Positions 1-64,000 of a stretch of 64,000 bases of DNA are shown piece by piece. The stretch is from Pseudo-nitzschia pungens (lineage: Eukaryota > Bacillariophyta > Bacillariophyceae > Bacillariales > Bacillariaceae). The notes under the pieces are model-generated. The model searched no databases. It was not told the origin of the DNA and saw only the letters and a program-made list of their open reading frames with translations. The stretch covers positions 496,001-560,000 of the forward strand of contig CM074767.1 in the NCBI GenBank assembly GCA_037355855.1, read 5' to 3'. The first letter of the stretch is position 1. Each line of letters opens with the position of its first letter. The position numbers and the translations under genes were made by a program.

Positions 1-1567
1 GTTCGGGAGAATAATACGCAATTACCTACTGATGCTTCTAGGTATTAGTATCGTTATGTATGGATTAGTTGCGTGTGTAACCCCTTACTTGTACGGATTT
101 TGAGGAATAAGGATGTGAATGAAATAGAAGGAATGAGCCATTTGGCATTACGGATGGCTCATTCTGGAGAACTCATATCATTAGTGATAGTAATCTTATC
201 GCACACGTACGGCAGTCGCACAAATGCTCCCGATCTGAAAATGCAAATCGAAATTTACCGATAAGGTTACCACTCTTACATCACCGTACGGTACGAGGTA
301 AACCTTACGAGTAACCTTACGCATAATCTTGTGATTGGGCGATTTGTTCCTTCAACGCTTGAGGGGTCTTTAATTAAAAAAGAATGATCGACGACGTATC
401 CTTTTCTTTATAGTCCTACAAAGGCCTATTGAAACATTTCGTACGTACCATTACGTCGTTACATGGATTGAGAATGATCTGTCGATTGGGTAATTACCGT
501 ACCTTACGCACTGATGGAAGTTTTGGAGAAGTTCCAAACAATCTACCATAACAAAAAGATCTAAAGTGCTTCCACTGCATTAAAAAAAGAAAACATTATT
601 TTATTACTTCGTAATAATATCAAATTGGATCAAACTAAGGTGAGGCATTTCAAACGCCTGTCATCACTTGAATCATCCATTGATCTGGTCCGTTATGTGT
701 TAGTAGTAACACCATTGCATCGAAAATGGGATATCAAGAGAACAATGAGGAGAAACGTTATTCATTTTTGAAACAAAGTGGGGATAAGCCTTACCCTATC
801 CTATTCCAAGATAGAGAACATTGCAGCAAGAGAGCATTAAATACGGAAACGATGGACGCGATTCTCCAAGACATCCTCAAAACGTTCTTCTCGTCGTTGT
901 GTGAGAAAGGATTGACTCCATGCTAATCTTAGATGCCCTAAACTCGCGAGTAAAGGACATCGAAGTCGTGGAGGGGACAGCTGGTAACAATTACGTAGTA
1001 CGTAGTAAGCATTATTTCGTTTTAAGGCATGAAATAACTAACCGCAGTTTTTGTCGAGTGAGGAAAAGACCTAAGATGGATATAAGTTGTCGTTCTCGAA
1101 GAATCCAGAATTCCAAAAAAAAAAAAATTGGAATCACAATTATCTGATTTTTGTTGGCAGGTATAAAAAAATCTCTTTTCCGTAGAAGCGACAACAGTAT
1201 TATTAATAGTATTATTTATCTTTCAATCCCAAAATCTACAATGATGGAAATCAGGTTCATCGTTAAGTCAGTGGATCGAACGTACAAAATCATACGAAGT
1301 AACCTCACTTATCAACAATACTTTTACATTGTTGTCTTTACCGATGAATCTTACGGTTGATAACTTTTTCCGCTAGCATGATCAACTAAGGTTTACCGCT
1401 CGGTACGGAATTCGTATCGGTCCTAATTGGGTTCGTACGGTAAAAATAATCATGTTCCATCTTCAATCAACATTTTCAACATCTCACTTCGATTACGGTT
1501 ACGATTGTTGAATGAATATTACTTTGACTGGTTGTAACTCTAACAACTCCATCGTATCACACTTTGT
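1..1567. other. Intergenic region upstream of the first gene
   Basis: No convincing gene. Only short ORFs without family resemblance are present, and composition is AT-rich. Words of the GTAAGGTTAC/GTAACCTTAC type occur near 264, 297-325 and 1300-1450, together with TACGTA/CGTACG-rich tracts. The right-hand part is the presumed promoter of the gene at 1568. Confidence 0.6.
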
Positions 1568-3421
1568 TTGGTTTTTGTCGTGTCAATTTCGAAAACGATA
1601 CATGGGATGAAAATGTCCGGCCATACCTCCATTCCAGACCCTGCCCTGAGCAACAGCAACAGCCAAAGAATAGAATTCGAAAAGTTCGCAATGGATTTCC
1701 GAAGTGACGATTGCGCCGAAATCTCGGCTGCCATGGCGGAGCAGGGTCTGTTGCGAAAACCCCAGGTGCCCCCGGGCGGATATGTCGACAATCCAACAGA
1801 GGTAAACCAATTGCTGTCCCAGCACTATCTCCTCAAACTGAACCACATGGACGTTCGGAACCTTGCGTCCTTTGAAGAAGAGAAGAAGAGCAATCACGAA
1901 AAAGACGCCCACGCTCAGGTGGACGATCTACTTTCCAAGTCAATGCTGCAGATGTCACTCAAGGACCGGAACGCAATCATCGAAGAAATCCACGGTGTTC
2001 AGAACCTGGCACCGAAAGAATCCCCCGAGATGATCTCGTGTGCCCTCCAAAAACTCTCGTCGGAGCTGTCCATGATCCCGCCACAAGCACGCCGGGCCCT
2101 GAATCGTTCCCTGCACCTGGCACCGAACGGCTACATCCACAGCGCAGAATTCCGGCTGAGGTTTCTGAGGTGCGACTTTTTCGATGCACAGCGGGCCGCG
2201 ATCCGGATGGTGCAGTTCCTGGACTTGCTGGCAGAACTCTTTGGGGACGTTGCCCTGGAACGGCCGATCAGTGCTCAAAGATTTCTCCCGCGACGAGATT
2301 CAGGCCTTTCGAGTCGGACACCAGCAACTGCTGCCCTACCGGGACCGGAGCGGAAGGCGGGTGTTTGCGTGTGTCGGGGGTGTTGGCCTCGAGGTGCCTT
2401 TGCTGACGCGGGTGAGTATTTGTGTTGTGCAACTGCGAAAAACTCACACAACGAACGAAACCGCGGGTTTTGTCATGTGTCCGCTCACACTTTCATTTCG
2501 TTCCATCCTTGCTTCCCGTGACGACCGATGAAATCGAATCAAACGAAACAGGTAAAAATTCTCATTTACATCATCCTTGCGGCATCCGAGGACTTGGAAA
2601 CCCAGAGGAAAGGACTTATCTCGATCATTTGGCCAGGTACAAACATTCCGTCTGGGGACAACACAAGTAATTTGAAATTTGACCGGATCATGTTCATGAA
2701 GCGAGTATACGGGAACCTGCCTTTGCGAATGTGCTCGATCCACTTCTGTTCTCCGAGCTCTCAAATGAGTTCCCCGTTCGTACGAGTCTTTCGGACGCTC
2801 TCGATATTAACGATGCCCCACTATTTGAAACGAATGAAATTCCACTCCGGTGAGTCGGTAGAGCTCCTTTATGCCCTCAAGGCATTCGGGATCCCCGCCG
2901 AGCTCATTCCGCTAACAGACACGGGAAACATCAAGACGACATACCTGAAGCAGTGGATGAAACTCCGGCGCATCATGGATTCGGTCCGAGAAAACAACAG
3001 GAACCAACTGCTGAATTTCATCGAGTGCCCGGGATTGCACGACGTGGTCTTTCGAACCGGGACTTCCATGTACTGCCACCCGGGAAACGTCCGATTCCGG
3101 TGTCTCATGGAACAAAAACACGAGAATCCTGTGTACGCTTCTCAGCAAACACGGAGCGAGTTAGCCTTGCAGATCATCGAGGAAATCGAGGCGGATGGGG
3201 GAAGGTTTCTGAAGTGGGACAACCGGAGTTTGTACTGGACGGAGATCGACCGGATGCAAATTCACAACAAGGTCCTCCTTGCGATTCGAGACTTCAAGTA
3301 CAAGACCAAGATCAAACGAGCCAACCTACAGCAGATGGGCCCAAGCAACAAATCGTTCATGTTTTTGTCACAGGGAGAGCACGGCAGCAGCCAGACCAAT
3401 TTGTGTTTCGGAGAACACTGA
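1568..3421 (+). CDS. Diatom-type protein with DUF6824-like C-terminal domain, one frame break
   Basis: Two exons, 1568-2411 and 2552-3421, joined in phase 0 by a GTGAGT...CAG intron. The N-terminal part has the layout of a large diatom family: a region reading FLRCDFFDAQRAA followed by LLPYRDRSGRR, then an exon-2 segment with ASEDLETQRKG and later FGIPAELIP. The C-terminal third resembles DUF6824: HDVVF, then CHPGNVRFR, then a GGRFLKW block with conserved spacing. Biochemical function is unknown; I infer a DNA- or protein-binding role only from the small basic domain. Reading shifts from the frame of 1568 to the +1 frame at 2270, where one extra A separates ERPI from VLKDFS. The flanking protein is contiguous, so an intron cannot explain it. 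An in-frame ATG near 1610 is an alternative start. With the extra base removed the product is about 570 residues. Confidence 0.75.
2412..2551 (+). other. Spliceosomal intron of the DUF6824-like gene
   Basis: Donor GTGAGT at 2412 and acceptor ACAG ending at 2551. Splicing joins LLTR to VKILIYII in phase 0 and removes the stop codons that otherwise close both frames. Confidence 0.8.
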
Positions 3422-4079
3422 AGAGCGTCATGAAACGAAGACAAATATGGTTTGGAATGTATTTTTTGAATTTGCGGCGAAGCTGCCTCAGACCGATTGC
3501 TCCGGATTATTCATTATGCTAGATAACAATAGAAAAAATTGTACATAGTTTTTTGCTACCTATTAGCGCACGGGTAGCTCTACTAGATCACGACAGGTTT
3601 AAAGACAGTGTATGCTAAGCACGAAAGCTAGATGTTGCGAATTGTGATTGATCGAAGGGCAGCTCAAACAATACAACGAATACGCAAAACCCTTACCACA
3701 CTGCAAATTCTCTGCGTTGATAGCATTCTGATCCATTGCGCTGAGTCAACATATTTCATTGCTCCCGGAGTTTTGGATTGATTCAGCGCATACTACCGGC
3801 ACTGATACCATGAGGGACTTATCAGTACATGAGCTAATTGTTGGTGGTGCCAGAGTCAGAAATAGGATGTAATAATCACAAAAAGCATATTTTCAGACTT
3901 AATGGATGGAGATTTATTTGCTGTGAGTGGCAAACGTCTGCTTCTGGGCCTACAGAAAGAAAAATGATGAGACCAAATGCATGATTTTACCGAAGCTACA
4001 TACATTCGTGTGTATTGATTATTGTGAAACTAATTGCGTTCTGTGAGCGAAATCTACCTTGATTGCAATAAACATCCGG

Positions 4080-4340
4080 AATCTGCTACGCCCAATTCCC
4101 GGGCGCCGTCTCGTCTGGCCAGCAACTACCAGTCTGAAGGTGTCGTGTTGCTAGTTGACCAACCCTCCTAGGAGCTATGGGACCTGCGGTCCTATGTATA
4201 GGTATACTAACTATAATACATTAGGTTTGGCGGGCTAATAAAGCTGGTAGAGAGAAAGTGTGATCGCATATGCGACTGCACATAGCAGGGCTTAAGTCCC
4301 ATGCTAGAAGCAGTTGCAAAGGTGCATCGCAAGGGTGGGA
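4080..4340. other. Hairpin-rich tract of unknown origin
   Basis: The tract is rich in GCTAG/CTAGGAG words and local self-complementary segments, for example GGGACCTGCGGTCC near 4180. It has no ORF. It resembles in style the GCTA-rich tract at 36360-36560, so both may be remnants of mobile DNA. An RNA gene is possible but I recognise none. Confidence 0.25.
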
Positions 4341-4620
4341 ATGGGTGGGAACTTTTTCTCAGACCGCCATTGTCGGTCTATCACGAAGACAGCTTTAAGG
4401 CTCGCTCTTTGCGAAAACAATGAGAATAGTATCCGTACCAAAGACCCTTGCTCAGCAACTCTACCTACTGCTCTACATTCTGCTGTACCTGCTCATTCCT
4501 CACTGTTCAGCTCTGTTCACTACAGCACTGGACAATGGTAGGCTTGGGTCAATGGTACGGATCATACGATCCTACATTGCCTTTCGCACTTGCCTTGCCC
4601 TAAGACTACAAAATTCCTTT

Positions 4621-4681
4621 CAGCTGTCCTCCGGTTCTACATCCCCAACTACTAATTTCTACGGAAACCTGGGGACAGTTG
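4621..4681. repeat. 61-bp element with inverted ends, copy 1
   Basis: The element begins CAGCTGTCCTCCGGTT and ends CCTGGGGACAGTTG. The ends are imperfect inverted repeats. The same length and the same first 16 bases recur at 41566 and 41866. The middle differs, so this copy is diverged. Confidence 0.55.
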
Positions 4682-5301
4682 ATAGGAATTTTGTAGTAAG
4701 GTACTATGAAAGCCGTAGGAAGGAAATTTTTTTTTTTAATCATGATCTTCAATGTATTCTTTTGTGTTCCAAAAGTGGACTGATTCTCCGGTTTTTATCG
4801 GATTTTGCACAACCTTCTGGAACAATGTAGGAAGAACCAATGCTCCATCTGCCTTCAGATCAATCGGAAGATGCATGTAGGCAATGATCGTGTCAGTCAG
4901 AAAAGAGATAAAGGCTAATACTGAATTTTTAGTCGCATTATTTTTCTTATGCCCACGTGCCTGAAGTGTTTAGGGTGACACAGAATAAAAGGTGACATCG
5001 AGAGATTGGTTTGTGTCGAAATTCTCGAATTCTTTTATTCTTTTGTGATCCAGAGCCTATCGTTGACACGAGGTGTTAGATACTTGTACTTGCGCAGCAT
5101 AGAGAAGGAAGCCAGATCTTCCGGGATTCGCAGCTGCAACCAATTTTCTACCATACGGATATCGACAAGGATGTTTAATACTCGTCGATGTGCATAAAGA
5201 AATTATAACAAAAGAACTCGGCTCAAACCGTGCCAGTCTCCGCAAGACAAGTAGCGAATTCTCCTATCCGTACTGTAATCTGCATCAACGATCTTTCCAA
5301 C

Positions 5302-7569
5302 ATGGGTCTCAAGGGAAAGTTGATCGGCGATGGTGATCGCTATCGCTATGGTCCGATGTGCATGCCTACCCTCCCCTGGAGAAAGGACAATCCCAAGCTG
5401 AATTTTTATGGCCTAGGTGAGTGAGCGAAGCGACACGAAACGAAGCAAAGAACGACAACGAATGGGTGTATGTGCATCGACGATTCTTGTCGTCCTTGCT
5501 TTCCTGGATGTGTGATTGGATTCTTGTCTCTGACGCGCAACAATTTTTCTCCTCTCTCTTCCTCCCAAACGTCACACGCAACGAAATCAAATTAAATCAA
5601 ATAAAATATTCGATCCAGATGAGGAATTGCCTTTGTTGATGTCCATCTTTATGGGTCTTCAGCACTGTCTCGCCATGGTCGGAGGATTGATTACCCCTCC
5701 ATTGGTCGTCTTCAAGTTTACTGTCTGTGGCTTTGCCGAAGGATTTTGTCCCGAACTTGTCGGGGTGAGTCACGACGGGCGTGTCAATGGTTTGGGTTCG
5801 CATTCCATTGTTGCGTGTCTGTATAGTTTTTTGTTGTTGGGAGTGATCTCACATTTGTCGTCATTTTTTCTATTTGGATGATTCGTTTTTCTTCCATCAA
5901 TCGTTTACCCGTGCAGTATGCCGTCAGCGCAGCCCTGATCACCTCGGGCATTTGCACCATTCTCAACGTTGCCAAGCTCGCAATTCCCTTTTCCGAAAAA
6001 ATTTTTGGGCGGGCTCTCTACCTTGGTTCGGGTGTCCTGAGTGTCATGGGAACCTCCTTCACCTTTCTGCCCATCTACGAGATTGCTATTGCCCAGATGA
6101 AGCGGGACGGAATCGACGGCCGGGAAGCTTATGGAAAGATGCTCGGAACCAACATGGTGTGCTGCCTCCTCGAGCTGGGATTGTCGGTGCTGCCTGCCAA
6201 GCGTCTCCAGAAGATCTTCCCACCACTCGTGACCTCCATCACTGTCATTCTCATCGGGGTTGCCCTCACCGGAACCGGAATGAAGTACTGGGGAGGTGGC
6301 GTGGTTTGCGCTGAGATGGGCTGGAAGTCCCACTCCCAGATCACATCACAGGAAGACCTGAGCTTTGGACCCCCCTTCCCGACTTGTGCCATCGGTGAGA
6401 CCTCCGAATTGTACGGAGCTCCCCAGTACATCGGACTCGGATTCTCGGTTATGGTCTTTTTGATCTTCATCGAGTTGTTTGGAAGCGTCTTCATGAAGAA
6501 CATCAACATCATTCTGGCCCTTTTGTTCGGATACATGATTGCGGGACTCACGGACCTGGACGGGAAAAATTACGTCAACACGGCTAATATCAAGGATGCC
6601 GATCCTATCACCTTTTTGTGGGTAGAGACCTTCCCCTTTGGCTTTTACGCTCCGGCTGTGCTTCCTATGTTGATTGCTTATTTCATTACCACTGTGGAGA
6701 CCGTCGGTGACATCAATGGTAGGTTTTGTCGATTTCTTTTTTTGCATCGGTCTTTTTACACACACGTTGTACTTTGAGACTGACCACGACGTTCACGTCC
6801 ACGTCAACGCCCTTTCAATTGTGTTTTCTGGTCTTTGTTCGCGTTTTCCACAGCCGTTTTTGAGGGATCCGAATTGAAAACTGGAACCGACGAATACAAC
6901 GAGTCCATTCAGGGCGGTCTCTTCGCCGACGGTATCAACTCGTTCTTGGCCAGTTTGTTTACCTCCATGCCCAACACCACCTTTTCCCAGAACAACGGAG
7001 TTATTGCTCTTACCAAGTGCGCTTCCAGACGCGCCGGATATGCCTGTGGCGCCTGGCTGATCTTTTTAGGTGTCTTTGGCAAGGTTGCCGGTACCATCAC
7101 CACAATTCCCGACTGCGTTTTGGGTGGGATGACTATCTTCTTGTTTTCCAACGTTTTGGCCAGTGGAATCAATCTCACCAAGCTGGTAGACCTCGAGAGC
7201 CGCCGTAATCGATTCGTCATGGCCTTTAGTCTTGCTCTGGGTGTGGGTGTGACCGTTTGGCCGTACGCCTTTTTGGACCGCCGCGGATCGCCCTACACGG
7301 CCGCCTTCTGGCCCTGCGCCGACTGCTCCGATGCCATGAAGGGACTCCGCAACGGGGTCAGCATCTTTTTGTCCACAGGGTACTGTATCGGTTCGGCGTC
7401 CGCCATGATGCTCAACGCGATCCTGCCCAACGATGCGGGTTTCGAGTACGGAGAGGCGGCAACCAAGGAAGAGTCCGCCCCCAAGGAGGAGATCGAGGAG
7501 GACAAGGCCGAACCAGACGACAAGAAGGAAGAACCCGACGAAGAGAAGGCTGTGGAGGAAGCACTCTAG
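5302..7569 (+). CDS. NCS2-family purine permease, UapA-like
   Basis: Plasma-membrane nucleobase:cation symporter, most like the fungal xanthine/uric acid transporter UapA. Four exons: 5302-5416, 5619-5764, 5917-6718 and 6854-7569, all with GT-AG borders and matching phases, giving 592 residues. Family marks are GLQH in the first membrane segment, IGSGVLSVMG-type sequence (here LGSGVLSVMG), KIFPPLVT, GTGMKYWGGG, and the substrate-site signature QNNGVIALTK. UapA has R at the last position of that signature, and K is also allowed in the family pattern. The C-terminus is a lysine/glutamate-rich tail of about 40 residues. The start at 5302 (MGLKGKL) fits the family; an in-frame ATG at 5230 would add 24 residues. 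Substrate is inferred as xanthine, urate or a related purine, not proven. The gene runs 3'-to-3' toward the CbiZ-CbiB gene. Confidence 0.92.
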
Positions 7570-7936
7570 TTACTAGAGTCAGTCCGAATTTTATGTTGAT
7601 TTTTCAATGTTTCATAGTACAAAAATGATTGTATTTATTTCTGACGTTGTTTGAACCACTCGAAAGACCTGGGTCAAACTTGGTGGCCCAGGCTTGAAAC
7701 ATTTCGATTTTTTTGTTGAAACGTGCCAATGAATTAATCAATCAATCTACAATATATCCATAAAGGACGAGGAAAGGTTTTTGGGAGCAGATAATCATAT
7801 CCAAGCTGTCTAATCTATTTTAATCATTTTTTTTTCCAATTTCAATGTTGTGCTCTGTTTGTTCAGTTCAGATTTTTAGATTTTGCGACGTCTCCTGGTG
7901 GAATTGTGGCGAAAATCTAGTCTCCACAACCAGCTG
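7570..7936. other. Convergent 3'-3' spacer
   Basis: AT-rich spacer between two converging genes. No ORF and no GTAAGGTTAC-type word. It presumably holds both polyadenylation regions. Confidence 0.6.
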
Positions 7937-10907
7937 TTACCGAGACCCATTCGAAATCCATTCCTTCAGGCAACACGCCACGAGTGCCACCAGCAAGGAC
8001 AGGCCACCCGCGAGCTCCGCGACGCGGTGACCGGCTCGAATGTCGCGGGGAGTCGGATCCCTGACGCCAGGGATCGTGTTCCCTAGCGCGTACGAGTACT
8101 CCCCCTTCTTTTCCAGCCGGACCCCGAGAATACCCGCCATGGCCGCCATTGGCCATCCCGCGTTGGGGGAGGAGCACTGGGTGCGGTCCTTCCGGGCCGT
8201 TGCGAGTCCCCTCGCCGCCGAAGCGCTCCCGAGCGCGATCCACGCCGCAAGCACCAGCGCGAGGGCGGTCAACCGGGCCGGGATCAGATTGATCAAGTCG
8301 TCGAATCGGGCCGAGGCCTTTCCGAACCATTCGTACCGTCCCCCTCGGTAACCGATCCGAGAATCGAGCGTGTTTGCGACCCGGTAGCCGAGTGCCCCGA
8401 CGGGTCCCAGAAGAATGTACCAAAACCAGGGAGCCAGCGTGCCGTCGGAGAGATTTTCCTTACCGCCACAGAGAACATAATGTTATCACAAAACAACGGA
8501 ACGAACCAGAGCGATTTGGAACCGAAAACAAACATGCAAATGAAATGATGAGAATCCAAGGTTCCTGTTTCGTTTCGTTTCGTTTCGTTTCGTTTCGCAC
8601 CAAAAATCGAAGAGAAAATGAAGAAAGATTCCAATTGCCCTGCTGGCATTAATTCAGACGTATTGCACCGCACCGCACCGCAACACCCCGCATTTGTTAT
8701 CGACCGAGATCGCGACTCACCGAAAGACTCTCGAGCGTCCCCCCCGCCAGATCCTCCGATCCCAGGTGGGTCGGATCCCGGCTGCAGAGCCAAACCAGCT
8801 GGGACCGTGCCTCGTCGAGCTGGGATCGTTCCAGAAACCGCGCCATTTGCAGCGCAATGGTGCACAGGAGTTGCAGGGAAAATGTCGTCTTGACCAAAAT
8901 CACCTCCAGGAGCCACGCGCCGAAGGCTGCTGCCGACGGGAGAAGGAATACGAATATCCACTGCTGCGATGCCCCGGCGGCCAAGGCAGCAGCAGCAGTA
9001 GCGGATGCCATCTCAACCTCCGCTTCCATCCACTCGGCCGAGTTCAGAAAGCACTGGGCTCCAAAACCAAAGAGGGCAAGGGTTCCGACGAGAAAAAAGA
9101 TTCCTCCAACCCCACCGAGGACCGGGTCCCGAAAGACCCGTTCCGGAATCCAATTGTTGCTAGCCATGCTGATGACGGTACCCGCCAGCACCACGGGGTG
9201 CACCGACAGTGGAGGCTCCGGAAGGCATCTGTTCATCACGTAACATCACATGTGATCAAATCAGATAAAAATACAAGTCGTATTGGTATCGGAACAAAAT
9301 CCGATTGCAAATGCGCAAAATCATTGGAAAAGAAATGGAACGAGAGGAACAGCGACAAGGCAATACGAAAGCCGGACGAAGCCGAGATTGACCGTGTGAG
9401 GGGGAGTCCTTTCTATTTACGAGAGACCTCCGTTAAATCCCTGTGAGATCTATTCCATTCCGTTCCGTTCCACACCCCACCGCCTCTAAAATTACGACAC
9501 GCCACTCCACTCCACTCCACGCCGCATCCCATATCCCATCCCATCCCACACGATTTCGGAGCACTCACCGATCCCACACAAATGCCGCCAGCAACACCGT
9601 CGCCGACCGCGGGAGTGCAAGCCATTGCCCCGCGCCGCAATAGGCCACCAGGACGACGCCCCCCCACCCCAGCAGCACCACCGAACGCGGCGACGCCGGC
9701 ATCGGATCCATCGGACGCGGGGGGACGCACGGCCGGGCCCCCTTGCGCACCAGGTGCCACAGCGAGCGCGTTGCCCTCGAGAGGTGGTAGCGGGCGACCG
9801 TCCCGTGCCGGTGCTCCAGGTTGCGACCAATGGCTGCTCGGGTCGCCTCGCGGACGGCCTGGCCGATGAGCTCCGCCAGGAGGCAGTGCTTTCCGGCGTA
9901 TTTCAGGACCGGCGGTTTCTTGGAGGTTGCCTTTGCGCCAGATGTAGATTTTGTTGCAACGACAATTGCGGTTGTGGTGTTGCCGATTCTTTCCTTCTCG
10001 CGGTCCTTTTCCTTGTCGTTTTCGCTCCGGGCACGCTTGTACGACTTGGACGGAGCCAGCAGCACCAGGCAGTCCGTCCCGGTCCCCTGCGCCAGCTCGC
10101 TTGCGTTCTTGGCGCACGGGAGTTGGAATTCCGCGCAGGCGCCGCACTTGGCCTCCACGGCGATGGCGTAGGCCTCGATCAGGGCCGTCTCCGACAGCGG
10201 GGCACCCTGGACGATCAGAATGGTGTTGATGGTCCCCGGCGGTGGCGCGGTGGAAGTTGAGGTTGTGGTCGTGGTTATAGCCGTGGTCGTGGTTGCGGTT
10301 GCAGCCGGCAGCATCCCGAAAAAGTCGGCGTCGGCCCCCGCCGCGCGTGCGTTGGAAATCCCGGCCGTGACGATGGCGTCGACGAAGATGCCCCCCGCCG
10401 ACCGGCTTGCCGTCCGGAGGGAGCGCATGGACGCCGCCGTGAGGAGACCGACGGTGGAGGATTCGTCGAGGCAAGGGGCGGGGCCGGGGGAGGCGCCGGA
10501 GCCGGAGCCACTGTCACTCCCACTGTTGCTGTTGCTGCCACCATCACCATCACCATCACCATCACCGCCATTGTTCGCCGGCGCTTTTTTTTCTCTGGCA
10601 ATGGCGGTCCGGAGCAGGTCTCTCGGCTCGGGGTTCCTTCCGTCGTAGGTGTGCGGGACCTTGTAGTTGAGAACGGCGACCTTTGTGTTCGACCGAAAGG
10701 AGCGCATCCCGCCCTTCCAGATGGCCGACGAAATGGCGTTCCAGCCGTCGGTGGGCGTGCCGGTGGCGTCCGAGGCGTCCATGCGAGCTATTCCGTCGGG
10801 GAGCTCGATCCTGGCCCGGTGCTCGTCAACGGTGACCAGGGCTCCGCTCGGGAGGGAGATGATGTTCTGTGCATTGTCGTCGTCGTCGTCGTCGATGTTG
10901 TTGTTGT

Positions 10908-10939
<32 letters not shown>

Positions 10940-10959
10940 TCGGTTCCGGAAGTGCTCAT
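7937..10959 (-). CDS. Fusion of adenosylcobinamide amidohydrolase (CbiZ) and cobinamide-phosphate synthase (CbiB/CobD)
   Basis: Three exons on the minus strand: 10959-9569, 9228-8721 and 8458-7937, joined in phases 2 and 0, giving 806 residues. Residues about 35-370 are CbiZ: GLLTAAS near 170, VTAGISNARAAG near 196, PGTINTILIV near 239, EAKCGAC near 268, GTGTDCLVL near 292 and YAGKHCLLAELIGQAV near 353. Residues about 425-806 are CbiB, a multi-span membrane enzyme: PEPPLSVHPVVLAG, VKTTFSLQLL, CSRDPTHLG, ESLSENLSDG, YRVANTLDS, FDDLINLIPARLTAL and SPNAGWPMAAMAG. Exon 1 reads without a stop from CbiZ into the first CbiB membrane segment, so the fusion does not depend on a splice call. In bacteria and archaea CbiZ hydrolyses adenosylcobinamide to adenosylcobyric acid, and CbiB attaches aminopropanol (phosphate) to that acid. 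I infer a corrinoid salvage or remodelling role. The Asn/Asp-rich start shows no targeting peptide. Introns indicate a domesticated nuclear gene, possibly of prokaryotic origin. Confidence 0.92.
8459..8720 (-). other. Intron 2 of the CbiZ-CbiB gene
   Basis: Donor GTGAGT and acceptor TAAG on the minus strand. Splicing joins ESLS to ENLSDG in phase 0 and restores the expected CbiB motif. The intron contains a (GTTTC)n microsatellite at about 8567-8597 and a (CCGCA)n tract near 8666. Confidence 0.85.
9229..9568 (-). other. Intron 1 of the CbiZ-CbiB gene
   Basis: Donor GTGAGT and acceptor ACAG on the minus strand, phase 2. Splicing joins FVWDR to CLPEPP inside the first conserved CbiB segment. 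It contains (CCACT)n and (CCCAT)n pentanucleotide tracts near 9502-9549. Confidence 0.85.
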
Positions 10960-11339
10960 GATGGCCGTGGAAAGCTTTCGGTCGGTCGGTCGGTCGGTTC
11001 TTCCTCGCTCTCGCACTCTCAGTTCGGGACGATTGTTGATTGCGCAAATGGCAAAGGACTCGGAGCGGAATCGTTTGCGATATGATCCGGTACGGTAGAA
11101 TTACAGTATTGACCGGATCGTAGCACTATCAATGCTTTTGTCGGTGGACGACTTTCTGTCACCAAAGGTTTTGTGGATGAATGTATGTTGTACGGCAGAG
11201 TGCGGGACGATATGTGGTTTTGTGTGATGTGATGTGATATATGATAGGATGCGACGATTCTTATTACTTGATTGATTAGAAGTATTTTTCCGTTATCGGT
11301 CTGTCATGGGTAATGATTTTAGTTCGATGCACGTTCTTC

Positions 11340-11620
11340 GGGATGGGTAAGGTTACGGTGATGGTTACGAGTAATCTTACAAGTAACTCACCCGGGAAGG
11401 TTAACCTTACGGTAATTATGAGAACCAAAAGATGATTCTTTTCGACAAAGCGAAAAAAGATTTTTCATGATTTTGATTTTTTTTCATACCGGTACCTTGA
11501 TTCATTAACTTTAACCTTAAGTGTATGAGTAAACTTACAACTTACGTAGAGGTACGGGTAAGTTAAGGTTAAGGTTACTATTACGAAGTAAGTTAACCTT
11601 CGTATTACGAGTAAGCTTAA
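11340..11620. repeat. Cluster of TAAGGTTAC-type words
   Basis: Repeated variants of TAAGGTTAC, GTAACTTAC and TTACGAAGTAA on both strands, about 380-660 bases upstream of the CbiZ-CbiB start codon. Similar clusters lie upstream of most genes in the window. Confidence 0.6.
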
Positions 11621-11717
11621 GTTACTAACAACAATAATAAAGACAAGTTGCTCTGTAACAAATAGACCACTTTAAACTTTAAACTACTAACAACATCAAC
11701 TACAAGCGTCCTTCTTG

Positions 11718-12437
11718 TTATAATAGAGCGTTAGGAAGTGATCCGATTGGAATCGATGGTCCAGAGACAGAGATATTAATTTTCGCCGTAGTTTGGACCG
11801 GGGTAGTTTTTCGATCGAAAAAAATTGATTGCTGCTTTGCCAGTTCGTTTCTCCAAACCACAACGCCCGGATTGATCAGCAAATTGGAAGGCTTGTCCTT
11901 CTTGATACAATAAAGCTCTCCGAAGTGGTCAGGTCCGAATTCGTCAAGGGGGGGGGGAGATATTAATTTTCGCCGTAGTTTGACCGGTTTTTGCTTGTAC
12001 TTCTTTAGGGGGACTGTACTCAGTCTACAGTTCGGTTCTCGAAATCGACACGTCCAATCGATCCGCAAATTGTAGGCCTTGTCTATCTCGATATAATAGA
12101 GCTGTACGAAGTGGTCCGGTTGCAATCGACCGTCCGGGGACCGAGATATGAATTTTCGCCGTAGTTTGACCGGTTTTTCCTTTCGTATTTTCAAGGGTAC
12201 TGTGGTCACTGTACAGTTCGATTCTCGAAAACGACTCCTCCAATCGATCCTCAAATTGGAGGCCTTGTCTATCTTGATATAATAGAGGTGTACGAAGTGG
12301 TCTGGTCCGAATCCACCACCGGGGGGGGGAGATATTAATTTTCGCCGTAGTTTGGACCGGGGTAGTTTTTCGATCGAAAAAAAGACGCGATTTTGCTGCT
12401 GCTTTGCCAGTTCCTTGCTCCCAAGCGGACGCTCCAA
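11718..12437 (-). repeat. 186-bp tandem repeat, open in one frame (62-residue units)
   Basis: Landmark ATATTAATTTTCGCCGTAG recurs at 11773, 11960, 12146 (with one change) and 12332, a period of 186-187 bases. Because 186 is a multiple of three, the minus strand stays open for 239 codons. The encoded units read LRRKLISPPP, then PDHFVQLYYI, then NLRIDW, then TVPLK, at 62-residue spacing. The two outer units share a different half ending near GCTTTGCCAGTTC. No protein family is recognised and no start context is clear. It may be a non-coding satellite or a repeat protein; I favour a satellite. Confidence 0.5.
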
Positions 12438-13004
12438 TTGATCCGCAACTTGCAGGGCTCCTTGATCTAATAGTAAAGATGGAGACGCTGTAGTATCAGA
12501 ATTAAACTGGTGTTGGTTATGGAGTTAGGGGGGGGCTGACAGGTCCTTGTTGCTGTGGTTGTTGAAATGGAGTTTTTTTCGAATTTTTGACCTCATTTTG
12601 TGGCCCGATGTAAGAAAAGGCTCGGTCTATTATTATTATTTTCTTGTTTGCTGTCGGAACTGACGCAACGAAACGGACAGAGGACAGAAGACGACGGAGT
12701 TGTCATTTTACTTTACCAATAAGAACGACTCGCATAAGTTACCGGTGCCGTTGAGAGAGATCACACCGCCTGTTTGTACCGTTACGATTATGCACTTACT
12801 ACTACTACGTACTAAAAAAGGATACTTGGAAATGCTTTCCTACAATTAAGATCTTACTCAATACCGTAGAATTTCTGTACTATCCGAGAGTTTTGGGGAA
12901 TTTTTCATGAGCGACGATATTTGTATGCCGGTATGTACTAGTACCTCATATGTACGTATGTTGGTATTCTTTCTGATGAAACAGCATTCATTGGCACTGG
13001 GCAG

Positions 13005-13052
13005 CATCGATCATCGATCATCGATCATCGATCATCGATCATCGATCATCGC
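13005..13052. repeat. Heptanucleotide microsatellite (ATCGATC)n
   Basis: About six perfect tandem copies of a 7-base unit, 220 bases upstream of the start codon at 13278. Confidence 0.9.
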
Positions 13053-13277
13053 AAGTCCCTGCCAAACAACGATCACTCCATTCTTTAGTAAGGTTACCGG
13101 TTGGTTACCGGTACAAGTCCTTGCATTGTTTTGCTCCGAACGGGAAGCCTTCCGTGACTGCTGCACAGCATACCATACCGGTAGCACGGTCATTTCCTCG
13201 ATGGAGAGAAAAGAATTTCCAACGGAATCCCATTCCATTCCATTCCACTCCATAGAAAAGAGACGATCACTGCGATC

Positions 13278-14393
13278 ATGACCCCATCTCCCAACGGAAC
13301 CACTTCCGGTGAAACACCGAGCCAAATCATCGTCATGAACAACAACGACGACGACAACAACAACAACAACAACAGCAACGACAGCGACAGCGATGGGCTG
13401 TGGCTGATCACCATCGAGGTCGGCGGGGAAGATCCTCGGAACGAGCGAGGCTTTCGCGCGGCGGTCGGCGGAACCACCCTTGCGTTCTGGTCGGAACCCG
13501 ACCGGGACCGATTCCTCGAAACCGCGAGGGCCGAGTGCGGGAGCCATCTCCGCGGCTACTCGGTGCGCACGCTCCGAGCCCGCGATTGCTTCCGGGGAAT
13601 CGGCGGCCCGGAATCGACCTCCGGAGAAGACGTCGCCGGCGCAAACAGGAAGAACCAACCGTCGTCGTCGTCGTCGTCGTCGTGCTTTCTAACAAATAAT
13701 GACAATGCGTTGTGCATCAACCAAAACGAAATCGAAGTCAACGGCGACGACGGCGACGACGACGAAAAAATCCACGAACAACACTGCGCCTCGATCGACG
13801 AGCACTCCCCGGCATTCAACGCCCTGGTCAAGCGCTTTGAGCTCTTTCGGAGGGTCGTCGAACACGAGGACGATCTGTTGAATCAGCGCATGTCCTGGAT
13901 CATACTGGCCCAGTCCTTTTTGATGGCCGCCTTTATCAGCAGCAGCAGCAGCAACGGCAGCGGCAGTTCTCTGGATTTGTTGGCAGGCGACGACGACGAC
14001 GGCGGCGGGGCCGGGAAGCAGCACCGCCGCCTCTTGTACGGGACGGCCGCGGTCGGCCTCCTCACCTGCCTCGTCACCCTGCCGGCGCTGGTGGCCGCCG
14101 GCAAGAACATCGAGGTCCAACAGGGCATCTACTTTGCCGGCTTGCCCTCGGACGCCCTGTGCCGGAGGCTCCACGGGCACGACCGGGATCGGGGTGGTTC
14201 GGTGTCCGGGTCGGAGCGCGGCGGTTTCGTTCGGGGTCGATCTCGATCTCGATGTCGACCCCCCCACCACCTGCTGCCCAACACGGCCTTTCGGTCCCGG
14301 TTCGGGGTCCCCATTCTGACGACGGTGGTCTTGCTGACGGCGGTGCAGGTCCTCGGGTGGTGTTGGTTGCTGGTGGCGATTTCCGTGCCGTGA
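13278..14393 (+). CDS. Putative three-helix membrane protein
   Basis: Single exon, 371 residues. The N-terminal 165 residues are acidic and low in complexity (Asn/Asp and Ser runs). A conserved-looking core begins near residue 185 with RFELFRRVVEHEDDLLNQRMSW and leads directly into a first membrane helix (IILAQSFLMAAFI, about 206-222). A second helix is near 253-276 (LLTCLVTLPALVAAG) and a third at the C-terminus (VVLLTAVQVLGWCWLLVAI). The pattern of an acidic NQR-SW motif just before the first helix resembles small bacterial and algal membrane proteins of unknown function. I do not recognise a named family. The start is the first ATG after the repeat-rich leader. It is followed by (GAGTG)n repeats. 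Confidence 0.7.
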   Translation: MTPSPNGTTSGETPSQIIVMNNNDDDNNNNNNSNDSDSDGLWLITIEVGGEDPRNERGFRAAVGGTTLAFWSEPDRDRFLETARAECGSHLRGYSVRTLRARDCFRGIGGPESTSGEDVAGANRKNQPSSSSSSSCFLTNNDNALCINQNEIEVNGDDGDDDEKIHEQHCASIDEHSPAFNALVKRFELFRRVVEHEDDLLNQRMSWIILAQSFLMAAFISSSSSNGSGSSLDLLAGDDDDGGGAGKQHRRLLYGTAAVGLLTCLVTLPALVAAGKNIEVQQGIYFAGLPSDALCRRLHGHDRDRGGSVSGSERGGFVRGRSRSRCRPPHHLLPNTAFRSRFGVPILTTVVLLTAVQVLGWCWLLVAISVP

Positions 14394-16332
14394 GTCGAGC
14401 AGAGTGGAGTGGATTAGAGCAGAGTGGAGTGGAGTGGAGTGGAGCGGACCAAGTAACCAAGTAACCAACCAAGCAAGCAACCCACGAAGGAACTAATTGC
14501 GAACAGCGAATCCAACGAGTGGTGGTTTCTAGATGACCATGAGGGACGATGCTATGGGATGCTATGGGATGCGAGATGCAACGCGAACAGCCACGAACGG
14601 AAATCATTGTTGCTTATCACATGCTCTCTCTTGGGGCACGGCTTGGCATCCATCCATCCATCCAACCATGCACGCGATGGTGCAAACCAGCGAGTCATTC
14701 TGAGAGCAGGAGTAGGAGGACGCGATGGAATTCGATGCGATGCGATGCGATGCGAAGATTGCATCACTCTCCGGCGCTTTTTGCGTTTCGTTCCATTGAT
14801 TTCGACCGAATCAATCGGATTCATCCAAACCATCGGATTCCATCGGTTCCTGTCCGCCCTGTTTCTGTTCGCGACGACTGACTCGACTCGACTCGACTCG
14901 ACTCCAACCCAAATCGTGCGTGCCACTCGCACATCCCGGTCAACAACACTGTCCGCTTCAACGCCATGGAAGCGTCGACATGGTAGCAAAAGGCGACGGT
15001 CGTCGTGGCGTCCGCGGTTGGGTTTCGAACGACGCGCCGAAGCAAGATGATCGGAATGAATGAATGAATCGTCGCGAACGCCATTCCAAAAACCGAATGG
15101 CGCGATCGGTGAGACTCTCTCTGTATAGTATTGTTCCAACGGGAGAATCTTTTTCGCCAGCAGCCAAGGTTTCCGACACCAACAAGCAATAAACAATGCA
15201 CGGCATCCACGGGGTCGGGGGTCGCCCCAACTTGTCGGTCGATGGGATGATACGGTACTGTTGTTTCCAATTACCAAAAACAAAACAATCTCTGTGTTTC
15301 CCTGCGTTGATTTTAACAATGTTGATTTTAGCGTAACAATGAATACATACAGAACCTCCATGGCGGTTCAACAGATTGCCTCTGTTATCGGCAATCCGGC
15401 AATATCATATTTTTCTCTTTGATCCGATCAACAGGACTATTATTTCTTTTACTATTTTTGGTTCTTTCACGTCGGATTTCGGGAAATAGAAAAACGCTCT
15501 GTTTGTGTAATTTTAAGGTTACCAGGTAACTTAGGAACCATGCGGTAAAGGAAGAGGTGTTTCAGATCGTAAGGTTGCTTTCAATCAACGTACTACGAGT
15601 AACCTTAATTAATCTTACTTAGTACGAAGTAATTACTAATTACGGAAAGAGAAAGCCGAAGAAACGATCCATCCATCCGCATCAACGAACCGCGCATCAC
15701 GTCGTCCGATCACGGAGGAAGATCCTCAATCCCGAGCAAACAGCGCGCGAACGACAAACGCGAGCGACGTGCGTCTGCCAGCCAATCAAAAATCGCTTCG
15801 ACTCCGCTCACACCAGATGTAAGTTAATCTTACGATAAGTTAAGGTTAACCTTACTTACTTGCAACCTTACTCATCGCAAACACCAATCAACGGCGGCAG
15901 CAGCAGCAGCAGCAGCAGCAGAAAAGCATTGCGCGACAACATCGTTCGTGACAGTGGTAGTGACAGTGACTCTGACGATACGAGACGATACGGTTCGCTA
16001 CGATACGGTTACGGCAGCTTCCTCTCTCAATCAATCAGCAAAAGAGCCATAACAAATCACAACGATACCCGTCCCCTGTACTAGCGGCGACAACCCAAAC
16101 AAGGCTCCCGACCGAATCTATCAATCCATCAATCCAAATCTTTTGCTGCGGCTAACAAACCGGCAAGTCAGCAACGATTGTCCGTGTTTCGCGCTGCGAA
16201 TCCATCCATCCATCCATCCATCCACCCATCCACCCATCCACCCATCCATCATCCACTGAACGGCAAAACACAGCACAGCACAGCACAGCACAGCACAGCA
16301 CATCAAAAAAGCCTCCTTCTCGAACCGCAAGC
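14394..16332. other. Spacer with microsatellites and promoter-type words
   Basis: No gene supported. It has pentanucleotide tracts (GAGTG at 14404-14440, GCGAT near 14734, GACTC at 14879-14900, CACAG at 16268-16300) and a CATC-type tract at 16201-16250. TAAGGTTAC-type words occur at about 15515, 15597 and 15838. The 269-codon minus-strand ORF at 14552-15361 is built largely of repeats. Confidence 0.5.
15515..15865. repeat. Cluster of TAAGGTTAC-type words upstream of the RBM39-like gene
   Basis: Variants include TTAAGGTTACC, GAGTAACCTTAATTAATC and GTTAAGGTTAACCTTAC, about 470-820 bases before the start codon at 16333. Confidence 0.55.
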
Positions 16333-19234
16333 ATGAGCCCCGACAACCGAGAACGTGACCGCGGTCTTCCGCCGCGCTCCGGAAGATACTCTTCCTCTTC
16401 TTCTTCTTCTTCACATCCACCGCACTCCCAATACCGCGACGAATTCGGCCGAATGCCCAGCAAGAACGGACCACCTCTGCCATTGCCACCGCCACCCTAC
16501 AACCAGGATCACCACTACCGGGGCGGACTTTCCCAGCGCTATCCTCCTTCGCATTCGCATTCGCACTCGCATTCCCGGGGGCCTCCGCCTCCTTCTCATT
16601 ACCGCGAAGTGGGAGGCATTCCCCCGGGTCGCTGGGAACGCGGGAGGAGTCCCCCCCGGCGACACCACCACCACCGCGGCGGAGCCCGGCTTCCTCCCCG
16701 AACCATGGCTCAGTCGCATCCGAATCCGCATCCGCATCCACATTCGAATCCACATTCGAATCCGCATCCACACTACCCTCTCCAGGACTACCGGGGCCGC
16801 AGGAGGAGCCACGGTCTTGGTCGCAGTCTCAGCCGCAGGAGGAGTCGGAGCCGCAGCGTGAGCAGATCGCCAAGCCGGAGCCGAAGCGGAAGCCTTTCCT
16901 CGTCCTCGTCCTTTTCGAGTCGGAGCAGCTACGATTCGAGATCGCGGTCGAGGTCGAGGTCGAGGTCGAGATCGCGTTCGGGATCCCGGTCTCGTTCCCC
17001 GTCGCGGTCTCGTTCGCGCTCGCGTTCGCGTTCGGTCTCCCGGAGTCGATCTCGATCTCGGTCTCGGTCTCGATCTCCGGGCGAGCGAACCAGGAACGGG
17101 GAGGACTCGCACGCCGCGGTCCGGAGCGCCGAGAAGCCGATGGAACCGCCACTCCCGAGCGAGAAGAAGGACGGGGGCGTCGATGCCACTCCGGGGGCAT
17201 CAGCAGAAAAAACCTCCACTGCCACCGCTACCGAGGACCACAAACCAGCAAAGGCGAACGACCAGACCGTCTCGCCATCCTCCAAGGCCTCGTCCCGCAA
17301 CAGCCGCAAACGCCACCGGAGCAGAAGCCGCAGCGGAAGCCGAAGCAGAAGCCGCAGCGCGAGCCACGATCGATCCTCGCCCCGCCGAAGCGGCAGGGGC
17401 CGCAGCAAGACCGATCATCATTCTCGGTCGCTCTCGAGGTCCCGGTCCCGATCCCGATCCGTCTCCTCCCGCTCGAGATCGAGATCGAGATCCCGCTCGA
17501 GATCGACCTCCCCGATCGGATCGGAGAGCGGATACTCCACGTCCTCCTCCTCCCGCTACGAGTATTCCCACCACCGCCGCCGGCACCGAAAATCCAGGCG
17601 GCGCCGCGAGAAGCGGAGGCAGGAGCGATCCAAGAAGAGCGGGGAACGAGAACGAGAACGAGTCAGCGAGAACGACACGAACAGGGACAGGGACGGGGAC
17701 GATGCCCTCCTGGCCTTTTCCAAGGACCAGCGCACGGTCTTTGTGTCCCAGCTCGTCATGAGGACCACCGAGCGGGATCTCAAGAAATACTTCAAGAAGA
17801 CGGTCGGGTGCAAGGTCAACGACGTCATTCTGCTGAGGGATCGACGGAACGCGCGCAACCACAAGGGCTGCGCCTACGTGGAGGTTGGACGCATCGAGGA
17901 CGTGACCAGGGCCGTGGGGGTTTCCGGCCAGCCCCCCGACTTTCAGCGGTTTCCGATTCTGGTCAAGGCCTCGGAGGCCGAAAAGAACTACACGTACACC
18001 GCCACGAATGCCTCCAACTCCGCTGGTGGTGCTGGTAGCGGTAGTGGTAGTGGTAGTGGTAGTGGTAGTGGTGCTTCTGCTGCCGCCACCGTCGCCGTTA
18101 CTGCTTCCGGAACACGGGCCCTCGTCCACACCCGGTGCCGACTCCTCCCGGGCGATGTCGTCTTCGTCGTCGCCATCGTCGTCGTTGGCCGCCACCGCGG
18201 GTTCCGCTTCGATGGCGTCGTCCTCCTTTTTGCCACCGCTTCGCGACGAGTCCGGAAACCTCATCGAGTCGCAAAAGGTCTACGTCGGGGGACTGGATGC
18301 CTCGGTCACGGAGGACCACCTCTTTGCCCTCTTTTCCCAGTTCGGAACTCTCCGCATGGTGCACCTGCAAACGGATGCTTCCACCCGGACCAGCAAGGGA
18401 TACGCCTTTTTGTCCTTTCGGGACCCGAAGGTCGCGAACCTGGCAATTAGGACCATGGCCGGGCAGGTGCTGGCGGGGCGGCCCCTCAAGACCGGGTGGG
18501 CCAACCAGAACCAGCAAACGGCGGCCAGCCTCGCCGCGGGATGCAGCATCGTGACGTCGGATCGGTTCCCCGAAAACGCCGGGGCGCTGGCGGGGAAGGC
18601 CCTCTCGGTTCTGGCGCAAATGACCGGGGGCATTGCCAGCGGCAGAAGCACCGCGGTGGCGGATCCGTCCACGGTGGGAGCGAGATCGCGATCGGAGCCG
18701 TCGTCGGCACTCGGACTGGCCTCGATGGCGGAACACGAACTGGACAAGGCCATGGGACTGAAAGGTGCTTCGGCTGCCGTGACGGCAACAGCAACGGCAA
18801 CCGCATGGACGGCGACGTCCTCCTCCTCCTCTTCGTCCATGCCGACGGTGGCCGAAGCCCGCGCCTCGCTGGCGGCCGACGTGGTGGCCCGGCAACTTGC
18901 GGCGGCCACCGCGGCCCGCTCCCGATTCATCGGCAACCCCGAACACGGTCCGACCCGCCACCTGATGGTCCACAACATGTACGACAAGGACGAGGAAACC
19001 GAGCAGGGATGGGAGGTCGAGATCCGGGACGAGTTTCTGGAGGAGTGCTCCAGGTTCGGAACCATCGAGGACGCCAGGGTCTTGCACACGGAACCGGGGG
19101 GAAAGATCCGCGCCACCTTTGCGACCGTCGGGGCCGCCAAGAACTGCGCCGAGAATCTGGCCGGCCGCTGGTTCGACAAGCGGCAGCTCCGGGTGGACTA
19201 CCTGCGGCTCGACGATAGCGCGAGTAGCGCGTGA
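16333..19234 (+). CDS. RBM39/CAPER-like SR-rich splicing factor
   Basis: Nuclear RNA-binding protein of the RBM39 (CAPER-alpha, CC1.3) type. The N-terminal half has His/Pro-rich sequence and two RS blocks (about residues 170-250 and 320-395). RRM1 starts near residue 465 with [17 protein letters not shown] and has [11 protein letters not shown]2 begins at nucleotide 18278 ([25 protein letters not shown]). A C-terminal UHM domain ends with [14 protein letters not shown], including the RWF signature that binds tryptophan-containing ligands. This order is that of RBM39, which acts with U2AF in 3' splice-site choice. RRM1 lies in the frame of 16333, while RRM2 and the UHM lie in the next frame. 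The switch is between about 18030 and 18250, in a Gly/Ser-Ala low-complexity linker containing (GGTAGT)n. It may be a short intron with a weak donor near 18100 or a one-base error. Confidence 0.88.
18035..18075 (+). repeat. (GGTAGT)n hexanucleotide tract inside the coding region
   Basis: Encodes a Gly-Ser run between RRM1 and RRM2. It lies close to the unexplained change of reading frame. Confidence 0.85.
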
Positions 19235-20729
19235 GCAACCCATGATTCGTGAGACGAGCACGACTATGACGATGATGATGACGATGACGGTGGTACTCGT
19301 GCTTGCTTATACTTGCGATAGAAATAACAATGGCAACGACAATGACTATGACAATGAGAATGTGCGATCTTCTATGGTTAGTTTTGGTGACGAAACGCTA
19401 CCAAAAAACCACGGCGAAGAAATCAATGAATTGATGAACGAATAAATGAATGACCGAATGAACGAACGAAACTGAACTGAACTGATTGCATGATATGAGT
19501 GCATGAACCGATGAATAAATACATGAATGACCCCAACTTTCCAGCTAACACACTCCTTGTCACATTGACAATATGAATTATCTATATACACCCTGTTAGG
19601 CCTTCTCTTACAGGTTTCAAGAAAAATCAAGTGAAGTGGAGTGGAGTGGAGTGAAGTAAAGTGAAGTGAACAAGAGAACAAAACGGAAACTTTATGAAGC
19701 GATCCGATGCCCGGGTGGGTACGGTCTGCAAGAGCATAAGCACGATGGATGGATCTCGCAACACTCCCAGACGAAGTATTACTGTTGTATTTGATGCTAA
19801 GAGCCCAAAAATGGAAAGTAGAAGGTATCAATCAGTGGGGGAAAGGTTGGAGTGCAACGACAGGAACCAAAACGAAACGCAATACAACGACTCCCACTTC
19901 CCGAAGCTCACTCTACATTATTACTATTATTATTATTTGTCTTGTGCACATCCACATTCTCCCAGAACACTATGAAAACAAACAATACGCTATTGAATTT
20001 TTTGTCTATTTCTTTTCTTTCAGGGAGAAAAAGGACCAGCACGAGACGAAGCAACACGACACGACACTGAACGGTACTGAACGATCGAGCGAACCAATCA
20101 TCAATCAATGAATGAATGAATCAACCAACCACGATGTCATCGCACCCACTTTCTCTCTCTTTTTGATTGTTATTATTATTTTCTCTCCAGATTCACCAAG
20201 ACCGCCGACGAATGCGGAGCAAGCGGTTTCGTTCCGGCGGGCTCGGTTAGTCGATGAGCATTTGCATGATACTTAGAACTTTCTATACTATTACAATAAT
20301 TATTATTTCAAATGATTTTAACAAGATTATATAATTCATATCAACTCCAATGATGTATTTCTTCATTCTTGCACGGTTGGTTTCGAATCATTCTGCTTGT
20401 GTTCTCCAAAGAACTGTTGCCGATATAGACATATGTTGCCAGTTCTACCGGGCATTTGCGATGATTCAGCAGCTTTTCTGGACGGGAGAAGGGGAGCGTT
20501 ACGAGCCTTTCCCTCCCTCTCTCCCTCCCTCCATCCATCCTGCACTGCGTCTGCAAACTTGTTGCGTTTTCGAATTCGGAAACCCGCGCATCATCCGTCG
20601 TGCTAGAGTGGTTGCGTACGTGCGCACATACTCGTGCGAGAGTTTCCGACCGGCGCACACCGCTGGGATACCCACTCCGCTCCATTGCACTCGGTCCCTC
20701 GAAAATGCGATGCGATGCGATGCGATGCG
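19235..20729. other. Convergent 3'-3' spacer, possibly with a small uncertain gene
   Basis: The spacer lies between the 3' ends of the RBM39-like and deformylase-like genes. It has no TAAGGTTAC-type word. At 19749 an ORF opens with ATLPDEVLLLYLMLRAQKW, and two strong acceptor-like sites (TTTCTTTCAG near 20024 and TTTCTCTCCAG at 20191) lie downstream. I could not assemble a consistent gene. (AGTGG)n and (GCGAT)n tracts lie at 19633-19656 and 20705-20728. Confidence 0.4.
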
Positions 20730-21674
20730 CTACCAGTACAGCGGCCCGTTCCCCGCGTAGAGGGTCCGCTCGAGGGCCTTTTTCTGGCGATCCCCGTGCG
20801 ATTGCGACTCGCGCTTGGCCACGGATGCCGGGAGGTCGGCGAGGTCCGCGTGGTCCACGATCAGAATCCCGTTCAGGTGGTCGAGCTCGTGCTGAAAGGC
20901 CCGGGCCGCTTCCCCGCTCAGGGCCTTTCGGACGGGCTTGCCGGTCACGTCCTGCGCCGCCACCTCGACGACGGCGTCCCGCAGGAGGTCGACCTCGACG
21001 AGAGCAGCGTGGTCGCTGTCGTCGTTCCGGTTGTCTTCCGAGGGAAAGGGCATCACCCCGCACGATTCGCGCCAGGGCACCATCTTGTCCTCGCTGGATC
21101 GCGCCAAAACATTGGGGTTGACGAGCATCAGGGGCTCGCCGTCCTCGCTCGGTGACGAGGTTCCCCGGAGGACGACGATCCGGGCATCGATGCCGTACTG
21201 GAGTGCGGTTGTGGCGTTTCCAATCATTGCTTCGATCAGGAGGCCGGTGACGGTTTCGAGTTCCCGGCTCCCGAGGGAGGTACGGACCGGGGCCGCGATC
21301 GTGCGGAGCGCGGGGTCCGGGTACAGCCTGAGTCGTCCCTTCAGCGTGTCGAGGCGGGCCGCGGATTCGACCGAGAGGAGCGGGTTGTGGACGGTGGCGT
21401 CGTGATTGCCGTTTCCGTTGACGGAAGTCGACACGGAAGCTTCGTCCGTTGCCGCAGCTCTGTGCGGGAGAACGCTAGACGTTGGTACCGTGGCCGCGAC
21501 CACGGCGAGAGCATCCGTGAAAATCTTCCTTCGACCAGTCGTTGCACCGCAGGGCAGCAGCGGAGACCGTTCCGGGGCGTCCGGCAACGGTGTCAGCAAG
21601 GCCGTGACGTGCTGCACCATCCAACCGCACACTGTCAGTGCGAAAAGCAATGATCCATTCGTATTCTTTTGCAT
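20730..21674 (-). CDS. Peptide deformylase-like protein with degenerate motifs, probably organellar
   Basis: 314 residues, single exon. The C-terminal part has the PDF metal motif HELDH with the usual LNGIL context (about residue 260), so both metal-binding His and the catalytic Glu are present. The second motif, normally EGCLS, reads ESCGV near residue 200 and keeps the Cys ligand. The first motif, normally GxGLAAxQ, reads NATTALQYG and keeps only the Gln and part of the frame. PDF removes the formyl group from N-formylmethionine in plastids and mitochondria. I chose the ATG at 21674 because it puts the hydrophobic stretch SLLFALTVCGWMVQHVTA at the N-terminus, like a signal peptide for complex-plastid import. 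The ATG at 21743 would bury it. Activity may be altered or lost. Confidence 0.78.
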   Translation of the reverse strand: MQKNTNGSLLFALTVCGWMVQHVTALLTPLPDAPERSPLLPCGATTGRRKIFTDALAVVAATVPTSSVLPHRAAATDEASVSTSVNGNGNHDATVHNPLLSVESAARLDTLKGRLRLYPDPALRTIAAPVRTSLGSRELETVTGLLIEAMIGNATTALQYGIDARIVVLRGTSSPSEDGEPLMLVNPNVLARSSEDKMVPWRESCGVMPFPSEDNRNDDSDHAALVEVDLLRDAVVEVAAQDVTGKPVRKALSGEAARAFQHELDHLNGILIVDHADLADLPASVAKRESQSHGDRQKKALERTLYAGNGPLYW

Positions 21675-22751
21675 TCTATCACTGCCATTCTCCTTACGTC
21701 TCTTCGGTTCGACACCACGAATGAGCTGGTAGGTTTCTGGCAAAACGGTTTTGTTGGATGGGATTGAGGAACAGTAGAGACAAGCTTCGGCATTCTTGTC
21801 CCTTCTTACCGTTGATATACAAACAATAGAGATGGCACTCGTACTCGTAAGAGTAAAGTACTAGTACATGGTAGGCGAAAAATCTTCCGAAAATTCGTCA
21901 CAGCACATCACCGATCGGATGTGGCACGGAAGGCAGTCACAATTCAGAAAAATAGAACCTTTCTGCCCACAGAAGAAAAAGTGTACGGGAAACGAATTAT
22001 TTTGGCTAATATTAGAGATATATAAACGATTACAAGTGAAATGTTTACCGTAGGTTCCAGAGAATGAGCTTAAGTAATTTTCATCACAGTATGTTACTTC
22101 TACCGGTAAGGTTACAGTAACTTACCGTACTTCGTAAACCTTAAGATTACGAAGTACTGTAAGTCTTACTGTACCGTAACCTTGCTTCATATGTTGTACC
22201 AAGCATGCAACGATCGGTGATGGCCAGACGAGCTGAGTTGAAAGCTTGCTTTGTCTTTCTCATGACATCATCGCCTCGTCTGCTTCTCTGAAGCCTGAGT
22301 TGTATGTTCTTCGTGCTCGCCGACCGTACAAGAAGTGGTATGCATGACGAAAAACTGCCTCCCGTAGAATGTGAAGGACAGTGAATGGTGCCGTACGCAC
22401 TTGTACGACATCACGTATCACGTAAATCACGTAAAAACATTGGCAGTACGACGAACATCTCCCCTGAACTTTACAACATCGAAGACGACGTCCTGCATCA
22501 TCTCATCAAGAAAGCACAAAGAGAGCACCGTCCATCTATATGCTACACCGAAAAGAAGTCACATTCTGTTCACAAAAGTAGCGGCATATTGTGAGACCCA
22601 TTCTACATAGGAGTAGGAAATCGAAGATCCAACTCCAAATTTGGGAAAAACCAAGTTGAGTTCGACGGTTTACGTATCTTTTCCAAAGAAACTCGAACCT
22701 TCTACAATCTTCATATTATAGCATCGGTATCCGAATTGCACAGTAACAACA
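21675..22751. other. Divergent spacer with promoter-type words
   Basis: The spacer lies between the divergent deformylase-like and DHH genes. A dense run of TAAGGTTAC, GTAACTTAC and TTACGAAGTA words lies at 22095-22195. The short ORFs here look accidental. Confidence 0.55.
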
Positions 22752-25616
22752 ATGACGAACAAAACAACAAGGATACGAAGAAGAAATGGTGAAACGTGGA
22801 GTGCCTCTTTGGGAGGCGCTCTGTTTCTGGCTATTTCATCCACAACAAGCATGATGAGCATCACTGCTTTCCCGATCCAACACCCGCTATCACATTCCTT
22901 GATCACAACAACACATCCAACAACATCGGAGCTAAACTATCACGGGAAGAGACACAAACAAAATCGGCAAAGCTTTGCTGGGATATTCGGTAGGTCTACC
23001 TTCTTGATGGCCGAGGCAGAGCCCGGAACGAATGGCGATGGGGGACTGGGGCACATTAAATCTTCTATTGCTGCTTCGATCGATTCTGCGGGTATTGCCT
23101 CTTTGGATCCGGAATACCAAAAGTACAAGGAGAGCATGCGTCGGGTCGAGGAGGAAGAAGACGAAGCGTTTTTTAAGGATTTTGTCAACAGCGAATTCAC
23201 TCCTCTGATGGAACGAGATGCTACGTCTTCGATGGTAGTTCCTGCCACTCCCATACCGAAACCAACCCCCGCGAAAGAAAAAGAACGAATGATCGCCGAC
23301 GAGAAAAAGGAAGGAGAGGCAGAAAAAGAGAGGCAGCTGCAAAAACCGGCTGTTCGACCCGCGGTTTCCGACACTTCCGTTCACCTCAGAGCGTTGGACG
23401 GATTCAACGTGGTCCTCACCCACTGCACCGCAGACTTTGATTCGCTGGCGAGTGCCGTGGGACTTGCCAAGCTCTGGACCAACACCAACAAACCGGACGA
23501 TAGTTCTGACGGGAAGAATGGCGACGCCGAAGACGAAGGCTATGACAGTGCCTTTGACAATTACCCAACTTTTGTGGTGCTTCCCCGCGGCGCCCATCCC
23601 GCGGTACAACGGTTTTTGGCGCTCCACAAACACTTGTTCCCCATTCGGTCCCTCAAATCGCTTCCGAGTGATCTGTCTAAGCTTCACCGATTGGCCCTGG
23701 TCGATGCACAGCGGAAGGAACGCATCGGTCCTGCCGATGTCTTGTTGCAGCACGCCGATCGGGTCACCGTTGTGGACCACCACGTGGACCAGGACTCGGA
23801 CATTCCGGGAATTACGGATTATGTGGTCGATCAGGTGGGATCCGTCTCGACTCTCATCGTCGAGCGCCTCATGAAACAACAGGAGAAGCAGCTCGAGGCC
23901 CAGCTGGAATCCTCGTCGTCACCGATCAATACCCTCACGGAGGCAGAGGCTACGCTGCTGGCCCTGGGCATCCACGCCGACACGGGAAGTCTCTGTTTCG
24001 ATTCGACCACACCACGGGACGCCTCCGCCCTTGCCTGGGTCATGGCCCAGGGTGCCAGCCAGATTGCCATTGCGGAGCACGCTCAAGCCTCGCTGAGCCC
24101 CGAGCAACAAAAGGTGCTGACGCAGGCCCTGGTCAACACGAATTCCACCGTTGCCCACGGCGTCACTATTTCCACCGTGTTGCTGACCGCCGACGGATTC
24201 ATCAATGGGCTGGCCGCCGTCACGCAGGATGCCCTCGAACTCAGCTCGGCGGATGTCTTTTTGCTGGGAGTCGTGTACGAACCCAAGTCGGGCCGAAAGA
24301 GCAAGGGGTCCCGTGCACCGGGAAACAATGTCAAATCGAAGCTGCTCATGACGGGAACGGCCAGGGCCGAAGCGAAGGCAAAGGCCGAAGCCGAAGCAAA
24401 AGCGAAGGAAACGGCCTCCTTCCCAATGAAGGCATTGTCTCCGAGCGGTTTGTACAAATCGGAGCTCACCGTGGCGTTGGAGGAGAAGCGCCTGGCCGAG
24501 GAACGCCTGAGGGCTTCCTTTGACAAGAAGGACCTGGATGGCGATGGCTTTATCGATCAAAAAGAGCTAACGGCTGCTCTGATCGCATCGGGGATCGTTG
24601 CCACGGAAGAAACGGTCCGCGGTCTCATGGAATCCATCGACACCAACAAGGATGGTGTGGTCGACTTTGACGAATTCGTAGTCTTTGCCAGCACCGTCAG
24701 GACCATGACTCAAACCCAGCAGCAGACCGATTCCAATGCGACCTCAGTAGCAGCGGCACCGTCGCCTCCCAGCACCCTCATCATCATCGGCCGAGCCAAG
24801 CCCGGTGTCAACATGAAATCCGTCAAGCTGGGCAAGCTCCTGGAAAAGTACGGCGGTGGCGGCCACCCCAAGGCGGCTTCCGCGACGGTCCGCCTGAACG
24901 ACGAATCGGAGGCCGCGGACATCATGTCCGAGTTGGTCGACGAGCTCATCGATACGAGCCTGCGGGAGCAATCCACCGTTGGGGATTTCATGACGTCTCC
25001 CGTCCTGAGCGTCAAGTCGGAAATGTCGGAGCACCAGGTGGAAGATCTCTTTACGCGGTACGACGTCCGGGCCCTCCCGGTGGTGAACGAAGAAAACGAG
25101 GTCATCGGTCTGGTAACGTACAAGGAGGTCGCGGCCGCCAAGCAACGCATGTGGAACAAGGAACAAAAGCGGCTCCGGCAGGAACAACAACGAAAGGAGC
25201 AGGGCGGAAAGCAAAAGAACAAGAAGAAAAAGGGCAAGAACAACGATGACGACGAGAACCTCTCACCGGAAGAACTGGAACAAAAGAGGAAGCAGCAGAA
25301 GATCATCGAGGCAAAGCGACGGCGGGGACCCACCGTCAAGGCCTGGATGAAGCAGCACATCAAGACGGTCGAGGCCAGCCTGACCATGGCCGAGGTGGAG
25401 GCCATTCTGCTGGAAAACGACGTGGGGTGCATCCCCGTGGTCCAGGACGGAACCAAGAAGCTGGTGGGGATGGTGACCCGGACCGACCTGTTGCGGCAGC
25501 ACCGATATTATCCCTCGCTACACTACAACAACAAGGGCATGAGCGATTCGATCGCCTCCCGGAAACCCATCATCGCTCTGCGACGAAAACTCAAGCAGTT
25601 TGATCTCGACGAGTAA
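22752..25616 (+). CDS. Plastid-targeted DHH phosphoesterase with EF-hand insertion and CBS pair
   Basis: 954 residues, single exon. The N-terminus is a signal peptide ending ITAFPIQ, which matches the diatom plastid-import cleavage style. The DHH domain begins near residue 212 (VVLTHCTADFDSLASA) and has VDHHVD near 341 and a GIHADTG segment. A calcium-binding EF-hand pair follows near 589-640 (DLDGDGFIDQKEL and DTNKDGVVDFDEF). The DHHA1 substrate domain comes after it (GRAKPGVNMKSV near 680, GGGGHPKAAS near 701). Two CBS repeats lie near 744-800 and 863-925, separated by a Lys-rich linker. DHH-DHHA1 proteins hydrolyse phosphodiester bonds in short nucleic acids or cyclic dinucleotides. DHH plus CBS without a nucleotidyltransferase recalls bacterial CCA-enzyme relatives. 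I infer regulation by Ca2+ and adenine nucleotides. A (CT)n run follows the stop codon. Confidence 0.9.
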   Translation: MTNKTTRIRRRNGETWSASLGGALFLAISSTTSMMSITAFPIQHPLSHSLITTTHPTTSELNYHGKRHKQNRQSFAGIFGRSTFLMAEAEPGTNGDGGLGHIKSSIAASIDSAGIASLDPEYQKYKESMRRVEEEEDEAFFKDFVNSEFTPLMERDATSSMVVPATPIPKPTPAKEKERMIADEKKEGEAEKERQLQKPAVRPAVSDTSVHLRALDGFNVVLTHCTADFDSLASAVGLAKLWTNTNKPDDSSDGKNGDAEDEGYDSAFDNYPTFVVLPRGAHPAVQRFLALHKHLFPIRSLKSLPSDLSKLHRLALVDAQRKERIGPADVLLQHADRVTVVDHHVDQDSDIPGITDYVVDQVGSVSTLIVERLMKQQEKQLEAQLESSSSPINTLTEAEATLLALGIHADTGSLCFDSTTPRDASALAWVMAQGASQIAIAEHAQASLSPEQQKVLTQALVNTNSTVAHGVTISTVLLTADGFINGLAAVTQDALELSSADVFLLGVVYEPKSGRKSKGSRAPGNNVKSKLLMTGTARAEAKAKAEAEAKAKETASFPMKALSPSGLYKSELTVALEEKRLAEERLRASFDKKDLDGDGFIDQKELTAALIASGIVATEETVRGLMESIDTNKDGVVDFDEFVVFASTVRTMTQTQQQTDSNATSVAAAPSPPSTLIIIGRAKPGVNMKSVKLGKLLEKYGGGGHPKAASATVRLNDESEAADIMSELVDELIDTSLREQSTVGDFMTSPVLSVKSEMSEHQVEDLFTRYDVRALPVVNEENEVIGLVTYKEVAAAKQRMWNKEQKRLRQEQQRKEQGGKQKNKKKKGKNNDDDENLSPEELEQKRKQQKIIEAKRRRGPTVKAWMKQHIKTVEASLTMAEVEAILLENDVGCIPVVQDGTKKLVGMVTRTDLLRQHRYYPSLHYNNKGMSDSIASRKPIIALRRKLKQFDLDE

Positions 25617-26683
25617 ACGACTCTCTCTCTCTCTCTCTCTAAACCTACGATGTAATGCCATAGCAATCCAGGAACTCGTTATCATCCCAATATTCACGCT
25701 GCCCGCTGCACGCATTACCGACGCTGTGCAATGATTCGAGTGGAGCCAGAGCACATCATGGCTCCTATTTTTTCTAGCCCATCGTTCGTCGCACACACCA
25801 AAGCTTTTATCGTCACTCTGCCCAACACTGCACCATACCGATAGTCTCAAGTTGGGAAGGAACCCCTCTTCCTCTCCGCGCAGGCACTCTCTCATGCACC
25901 CGGGAACACCACATGGCAGATACACAGACACACACAGACACACACTCATACACGCACACACACGCACCGACACCGACACGCAAGCTACTGAACCAAAATT
26001 AATTCTGTACCGAATGAATGAATGAATCACCCATCCAACAAACTTAGAAGTCCATAGCGAGAATTACGTGTTGTATACTAGTACACAAAGGAATCTGTCG
26101 TTGCGAAATCAATCTCGATTTTTTTTTTCATTTGCCGTTGTTTCCTGTTTGCCAAGGTGTGCGCGGGAGGAATCGCGTAAGCGACACGGAGATCTCGTTC
26201 GAATGGATCTACGTGTTTACAAACACCAAAACAGTACTCTCTGTGGTTTCGATCGATCATTATCATTGTCAGTTCTGATGAGTACGTGTAATAGTTACTT
26301 CGTATCATTATTATTATTTTATTCGTCGTATCTTCTATCCTGAAAAATGATCCGCATGCATTGCGGTTCATTCCTCCGGTCGGTTTTTGGTGGTGTCGGT
26401 GGTCCTCTACACAGAACTCGATGGATTGATTCCGACAAACGAACACGGGAGAGAATTCATCGGATTTTGTGGGTTCGTTTGTTCGTTTGTTCGTTCGTTC
26501 ATTCGTTTCGTAGATACTTGTAGTTGAATTAGATCCTTCCATTCGCATTCGACAAGCAACGATTGCTGCGCGGTACAAATGAATATCTCTTGTTCTTCCA
26601 TAGTAGATTAGTTTTGTGTAAGTGGTATATATGCGTCTTTTGTGGATGAATGTGCTTGTGCTTATAGTAAGTAGTATACATTC
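25617..26683. other. Convergent 3'-3' spacer
   Basis: No gene supported. It contains a (CT)n run right after the DHH stop codon, a CA/CACA-rich tract near 25920-25980 and a (TTCG/TTTG)n tract near 26475-26510. No TAAGGTTAC-type word. Confidence 0.55.
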
Positions 26684-27576
26684 TTAGTTGTTGTAGTCAC
26701 ACTGGTACTCTTGCTGTGACAGAATCAGGGAGGTAATGAGGCCATACAGTCCAATGTTGGAGGCAAAAACTTGGATGAGAACGGTAGCCACAAAAAGATT
26801 GTCGTTTCCCGAATTGGATTGTCCACCAGCGTCTCCCGAAAATCCCATCTTCTTCCAAGATTCTGTCATTTGCGATTGGGCACCAACCGCCCGTGTTCCG
26901 GCATCGGCGGAAATGCCAATGGCAATTCCGGAGATGAGGGACGTCAGACCGCAGCACAGACCAGCGGCAAGATGGCAGAAAGCATTGAATTGTGAGTAGG
27001 TAGCATAGCGTGTCCCTTGTCCTGGAGGAGTGATCTTCCCATTGAGAATAACGGCCACAATCATTCCGTAAATGCCCAAAACACCAGCCATGACTACGGG
27101 AATGATGTTCTTCATCAAGAGTTCCGGCGATCGGATTCCCATGGACATAATTCCTTGTCCGGCACGGGCCGTTCCGTAAGCACCACCAATGTCTATTTGT
27201 ACGAAGCATTGTTAAATTCAATTCATTCGAAATTCAGGAAGAGAAACCGGTGAGCAGTGAGAAACGTGAAATCGTTGGAAAGTTCCGAGAACCAAAGCCA
27301 AGGCAATTGCAACCAATTCGAACGATTTCGTATCGTCTCGAAATTGGACACATCGACCGACATCGAATCGGCATTGCTCTGTTTCGTCGCAATGCATTGC
27401 GATGCAATTCGTTGTTCTGTCTCTCCTCCTCGGCGGACCAAGAAAAACTTACTGGCAAACACAACCGCGGAGGCGATTCCCACAAAACCAACCGTTGGTG
27501 CCCACGAGGGACACGAATAGCTCATATTGGCATCGCCATCATAGTATTCTTCTAGAATTCGTCGACTGGCATCCAT
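26684..27576 (-). CDS. V-ATPase c-type proteolipid lacking the essential glutamate
   Basis: Two exons, 27576-27453 and 27192-26684, joined in phase 1, giving 210 residues. Four membrane helices match V-ATPase subunit c: APTVGFVGIASAVVFA, then IGGAYGTARAGQGI, then KNIIPVVMAGVLGIYGMIV, then ISGIAIGISADAG, then a final helix ending IGLYGLITSLIL. In subunit c the fourth helix carries the proton-binding Glu in FAEVLGLYGLI. Here that position reads FASNIGLYGLI, with Ser186 in place of Glu. Helix 2 has no acidic residue either, unlike subunit c''. There is also a longer loop before helix 4 (a Gly/Asn-rich insert of about 15 residues). As written the protein cannot carry protons in the usual way. I infer a structural or regulatory paralogue in the ring. 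Confidence 0.85.
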
Positions 27577-29252
27577 CGTTACTGTGTGTGTTGTATTGTA
27601 TTTTATTGTACGGTATTCTGCGTCGAATGGGTGTTGTTTTTGTTGTTGTTCTAGTTCTTCTTGTTGTTGAGTTGCGGAAAGGGGAACTATCGGATTCAAC
27701 TGGAAAAGGCTAGCTACTCGGAGTTAATTCGTTTCGTTCTTGTCGTTTTATTGTACAAATACAGTAATGTTACTACAAGTACAGAGAAGATGATGTGATA
27801 CGGATTGTCCGATGCGATGGGAAACAATGCGATTTAGAGAGAGAAAGAATGCCTGCGACTCCCGAGACGACGAAAGTGATGCAAAAAGTGGTGCTGCGGC
27901 GGGGTTTGCTCGTGCGATACTCGTACCGGTACGAAAAAAAAATGTTGGCTTAACAAACTTTAATATTCGCACCAGTAGAAGCACCGTGCACAAAAGCACT
28001 ATCGACCGGTGTGTAGTAAAGTTCCTTCGTACGTTTGAGAAAATAGTTAAGGGAGAAAACCGGCGACGAGTGGGTTCCGCTCTGCTCACTCACCCGCACA
28101 ACTCCCATTCTATGCCATACTATCGTACATCAACTACTCAGTAGGTGCGTACGAGTTCTACGAACAACGTACGTTGCGTGAACTCCAATGCAGTTCGTAT
28201 ACGGGAAGCAACGCGAGCATGTCCTTCCGAGGCCGCAGAGACGCAATCGGCATCACAAAGTTCACACTACGTAACTTACCGGTAGTTCGTTTCGAAGAGT
28301 CCTGTGCTGTGCTGTGCTGTGCTGTGCTGTGCTGTGCTCGGTTGTGGTGTAGCGTTGTTCGGCGAGCAATGAGAAATCAGGCACGTGCAATTATGTTAAC
28401 ATACGAAGTCGAATAAGTATATACCGATCAACGGCTTTATCGTACGGTCGCACAGACCAGTATAAGAATTTAAACTGAACAACGGCTCGCTTTCAGATGG
28501 TCACGCGGCCGGAGTTGGTTTCGCGTGTAAGTCCAAGTTCGTTTCGCAATTTTCCCGGGACTCACTCATCTCAATCCGATGATCGAGTGATTCATTCGAT
28601 TTGATTGATTCGATTGATTCATTCTTGTTGAACTACGGTGCGAAAAAGAGACTTTCTTTGTACTTCTACAGCACCCTTGCTCCGGGAGAGAGGGTGACAC
28701 GAAGAAGAGGAAGAAATTCCACCAGCTGGAAAGAAGGATGAGTAAGCTATGCTTCGCGTCCTGTTGGCATCAACAAACGGTACGAATTGCTACTTTTGTG
28801 CCGTAGGAAACACTCGGGTTCAAGGACCTGTTGCGGGTTTTTTGGCAATGATATCTGCAGCGATATTCTTATTCTTCTTCTTCCTTCGTCGACTTCCTCT
28901 GACAAGCAAAACGCAGCTGCCAAGTGAGCGTCTTCGCATACTAATGCAGCTCGAGTCATTCATCATCCAACATCCGAAGTGAATCTGAACAAACAGCATC
29001 GACAGTCGCTCTTATCAGAGTTCCGCCGAAACCCTCCGACGTTGTCTTCTCTCTATCCCCTACAATCATCGAATCATCGAATCATCGACGGCTCGGTCCA
29101 ACTCTTCGCCGCTCGACAAGGATCGTTTCAACTCACATACATCGGTCGCAACAACAATGACCCGCCCAACAATAACAACGCCAGCCAGGATACGGAGCGA
29201 GGCAATTCCCTCCGAAAAAAGTCGAGGCCGAAAACACGCAACCACGGCCGCG
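27577..29252. other. Divergent spacer
   Basis: The spacer lies between the V-ATPase-like and ABC1-like genes. A pentanucleotide (GTGCT)n tract lies at 28302-28339, and CGTAACTTACCGGTAG-type words near 28270. The 77-codon ORF at 28749-28982 has a hydrophobic stretch but no family resemblance; I do not call it a gene. Confidence 0.5.
28302..28339. repeat. (GTGCT)n pentanucleotide microsatellite
   Basis: About seven tandem copies of a 5-base unit. Confidence 0.9.
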
Positions 29253-32196
29253 ATGTTATCTTTGCTGTGTCTCGGCCTCTGCGGCTCTCTGCAACAAACC
29301 CGGGCGTTTGGCACACACACCCGCCTTTCACCGCGCCGGATACACACCAATATCGATATCATCAACAACTGCAACTACAACTACATCAATCCCAACCACC
29401 CATCGCCTCGCAAAGTCTCATCGATCAGTACTAGTACAAGTAGAAGCATTGAATCCTCGCAACTCTTTGTGGCCACGACACGATCCACGAACTCGGTCGA
29501 TGTGGATGTGGATGTGGATGTGGATCCATCGTCGCGAATACCAAAAACGCAGCAGAATCCCCCTTCGCCGCGGCAACTCCCTCCCAACAAGGACGAAAAC
29601 AACGAAAACAACGACGACGAAAAGATTTCTCCCCGACTGCAAAAGGCAAAGATCCTTTTGGATCAGCTAACGGCCCTGGATGATCAAGAACCCAGCCTGA
29701 CCGATGCATCGAACGACGCAAACGGATCGTCTTCCTCGAGGGCAGCTTCTGGTTCTGGATCTGCTTCCTCTTCTTCTTCGTCTTCTTCTTCTTCTGCAAA
29801 CGACGAGAGCGCGGTGGTGGTTCCCGACACGGTCTGGTCCAACGGATTGCTGGACGGATCCGATTTCGTTACGCGGTACGCCTTTCGGCAGGGGGTCAAG
29901 ATCGCCGAGCCCCTCGTCAAGTACGATCCGGTAGCGGCCGAAAAGAACCTCTTCCAGCAGCCCAATCGGTGGTTCGTTCGCAACGTGCAGATTCGCCGGT
30001 CCGCTGGGGTGGTGGGCCGCCGGAGTGGTGAAGGACTACCTGGCCTCGCAGTCGCAATGGACGTGGATGTGGACGTCGGGAGCGAGCGCGAGCAACAAGA
30101 AACAGGCGGGACGCCACGCGGAGGCGAAAGCGGGCCATACAGCTGCGCAAGGCGATTTCCAACCTGGGACCGGCGATCATCAAGGCCGGGCAGGCACTGG
30201 CCTCCCGGCCGGATCTGTTGCCCTCGGAGTATTTGGAGGAGCTGCAAAAGCTCCAGGACGACGTGCCACGATTCAGCAACGAGCTGGCCTTCAAGACGGT
30301 CGAGGAAGGAGCTGGGAGTGGAAAACTTTAGCGACGTTTTCGATCTGGAGCAGGACGAACCCGTTCGCGGCAGCCTCCATCGGGCAGGTCTACAAGGGCC
30401 GGCTCAAGGCCAACGGTGACCTGGTGGCCATCAAGATCCAGAGGCCCAACTGCGAGGAAATCATCGCCCTGGATTTGTACATTTTGCGATGGTGGTCCGG
30501 GATCTACAACAAGATCTTCAGCTCCTCAACCGGGACATCAACGTGCAGTCCATCATCGACGACTTTGGGGAGCTCATCTACCGGGAAATCGACTACGTGG
30601 CGGAGGCGGCCAACGCGCAGCGCTTCAACGAGCTCTACGCGAGCGTCGCGGAGCAGGTCTTTGTGCCCAAGGTATACTCGGACCTGACCACCCGCAAGGT
30701 TCCTGGTGATGGAGTGGGTCGACGGCTTTCGGCTGACCGATTCGGCCAGCCTGGAACGGTGCGGGCTGGACAAGTCCAAGCTCGTGGACACGCTGGTGCA
30801 GTCGTCGATCCGGCAGATTCTGGAAAACGGTGAGTGTTTGGGTTTTTTTTTTTCGGTTGTGTGCATCGGATTGTGTGTGTGTGTTTGTGTTTTCGTTTTC
30901 GTTTTCGTTTCGTTTTCGTTTGTTGAAGTCAAAAGCAAGTGCATGGCACCGGAATGCATCGCGTTCACGCATAGTGTTGTCGCCGAAAACACATCGGGAT
31001 CAAGGGATCTCCATCGTTGGAGCTGCGGCATGCGCGAAATGAGATGAGGTCCTCAAACTCACACGAATCCCCCCCTCGCCTCGCGTTCGATTGTTTCCAG
31101 GATTTTTCCACGCCGATCCTCACGCCGGAAATCTCCTGGCCTGCCCCGACGGAAGGACTCTGTTATCTTGATTTTGGCATGATGTCTTACGTGGATCGGG
31201 CGCAGCGGAATGGATTTTTGCTCGCCGTCGTGCACATTGTCAATCGCGACTGGCCGGAGTTGGTGCGGGTCTACCGCCGTTTGGGCTTTATTCCCAACGA
31301 CACGGATGCGAAACCCATCGAGGTGGCCCTGGAGAGTGCCCTTCCCGACGTTTTGAACGCCGACATTTCCGAACTCAACTTCAAGAACGTTGTGAACAAA
31401 CTAGGAGACATCTTTTATACGTTTCCGTTTTCCCTGCCCCCCTTTTACATTTCCATTATTCGGTGCATGGGCGTGTTGGAGGGACTGGCCATCCAGGTCG
31501 ATCCGACCTCCCGAATCATCAGCGAGGCTTATCCCTACGTCGCGAGCCGAGTGCTGACCGACCCGCAACAGGACCTACAGGAGGCACTGAAACGATTGGC
31601 CCTGACGAGCGACGGTCGGGTGCGATGGAACCGTTTGGAGGGACTCCTGGACGAGGCCAAGGAATCTTCCGGCTACGACGTCACCGCGGCTCTCAACCTG
31701 CTCACGGACTACCTCATTTCCGAGGAGGGAGACGCGGTCCTGAGCGATTTGGCGGACGGAATCGTCCAGGAAGCCGACAGCCTCGGAACGGAAGGATTCG
31801 CCTATCTCCTCGCGGCGGGCAGAGCGCTCGCCATCCGGGACGAACTATCCGCGGTCCATGCGTTCCGTTCGCTCCAGTCGGTGGTGAGCCGGGAGAAAAA
31901 CCTCGGGGACGAGGTCCGGGGGGTCCTTCCCCAGCCCACCTGAATCGATGGCCAGATTCGGAAAGATCCTCTCTTTGCTGGACATTGGTGCCGAAACGGA
32001 TTACTCGAAACTCGTGCCGATCATCCGGAAGCTCGCACTGGAACCAAAGGTCCAACGAACCGCAAACGATGTCACGGCACGCCTGGGCGAGCGCGCCCTC
32101 AGCCGGACACTGCGGTCCCTCTTCGGATTGCCGCCTCCCGTCTTTGACGGAAAGAGCCATTCGGCCTCGACGGTGTTCGAGGAAAGCATAAGCTGA
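29253..32196 (+). pseudogene. ABC1/ADCK-family kinase, plastid-targeted, with about eight one-base frame breaks
   Basis: Starts at 29253 with a signal peptide ending TRAFGTH, the diatom plastid-import style. Family motifs read in order but in different frames: PLGWWAAGVVKDYLAS, KRAIQLRKAISNLGPAIIKAGQ (the KxGQ motif), ELGVENFSDVF, AAASIGQVYKGRL, VAIKIQRP, YREIDYVAEAANAQRF, MEWVDGFRL, HADPHAGN and YLDFGMM. ABC1 kinases regulate quinone and isoprenoid metabolism; several are plastoglobule proteins. One intron (30830-31100) restores FFHADPHAGNLL. Breaks: an extra base near 29997; one shift at 30050-30140; extra G at 30308/30309; extra C at 30366; one missing base at 30519/30520; extra T at 30700/30701; extra G at 31155/31156; one shift near 31930. 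Protein sense is kept on both sides of each, so sequence error and a very young pseudogene both remain possible. The last part (31948-32196) continues as a C-terminal tail. Confidence 0.8.
30830..31100 (+). other. Intron of the ABC1-like kinase
   Basis: Donor GTGAGT at 30830 and acceptor TTTCCAG ending at 31100, phase 1. It joins QILENG to FFHADPHAGN, the catalytic motif, in frame. Confidence 0.85.
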
Positions 32197-32502
32197 TGAA
32201 TCAATCGATCGATGCAAGACACTGCAAATGAATGCTATGCAATGCAATCGCGAGAATCGAACGGGATCCGAGCAGCTCTGGGTAAACTGTTCGAGCACAT
32301 GGATGACGATAATTATGATACTGGATTAGTATTGATAATAAGTATTCATATAATAATATTATAATACTACGTATTCAATATCAATGATATTTTGATATGA
32401 TGAATAGCGTAACAATAGTTCCGTAACATCATGATATCGTGATTGACATTGATTCCGTTGCGCCGAACCGGACGGCAATGTTTTCTCGAGCAAATCCGTT
32501 GT
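32197..32502. other. Convergent 3'-3' spacer
   Basis: Very AT-rich near 32320-32410 with ATAATATTAT-type sequence. No ORF and no TAAGGTTAC-type word. Confidence 0.6.
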
Positions 32503-35500
32503 CTATTGCCGCCTGGACTTTTTCTTGCTGCTCTTCTTGCTCTTCTTTTTGTCGTTCGAGGCCTCTTTTTGCATGTCTTCGTCGTCCACTGCCTTGCGCT
32601 TGTCGCGGACGCTGCGCACGGACACCATCCCCGTCTCGCCGATTTCCTTCCCGTCGAGAATCTTTTCCCATTGCTCGTCGCTGCCCTTGATGCGATACTG
32701 CATCAGCGACTTGTCGTTGGCGATCGAGGAGGGAAGGTGGTTTTTTTCGCCGCCGCTGTTGCCGTGGCCGTTGTTGTTCGTGTTGTAATCGTTGAGCTCC
32801 TGGATGGCGTCCCTTGCCGCCTCGGCGGCATCCTCTTCCAGGGTCTTGGCGGCCACGTCCCGCATGCTGTCGGCGGCCTCCTGGGCCTTCTTTCGCTCTT
32901 CTCCGCCCAGGAGGTTCTCCTTCTCCTTTTCTTCGACAATGTTGTACAGAGCGATGGAGATCTTGCGGATGGCCTTGTTGAACATGGCCAGGACCTGGTT
33001 GGACGGAAGGCCCAGTTCTTTCGTCAGCGAATCGACCACCTGGTTTTGGACACCGATGCCGCACAGAATGGCGGATTGAACGCTGGACAGCTTGAACCCC
33101 TTTCCGAACCGTCCCAAAAAGTACAGCCTGGCCACCGTCGGCAGGAGATCCGTGATCAGGTGGTGATCGCACAGATTTCGTCCGTACAGCTCGAGCCGCT
33201 TCATGTCGTGGGGGGTCATCGTGTAGCCGAGTTCCTCGGCCGAGATCTTTCCGGCGGCGATTCCGGAGCGCTCCTCCATGTTCTTGGTCTCGCACAGCTT
33301 GTCCAGAACCGAGATCGCGGTCCGGATCTCCATGTCTCGGAAGGAGCCGGCCAGCATCGAGACGAATCGTCTCTTTGAATCGTTGACAAAGGCGTCGAGC
33401 CACGCGTCGTCCACTCCCGAGGTCTTTGGGAGCGCCCGGACCATGATCGAGGAGTGCTCGCCCGTCAATTCGTTCTTGGTCTGCCGCAAATAAAGCATCT
33501 GCATTCCCGCCCTGCTCCAGAATTTGTGCAGGCCGAGAGTCAATCCAAACGAGGTTCCGATCCAGTCGAGACGGGGCGCATCAACCTCCGTGAGCGGGAG
33601 GAGGAGGGGAGGCAATTCTTTCCTGGGAGCGAGTTTCTCTGCCAGGATTCCCTTTCCGCGCTTTCCGCCGTCCTCGTCACTGTCGGGGTCCGAATCGTTA
33701 CCTTCGTCTTCGCTCTCTTCTTCGGCATCGTCGTCGTCGTCGGGATCGTCGAGCGACACCATGTCTCCGTTGTAGAACCTGTAAAGCAATTCCACGGCGC
33801 GAGAGCCATACCCCATGCCCTGGACCGAAGGATGAACCGCGATTCGAACAATGCGTGCACCACTCAACTGGGCGAATTTCGAATCTCCGAATTGCTGGGC
33901 AATGGTCCAGGGAATCAAATCTCCGGCGGATCGATGCCCGCGAGCGAGCTGCGCTTCCACGGCCTTGCGAGAGATTTTTCCCTCCAGTGCTACCTGCACC
34001 ACCGCCAGGATATCGGGCAGGGAATCCGCATCCTTTTCGGCGGAAGGCGACAAGAGCACGAATGCGGCGTGGGCCGGGGCATCGGAGAGCATCTGCAAGT
34101 CGTTCGGTGTGTTCTTGTAATGCGCCGACGTGTAGAGTCCCATCAACTTTTGGAGGAAGGCTTCCGACAGCTTGTGATACGAAAACAGGGCATCTCTGTC
34201 AACGCTGTACAATTCACAGTCGGCCGGTGCCGGTGCACCCCCGTTGAGCTTGAGCTGAGCGCTCGATCCCGAGTCGAGACAGAGCAATTTGTTCAGCCAT
34301 CCCTCGACCCCGTCTCCGCGCGCGTATCGGATCGGCATGCTGAGCTCTATCTCGCGGAGCGGTCCCGAGAGGACTTCGCTGCCGACCCCTCCTCCCGACG
34401 CAGCTTCGGCCGCTGCTTTGTAGCGTTGCTCGTGCACTTTTGCCTCCCCCTTTTTGGATCTGGCACCGACAATCTCCCCGGCCGCGGCATTGGCAACGTT
34501 CAACTCTGCGAGTCGTCCACCCTTGGATTCTCTCAATTCCTTGATGAGCTTCAAACTCAGAGCCCGTCCCGTTCCTTCGTATCCGTTGATGGTGGAACTG
34601 AGAAAGGTCAGTCGGTCCTTGTGCTGCATGAGTTTGCGGACGATTGGGAGAGGAATGGCCGCTGCTTCGTCGACGGCGACAATCTCTGCCGAAGAGAATT
34701 TGTCGGATTCGGCGGGAGGAATGTATTGGATGACTTGGCGGTGACTTCTGTGAATGTGGATTGCTACGATGCATTTGATGGCTTCGCGCCCGGATGCGGT
34801 GTTGTATGTAATGTTGTAATCCAAATGCTCCTGGTACTTGAGTGCCTTGAGACCGCGGCACAAAAAGTCAAAGACCGAAACGAGATTCTCTGGTTCCGGA
34901 GCTGTCACGGCAAGCGTCGAGTATCCGAGGGAAATAGCACCCGCCAAACACAGTCCCATCGCCGCGGACTTTCCACGACCTCTTGCGGCTGTCATTGCCA
35001 CGGTTGATGTGGTGTGGGTCTTTTCCGAGCAAGCTTCCAAAAACACCAAGAGAGCCTTTGCCTGATCGACCGTCTTCGCCAGATCTACCAGGACGCCAAC
35101 GTGGGGAGTGTCGATGAGAGATTCCTTGAGCTCTCTGAGTTCGATCTCATCCGGTGTTTCTTGTTGAATAATCTCTCCGGCATCTCCTTTTTCCACCCTG
35201 CGACCGCCATCGGCGCTGGGATCCAATCCCTTCAGGGTTCTCCGTGACACGGGCAATACGTTCAGTTCGTCGTCGCACACCAAACAATTGGAACACTTGG
35301 CGAGCGACAAGATAAATCGTTCGTTGAATCTCGGAACCAGATCTCCCGACGACTCCGTTCGATACCGTGCATGAACGTCCATGGTCATGGTGTAGAGCTG
35401 CTTGAGTGATTTGACGGTTCGCATCAAGAAGACTACGAGACCACCACCCTTGACCGTTTCGATGGTCCTGGCCATGAGATTGGGCGTGAGTGCCTCGAAA

Positions 35501-35886
35501 TCTTGCAGGACCAGCATTCCCACGGTGGAACCGAGAACCCTGTGAGAATCTCTGTAGTAGCACCAGTTGATGTCGGTCGAGCCGATAAAGAGCTCGAAAT
35601 TGTCGGCCGTCCCGTCGTTGCCACCCTTGCTCAACAATCCGCGGGCCTTGTCTCGTTTCAGCTTTTTGATGCGCTTCTTTCGATGCGTCGAAAATCCGAG
35701 CTCCTTCTTGTAACACCACAATACATTCGGTCGCTGCTGCAAGGACGTCTTGGTGAGGATCTGGTGGAGATTGGGGACCTGGTCCTTTCCGTGATCACCG
35801 ACCAGCACCAGGATCGAACGTTCGTTCCGAACGACGCCTCGCTCGATGAGCGTTCTCACTCGCTCGTCTAGTTTTTTTCGCACCAT
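32503..35886 (-). CDS. NAT10: RNA cytidine acetyltransferase (NAT10/Kre33 family)
   Basis: 1127 residues in one exon. This nucleolar enzyme makes N4-acetylcytidine in 18S rRNA and tRNA and is needed for small-subunit maturation. The start MVRKKLDERV with RNERSILVLVGD and the segment VLWCYKKELGFSTHRKKR is the family N-terminus. A Walker A site RGRGKSAAMG lies near residue 297, followed by the helicase-like domain (VDEAAAIPLP). The GNAT acetyltransferase part contains RIVRIAVHPSVQGMGYGSRA, the acetyl-CoA loop. The C-terminus has the tRNA-binding region and a Lys-rich tail (KKKSKKSSKKKSRRQ). All parts are intact and length is close to the eukaryotic norm of about 1025 plus small insertions, including an acidic Asp/Glu-rich insert after the GNAT loop. 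The ATG at 35886 is preferred over an upstream in-frame ATG at 36009, which would add 41 unlike residues. Confidence 0.96.
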   Translation of the reverse strand: MVRKKLDERVRTLIERGVVRNERSILVLVGDHGKDQVPNLHQILTKTSLQQRPNVLWCYKKELGFSTHRKKRIKKLKRDKARGLLSKGGNDGTADNFELFIGSTDINWCYYRDSHRVLGSTVGMLVLQDFEALTPNLMARTIETVKGGGLVVFLMRTVKSLKQLYTMTMDVHARYRTESSGDLVPRFNERFILSLAKCSNCLVCDDELNVLPVSRRTLKGLDPSADGGRRVEKGDAGEIIQQETPDEIELRELKESLIDTPHVGVLVDLAKTVDQAKALLVFLEACSEKTHTTSTVAMTAARGRGKSAAMGLCLAGAISLGYSTLAVTAPEPENLVSVFDFLCRGLKALKYQEHLDYNITYNTASGREAIKCIVAIHIHRSHRQVIQYIPPAESDKFSSAEIVAVDEAAAIPLPIVRKLMQHKDRLTFLSSTINGYEGTGRALSLKLIKELRESKGGRLAELNVANAAAGEIVGARSKKGEAKVHEQRYKAAAEAASGGGVGSEVLSGPLREIELSMPIRYARGDGVEGWLNKLLCLDSGSSAQLKLNGGAPAPADCELYSVDRDALFSYHKLSEAFLQKLMGLYTSAHYKNTPNDLQMLSDAPAHAAFVLLSPSAEKDADSLPDILAVVQVALEGKISRKAVEAQLARGHRSAGDLIPWTIAQQFGDSKFAQLSGARIVRIAVHPSVQGMGYGSRAVELLYRFYNGDMVSLDDPDDDDDAEEESEDEGNDSDPDSDEDGGKRGKGILAEKLAPRKELPPLLLPLTEVDAPRLDWIGTSFGLTLGLHKFWSRAGMQMLYLRQTKNELTGEHSSIMVRALPKTSGVDDAWLDAFVNDSKRRFVSMLAGSFRDMEIRTAISVLDKLCETKNMEERSGIAAGKISAEELGYTMTPHDMKRLELYGRNLCDHHLITDLLPTVARLYFLGRFGKGFKLSSVQSAILCGIGVQNQVVDSLTKELGLPSNQVLAMFNKAIRKISIALYNIVEEKEKENLLGGEERKKAQEAADSMRDVAAKTLEEDAAEAARDAIQELNDYNTNNNGHGNSGGEKNHLPSSIANDKSLMQYRIKGSDEQWEKILDGKEIGETGMVSVRSVRDKRKAVDDEDMQKEASNDKKKSKKSSKKKSRRQ

Positions 35887-37578
35887 CTTCGTGTGGGATG
35901 GATTTGTTTCGCTCTGTAGGCAGCCTGTTGTGTCGATTTCTGCTTTGCCAAGGAGTGACGGGGGATCGACTATTTTCGGGTCTATTTGACGGGACGGATC
36001 AAAACGCAAACCTTGTTAAAATCAGTAAGGTTACGAATACCGTAGGAGTAAGTTACTCGTGCAAGTACGTACGGTAAGATTACAAGCACTTGTAATTGAT
36101 GTACAAGTAAGGTTACCGGTATCCAAAGTTTTGTTCGTCAACTGAATTTCTTAGAACACAACAAATTGACGAATTGGCAATCATTATTTCGTGCATACAC
36201 CGAATCAATCTCGTATCTCGATCCACAATTTGGTTGGTTCTACCGATGATCAGAAGGTGATGGGAAGAGCTCATAACCCATTTCGCTGCAATGCAAATTT
36301 AAGAAAAAAAATAATTGTTCCACTTCTTACTTATGAAGATATTCAAGGTGGGTGCTATGATCTGTGCTAAAGGCTCCTGTGTAGGAGAGTGTACTGGGGC
36401 TACAGGCAGCAGCCTCCAGTAGCTGACTAACAGGTGCTGAGCTGAGTGCTGAGCTGTGTGCTAATTGGTAGCATACAGCCTTAGCAACAGGCTTAGCAAC
36501 AGGCTTAGCAACAGACCTATCCTGCTTAGTATGGATGCTAGCAGAAGTTACTAGGGCCGTCGCGTACGATTTGTACCAATCGTACGTACCCCGAGTATAG
36601 CACCTGTAATGGTATAGCTAGATGCTACAGGGTTAGGGTTGCTAATGCTACGAGATACTGGAGATGCTAACCTACCATGATACCATGCTAAGATACTATG
36701 CTACCGCCGGGGTCGGGTCATTGGTGTATAATATGTACCATGACCGGATACCCGGCCCAAACAGTTACCCAACGCGCTACGGTAGCGCAAGTGAGCTAGC
36801 GCACGATTCGATCTAATTAATCGATACTCCGATACGCTACTCCGTAGAATACAGTACCAGAGCTACGGAGCTCTGTTATTATACGAGTTAGCGGATCGAT
36901 GTCACGATACGATACAGAGCTGAGCGGGGGGGCGCTCAGCTCCGACGCTATATTCACTCTTTTCTTTATGCTCTAAAATAAACACACCTATCATGCCCTC
37001 CCCTTTCGATCGATTATCGATTCCGACGTACCTCTAGGGGAGTATCTTATAGTAACTAAGTGTATGCAATAGAACCTGAACAGTGCCCACTGTAGACTCA
37101 CTGTTTGCCAGGGATGTATGGTGTATTATTATTGTTAAGGCTTTCCCCTATTTTTCAGACCAGTACGAGACGAGTCGATTAGATCTCCGAAGATTGCTGA
37201 CGAGCAATATCAACGCATACTAACACCAGTAGTAGTAGTATGAAGTAGTAACAAAAGATTACTAGCTATCCATGAAGCAGTCTTACTTCAAAATACTCAA
37301 TGAAACACAGAGACTGACTGGAAAAGTCAGAACATTTTTTGACTTTGGATCTGAATGCTAAGGTATGCAGGCTTACAAAACTCATCCCATACTATGGCGA
37401 TGCCCGCTGCTTCTTTTGAATGGTGGCTGGTGATTGTAATTCCTACAACTATTAGTAGTACTAGTAGTATTAGTAGTCAGTATCATTCTTAAAAAGCAGG
37501 AATGGTACAGTCTCTGCTGTGAGCGCTTTACTACTAGTAGCATAGTCTCCTGCTGTCTGGGCAGTCAAAATGTCAAAA
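35887..37578. other. Intergenic region with promoter-type words and repeat debris
   Basis: AGTAAGGTTAC-type words lie at 36027 and 36102, just upstream of the NAT10 start. The part at 36360-36700 is rich in GCTGAGCTG, TTAGCAACAGGC (three copies of a 12-base unit near 36475-36515) and GCTAC words. The remainder has CTAGTAGTA tracts. No gene was seen. Confidence 0.5.
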
Positions 37579-37760
37579 TCAGAAAGGATTAGAAAGGATT
37601 GCACGGCAACACGCAACCCATACTAGCATGAGCGCCACCACGTCCATGTCGAACGCGGCATCCGCCTCGTCCTCGTCCTCGTCCCACGCGTCCGTGATCG
37701 TTCCGGGCTCTTCATCATTCGCCACGACCGCCACCACGTCCGTGTCGAACGCGGCATCCG

Positions 37761-37792
<32 letters not shown>

Positions 37793-38079
37793 CACGCGTC
37801 CGTGATCGTTCCGGGCTCGAACAACACATCAAACAAGTGCTGGCGCTCCACTGCATCCATCGCGTCATGCACCTCCAACTCGATCGCGTACAAGACCAAG
37901 AACATCCGAATCAAGGCAACAAGATCAGCATAAGAAGTTTCAACGAACAGCATGGTGGTTCGAAAGTCGTTTTGCAATAGGTAACATGATACTAGTGCTA
38001 CTACTAGTACTATTACCGTCCATTCCTCCGTTCCGGTTTCGGAAAAAGGACGGGAGAGCCCGTTGCTGGGTTGGAACAC
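37579..38079 (-). CDS. Uncertain small protein with a duplicated acidic segment
   Basis: 166 codons, no recognised family. A hydrophobic stretch (VIVLVVALVSCYLL) lies near residue 23. The segment EPGTITDAWDEDEDE...ADAAFD occurs twice in tandem, and the DNA copies at about 37629-37706 and 37729-37820 are nearly identical apart from the number of GAC/GAG codons. A shorter start at 37953 (MLFVETSY) is possible. The duplication keeps the frame, which hints at coding, but a chance ORF in a slippage-prone tract cannot be excluded. Confidence 0.3.
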
Positions 38080-39263
38080 GCGTGGTAGTGCTGTTGCTTC
38101 TGCTGCGTTCTGGGCACGAGGGTCTAGTTAGTACTAGTAGTAACCTTACTACTACTACTAGAATTGGTAGTGCCATTGTTTCATTGTGTCTATTTGTGTC
38201 ACTGTTTCGCGTCTCGGTAGCTTGAGAGTGGAACACGATATGTGCGGAATGCATCAAAAGTGGTTTCGCTCCCCGAGAAAAAACTAAAGATCCATCTCTC
38301 GGTGTTGTGCCGCACGAGTGCAAGTCACGGTCCACCAACACGACTGCACTCTGTAATCTATCTATCTATCTTTCCATCGATTGGAACAGATGGGTTGTTG
38401 CGTCGAACAGGTTGGAAACACAGCTTACCGGCGGTTGACCGTGGAACAACGCCGTGAACCTACAACCCGGCAACCCACGCCGAGGGAAGGAACGAAAGAA
38501 GTTTCGGTGCAACACCGTCCCACGACAATATCGAAGTAAAATACGGTAGTAATTGAATAGGTAGTAATTATGATTCTGCAATATTCACACTCCACTCCAC
38601 TCCACTCCACTTCACACTCCACACTCCACATTACACCCGATGGAGTTCTCGGATGATTCCGTGAGCACTCGGGCGTGGGGTGGATTCTGCGCGTGCGATA
38701 CGAAATGGGATTGGATTGGATGCCGCAGCGATTTTCCATGGTGCGGTGTTGTTCTGTTCTGTTCTGTTCTGTTCTGTTCCGGCATTGGCATTGGCGACGA
38801 TGATCCATCCGTGATAGCGATGTGCGGTATGCATCCATCCTCCGGCGCCGAAAGCGTGCGTCTCTCTCTTCCGGAAACAAGAATGCCTCGCGTTTTCTTC
38901 CAAATCAGCTTCGCGCGCGGAGCAGAGCGGGGTTCCATATCCCTTTCGGGTTCCGAACGAACCAGAGTGAGTCAGTGGGTCGGTGAGTCAGTGAGTCACT
39001 CGCACGTTAGCACTCGAGTCGCGTCGAATCGAATCGAGTCGAGTGCGCACTCGAAACGTTTGGCCTGCTGTTGGGTTGTCGTTGGTTCCGTGCAATGTTC
39101 CTTGGGTTCTTTCCATCGAGAAACCCGAGTCCGTACCGTATCCATCGCGCACTGCACCAGGTGCGTCCGGGACTCATGCGGAACGGACATCTCGCTCGGC
39201 AATCGTGGTTTCGTTCTTTGTTTCTTTGCGTTCTGTGTCGTGTGTCGTGCGTTGTGCGCCGCG
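38080..39263. other. Intergenic region with microsatellites
   Basis: One GTAGTAACCTTAC word at 38136, pentanucleotide tracts (CCACT at 38588-38612, TTCTG at 38756-38779, TCGAA/TCGAG at 39014-39035), and no supported gene. The long ORFs on both strands here are frame shadows of the repeats. Confidence 0.5.
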
Positions 39264-40466
39264 TTATTGGTCGATCTGGCCAATGTACTCTCGTATGCAC
39301 TCGGCCAGGAGCTTGTGGCCCTCGGCGTTGGGATGCAACAAATCCGGCATGAGGTCCCGCCGAACAGCGTAGTTCCCCTCGACGTCGCCGCTTTGCGGCT
39401 TGTAGTCGGGGTTGAGGAATCCGGATCCGCAATCGACCAACCGGATCCGCGGGGAGTCCTTCTTGGCGTTTGAGGACGAGGAGACGTAGGTCTTGGCGAG
39501 GTCCCCGACTCCTTTTTCGAGTCCCTTGTTGACGGCTTCGATCGCCGACAGAGACGCGCTCGGTATTCCGTCCCCCCGCGGCAGGACGCCAAAGAGGATC
39601 ACCTTGCAGCCCGCGTCCGCCGTTTCGCGAAGAATGTGCTCGGCGACGGCCAAGATGCCCCCCGTGGTGGGTTCCGGAAGCTCTCCCGATCCCAGGTTGT
39701 TGGTCCCGATCATGACCACAAAGATTGCCGAGGGATCGTAGAATAGCTGCGGCTGGCCGGTAGTTGTGGTGGTAGTTGTGGCCGTCTCCTCCAGCTGGGC
39801 CGCTCGCATGTGGCCGTGCTCGAGGCGGTAGAGCAGGTGCTGCGTCTGGTCTCCCGAAACGCCCAAGACGACGGGATCCAGCCCGGACGAGGCCGAGAGG
39901 CGCGAGTCCAGCACCCCCGGCACTCCCCTGGCGCGCTTCTTGGGTTTCCCCAGCCCCGTTCCGGACCACGACTCGGTGATGGAATCCCCGAGCAGAATCA
40001 GGGGCCGGGTCCGGTGATCGTGGTGCAGGAGCTGGTTGTTCTCGTAGGCGTGCTGGCGGGTTTCGGCGTAGTTCTCCACCCTCTTCTCGAGGGTCTCGAT
40101 GTACTTCCACCACAGGTCGTACTGCTCCTTGTTCCACGCGCTGTAGACGGTGCGGGGAGAAGCGGCGTCGGGTCGTTCGTGGCAGATACCGTCTTCGTCG
40201 CAAAAGGGCTGATCGAAGGGATCGGATCGATTCGGATTCAACCGAAAGACAAACAAGTACACCGCGGTCCAAAGAAGGAACGGAACCAGGGTCACCCTGC
40301 AGAGCCACGAGGACGAAAAGCAAAGGGTCGATGTCGATGTCGATGTCGATGACCCGCGGCGTCCGGAGGATCTCGAGCTCTTGGCGTTCTCCCGTTTCGT
40401 GCCCTCCCTTTTCCGGTTTCTATTTTTATCGATGTTCCGGCCGGACATTTTGATGCTGATGTCCAT
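39264..40466 (-). CDS. Membrane-anchored SGNH/GDSL hydrolase (PAF-acetylhydrolase-like)
   Basis: 400 residues in one exon. A basic cytosolic start and a single membrane helix (about 54-76, VTLVPFLLWTAVYLFVF) predict a type II membrane protein facing the lumen or outside. The catalytic blocks are complete: GDSITESWSG near 158 (nucleophile Ser), GVSGDQTQHLLYRLEHG (block II Gly), GTNNLGSGE near 249 (block III Asn) and DLLHPNAEGH near 372 (Asp and His). The arrangement with SGDQTQ and RLEHG is that of the PAF-acetylhydrolase IB alpha type, usually esterases or acetylesterases. The substrate is unknown; a role in trimming acetyl groups from glycans or lipids is inference. The ATG at 40448 (M7) is an alternative start. 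Confidence 0.88.
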   Translation of the reverse strand: MDISIKMSGRNIDKNRNRKREGTKRENAKSSRSSGRRGSSTSTSTSTLCFSSSWLCRVTLVPFLLWTAVYLFVFRLNPNRSDPFDQPFCDEDGICHERPDAASPRTVYSAWNKEQYDLWWKYIETLEKRVENYAETRQHAYENNQLLHHDHRTRPLILLGDSITESWSGTGLGKPKKRARGVPGVLDSRLSASSGLDPVVLGVSGDQTQHLLYRLEHGHMRAAQLEETATTTTTTTGQPQLFYDPSAIFVVMIGTNNLGSGELPEPTTGGILAVAEHILRETADAGCKVILFGVLPRGDGIPSASLSAIEAVNKGLEKGVGDLAKTYVSSSSNAKKDSPRIRLVDCGSGFLNPDYKPQSGDVEGNYAVRRDLMPDLLHPNAEGHKLLAECIREYIGQIDQ

Positions 40467-40529
40467 GGTGAAATGAGCGGGGTTGACTAGGATTGTTCGA
40501 GAACAGAACTCGAGGACTTGGTAATTATG

Positions 40530-41300
40530 GAATGTACGAAGTAAGGTTTACGTAGTAGTAGTAGTATTATACTAAGAGATTATTTTTAATGACTGTAAAT
40601 ACTGTAAGGTTTTACACGTAACCTTACCGGTAATTTTGTACTTCTATTACCACATTTTTCAATCTTCGGTTTATTTTCCGCGGTCGTTGCTTCCGGCTTT
40701 AGCTCAAATTTTGATGGCTTTCGTAAACCTTACTCTGCACAGTAAGGTACCGTGCGGTAACCTGACCTACGGTACACCACGTACCGCTACACGTACCGCT
40801 AAGATTTTAAAAGTTACTTGTGTTCAGTAAGGTTTACCGTAAGTATTTTGCTTTTTCAGTGATATAGAGTGTTGGTAATTAATTACGGGTAACCTTACTT
40901 CTACTTCGTAACCTTACCTCGGCGTATTGAGTGTTGTAATTATTATTATTTTTTATTTTTTATTATTACTACGTAGTAATTACCAGTAAGGTTACACGTA
41001 CTGCGAATTTCGTACATTTCGTAACTTACGTACGGTAAAGGTAATCATACTTTGTACGAAGTAATTACTGAGTAAAGTTAATTAAGGGTAATTACCGAAA
41101 GGAATAACTAAGATCTTACTGTGCGGTAATGACTTCAGACTGCGAACTACTACTTCGTACTAAGGCGTTGGATCATAAGTACGTAAATCTTAATGTACTT
41201 GTCTTCACTTCGTACTGCGTGAAAGAATTAGTGCCGTGCGGTAAGATATACAAAGTACGTACCGGTAACTTACTGTAAGTTTACTGTTCTAAGGAATTCC
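40530..41300. repeat. Dense field of TAAGGTTAC-type and TTACGAAGTA-type words
   Basis: More than ten variants on both strands, for example near 40605, 40735, 40825, 40890 and 40986. This is the largest cluster in the window and lies upstream of both the SGNH hydrolase (minus) and, more distantly, the DUF285 gene (plus). Confidence 0.6.
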
Positions 41301-41565
41301 TACCAGCTGTAAACCGAATGATTCCATAGAAATTACTTCGGGATTTAGAACCGGGGGATGACTGATTATCGTTTGTGTAGTATTCTCTCATTCCATTGAT
41401 ATTATTTATTAATTAAATTTTACGATTTATAACACATTTAAAATTACAGAAAATAAGAATACGCATCAATAAACATAATTGTAGTTGCTACTACGCAGTA
41501 CTAATTGTAACATTACGAAGTACTACGTATGTAGTAATTTTCTTTAAATATTACGAAATTCGCAA

Positions 41566-41626
41566 CAGCTGTCCTCCGGTTGACGTAGAAATTGATACAT
41601 TGGTACGTAGAACCAACGGACAGCTG
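41566..41626. repeat. 61-bp element with inverted ends, copy 2
   Basis: Begins CAGCTGTCCTCCGGTT and ends AACCAACGGACAGCTG; the ends are imperfect inverted repeats of 16 bases. The centre contains GATACATTGGTACG. Confidence 0.7.
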
Positions 41627-41642
41627 GTAAGAACTTTTTGGT

Positions 41643-41724
41643 AAAAAAAAGTAGTGAATCCTAGTAGAAGCAAAGCTACAAAGGATTGTAGCTTTGCTTC
41701 TACTAGGATTCACTACTTTTTTTT
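41643..41724. repeat. Perfect 39-bp inverted repeat with a 4-base loop
   Basis: The left arm 41643-41681 and right arm 41686-41724 are exact reverse complements. The spacer is GGAT. The arms include an A/T run and the core AGTAGTGAATCCTAGTAG. Confidence 0.9.
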
Positions 41725-41865
41725 TCATTTCGTTTCCAGACATATTGGTCGCGTCTCAGATTCAATGACTGACTCATTCTTCGCTCACTGACAATGAAAT
41801 AAGTTACGAAGTAATGAAAAAAAATAAATACCAGGTACCGGTACTACATATTACGAAATTCGCAA

Positions 41866-41926
41866 CAGCTGTCCTCCGGTTGACGTAGAAATTGATACAT
41901 TGGTACGTAGAACCAACGGACAGCTG
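41866..41926. repeat. 61-bp element with inverted ends, copy 3
   Basis: Identical to copy 2, exactly 300 bases downstream, as part of the segmental duplication. A degenerate fourth copy starts near 42449. Confidence 0.7.
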
Positions 41927-42472
41927 GTAAGAACTTTTTGGTACCGCAATACGAGTAAGGTTATTGTAGCTTTGCTTCTACGATTCAATGACTGACTCAT
42001 TCTTCGCTCACTGACAATGAAATAAGTTACGAAGTAATGAAAAAAAATAAATACCAGGTACCGGTAAGGTTTACTACTACTAATAATTTCCGTCGCGTCT
42101 CAGGTTGGCTCCACTCACTTGTTCGTTATATCTTCAAAAAATATATCGGATTACTACTTAGACCTTACTACAGATCTTAGCTATTCTTGGATATTCCTGC
42201 GAGCGCGCACACTAAGAGTCGTGCAACTGATCTGATAGCTGATCGCTTATAAGCGATGGATCGCTTTTAAGCGAGAGAGAACCAATCACTTATAACGGAA
42301 GAATCCAATCGCTTATAGAGACTCGTTATCATGTAAGACTATTGAAGGACTAGAGACATGAGACATTCAGGTTTGCCGCTTACTCAAATAGAGAAAGATC
42401 GTCGAGTCATCAACAAAGAAAGAGAATTACAACGAAATTTGTAACAGGAGCTGTCCTCCGGTCCACGAAGAA

Positions 42473-42680
42473 ATTGGTACATTGGTACATATAACCAACG
42501 GAAGGCTGTTAACAACTTGTAGGAATTGGTACATTGGTACGTAGAACCAACGGACGGCTATTAAGAATTTGTAGGAATTGGTACATTGGTACGTAGAACC
42601 AACGGAAGGCTGTTAAGAACTTGTAGGAATTGGTACATTGGTACGTAGAACCAACGGACGGCTTTCAAGAATTTTTTTGT
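42473..42680. repeat. 52-bp tandem array, four copies
   Basis: ATTGGTACATTGGTAC starts at 42473, 42525, 42577 and 42629, exactly 52 bases apart. Each unit also carries AACCAACGGA. It seems to derive from the right half of the 61-bp element. Confidence 0.85.
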
Positions 42681-42831
42681 AAGTGAATCAGCAATACAGA
42701 GAATCAAGTGAATAACACGAGAATGCATGTAAGAGAAGAAATAATGATTAGAGTGAATCCGTCCCCTCATAATCTCAATTTGATTTCGAAATCAATCAAA
42801 CAAACAGACACCAAAAAAGAAAATCATCACC

Positions 42832-44977
42832 ATGAGATTCTTCTCTCCTTTTCTCGCTTTCCTCTCTGTCGCTTGGCTTGCCCAAGCGTCGAAGGGAACC
42901 ATGGCGGAGATCCTCGACGTCAGCGACGAGCTGTTGGTACCACCCCATGGTAATGTCTTTGATTCCAACGACGGCCAATCGTTGGGTTTCAATGGCGACG
43001 TCACGATCGGAAGTGATCGAGAGCTTTCTACCATCGATTGTGCTGCTGAGTGTTCAAGCTACTCACGTCCCGTGATCGCAGTCTCGGGTACTGACTTTCG
43101 GACTCTTGTTTCCAATTGCATTGCTGGCACAAACTGCCCATACAGGGGTGTCCCTATGAACTGTTGGAATACTTCAGCAGTCACTGATATGACAGGTGCA
43201 TTTGATCAACAAAACTTGTTCAATGAGCCACTGCATTGCTGGGACACATCAAGTGTTACAGATGCTACGGGTATGTTTCAAAACGCTGACTCTTTTAACC
43301 AACCCATTGGATCATGGAACACAGGGAATTTAGAAGTAATGTGGTGTATGTTCTGCAATAATGCTAAATTCAACCAACCACTTGGACAATGGGACACTGC
43401 AAAAGTGTGGAACATGATTGGTGTATTTGCATTTGGTAAATTCAACCAACCCATCGATTCCTGGAACGTACAGAAAGTTGTAAATTTTGAAAGCTTTGCT
43501 TGGGATAATATCAGTTTCAACCAATGCCTGGGCACATGGCCATCGCAGACATCATCTTCCGCAAATACTAACAATATGTTTGGGGGCTCTGGATGTCCCA
43601 GTAAAAGCACTCCATTTGTTGATGGTTCCACGTGGTGTCAGGACACAAGTCATGGGTGTTTTGCTCCTGGTTTTGCTCCTGTAGAGTTCAGCACTCACAA
43701 GGTAGTACGTGCCAAAGTGCAGAACAAAACTGCTGACGTAACTACTCTGGAACCTTTCGTCGCCAAAACCTTTTTCGAAGCCAAAGACAATTCTGATATT
43801 GTGATGGAGCTCTATGTCAATGTACCACCCGGTGAACCCTGCAACAATGGCACAGCACTAAACACAAGTCTTTACGAGGCAGCCGTGACGGAGATTGGAA
43901 CCACAGATTTCCAAACTACAATTTGTAAGTCTACTACTGTCAGTTCTGCTGTTTCTGGATTTTTCCATGCCACGTTGTTCCTCGGACCCACCAATTTTCA
44001 TTTTCATTGTTTTCATTGGATCAGACGCTGCAGAATACATGATCGCAAACGTGAAAAGTACCGAAGCCTATAAAGCAGAGACTAACACTGCAGGAGAAGT
44101 TGCTGTCTGTAAGAATGAAGTTGCTGTGACTCTTTGGTGTTGGCAGCTGTAGAGATTATCTGTTTGGTTCCAAAAAAAGACTCATGACTTCTGTCAATGC
44201 AAATCCTCTAAATTTCACACAGGTGCTAGAGTGGCCAAAAAGTTGGACTTTGACTCCACCACTTCTGGAGCCGAGTATCTTTCCGTTGTTGATACCGTGT
44301 TCAAAGTGAAGGTTGACTCCCAAGCAAAGTTCCAAAACTTTACCGAGACAGTGAGTATTATTGATGACAGTGGAGATGAAGTTTTTGAAGGTAGCATCAC
44401 GAAGACTGTTGACATTGACGCTTTCTTGTGTGCCTATGGTAAACCCGCGAAATCTGCCTACAAAATGGGTGACGAATTTGGAGTCTGTGTTCGTCCCACC
44501 AAAAAATACATTGGAGAGGGCTACTCTGTCACCGGGTTTGTCTACGTGGTGTGCTCCAATGCAGGTGCAACTCGAACCTTGTTCCGCAATTCGACTGCGG
44601 ATGCACTGACTCGGGTCCTTTTGGATGCTTCTAATACAGCCCTTGACAAGAACGGAACTGAAGCGGGCTCCGGAGCAGCTGGTTTTGTGAGTCTTGTCAC
44701 CGCCGGCTACTTTAGCAAGGCGGAGAGTACTTTCTTCTGCAGTGGCGAATTGTCGCTGAGCGAATCCTCTTCCCGCCGTCGCTTGACTCGACGCTTTGCT
44801 TTCTCTAGTGATGGCATCGACGCGAAGCGTCTCCTGCAAGACGTCGGCAACACGAGTCCCTTTTCGTCGACAATCGCCCTGGACACCGAAACTGGTGCCG
44901 AGCTCTTGGTTGCGGGTGCATCTTTGGTCGGTGGTGTGGGTGCCTTTTTGCTTTCGGTGGTTTTGGCAATCATCTGA
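42832..44977 (+). CDS. Secreted or cell-surface protein with DUF285/BspA-like repeats
   Basis: Three exons: 42832-43924, 44025-44108 and 44223-44977, both introns in phase 1, giving 643 residues. Residues 1-19 are a signal peptide ending AQA. Residues about 109-236 hold five or six units of about 24 residues built on FNQPIGSWNT, FNQPLGQWDT and FNQPIDSWNV, the DUF285 pattern found in bacterial BspA-like and diatom surface proteins. A long Thr/Ser-rich ectodomain follows with several paired Cys. A basic RRRLTRR site lies near the C-terminus, and the last 24 residues form a hydrophobic helix (VGGVGAFLLSVVLAII) with no tail, which may be a membrane or lipid-anchor signal. Role in adhesion or the cell wall is inferred only from the repeats. 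Confidence 0.85.
43925..44024 (+). other. Intron 1 of the DUF285 gene
   Basis: Donor GTAAGT, acceptor ATCAG, 100 bases, phase 1. Confidence 0.75.
44109..44222 (+). other. Intron 2 of the DUF285 gene
   Basis: Donor GTAAGA, acceptor CACAG, 114 bases, phase 1. The small exon between the introns is 84 bases. Confidence 0.75.
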
Positions 44978-46427
44978 GGTGCCTTTTTTGGCTCTTTGTC
45001 CATGATGCACTATCTCTTATTATTTGTGAATTTTTCCCATTGTTGGTGGATCTGTTGTCCATTATGGGTTTTTTATCATCTTGTCTTTTCATTCTACTTG
45101 TCATTTGCTTGCCATGTGAGTGGCCTCATTGATGCTAATGAGTGCCTTTCTCCAGGAATCACATGATAAAGGAAGTAGAAGGCCAACAAATTATCTCTAC
45201 ATACTAATTACTAGCTCTCTTTTATTATATCCCAGCATTTTACGAAACAATACATTAAGAGCTTCGCATCAGCAAGCGCCGCGGCATTTAAAAGACGTTG
45301 GTAGCGATTTCATCCGATCCCTATTCCGACCCGGACCCAATCCTATCTAGCTTGCGTTGCGATTTCATCCGATCCCTATTCCGACCCGGACCCAATCCTA
45401 TCTAGCTTGCGTTGCGATTTCATCCGATCCCTATTCCGACCCGGACCCAATCCTATCTAGCTTGCGTTGCGATTTCATCCGATCCGAATTCCGACCCGGA
45501 CCCAATCCTATCTAGCTTGCGTTGCGATTTCATCCGATCCCTATTCCGACCCGGACCCAATCCTATCTAGCTTGCGTTGCGATTTCATCCGATCCGAATT
45601 CCGACCCGGACCCAATCCTATCTAGCTTGCGTTGCGATTTCATCCGATCCGAATTCCGACCCGGACCGGATCCTATCTGGCTTGCGTTGCGATTGAATCC
45701 TCCGTGATTGGACAATGCCGTGGGACATCACGCGGCGACGGTACGAAACAAAAGGTTCCGAGCGACGAATTATCGTCGCCCGTGTCGAATCCGAAACGAA
45801 CCGCGAAACGATCGCAGAAAGATTCGTCTCTGTCGGTCTGTCGCTGCGAGGGCGCCGGGGATAATTAATGGTTGCTCGCAGTATGAGCAGGAATTGTGTC
45901 GTCGACCATGCCCAAAAAATTGATTCTAGCACATTCGTTTTTGAGATTCACTTCTATAATCATTGAAATAGTTATTGGTGTTGTCTGAAAGGCAGTAGTA
46001 GCAAGCGCCGGCTTTCTTTTTTGTGAGTGCGTCGTTGAGTGCTATAAGTGCCATGCTTGAATCCTTCTCGCTTCGTAAATGGGAACAACAGTGCCGTACT
46101 GTGCCGTGCCATGCCGTGTTGTAGGTTGTTGCGGCACAGGTTTCGGGTCCACTTTCTTCCACAAACATCTACCATGTATGGCACTAGCGAAAAATTGTCA
46201 TAAAGGAAGGTTTGTCGGTCGTTGCAAGCGTCAGATTGTCTTCCGTTTGTACCGCACGAACCGTGACCGGGTGAGCCCGGCATTGATCCAAATGAATCGA
46301 CGTTATCTCGCTCGACCATCAATCACGCATGGTCGATTTCATTCCATTCCATTCCACTCCATTCTGCAGAAACCAATCGCTCTCGGTGCGAGGTTTTCCC
46401 CGTTGTTTTGTTTGATTGTTTGTTTGG
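44978..46427. other. Convergent 3'-3' spacer with a 55-bp satellite
   Basis: No supported gene. It contains the 55-bp array at 45306-45690 and a (CATTC)n tract at 46341-46360. No TAAGGTTAC-type word. Confidence 0.55.
45306..45690. repeat. 55-bp tandem array, seven copies
   Basis: GATTTCATCCGATCC starts at 45306, 45361, 45416, 45471, 45526, 45581 and 45636, exactly 55 bases apart. Units alternate between two forms, CTATTCCG and GAATTCCG. A degraded eighth unit starts at 45691. Confidence 0.92.
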
Positions 46428-48148
46428 TCAGTCGTATTGTTTCACGTCCCCGCATACGATGCGCTCCAGAAACATCCTCCGTGCCGCATCCGTCAGAATC
46501 TCGTCGAGGGCCAGATCGTGGCTCATGGTCACGTAGGTATCTGGCGGGAGATAGTCCTCCGGCGTCCAGGAGGCCTTGGCGATTCCCGCGGCCCCCAGCG
46601 AGTTGTGCTCCTGGCCGTCGTTTCGCTTGGCCTGGCCGATGTGGGGCCGGACCCGCTCGGTCAGCGTCCCAGTGTTGGAAAACCCGAGCACGTCCCTCAC
46701 GTGCCCCGGGGCGTAGGCGAGCCACTCCATGACCATGACCAGGTTGAATCTGGCGACCGTGTCGAGGGCTGTCCCGACCAGTTGCCTCCTGCGGGCCGCG
46801 TCGTGTTCGGTCCGTCCGACCGAAATTTTTCGGACGCCCTCGCTGGAAAAGGTCCAGGTGTAGACGTTGGTCAAATCCTTGCGCCTGTCCCACCACTTGG
46901 TAACGTTCTTGATCTTGCACCCGCGATCCTCGATGCACTCGAACCGGAACTGCGACAGGGCCCGGTCCAAGGGACGCCGAAAGGACGTCGCAAAGGTGGC
47001 GGGGAGGTCAAAAAACCGATTATAGTCAAAGGGATCCCACTCGTTTCCGGCAATCTTGTGGCCGTCTTGTCGCATGTGCTCGGTGATCTCTTCATTGGTG
47101 TACCGCGTGAGGTAGCCGGCGCCGCGCTTGCCTTTTTCCATGATCCAGTGGTAGTCGGGCACTATTGTCGTTGTCGTTGTCGTTGTCGAAGTCATTATTA
47201 TTGTCAGTGTAATTGTCGTTGTCATCGGACGGTCGGGAAATGCGGTTGTTTATTGTAATTGTCATTGTAATTGTAATTGTGGTTGTTGCGTACGTGAACA
47301 CAAGCAATCGCAAGGTCCACAGCAGAAACAAATTAAAAATACGTAGGAATGATAATCATGGGATCAGCAGACGAAACCACACAAAGCAAGACACGAGCAT
47401 CGCCACAACCACTCTCTTCCATAATCATTGCAAACAAATAAAGAACACGGGCACGCAAGCAAGCAAGCCCAAAAACAAACCAAAACCAAAAAAAAAAAGA
47501 CGTACTGCAAAAATACTTGGGCAGCTCTTCTCTCTTCATGTTCTTCTTGGCGAGGGTGCAGAAATTGGTCCCCCCCGCCTTGCGCAGGTGCTGAAAGAAC
47601 AAAAAGTACGGCCTCGTGGAATTCCGAAAGGCGCGGGCCTTGTCCGTGTTTCGCTGGTCCGGAAGGGTGATGCGCTCGGCCTCCGGACACGGAAACAAGC
47701 CGGCGAGTTCCTCCGGTCGCAAGAACCGCTGCTCGCTCGATTCGGCCTCCAGCAGGCGCTTTTCGAAGGTCCGGACGCCAAAGGGATCTTCCGTCCGGAG
47801 GATGCGGACGATGTCTCCGGGAAATTCCCCGGCCAGTTCGACGGCGTATTCTCTCCAGTCCTTGTACTCGTGGTGGGGCTTGGTCTTCGTCTTGGTCTTG
47901 GTGTTGGATTTCGCCGGCACCAGTGCTCGTTCGTTGGAGGCTCCGGAGGGGGGCTTGGCGCTGCCATTGTTATCGGTGGACGACGACGACGACGACGACG
48001 ATGCTGATGATGGAAAGGACCCCTTGAGCAACCAGATGGAAACCTGGACGTAGAAGAGTCCCATGAGCAGCATGAAACAAAGCAGAAGATTCACCGGCGA
48101 AATGGCCCATTTTCGGGAGGGTTTTCCTCGTCTGGAAATCACCGCCAT
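46428..48148 (-). CDS. Golgi-type II membrane sulfotransferase
   Basis: Two exons, 48148-47506 and 47161-46428, joined in phase 1, giving 458 residues. The start MAVISRRG is followed by a membrane helix (about 17-40, LLLCFMLLMGLFYVQVSIWLL), a type II arrangement typical of Golgi enzymes. After a Ser/Lys-rich stem, the 5'-phosphosulfate-binding site reads HLRKAGGTNFCTLA near residue 194. The 3'-phosphate-binding site reads TSFRRPLDRALSQFRFE. These match carbohydrate sulfotransferases that use PAPS. The likely substrate is a glycan, because sulfated polysaccharides are common in diatom walls and mucilage; this is inference. The acceptor at 47162 lies in a purine-rich tract, so the exon-2 start is the least certain part. 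The upstream leader encodes a CAG/CAA-type run that I treat as non-coding. Confidence 0.8.
47162..47505 (-). other. Intron of the sulfotransferase gene
   Basis: Donor GTACGT and acceptor ATAG on the minus strand. It contains runs of GACAAC and AAT-type repeats and lacks a strong pyrimidine tract. Confidence 0.6.
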
Positions 48149-49183
48149 GGTTGAAATAGTGTGTGCGTGTGTGTGTTGTTGCTGTTGTTGCTGTTGCTGT
48201 TGCTGTTGTTGCTGGTGTTGCTGCTGCCGTTGTTCGAAGATTGCGCGCTTATGTTCCGAGCTGGAGAGATGCAATCATTGGAGTTGAGTTACGGATTGGC
48301 GTTTCTCGTCTTTATTATAGCGACGCTGCGTTCTTTCGCTGCTGCGGGTCGGATTTGGTTCGATTCTGTTCCTCTCGGATGTACAAGGAGGCGAGACGAT
48401 GGAACGACGATATACCGGTACCGCTATGCATGCGATCGAGAGGTCTCCGTGAACATAAGTGTTTCCACCGTCAGTGGCAAAGCCGTAGTTTGTGGGTGCA
48501 CGACAAGTCTTTTTGTCGTCGAGCGCGAGACGCAACACGGGACTTTTTCGTTGAAAAGCCATGCATCAAAAATCAAAATCCCAACGCAACGGTCATCCTT
48601 TGTTGTTTTATGACGGTATGTATATATCTTATGGTTAATATATACGTACGATATGATATGAGCACAGAGATTTTCTGAAGTACAGTTTCAGTCCACGACT
48701 GAGTTTTTGCGACAGTCGTGTTCTCAGAAACGTCATCATTCCACATTCCGTGTCCGATGTTTCTTGAGTTTGATTGAGCAAGCAAACAGATCGAGGTTTT
48801 TTTCTCACTTGGCAATCGGGGAACACGATGGAGGGGAGAACTGAACCGTAAAAATGCTTATCAGGTACGGGTAAACTTTAAGCCTTACTTGCGAGTGCTC
48901 AATGCAGAACTATGACTACAGTAATCGCTCGGTAAACCTTACTCGTACAATCAACTCGACTGACGAAGAGATAATTACTGTACAGGTAATTACGATAGTA
49001 CGAAGTTCTGATCTGTTCGAGAATCCTTCATCCTATTCCGAAGCACTCACCGTGAGCCGACGAACGATTTTCTTCGAACCTTCACCCAACACATAGTACC
49101 ACATTGAATAGTTTCCGGATACGACGACGACTACGACGACGACTACGACGACGACTACGACGACGACTACGACGACGACTACA
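48149..49183. other. Divergent spacer
   Basis: Starts with a CAG/CAA-type run (48170-48235) in the sulfotransferase leader. TAAACCTTAC-type words lie near 48875 and 48930. A 12-bp repeat lies directly before the CtpA start. No gene was seen. Confidence 0.55.
49120..49179 (+). repeat. 12-bp tandem repeat directly before the CtpA start codon
   Basis: Five perfect copies of TACGACGACGAC, ending four bases before the ATG at 49184. Confidence 0.92.
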
Positions 49184-51061
49184 ATGGCATTGGCATCGAC
49201 ATTGACAAACCGCCTCGATCACTACCGCATCCGCACACGAAAGACACGGCATCGGGTCTCGTCCCTCACCCGCACGGCGGTGATTGTGGCTGCCGTCACC
49301 GTTGCCATCACCGATCGTTCGGCTCCCTGCCACGGATTTGCGTCGCTCCCGACGGTTCCGAAACACGCGAGAAAAAGCACACAGAAATCGGTTCCCGGTG
49401 ACAGCGGGCGGTCGAACGAACAAGACGGGAACGCGGCTTCCAACAAAGCCACCCGGACGGAATTTTTGTGGAACGCGAGACAAGCCACTTCGGCGCTGGC
49501 GGCAACCTTTCGCAGCAACGACAGCGGCAACGACAGCGGCAACGACAACGACAACGACAACGCCAACGGCAGCAACACGCCGCGGAAACATCCCCCGGAA
49601 ACGCTGGCATCGCGCGCCGCCGCGGCACTCCTGGCGATTTCCGTCTGCCTCGGCGCCTCGGTGGCCCCGGCCCCCTGCCACGCCCTGACGCCCGGCCAGC
49701 TCCTGGTCGACGACGTCTGGCGGGAGGTGAGCCGCCAGTACGTCGATCCCACCTTCAACGGGCAGGGCGAACAGGGATGGGCCAGGCAACGGACCCTCGC
49801 CCTCTCCGAGACGGCCAACCTCGGACCGGACGACGAAACCATCCTGTACGGGGCGATCCGGGGGATGCTGCGGACCCTCGGGGATCCCTACACGCGCTTC
49901 TTGTCGCCGGAACAATTCGCGGCGCTGACGCAGGCCTACACGACGACGGCGACCAATAGCAATAGCAACAACATTAACAGCAACAACAAGCCGTCGTCCA
50001 CAACTTCGCGGGGCACTTCCGGCATCGGCGTCCAGCTGATCGGGGATTATTCCGGCGATCCGAACGGACTGGTGATCGTCGCCAACACCGTTGCCGAGAG
50101 CCCCGCCGCATCGAGCGGGATTCTCCCGGGCGACGCCGTGTTGTCGGTCGACGGCGTGGGCATGGAGGGGGCCACCGCCGAGGCGGTCGCCGCCAGGTGC
50201 CGCGGGGCCACCGGAACGTCCGTCTCCCTCGAGCTTCTGCGGCCGACCGGAGACGGAGAAGCTACCGCGACGACGATTGCGAAAGCGAGGGCGAGAGCGA
50301 CTCCCCTGAAAGTGACCGTGGAGCGGAAACCCATCGTGCCGGTTCCCTCCATCGAGGCGTCCAGAGAACAAGTGTTGCTGTCTTCTTTGTCGTCTTCGTC
50401 GTCTTCGACCACCACGGCGGAAGCACCGCAACGGCAACTGCAAACCGTCGGCGTCGTCACCATTCGTTCCTTCACGCAGGACACGGAACAGCTGGTGCGA
50501 AACGAGCTCGCGTCCCTGCTGGCCTCCACCACCACCTCCGGTGACGCAAGCGGCGGGGCAAGCGGTGATTCCGTGACGGCCCTGGCCATCGACCTGAGGG
50601 GCAACGTGGGCGGCTACATGCCGGCCGGGGTCGACGTCGCCAAGCTCTTTCTGCCCCCCCGGACCCGGATCGTCTCGGAGGTCGACAAGACCGGCCGGGC
50701 CACCATTTACATCAACGACGGGGTCGGCAACGACGTTGACACGTCCACCCCGCTCTATCTGCTGGTCGATCGCAAGACGGCCTCGGCGTCGGAAATCCTG
50801 GCGGGGGCCCTCCAGGACAACGGCCGGGCCGTTGTGGTGGCGTCGATCGGACAAGAAAACGACCGGACCTTTGGCAAGGGAAGGATCCAGAACGTCCAGG
50901 CGGTGGGGTACGGGGGCAGCGGCATTGCCGTGACCAAGGCCAGGTACACGACGCCGTCCGGCAGGGACATCCAGGGCGTCGGGATCGTCCCCGACAAGCG
51001 GTCCGGCACGTGTGCGTCGGGGAAAGACTCGGCGGCGGCGTGTCTGGCGGGGATTCTGTGA
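49184..51061 (+). CDS. ctpA: Thylakoid-lumen C-terminal processing protease (CtpA, family S41)
   Basis: 625 residues, single exon. The protein carries two targeting signals. A first hydrophobic stretch ends HGFASLP, the diatom plastid-import style. A second, RAAAALLAISVCLGASVAPAPCHA, is a thylakoid-transfer signal with an A-x-A-like cleavage site near residue 168. The mature part has the S41 layout: an N-terminal helical domain (LGDPYTRFLSPEQF), a PDZ domain (SGIGVQLIG, SSGILPGDAVLSVDG), and the protease core with DLRGNVGGYMPAGVDVA, the nucleophile in KTASASEILAGAL and the catalytic Lys in TFGKGRIQ. CtpA trims the C-terminus of photosystem II D1, which is needed for assembly of the manganese cluster. 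The common DLRxNPGG motif is changed at P to V. Low-complexity inserts of Asn/Ser separate the domains, as in other genes of this window. Confidence 0.92.
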   Translation: MALASTLTNRLDHYRIRTRKTRHRVSSLTRTAVIVAAVTVAITDRSAPCHGFASLPTVPKHARKSTQKSVPGDSGRSNEQDGNAASNKATRTEFLWNARQATSALAATFRSNDSGNDSGNDNDNDNANGSNTPRKHPPETLASRAAAALLAISVCLGASVAPAPCHALTPGQLLVDDVWREVSRQYVDPTFNGQGEQGWARQRTLALSETANLGPDDETILYGAIRGMLRTLGDPYTRFLSPEQFAALTQAYTTTATNSNSNNINSNNKPSSTTSRGTSGIGVQLIGDYSGDPNGLVIVANTVAESPAASSGILPGDAVLSVDGVGMEGATAEAVAARCRGATGTSVSLELLRPTGDGEATATTIAKARARATPLKVTVERKPIVPVPSIEASREQVLLSSLSSSSSSTTTAEAPQRQLQTVGVVTIRSFTQDTEQLVRNELASLLASTTTSGDASGGASGDSVTALAIDLRGNVGGYMPAGVDVAKLFLPPRTRIVSEVDKTGRATIYINDGVGNDVDTSTPLYLLVDRKTASASEILAGALQDNGRAVVVASIGQENDRTFGKGRIQNVQAVGYGGSGIAVTKARYTTPSGRDIQGVGIVPDKRSGTCASGKDSAAACLAGIL

Positions 51062-52417
51062 CGGAAGAAGCACGGGATGTGATGTGCGGCGGAAGGCGGC
51101 GGGACCCGATGTTCTGCGATGCGATGCGATGGGATGGGATGTATTGTGGCGTCAATCACACGGGACGGCTGGACAGGTGATCAAGAACCAACGCAACGAA
51201 TCAATGCAACCGAGCGAGGGAGTCGCCCATTCATCGATGGAACCCATTATTGAATCGGAACCGAACGGAACGGAACGGAACCTGCTAAGGACCGCCATCG
51301 AGTCAGGGATAACATCCAACCGATTTGGGACTACTCATTTACGAACTGCGAGGAAATAGTCAAGAGGTGGCCAGTTCACCAGCAAGGAGCGAGCGAATAC
51401 TGATCAGCGAACAACGAATGGAATGGAATGGAATCGCTCCGAGCATAGCCGAAATAGAGCAGCACTTATCCGAGACATTTCGTTGTGGAATCGTTGCATG
51501 CGATGTGCCATCCTACCACAGTGGGGATACTGCTGCAACGATATAGTCATCTCCAGAAAGAGACAAAACCTTTGTCAAACAATATCACACACCAAAATCG
51601 ATTCAAAACAAATAATTTTAGGCTATTGAATACAATATTACACTTTTAGCATATTTTTGTTGACAAGTCAACCCCACACATAACTTCAAAGACCAATCTA
51701 GAATAGAACCGAACGACCTTTCATCGACCGACCGATTCAATTGATTGCAACCCTCCCATTGGTAATCGCTTGTCCCGGGGCAGCAGTCTGAGAACAAGGC
51801 GGAGGGACGAGTGGATGCACATTGCATTGTACAGAGCATGTCTGCCTGTCTACCTGTCATCCATACATGTCATGCATCCATGCATGCCTGCATCCATGGC
51901 AGCCAACAACGGACCGAGCAAGCACGAGTGGTACCTCCATCCGCAGAGAACCCCCCAAAAAAGCCTGTCATCAACGACTGGAAACAAACCACGAAAAAAA
52001 AAAGGATTTCTGCTTTTGTATCATGAATAATCCTTCGCTGTATTTCGTTCTTTGTAGTTTGAATATTCTATTATATATATGTTATAAGTTATGGGAAAGT
52101 GTAACTGCTGATCTTCGTCGCATCCATGCGAAAGTTACTCATAGGTGGTGGTCCCGGAATGAAATTCGTTCGCTCCGACCAAACGGGCGACCCGACCCGA
52201 TCCGATCCGATATAATTCGATTTACTCCAACCAATCGGAATCCACAAGTGCTTGCGGTCACGATACCGCGAATGAACTTGATGAGTGCGGTCACGATACC
52301 GCACTGAAGTTTACTTGCATTTCTTTGAAAGATACGCCGTATCCAAATAATTCCCGAGGAACAGATAGCAACGAAGGGAGGGGATCTTTAAGGATTCCGT
52401 AGCTGGACAGCTCCTAA
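51062..52417. other. Convergent 3'-3' spacer with microsatellites
   Basis: Pentanucleotide tracts GCGAT (51117-51135), GGAAC (51258-51280), GGAAT (51418-51433) and CCGAT (52190-52210). The short ORFs have no family resemblance. No TAAGGTTAC-type word. Confidence 0.55.
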
Positions 52418-55400
52418 TCACGCCATGTGAATGTGATACAGGAGGGCCATAAAATCGCGCTCCTCCTCTTCGTCATCGTATTCGTCCTCGGAATAGCAGC
52501 CATCGTCATGGTCCGAGCCGTACTCGCCGCCGACGGCACAAATGACGTCGTCCGTCGTCGTCGCAAGGAGCGGTCGTCCTCACCTGATCGAGTTCTGTGT
52601 CGTCTGCCGTGATCGTTTCCGCATACAACCGCTGGAACGAATCGTTGGGATTGTCGTCATCTTGTGTGGATTCGAATTTCCATGAGAATTCATGGTCGTC
52701 TTCGACTTCTTCTTTTTTGTCGTCATCGTTCTGTTCGTCTTCCTCACTGTCTACCGGCACCACCCATTCCATGTCGTCGTCGTCGTCGTCTCCTCGGATC
52801 GGAACGCAAGGGTCTAGATCGTCTTCGCTGTGAACGGGGGAGATAGGAACGGCATCTTCTTCCCGAATCGATGTGCTTTGGGATCTGGGTCCGGTTTGAG
52901 CTTTGCACCCAAAACTGGCTACGAGAGTGGGGTCGTTTTCGTTGTTGGGCCTACTCTTGCTTCCTAAAGCGGCTTGCTCGTGCGAAGCCGACATGGCGTG
53001 TGCATTGGTACGCGTAAACCACGAGCGGGATCCCGGTTCTGAAACTGGCAAGTTGTTACCTTCGTCAACACCTGTTCCAACCCTAGTGGGCGATTCTGCC
53101 TCGCTTCCGTCATCCGATTCGTCTGGAGCATTACCTCGGCAAATCGGCGAGTGGGCCTTTGACTCCTCCGAGTCAGCAGTGTTCGACACGAGAGCCACAG
53201 CATTGTTGAGTTCAGAATCACTCTCGTTATCGGTCTCATTCTCATTCTCTGGCTCCTTGTAGATTCGCAAACCACCGGTTTGTCGGTGATCGAAACCACA
53301 TTCAGGCTCATTACCGTCGTAAGTGATTGGGTTGCTCTCATGGATCGGTCTGTCGACTTGCAGTTCGAGCCAGGGAATCTCGGCAAACCGTTCGTCTTTC
53401 TCCTCCTCATCAATATCATTATCATCCACGATAATATTGTCTTCTTGAGGCCGGAGAATCGCGGGAAATTCCTCACGGGTGACAACATCGAGATAGCTTT
53501 CTTCGGCCCCTTCTGTTGGCTGCCCTTTGACCTGTGAATCCTGGTGTTTGTGCTCATCGCTGCTATTGTGGATATCGTTGTTGCTCTCTAGATCGCTTGG
53601 CATTCGGGGCAAGACGGCAACGTCCTGCGTCTCGTCCGGTGGTTCTCCTTTCGCCAACGTGTCCTCGTGATCACGATCATCATCACGATCAAGATTCTCC
53701 TGGACTTCTTCTTCTTCGTTGCCTTCCCGAAGTGGGCTCATCTCGGAACTGGTTTCGACGGGACTGGCAACCACGGTGTTGCCGGGAGTTTCCAAGCATG
53801 GAAGATTGTTTTCTACGTAAATGTCATCATCGTCGCTTTCGTAGCCACTGGAACTGGTGCCTGACTCTCTCGTAGTAGGAGTCGCAGAGTCCTCGGCTCC
53901 CACTTCTTCCGGAGGAGTCTCCCCAAGCGTATCAAGAGGTGGAGAAGCATGAGAAGAAGCATAAGAAGAAGCAGCAGCAGAAGCAGCGGCATCCATAGAA
54001 GCAGCCATGGAATCTGCATCTGCGCAAGGATTCACGGACGAGTCCGAATCCAGATCCAGAGATCGCGATGCAGTGGTGCCAATGGTGGCCGCCGTGTTGG
54101 GACTCGAGGAGCAGGAGGCAGCGGTGTTGTCGTTCTTCTCTCGGGGGAGGCAAGCCTCACGATCCTTCCTGCTAGAACAACAACGATGATCCACGTCTCC
54201 CACGAATTCGGGAGTCACATCCTCATCATCTGAGACAACAGCAATATCCGGTACCTCGAGGGCGAGAGGCGCCGGAGCATCCACATGCCCGTCTGCGTTT
54301 TGGTCGTGCTCTTCCTCGGGGGAGACATTCGCATTCGCACTCGCATTCGCATTCGCACTCGCACTCGCAGCCAAGGGAGGAATCGCCGTGCTTACGGTAG
54401 TGGTGGGTTGGGGGGAAGCAACCGGTTCGGTGGCCACCGCCGCATCCGCATCTCTTTCCAAACGAGTTTCGGCCGTCTCCCCTCCACTTGCGTTGCCAAC
54501 AAGATTGCGCTCGTGATTGGCATTGTGATGAGGGTCCTCGGTCACGATGGGTACAGCCACAGACGGAGACTCCGAGGAGATCTCTTCCTCGACGCGAGGA
54601 GGGGGGGGATGCCGATTGCTTTCGTTTCGTGAATGGGAATGGTCCAGCAGCAGGAGCTCATCGGCGGCGGCCGAATACCGGTAGGAAAAGTCTAGAGACG
54701 GAGCCGCGCGCAGCTTCTTTTCTGACAGGATTGATTTGCTGCGGGACGAGGACGATTCGGAATTGCGCTCTCCGTTGCTGCCCGGAGCTTGTGCTTGCGC
54801 TTGCTCTTGCGCTTGGGCTTGCTTCCGGTTCTGTTGCTTCTGCTGCTGCAACTCAAAGTATCGGTCGTGCTTTTTCCGACGCCGCTGGTTGCGGGCTGTC
54901 ACCGGGCAGTCGTGCTCGTTTTCGAGATCGGAGTGGCCGTCGTCTTCGCCGTCGTCGCAGGACTCGACGTCGCTGCTGTCGGACCTGGACAAGAACTGTC
55001 GGTACTTTTCGTAAGACTCTTCGAGAAGCAACGGGGAGTTGTCGTCGTTGTTGTTGTTGATGTTAATGCCGATCTCGTTGTCGCTCGCATCGCTGGGTGG
55101 TTCCGGCTCCCCGTCGCTGGTGGCTGCGGTGGTAGTGGTGTAGTCCTCGTCCTCATCCTCGTCCTCGTCCTCCGAGGAAGAGGAACTCACAACGCCTACC
55201 TCGCGTTCGCTCTTGCTTCGACGCAATTGAGAGTGGTGAACGCTAACGCTGAGGCTCCGGGACCTCCTGCAACCCAGAACACTCGTGCTCCGCGACCTTC
55301 GCAGTGCCGACCGGGAGGCGGATCGGGCCCGAAGCAACCGGCTGCTCCCCTCACCATTGTCTCCATTGCCGCCGCCGCCGCCGCCGCGAAGGATCAGGTT

Positions 55401-55943
55401 CCGGTCCGACTTTTTGCGTTCCTTCCAAATGTCGGTTTCCCAGGGCTTTTCCGTGTTTCGCACCCGGACGTCCGACGAGAGATCCAGCTGGTGCTCGTAG
55501 CGGGGGGATTCGGTTGCCATCGGGGGAGAGAGAGCGGCTGTCGGTGCTGCATCACCCGAGGGATCGGCGGTTGCAGATATCTGGATTGCGGCTACCGGGG
55601 GTGCCTGCGATGGCGGCTGGGGCTGCGGCTGCACCGGATGGTCCCGCTCGTGTTGCTGCTGCTGCTGCATCGATCCGAATGACGCCGGGAGGGACGAAAC
55701 CGAGCGGGATCGCGAGGAGGCCTCTTGCTCGGTGATGATCTTTTTCGAGCGGAGCTTGGACCGTCCCCGCTTTCCTCCCCCCTTGCGTTGCTTGCGCTGC
55801 TTTCGGAGTGCCGCGCTGGAAAACGTGTACGATGGCGCATTGGCGTTGAGGTTGGCGTTGGCGTTGCCATCATCGCTGTCGGGCCTCCGCGTCAGGGCAA
55901 TTGTTGCCGGGGAGACGTCCGCAACCGCCACGGGTGCCGTCAT
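52418..55943 (-). CDS. Large disordered acidic protein of unknown function
   Basis: Two exons, 55943-52584 and 52522-52418, joined in phase 0 by a 61-base intron (GTGAGG...GCGAG), giving 1154 residues. I recognise no domain. The first 130 residues are basic and Ser-rich (KQRKQRKGGGKRGRSKLRSKK), then comes an Arg/Ser block, then about 900 residues rich in Ser, Asp, Glu and Asn with long acidic runs. No membrane segment or signal. The last exon adds YGSDHDDGCYSEDE and ends in MALLYHIHMA. A basic head and long acidic body suggest a nuclear scaffold or chromatin-associated protein, but this is inference from composition. Without splicing the ORF would end soon after LDQ. The start at 55943 (MTAPVAVADV) is preferred over 56042. 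Confidence 0.65.
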
Positions 55944-57077
55944 GGCGGTGATGGAGTGAGTCGAGCAGAGTCCAATCCAATGCGTCGCTTGTTGGACGTC
56001 AGCGATTGTTCGGAACCGTTGTTGTGGCCGTGACTTGTGCAAGCGAGTGCGATTTTCTGTTCGATTTGTTTTCCGTTTTGACAGCTGTAGCTAGTTGCGA
56101 TAGATCTCTGGTTGATGATGAGATTGATATTGGAAGTTCCGCTGGTGGTTTAGGGTTTGATGGCTAGAATGCATAGATTGTAGTACGCATTCGTGATGCT
56201 CGTGTGATCGACAAAATAAAAAATTCTGTCAAAACAATTTCGACTTGCTAAACGCCGAGAAAATAGGCGTGGAGAAGTTCGTGAGCTACGAAGTTGTTAC
56301 TTTCCGAAGCATGGAAAGGAATGTTTTTTTAGTTTTTAAGGGTTGGGCAATAGTATTTTCATCAAAGATTAAATTGTCTCATGTCACCTGAGTTTTGTTT
56401 ACTTAAGGTTACAACGCCGCACTTTCGGAAGACAAGTTGAACTTTTCGATTCGATGGTAACCTTATTCACATCGTAGAGGTAAGTTACTCGTAATTTACC
56501 TATGATTGTCTTATTTACCTATGATTGTCTTACGCTGCCTACTGCATCTGTTGTGTCGCCTAATGAATTAAGTACTTCGTACTAAGGTTACCGTACCTAC
56601 TACGAGTATTACTAAGGTTACCCCTATAGAGTGCTACGGTACTAGAAGATCCAAAAGAGTGAAAATTTGTGATCAATGAGTGATTCCCGAAATCATAGTT
56701 TATGTGCACACATATTTGGATTCATTTGGATTCCCGAAATAATAAAATACCGGTACATAGAAAAATTGCGCGCCCAACGGAAAAGCCTAGATTAGTTCCG
56801 GTAGAACAACAACCCATGAAAAAGGAAAAAAAAAACATGACTCAATCGCTCGCAACATACCGTAACTTACCTCCAGGCAATCCTCTGACCCTAACGCAAA
56901 CGACCGACGCCGCAACAGCGACCGCAGCAGTGGCAATTTCTCGTTTTGCTCCTCCAATCCCTCGGATCGAGAGCGACACTGGGGTTGTTCATCCGCGATT
57001 GAACGGAATTGATTGAATGGAATACTAGGTACTACTAGACGTACTCGAGCCAATCAAGTCCGAAGACAACCACGGCA
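55944..57077. other. Divergent spacer with promoter-type words
   Basis: TTAAGGTTAC, GGTAACCTTA, CTAAGGTTACC and ACTAAGGTTACCCC lie at about 56405, 56458, 56582 and 56612, between two divergently transcribed genes. A duplicated ACCTATGATTGTCTTA lies near 56495-56530. No gene was seen. Confidence 0.6.
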
Positions 57078-59015
57078 ATGACTGCAATGACTCCTCGGCC
57101 GTCTTCCAACCTATGGAAATTTTTCCTGATCTTTTCGTTGTTCGTGGTGGCCAACGTGACGTACCTCGGTCTCTTGGTACATCGCTTAGAGATCGACAGT
57201 CTCAACGCGTTCTGTGATGGCAATGGCAATGGCAATGGCAATGGTTCTGCCTTCGAAACGTACAATTGGATCTGGTGGCAATGCCAGCCCCGGGCCGAAA
57301 GCGTCGCTGCGGTTGCGGCCGCGACGAAAACCGAGGCTATCGCAAAACCGGAGCCCAAGCCGGATGCAAGCCTTCGAAACACGCAAGAATCCAAACCTTC
57401 GGATCCGCATCCGAAGGACAGTCCTCCGAGCGGCAACAACATCAACAACAACAACGAAAACAGCAACAACGAAAACAACAATAACAACAACGAAAACAAC
57501 AACAACGACAACAACAACGACAATAATAACGACAATAATAACGACAAGAAGAAGGACCCGGCGGGAGTCGAACGCGTGTACATTCCCCGAGCGCCAAAGA
57601 GAAAACGGAATCGGGAACCCAAGAACGACCCGAACCGCACGCTCTCCCCGGAGGAAAAGCTCAAGTACACCATTCCCGACCAGGCCCCCTTTTCCAACGT
57701 CTCCAACGCGGTCTTTTATCGGGACATCCCCCCCGAATACCTGAAACCCGATCCGGATCGCTTCTTGTGGGACCGCGGAACCGACCTCATCACCAATTCC
57801 AAAACCCGCATCCCGGAGTGGATGAAGGATTACTTTCGCTGGCACCGCTACAAGCGAGACACTTGGGATCTCACGAACTGGGAGTCGGAGCGGTGGCTGA
57901 TCAGCCAGTGCCTCGCGGACCAGGACTCCAAAAAGTGCGGCGGAACCGCCGATCGGATCAAACCGGTCCCGGCCCTCGTGCGCAAGGCCTGGGAAAGCAA
58001 ACGCATCTATCTGATCCGTTGGACCCGCCCGGGACTCCTGGAGGATTTCTTGACCCCTCCGGAGGGAGGATTCGACTGGAGGGTCCCGGAGGAACTCGCC
58101 AATGTCATGAGCGATCCCAACAACGGAAAGCGGCTGGCGACCAGAACGATGATCGACAAGTATGCGCCGACGGGGTTGGCGCTGGTCCGGTCCCGGTACC
58201 AGACCGACACGCCGAATTTGCAGTACCACCGCTGGGTCTTTGGGGAAGACAGTGTCACGGACAGCGATCCCAACAACGTCCCGGCAACGATCGACGAGCC
58301 GGATTTCGATTCGGTCTTTCCGAGCTTTTGGAAGATTGCCTTTACGCCGTCCCCTCCCATCCAAACCATTCTCCGGAACAAGCTGAAGGAGCTGGGACTC
58401 GTCGTCAACGACTACGTCGGGGCGCATATGAGGGCGCTCTACAAGGTCGCGACCCGGCCCGAAAAGCAGCAGAGACAATTCGCCGAAAACGCCCTGGCCT
58501 GCGCCACCGAGCTGTGGCCGGATCCGCCCGTGGTGTTCCTGGCGTCGGACAGCACGCTCGTGCTCGAACACGCCGTCGGTTTGTCGAAATCCGGCAGGCG
58601 GGGGATTCCGAAAGTTGTCACGTCGTCGCCGGGGACCGCGGTAGCGAGCAACGACAAGACCCAAAAGGCCGAGCTGGAACAACACCCTCTGCATCTGGAC
58701 ACCTTTGTGGCGCCGGTCGAGGAATTCTACGGGACCTTTGTCGATCTCTACCTCCTGGCCATGGCACGGTGCGTCACCTACGGCACCGGAGGATACGGGC
58801 ACTGGGCGATGCTCATCGGGGGCCACACCGCCTGCACCAAGCGCCAGCACCGGATCGGCACGCGCATCAAGGACGCCTCGCGGGATCTCTGCCACTTTGC
58901 GGATTCGGCACCGGCAAGGGGCGGACCCATCGACGGGGTGGATCCCTCCGAGACGGTGCGGTACTTTGGTGACGACGGTGAGCTCGGTCCGCTGTTGTTG
59001 CCGCCAATGCCATGA
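57078..59015 (+). CDS. Type II membrane glycosyltransferase-like protein
   Basis: 645 residues, single exon. A short cytosolic tail is followed by one membrane helix (about 13-36, FFLIFSLFVVANVTYLGLLV), then a Gly/Asn-rich stem with a pure Asn run, a common plan for Golgi glycosyltransferases. The catalytic-like region includes YVGAHMRALYK near residue 453 and FVDLYLLAMARCVTYGTGGYGHWA near 555. These resemble the HxR motif and the D...L...C...SG(F/Y) motif of fucosyltransferase-like (GT23/NodZ and O-FucT-type) enzymes. Donor and acceptor are not known. A paired-Cys region lies near the C-terminus. The ATG at 57078 is first in the exon; M4 is a close alternative. Confidence 0.6.
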   Translation: MTAMTPRPSSNLWKFFLIFSLFVVANVTYLGLLVHRLEIDSLNAFCDGNGNGNGNGSAFETYNWIWWQCQPRAESVAAVAAATKTEAIAKPEPKPDASLRNTQESKPSDPHPKDSPPSGNNINNNNENSNNENNNNNNENNNNDNNNDNNNDNNNDKKKDPAGVERVYIPRAPKRKRNREPKNDPNRTLSPEEKLKYTIPDQAPFSNVSNAVFYRDIPPEYLKPDPDRFLWDRGTDLITNSKTRIPEWMKDYFRWHRYKRDTWDLTNWESERWLISQCLADQDSKKCGGTADRIKPVPALVRKAWESKRIYLIRWTRPGLLEDFLTPPEGGFDWRVPEELANVMSDPNNGKRLATRTMIDKYAPTGLALVRSRYQTDTPNLQYHRWVFGEDSVTDSDPNNVPATIDEPDFDSVFPSFWKIAFTPSPPIQTILRNKLKELGLVVNDYVGAHMRALYKVATRPEKQQRQFAENALACATELWPDPPVVFLASDSTLVLEHAVGLSKSGRRGIPKVVTSSPGTAVASNDKTQKAELEQHPLHLDTFVAPVEEFYGTFVDLYLLAMARCVTYGTGGYGHWAMLIGGHTACTKRQHRIGTRIKDASRDLCHFADSAPARGGPIDGVDPSETVRYFGDDGELGPLLLPPMP

Positions 59016-60384
59016 AAGGAAAGCAAAGCAAAGGATAGCAAAGGATAGCAAAGCAAACACACAAAAAAACCTGCGAAGCGATCGATCGTCGATAGCACCA
59101 ATGTGAATCCCTCGATTCGAGCGATGCCTCGATTCGACGCGATGCGACGCAACGGACGCGACTATCATCTCGACCCGACTCTTCCCGATTTCTTTGTCGG
59201 CAAGAAAGGCAGCGCAACGGACCTCCATTCCCGTTCCTTTCGAAGTCATCCCGCCAACTCGAGCCGGATCGTTTTACATTGGATTGGATTGGATTCGATT
59301 CGATTCGATTCGAAGCCGCCAACAACAACAGAACGTCAGAACGACCAAAACGAAAGAGGAGAAGGAGAGTTTCCGGAATTCCAAGGTTGCCGGTTGACGA
59401 GCTCCACGGTGTATATTTGTTCTTGCATGTAAGTCCTGTTTTATCCTACTTGCACTGAAGATTGCCACGTACCCGTACGCGTACGTGCACTTGTAAGAAC
59501 AAAGCAAACGAAAAAGAAAATTTCATGGATTTGGACGTCGTGCCATGGAATGACGAGGGCGCCCCAGCAGTTGAATCTTTTTCTACCACAACTACTACTA
59601 CTAGCTGGTACCACATCTATTCCTAGCATGTCATTCTAGAGTCGTCCCTCTTTGAACCTATTGTTGTTACCACCACCCCCAGTAGGAAGCATCTGCTATA
59701 CCTGTTGCTATCCCTCTAGTAGTAGTACTAGTAGCATGATGTGATTCTACTACTACTAGATGGGACGTGGAGAGCAGCGAGCGGCAGAAGCACGAAGTCT
59801 GCGGGGAACAGCAGCAGCGAGTCTGCAGGGGGGGGCAGAGCAAACCGTCGATCTACAGGGAAGAGCAAAGCGAAGCGTCGATCCACAAGGGCACGGAGAA
59901 CAGCGCACCACGGCAAAGCGATGTTACGGGGGACAGGAAAGCGTCGATCGACAGAGGACAGCGAACAGCGATTTTAGAGGGGGCAGCAGCCAATACTACT
60001 ACTACTACTCCGATGAAAGAAATCCATCCATACCATACCCGGGGGGAATCGAGACGATGGGGACGCCAGCAGGCGATTTACAAGGAAAAGAGATCGATGG
60101 ATGAGGTGACACGCGAGGCGAGGGGACGGCGCTCCAACGACCTCGGATCGATCCACACTCGGGGGACGTTGGGCGAGGGAACGCGAGGCACGGTATGCAA
60201 AATCGAATGCTTTGTATTTTACCGTCTGTCCCAAATCCAGACATCATCATTGTTGTCGTCGTCTTCGAAACCACTCGGTTTGATCTGATTGCGGCAACCA
60301 CAACAACAGTGGCGTGGGGATCTTCTTCGACAACATCGGGCGCAACCCCATTCGACAGACAACTCGGTGGATGAGGTTTTTCAT
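59016..60384. other. Convergent 3'-3' spacer
   Basis: A pentanucleotide TTGGA/TTCGA tract (59277-59312), CTAGTAGTA tracts (59590-59760) and a block at 59770-59990 with loosely repeated AGCAGCGA/GTCGATC words. The 173-codon ORF at 59767 spans this block and is probably not a gene. No TAAGGTTAC-type word. Confidence 0.5.
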
Positions 60385-61263
60385 TTACACGATGCTGCTA
60401 TGGATCATGTCGACTCGGCACACGGGGCATTCGTCGTGGCATTCTAGCCATTCGATGAGGCAATCTTCGTGAAAGCAATGGTTGCAAAAGCCACCGTCCA
60501 CATTGCTTCTCAGTCGAACTACAACGTCCCCCACCCCATAATCCTGGACGCATATACTGCAGGATGTTTGGTCGTTGAGTGCCGCCTCGGACACCTCCTT
60601 CTCGACATTCCTGGCTTCGACCGAAACGTTCTCGTCGTTGTGGAAAAATAGCAGCAGTCGATTCCTTCCGCCCGGGGTGTCCGGTTCGATCTCGCCGGCG
60701 CTAGCTTCGTCGGTGTTCCTTTCCGTCGAGGGTGGTGGTGGTGGTGACGACGGCTTTGTTGGTCCCGAATCATCGCCTTCCGGGAAGGTGGTGTTGCGGC
60801 GTTTTTTTTTCTTGCGTTTTTTTTTGGTTTTGGTTTTTGGTTTTTTCTTGCTGGATGCTTGCTGGCGGCTTTTTCTCGATGGATCGTCGCCGTCTTCGTC
60901 TTTGTCTTCGTTGTTGGACTTGAAGGATAGCAGTTTCTGGAACACCAGGCGGCTTCGAATCAAGTCCGATCGACTCGCCTCTGTCGTTGCTCCGATGGCT
61001 CGTGTATTGGCCTCGACATCGGGCTGACGTCGAAACCTCTCGTAAATTCTTCCGTCATCGATGTCATTCGAATTGTTCTCGGTTTCCCTGTTGGCGTTGT
61101 TTGTATCGGTATTGGTGTTGCGGTCGCTGCTGTCGTTCTCTTCACTGTCGGAACGTTTATGAACATGACAACAGATACAAAGAACGCATATACCAAGAAT
61201 CAAAAGAAAAGTAGGAGTAGGAGCGGGGCCTTCCCCGTAACAATCGTAAGAACAGTCGGACAT
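60385..61263 (-). CDS. RING-H2 finger membrane protein (E3 ubiquitin ligase-like)
   Basis: 292 residues in one exon. Residues about 16-35 form a Cys-rich membrane helix (FLLILGICVLCICC). The middle is acidic, then strongly basic (KKKRKKKKRRN). The C-terminal RING-H2 domain (about 238-287) has CSIC, then the C-x-H-x2-H-x2-C core (CNHCFHEDC), then CHDECPVC, so all eight zinc ligands are present. Small single-helix RING-H2 proteins of this plan (ATL/RNF13-type) are ubiquitin ligases on ER, Golgi or endosomal membranes. The target is unknown. I chose the start at 61263 (MSDCSYD) because upstream residues in the ORF are promoter-like sequence. Confidence 0.87.
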   Translation of the reverse strand: MSDCSYDCYGEGPAPTPTFLLILGICVLCICCHVHKRSDSEENDSSDRNTNTDTNNANRETENNSNDIDDGRIYERFRRQPDVEANTRAIGATTEASRSDLIRSRLVFQKLLSFKSNNEDKDEDGDDPSRKSRQQASSKKKPKTKTKKKRKKKKRRNTTFPEGDDSGPTKPSSPPPPPSTERNTDEASAGEIEPDTPGGRNRLLLFFHNDENVSVEARNVEKEVSEAALNDQTSCSICVQDYGVGDVVVRLRSNVDGGFCNHCFHEDCLIEWLECHDECPVCRVDMIHSSIV

Positions 61264-62789
61264 GTGTTTATAATTCAGATGTAGACTAACGCGCGACGAT
61301 GAGGAAGATGGCTGTTGTGTTCGTTGGGTTAGATGTGACCTTGGATTTTCTGAGAGATGTGGTTTTGTGTGATCAATCAAGAATAAGATGATCGGCACCT
61401 CTACCGTACCACACGAAAGCCGCATGCACTGTTCCAGCATTGGGTAAGGTTAATCATGCATACTTACTTCCTACCGTTCGACGAAGTACTCGTAACCTTA
61501 CTAGTAGTGTTGTGTCGGGAACCGGGAAGAACGTCTCTCAAACTGTGGTCGAGCAAAAACTTCGTATTTACTCGTACAAGTACGGTAAGATTACAGTACA
61601 CACGTAAGGTTAAGGTAACATCCCACGACTAATTTTGGTTCGTGGTTCGAATCTTTGAGATTGTTTCGATCGAATGAATGAATGAATGAATGAATCTTCG
61701 AGATTGGTTCGAATCTTCGAGATTGGTTCGAATCAATCTTGGGGATTGTTTTCGGTTTCGAATCATCTTTGACACCCGCTAGTAACCTTACGGTAGAACC
61801 TTGGGTAATCTTAAGGTTACGTTGCGTACAGGCAGTGGTAGTATGGTGACTTTTGGTAGTACTAAGTTACCTGGTACTAGTAGTACTGGATTGAAGAAAG
61901 ATACCGTAGTACTAGTAGTACTAGTAGTAGTAGGTATGGATCTCTATTCACGATGTGGTTGCAGATTGCACTAGGGAAGGATCTGGACTCAGAGACGTTA
62001 CTAGCACTGGTGCTTTCTTTACTGTTCGTATTGCATTAAAATACTGTAGTAGTAGGGACAATGGATGATCTACTACTAGTAGTAGGAGGGCTGTGGTGCT
62101 GGTGCTGGTGTTCTGTGGAATGATCATCAAGCTACTAGTAGTAGTTGTAGGGTAGTTTGTAGCTCCACCAGTACAGATGAACCCACCAGGAGCACCCTCT
62201 CTACTAGTAGTATCTTCTTCTTCAAGCTTCCTCCTGCATAAAAATCCTCTATAGCACCATAGTTCTAAGAAAGACAGCATTCAACATGGTGGTAATACTG
62301 GGGGATGCTAGTACTACTACTAGAAAGGCCTTGGGAACTGGAGTAGCGCACACCTAACTTACCCCACAATAGTAGCATCCTAAAAAAAATTGACACGTGA
62401 TGATGGTCGATTTCAAATACTGTAATAACCTTACCGGTACATCAAAAGATATGATTTGGGGCAAACCTCCGTACGTGTACATGTAATGTACGGTAGTACT
62501 AGTACAAGTAAATTACTCCGTACGATAGTAAGGTTAACCTTATTTCTAGGCCAGATGCAATATTCAAAATTGGTCAACCTTTTTTCGGTGGGACGCGGGA
62601 CCCAAAGCACCGAAGGCTTGTTTTCTTTGCACTACCGGTAGCAACCTTACCGATACGGTAGAAACAATGATAATGAGAATAATACAGTAACTTGATTTGC
62701 GACAACACTGGTTGATAGAGAAAGGCTTCCACTGGTCATTCGTTGAACCGCCGGAACTCGGAAACGTTCCCTGTCAAGAGGAGACACGG
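61264..62789. other. Divergent spacer with promoter-type words
   Basis: Many TAAGGTTAC/GTAACCTTAC words (about 61445, 61493, 61603, 61785, 61815, 62423, 62528 and 62645), a (GAAT)n tract at 61670-61695, and CTAGTAGTA tracts (61850-62330). No gene was seen. Confidence 0.6.
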
Positions 62790-63115
62790 ATGGATCGCCC
62801 AGAACGCAGTGGGAATGGCGACGGAAACGGAAACGGAAACGGAAACGGCAATGGCAATGGCAATGGCAATGGCAACGGCTCTATCGATCCCTTGGATGCT
62901 ACACCGACAACGATTGCCGCTCCTCTTGCCGTTGGCAATGCGAAATCGAACCAATTGGGCACTGGAATTCCGACTCTGGCTGCGAATGCGACTGTGACTG
63001 CGACTGCGACTGCGATTCGCAATCCGTATGCCCGGACACGAAACAACAACAACAACAGCAAAAACAGCAAAAGCACCACCAACAACAATAACAATAACAA
63101 CAACGGCAGCAGCAG

Positions 63116-63146
<31 letters not shown>

Positions 63147-64000
63147 GTTGTCCAACCCCCGGAACACGTCAAGGCCACCTCGGATGTTGGTTTTGGCGTT
63201 GGTTTTGGCGTTGGCGTTGGCGTTGGCGTTGGCGTTGGCGTTGGTGTTCCTTTCTCTCTGGGCTCGGTCCGTGCCGATCGCGCCACCGCACCAGATGCAG
63301 CAGTCCGCAATTCGGCACAAACCTCTGCCGCGAATCGCCACGACATGGTTTGGACTCGGTCCCATCCGCAGCCGAATCGGCAGCCGCAACCGCAACCGCA
63401 ACCGGCATTTTGGGAACGCCTCCCCACCCGGACGGTCTCGTTTCGTCCGGCCGAGGTCCTGACGGTCCGGGAGTGCCTCCGCGAATACCACCCGAGCGAA
63501 GAACACCCACACCCACACACACACCATCCGAGCGGGCACGGCTTTGGATCCGTGGCGGAGCTCTACAACGAGCGGGACCAACCGGTCCGGATCACCGGAA
63601 TGGTTGCGGACCGGTCCTTTGTTCCTTCCACGAATTGCAACTGCGAACGCGAATGCGATCGCGAATGCGGGAACAAAGACGACGCCCGTGCCCCGCTGGT
63701 CGTCGAACTCCGGCTCGCCGATCCCGTGCCGCTGCGGTCGTCGTCGTTGCCGCCATCATTGCTGTCTCTGCGCAACCCTTCCGCCGGAAAATCATCCGCC
63801 CGTCGTGCTGTGGGAAGAAATGGGTTTGCCGTTGCGTCTGCCTCTGCGTCTGCCGGAAGCAGCAATTCGTCGAGTCGGCGGCGGCGGCTGCGGAAACGAC
63901 CCTGGTTTGGTGGATGTGGTGGCAGCCGCGAGAACCAATCCGGGAAAACATACCACCGCCCCACAATCGCAACCGCAACCGCAACCACAACCACGACGAG
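62790..64000 (+). CDS. Partial protein of unknown function, possible OB-fold, runs off the window
   Basis: Open from the ATG at 62790 (MDRPERSGN) to the window end without a stop, at least 403 codons. The first 200 residues are low-complexity: Gly-Asn repeats from (GGAAAC)n and (GGCAAT)n, then Asn and Ser runs, then Val-Gly from (GTTGGC)n. A more ordinary region starts near residue 215: FWERLPTRTVSFRPAEVLTV, then VAELYNERDQPVRITGMVADRS. The VRITGMV block followed by LVVELRLADPVPL looks like the first strands of an OB-fold, as in telomere or replication proteins, but it is too short to assign. A Cys/Glu-rich insert (NCNCERECDREC) interrupts it. The antisense frame is also open (62736-63581) but has no such region. 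Confidence 0.6.

Follow-up and report, generated by a model that had tools for sequence, protein, structure and literature searches.

Can one nuclear gene of a diatom encode both an enzyme that would remove the aminopropanol linker of a corrinoid and an enzyme that would put it back? Such a gene appeared to lie in a 64,000-nucleotide stretch of the Pseudo-nitzschia pungens genome (GCA_037355855.1, contig CM074767.1, positions 496,001 to 560,000), which we call the window and to whose numbering all coordinates refer. An earlier note, made from the sequence alone, had read one reverse-strand gene there as a CbiZ domain fused in series to a CbiB domain, and had proposed that the product remodels scavenged corrinoids. 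According to the parts of Helliwell 2016 (PMC4850488) cited here, B12 is needed by more than half of microalgal species, dominant marine cyanobacteria produce pseudocobalamin, which algae use poorly, and no cbiZ or cbiB was found in the algal genomes analysed in that study.

The gene runs on the reverse strand from its ATG at position 10959 to its stop at 7937 (7937..10959), and splicing of its three exons over two GT-AG introns gives a single open reading frame of 806 residues, CbiZ first and CbiB second. Exon 1 (9569..10959) holds the CbiZ domain, a proline-rich interdomain linker (residues 406-424, 9688..9744; GARPCVPPRPMDPMP in the window protein) and the first CbiB segment as far as the residues WDR. 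Exon 2 (8721..9228) encodes the middle part of CbiB; exon 3 (7937..8458), which closes with a TAA stop, encodes its C-terminal part with ENLSDG, NTLDS, DDLINLIPAR and SPNAGWPM. The product carries the first two of these motifs, DDLINLIPARL and PNAGWPMAAMAG. Intron 1 (9229..9568, 340 nt) is in phase 2 and intron 2 (8459..8720, 262 nt) in phase 0, both on the reverse strand. Reading through intron 1 (GAT CG from the exon, then G TGA) gives WDR and an immediate stop, and reading through intron 2 takes LESLS into V-S. Splicing, Pfam matches and motifs together confirm that exon 1 runs from CbiZ into CbiB and that exons 2 and 3 complete CbiB. Within the linker, G407, P410, P413, P416 and P421 are invariant in all 17 aligned rows, and the string GARPC itself is found in 10 of the 17.

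Both domains are of bacterial type, as a bacterial contaminant or an assembly join would also present them. Such an origin is vanishingly improbable: the gene has introns, it sits on a 3.08-Mb contig of a 66.9-Mb assembly of 28 contigs, the same window encodes a NAT10-type acetyltransferase, and the named relatives that share the fusion are all diatoms. We reject contamination on the strength of the introns, the contig and the diatom relatives, which also bear out the eukaryotic location; the intronless bacterial hits at near identity that the earlier note would have taken for contamination are ruled out as well, since introns are present and the bacterial CbiB proteins found share no more than 43% identity with the window protein. 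Both profiles match this genome only at the fusion gene, and no second CbiZ or CbiB locus was found with them.

Profile searches place both halves far above the gathering score, in agreement with the identities first proposed. The Pfam CbiZ family (PF01955) matches residues 72-307 (10039..10746, reverse strand) at 119 bits against a gathering score of 27, and CobD_Cbib (PF03186) matches residues 456-777 at 248.7 bits against 34.4. The CbiB equivalog model TIGR00380 is also exceeded (188.2 bits, cut-off 165.9), whereas the NCBIfam CbiB models NF002281 (222.6 vs 273) and NF002276 (175 vs 381) are not reached; nor is the CbiS profile NF038002, which aligns to the CbiZ part only (57.2 bits vs a cut-off of 250).

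Most of the conserved residues of both families are retained. The window protein keeps 25 of the 29 columns conserved in prokaryotic CbiZ, including S77, T174, T198, G200, N203, G242, T243, N245, E269, K271, T293 and D296, with the G242-T243 pair invariant in all 42 CbiZ rows compared. Likewise, five bacterial CbiB proteins agree at 56 columns, of which the window protein keeps 49, the differing ones being C465, P467, S581, S599, S633, R667 and K751. These seven CbiB columns, together with the four differing CbiZ columns (I266, C275, Q291 and A362), could be taken to mean that one half has lost its enzymatic role and serves the other by anchoring it in the membrane or by binding corrinoid. We consider this quite improbable, since among diatoms each of the four CbiZ letters is also the commonest at its column (10 or 11 of 16 rows) and both halves otherwise preserve their strongly conserved motifs.

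A model of a homologous fusion reached a pLDDT of 92 and a pTM of 0.84, and its CbiB half is helical. Counting by hydropathy in a simple way gives five hydrophobic segments, and with its conserved motifs CbiB classifies as a polytopic membrane protein. Comparison of predicted folds gives the CbiZ half the fold of DmpA/OAT amidohydrolases, and enzymes of this fold cleave themselves, exposing a Ser or Thr nucleophile. Low-complexity inserts interrupt the CbiZ domain of the window protein, and a model of its exon 1 has poor confidence around residues 1-30, 131-160, 221-240 and 311-350. In that model T243 comes after a low-confidence loop and immediately before the strand 244-252; Thr243 is a candidate self-exposed nucleophile only. 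By sequence, no solved structure was matched by the CbiZ or the CbiB half, three weak matches falling within residues 46-160; by fold, the CbiB half returned a ranked list without a clear match.

The fusion extends well beyond this genome. Searching a space of 5.8 billion proteins gave 90 matches, 86 of which contain both domains by precomputed Pfam and 87 by our own profiles, and in all 87 two-domain matches CbiZ precedes CbiB. Named sources of fusion-type matches, in this search and the second one below, are diatoms and include Pseudo-nitzschia australis, Thalassiosira sp. AJA248-18, T. profunda, three Skeletonema, Odontella aurita, Seminavis robusta, Nitzschia inconspicua, a Bacillariaceae MAG and Amphora coffeaeformis. 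We take the label Psemu1 on another fusion-type match to be Pseudo-nitzschia multiseries, whose protein shares 64% identity with that of the window over residues 23-633, and the label CCRYP on a CbiZ-side record to be Cyclotella cryptica. Judged by sequence, the CbiZ-CbiB fusion is widespread in diatoms, most of the matches being environmental records whose diatom label is assigned by similarity; the search for relatives that the earlier note had proposed thus shows that the P. pungens gene is not a single case.

In a second search, 98 of the 100 matches score at least 344 bits and are fusions or CbiZ-side proteins resembling exon 1. Of the remaining pair, one is a CbiB alone from Nitratidesulfovibrio (134 bits) and one a CbiZ alone from Bathyarchaeia (87 bits). 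No prokaryotic CbiZ-CbiB fusion was seen among these 100 matches, for which scoring was limited to the 7998 candidates with the most words in common, and a ready-made prokaryotic fusion was rejected as the source, both named prokaryotic matches having a single domain.

In a CbiZ tree of 109 rows, rooted at its midpoint, all 22 rows from diatoms fall into a single group (support 100/98), and adjoining it are P0182 and the CbiZ of Deltaproteobacteria MAG J125 (locus L018, labelled Myxococcota), with moderate support of 96/69. A genome scan for CbiB with two peptide patterns found four bacterial loci. Of these, the CbiB closest to the diatom protein P0034 is that of L018 (42%), whereas the closest to the window protein is that of another Myxococcota MAG, L019 (43% vs 40% for L018); the nearest myxococcotal locus thus changes with the diatom protein used as query. 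L018 has cbiB next to a CbiZ reading frame on the same strand, with cbiB first, and searching the remaining three loci, including the 8.8 kb of L019, revealed no CbiZ. A myxococcotal source of the fusion parts is plausible. One scan of viral contigs with the CbiB profile, made with viral carriage in mind, yielded no relative.

The introns bear on whether the two halves act as one chain. Ten of 213 database proteins have WDR as their very last residues, the end expected of exon 1 with intron 1 read through (CGG TGA); eight of the 213 end at most 40 residues from LESLSV, matching exon 2 with intron 2 read through. The same intron borders therefore occur in relatives, which gives the splice sites independent support and bears out the earlier description of two conserved introns. 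Separate transcripts, by which the earlier note would be refuted, may exist: a full-length fusion occurs in a transcriptome-derived record of Odontella aurita (P0027, 701 aa), whereas two transcript-linked proteins stop at the exon-1 border and would be CbiZ-only products. One of these, P0130, is an MMETSP transcriptome record; the other, P0106, bears the annotation string CCRYP_005893-RB, which we read as transcript-supported. The two give a hint of intron-1 retention yielding a CbiZ-only product, and the other eight proteins ending at WDR may be gene calls on unspliced DNA.

Retention of intron 1, or alternatively a self-cut of CbiZ before Thr243, would give two products that act apart and with no channel between them. 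The proteins ending at WDR, two of them transcript-linked, speak for such a separation, as do the self-cleaving relatives of the CbiZ fold, the invariance of G242-T243 and the placement of T243 between loop and strand. We nevertheless regard it as rather unlikely: even after a cut at Thr243 the remainder of CbiZ would stay attached to CbiB, eight of the WDR enders may reflect unspliced DNA, and 74 of the 110 database proteins tested keep CbiZ and a nearly full CbiB in one chain. One chain carrying both domains remains our preferred reading.

Partner genes are present in the same genome. A 13-kb stretch of contig C2 contains CobU, a spliced protein of 341 aa whose C-terminal domain is DUF4346 (64.5 bits), together with a fusion of CobS to CobT of 778 aa, spliced over one 105-nt intron. 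The Pfam scores of CobU (160.4 bits), CobS (142.4) and CobT (295.6) all lie above gathering score; the equivalog cut-offs are missed by CobS (TIGR00317, 86.2 vs 110), CobT (TIGR03160, 292.9 vs 319.3) and CobU (NF004469, 146.2 vs 161). A CobQ gene of four exons is found on contig C9, scoring 294 against a cut-off of 273 with the cobyric acid synthase model NF001989 and falling below TIGR00313 (202.6 vs 309.9); the second of the two GATase_3 matches is presumably a HisH-HisF gene. The models whose equivalog cut-offs CobS, CobT, CobU, CobQ and CbiB miss are trained on prokaryotes. Two adenosyltransferase matches exceed cut-off. Of the partners that the earlier note had listed, CobU, CobS and CobT are thus present, the last two fused, but none of the 17 matches to the CobC model passes its cut-off (best 85.7 bits vs 162.9). 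No BluB match passes cut-off either, the two matches reaching 42.2 and 35.6 bits against 150 in an exon-by-exon search that may miss a split gene. Because bluB is reported in Pseudo-nitzschia species in the portion of PMC12803021 that we cite, BluB has been either lost in this genome or missed; an external lower base would also serve remodelling without a BluB of its own.

This genome contains MetH by profile search and gives zero matches to MetE. These results agree with PMC9723598, cited here from part of its text, in which the Pseudo-nitzschia examined were without MetE and needed B12. The unexpected CobQ prompted us to consider de novo B12 synthesis. The TP_methylase profile gives three matches in two genes: the first gene is Dph5 (301.6 bits, over cut-off), and the first part of the second scores 116.7 bits as siroheme synthase and 106.9 bits as uroporphyrinogen-III methylase, both under cut-off. 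The corrin-ring methyltransferase set was not found with this profile, which detects only Dph5 and a siroheme-type methylase in this genome; de novo synthesis was rejected on this basis, and for the same reason the corrin ring is probably not home-made. CobQ fits the repair of corrinoids from which amides have been lost, or may have some other role.

Our best reading of these sequences is of a B12-requiring diatom with a corrinoid salvage or remodelling pathway whose linker exchange would be the work of one protein. We think it likely that the fusion is a nuclear, spliced, membrane-bound, bifunctional salvage/remodelling enzyme common to many diatoms, with CobU and CobS-CobT finishing cobalamin for MetH. 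An acquired corrinoid would be adenosylated by the products of the adenosyltransferase genes, and the N-terminal CbiZ would hydrolyse the amide bond to the aminopropanol linker in the adenosylated corrinoid, yielding adenosylcobyric acid. Candidate substrates are pseudocobalamin, another wrong-base cobamide or cobinamide, and damaged corrinoids fit equally. The C-terminal CbiB, possibly receiving cobyric acid by local hand-over, would attach fresh aminopropanol phosphate to give adenosylcobinamide phosphate. From this the CobU encoded here would make cobinamide-GDP, which the CobS half would join to the alpha-ribazole phosphate made by the CobT half; a putative phosphatase step would precede use of the cobalamin in MetH. 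The interpretation first offered is supported in part: the fusion, its eukaryotic location, the intron borders, both domain identities and the partner genes CobU, CobS and CobT have held up, with enzymatic activity, channelling and pseudocobalamin as the substrate as its putative part.

It is also possible, though we doubt it, that the pathway salvages cobinamide and damaged corrinoids with no exchange of base. CbiZ would then be of the archaeal type and act on adenosylcobinamide only, CobQ might re-amidate corrinoids deprived of side-chain amides, and pseudocobalamin would not be a substrate. The presence of CobQ in a genome that probably does not make its usual substrate, to judge from the methylases found, favours such a pathway, and 'scavenging and repair' is reportedly also the reading of Vancaester 2020. 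The base-activating CobT argues against it. So does the CbiZ tree, which sets the diatoms with L018 and unnamed relatives and not with the Methanobacterium CbiZ (P0133), through a pairing moderately supported at 96/69 under a midpoint root and with no experimentally studied CbiZ knowingly included. Returning to remodelling, a broader version that we offer as a tentative suggestion holds that diatoms have condensed the nucleotide-loop pathway of bacteria into a few fused nuclear proteins (CbiZ-CbiB, CobU-DUF4346 and CobS-CobT), by which cobalamin is made from damaged corrinoids and from the pseudocobalamin of cyanobacteria. The entry point would be CbiZ-CbiB, stripping and re-arming the corrinoid within a single membrane protein, Thr243 its self-exposed nucleophile, and intron-1 retention a toggle between full remodelling and stripping alone.

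Diatoms are said, by Vancaester 2020, to have acquired five consecutive late cobalamin genes with a role in scavenging or repair. The 2025 diatom genome paper PMC12803021, in the sections drawn on here, describes a horizontal gain of CobU by several diatoms and states that transferred cobalamin genes confer scavenging capability on F. cylindrus; for bluB in F. cylindrus, P. multistriata and P. multiseries it refers to Vancaester 2020. Late B12 genes in diatoms are therefore not new. A 2026 paper (PMC12903740), again cited in part, suggests that algae hosting cyanobacterial endosymbionts might carry out remodelling. The literature searched on diatom and algal corrinoid genes, a search to which Vancaester 2020 did not belong, contained no description of a CbiZ-CbiB or a CobS-CobT fusion, and the two may perhaps be unreported. 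A widespread diatom protein with CbiZ and CbiB, in this genome accompanied by CobU, CobS-CobT, CobQ and MetH and by no MetE match, provides named targets for knockout. The fusion could also serve as a presence/absence marker for B12-requiring diatoms that could live on another corrinoid currency, and its product may assist algae in turning compounds that resemble B12 into B12 they can use.

Compared with known systems, the N-terminal half resembles adenosylcobinamide amidohydrolase (CbiZ, PF01955) in its 119-bit match and its 25 of 29 conserved columns, and differs from a typical CbiZ in its long low-complexity inserts and its fusion to CbiB. The C-terminal half resembles adenosylcobinamide-phosphate synthase (CbiB/CobD; PF03186 and TIGR00380, 248.7 and 188.2 bits, 49 of 56 columns), and differs in having CbiZ and a conserved proline-rich linker upstream and in scoring below the NF002281 and NF002276 cut-offs. 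CbiZ is joined to other domains elsewhere: CbiS is a CbiZ-CobZ fusion of Methanopyrus, and database domain lists contain prokaryotic proteins that combine CbiZ with PF00005 or PF04608. The diatom protein is like these, with CbiB as the partner. Deltaproteobacteria MAG J125 brings the same two enzymes together, but as separate reading frames in the opposite order; its CbiB is 42% identical to diatom P0034, its CbiZ the neighbour of the diatom group in the tree. The remodelling of Chlamydomonas and Pavlova, which the cited parts of PMC4850488 tie to CobT, CobS and CobC, is similar in linking CobT and CobS to the use of pseudocobalamin and dimethylbenzimidazole; unlike the algal genomes analysed there, in which neither cbiZ nor cbiB was found, the present one has both, fused. 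Finally, the fusion shares its lineage and its place in the late pathway with the horizontally acquired cobalamin genes that PMC12803021, as far as cited here, describes in diatoms.

Late B12-pathway partner genes of the CbiZ-CbiB fusion gene lie outside the window, elsewhere in the same genome (G000). CobS and CobT are themselves fused: a single spliced product of 778 residues joins the two (Pfam: 142.4 bits for CobS and 295.6 bits for CobT), and its gene is on the minus strand (contig C2:1353528-1351087; loci L004, L007 and L010). The cobyric acid synthase CobQ, at 294 bits against a cut-off of 273, is encoded in four exons on the plus strand (contig C9:3182245-3184504; L022 and L032). The corrin-ring methylase set was not found in this genome, and no CobB was seen among its two GATase_3 matches, since the one that is not CobQ presumably is a HisH-HisF protein.

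Two transcript-linked database proteins, P0106 (CCRYP_005893-RB) and P0130 (an MMETSP transcriptome record), have WDR as their last residues, exactly at the exon-1 border. These protein ends hint at intron-1 retention, which would yield CbiZ alone. Past the fusion gene's 3' end, on the opposite strand, is a xanthine/uracil-permease-type gene of two adjoining ORFs, perhaps separated by an intron (window 5827-7566, plus strand). Elsewhere in the window, a single 964-residue ORF (22722-25613, plus strand) contains DHH/DHHA1 together with two CBS stretches and a pair of EF-hands; its top NCBIfam match, the A-adding tRNA nucleotidyltransferase, scores 132.5 bits, far below the cut-off of 1440.

The interval separating CobU from CobS-CobT (C2:1342315-1350501; L008 and L009) contains, as judged by eye, two long retroelement-like ORFs and a probable membrane protein of 681 residues, which has no Pfam match at 0.01 and is possibly a corrinoid transporter. 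CobU itself (C2:1340240-1341402, plus strand; L005, L006 and L008), also outside the window, has at its C terminus a PterinBD-DUF4346 domain scoring 64.5 bits, which may be an extra module for binding corrinoids or pterins. This domain weakly resembles a dihydropteroate-synthase-like model (25.1 bits) and, at 23.1 bits, the last part of a model for MtrA-type methyltransferases.
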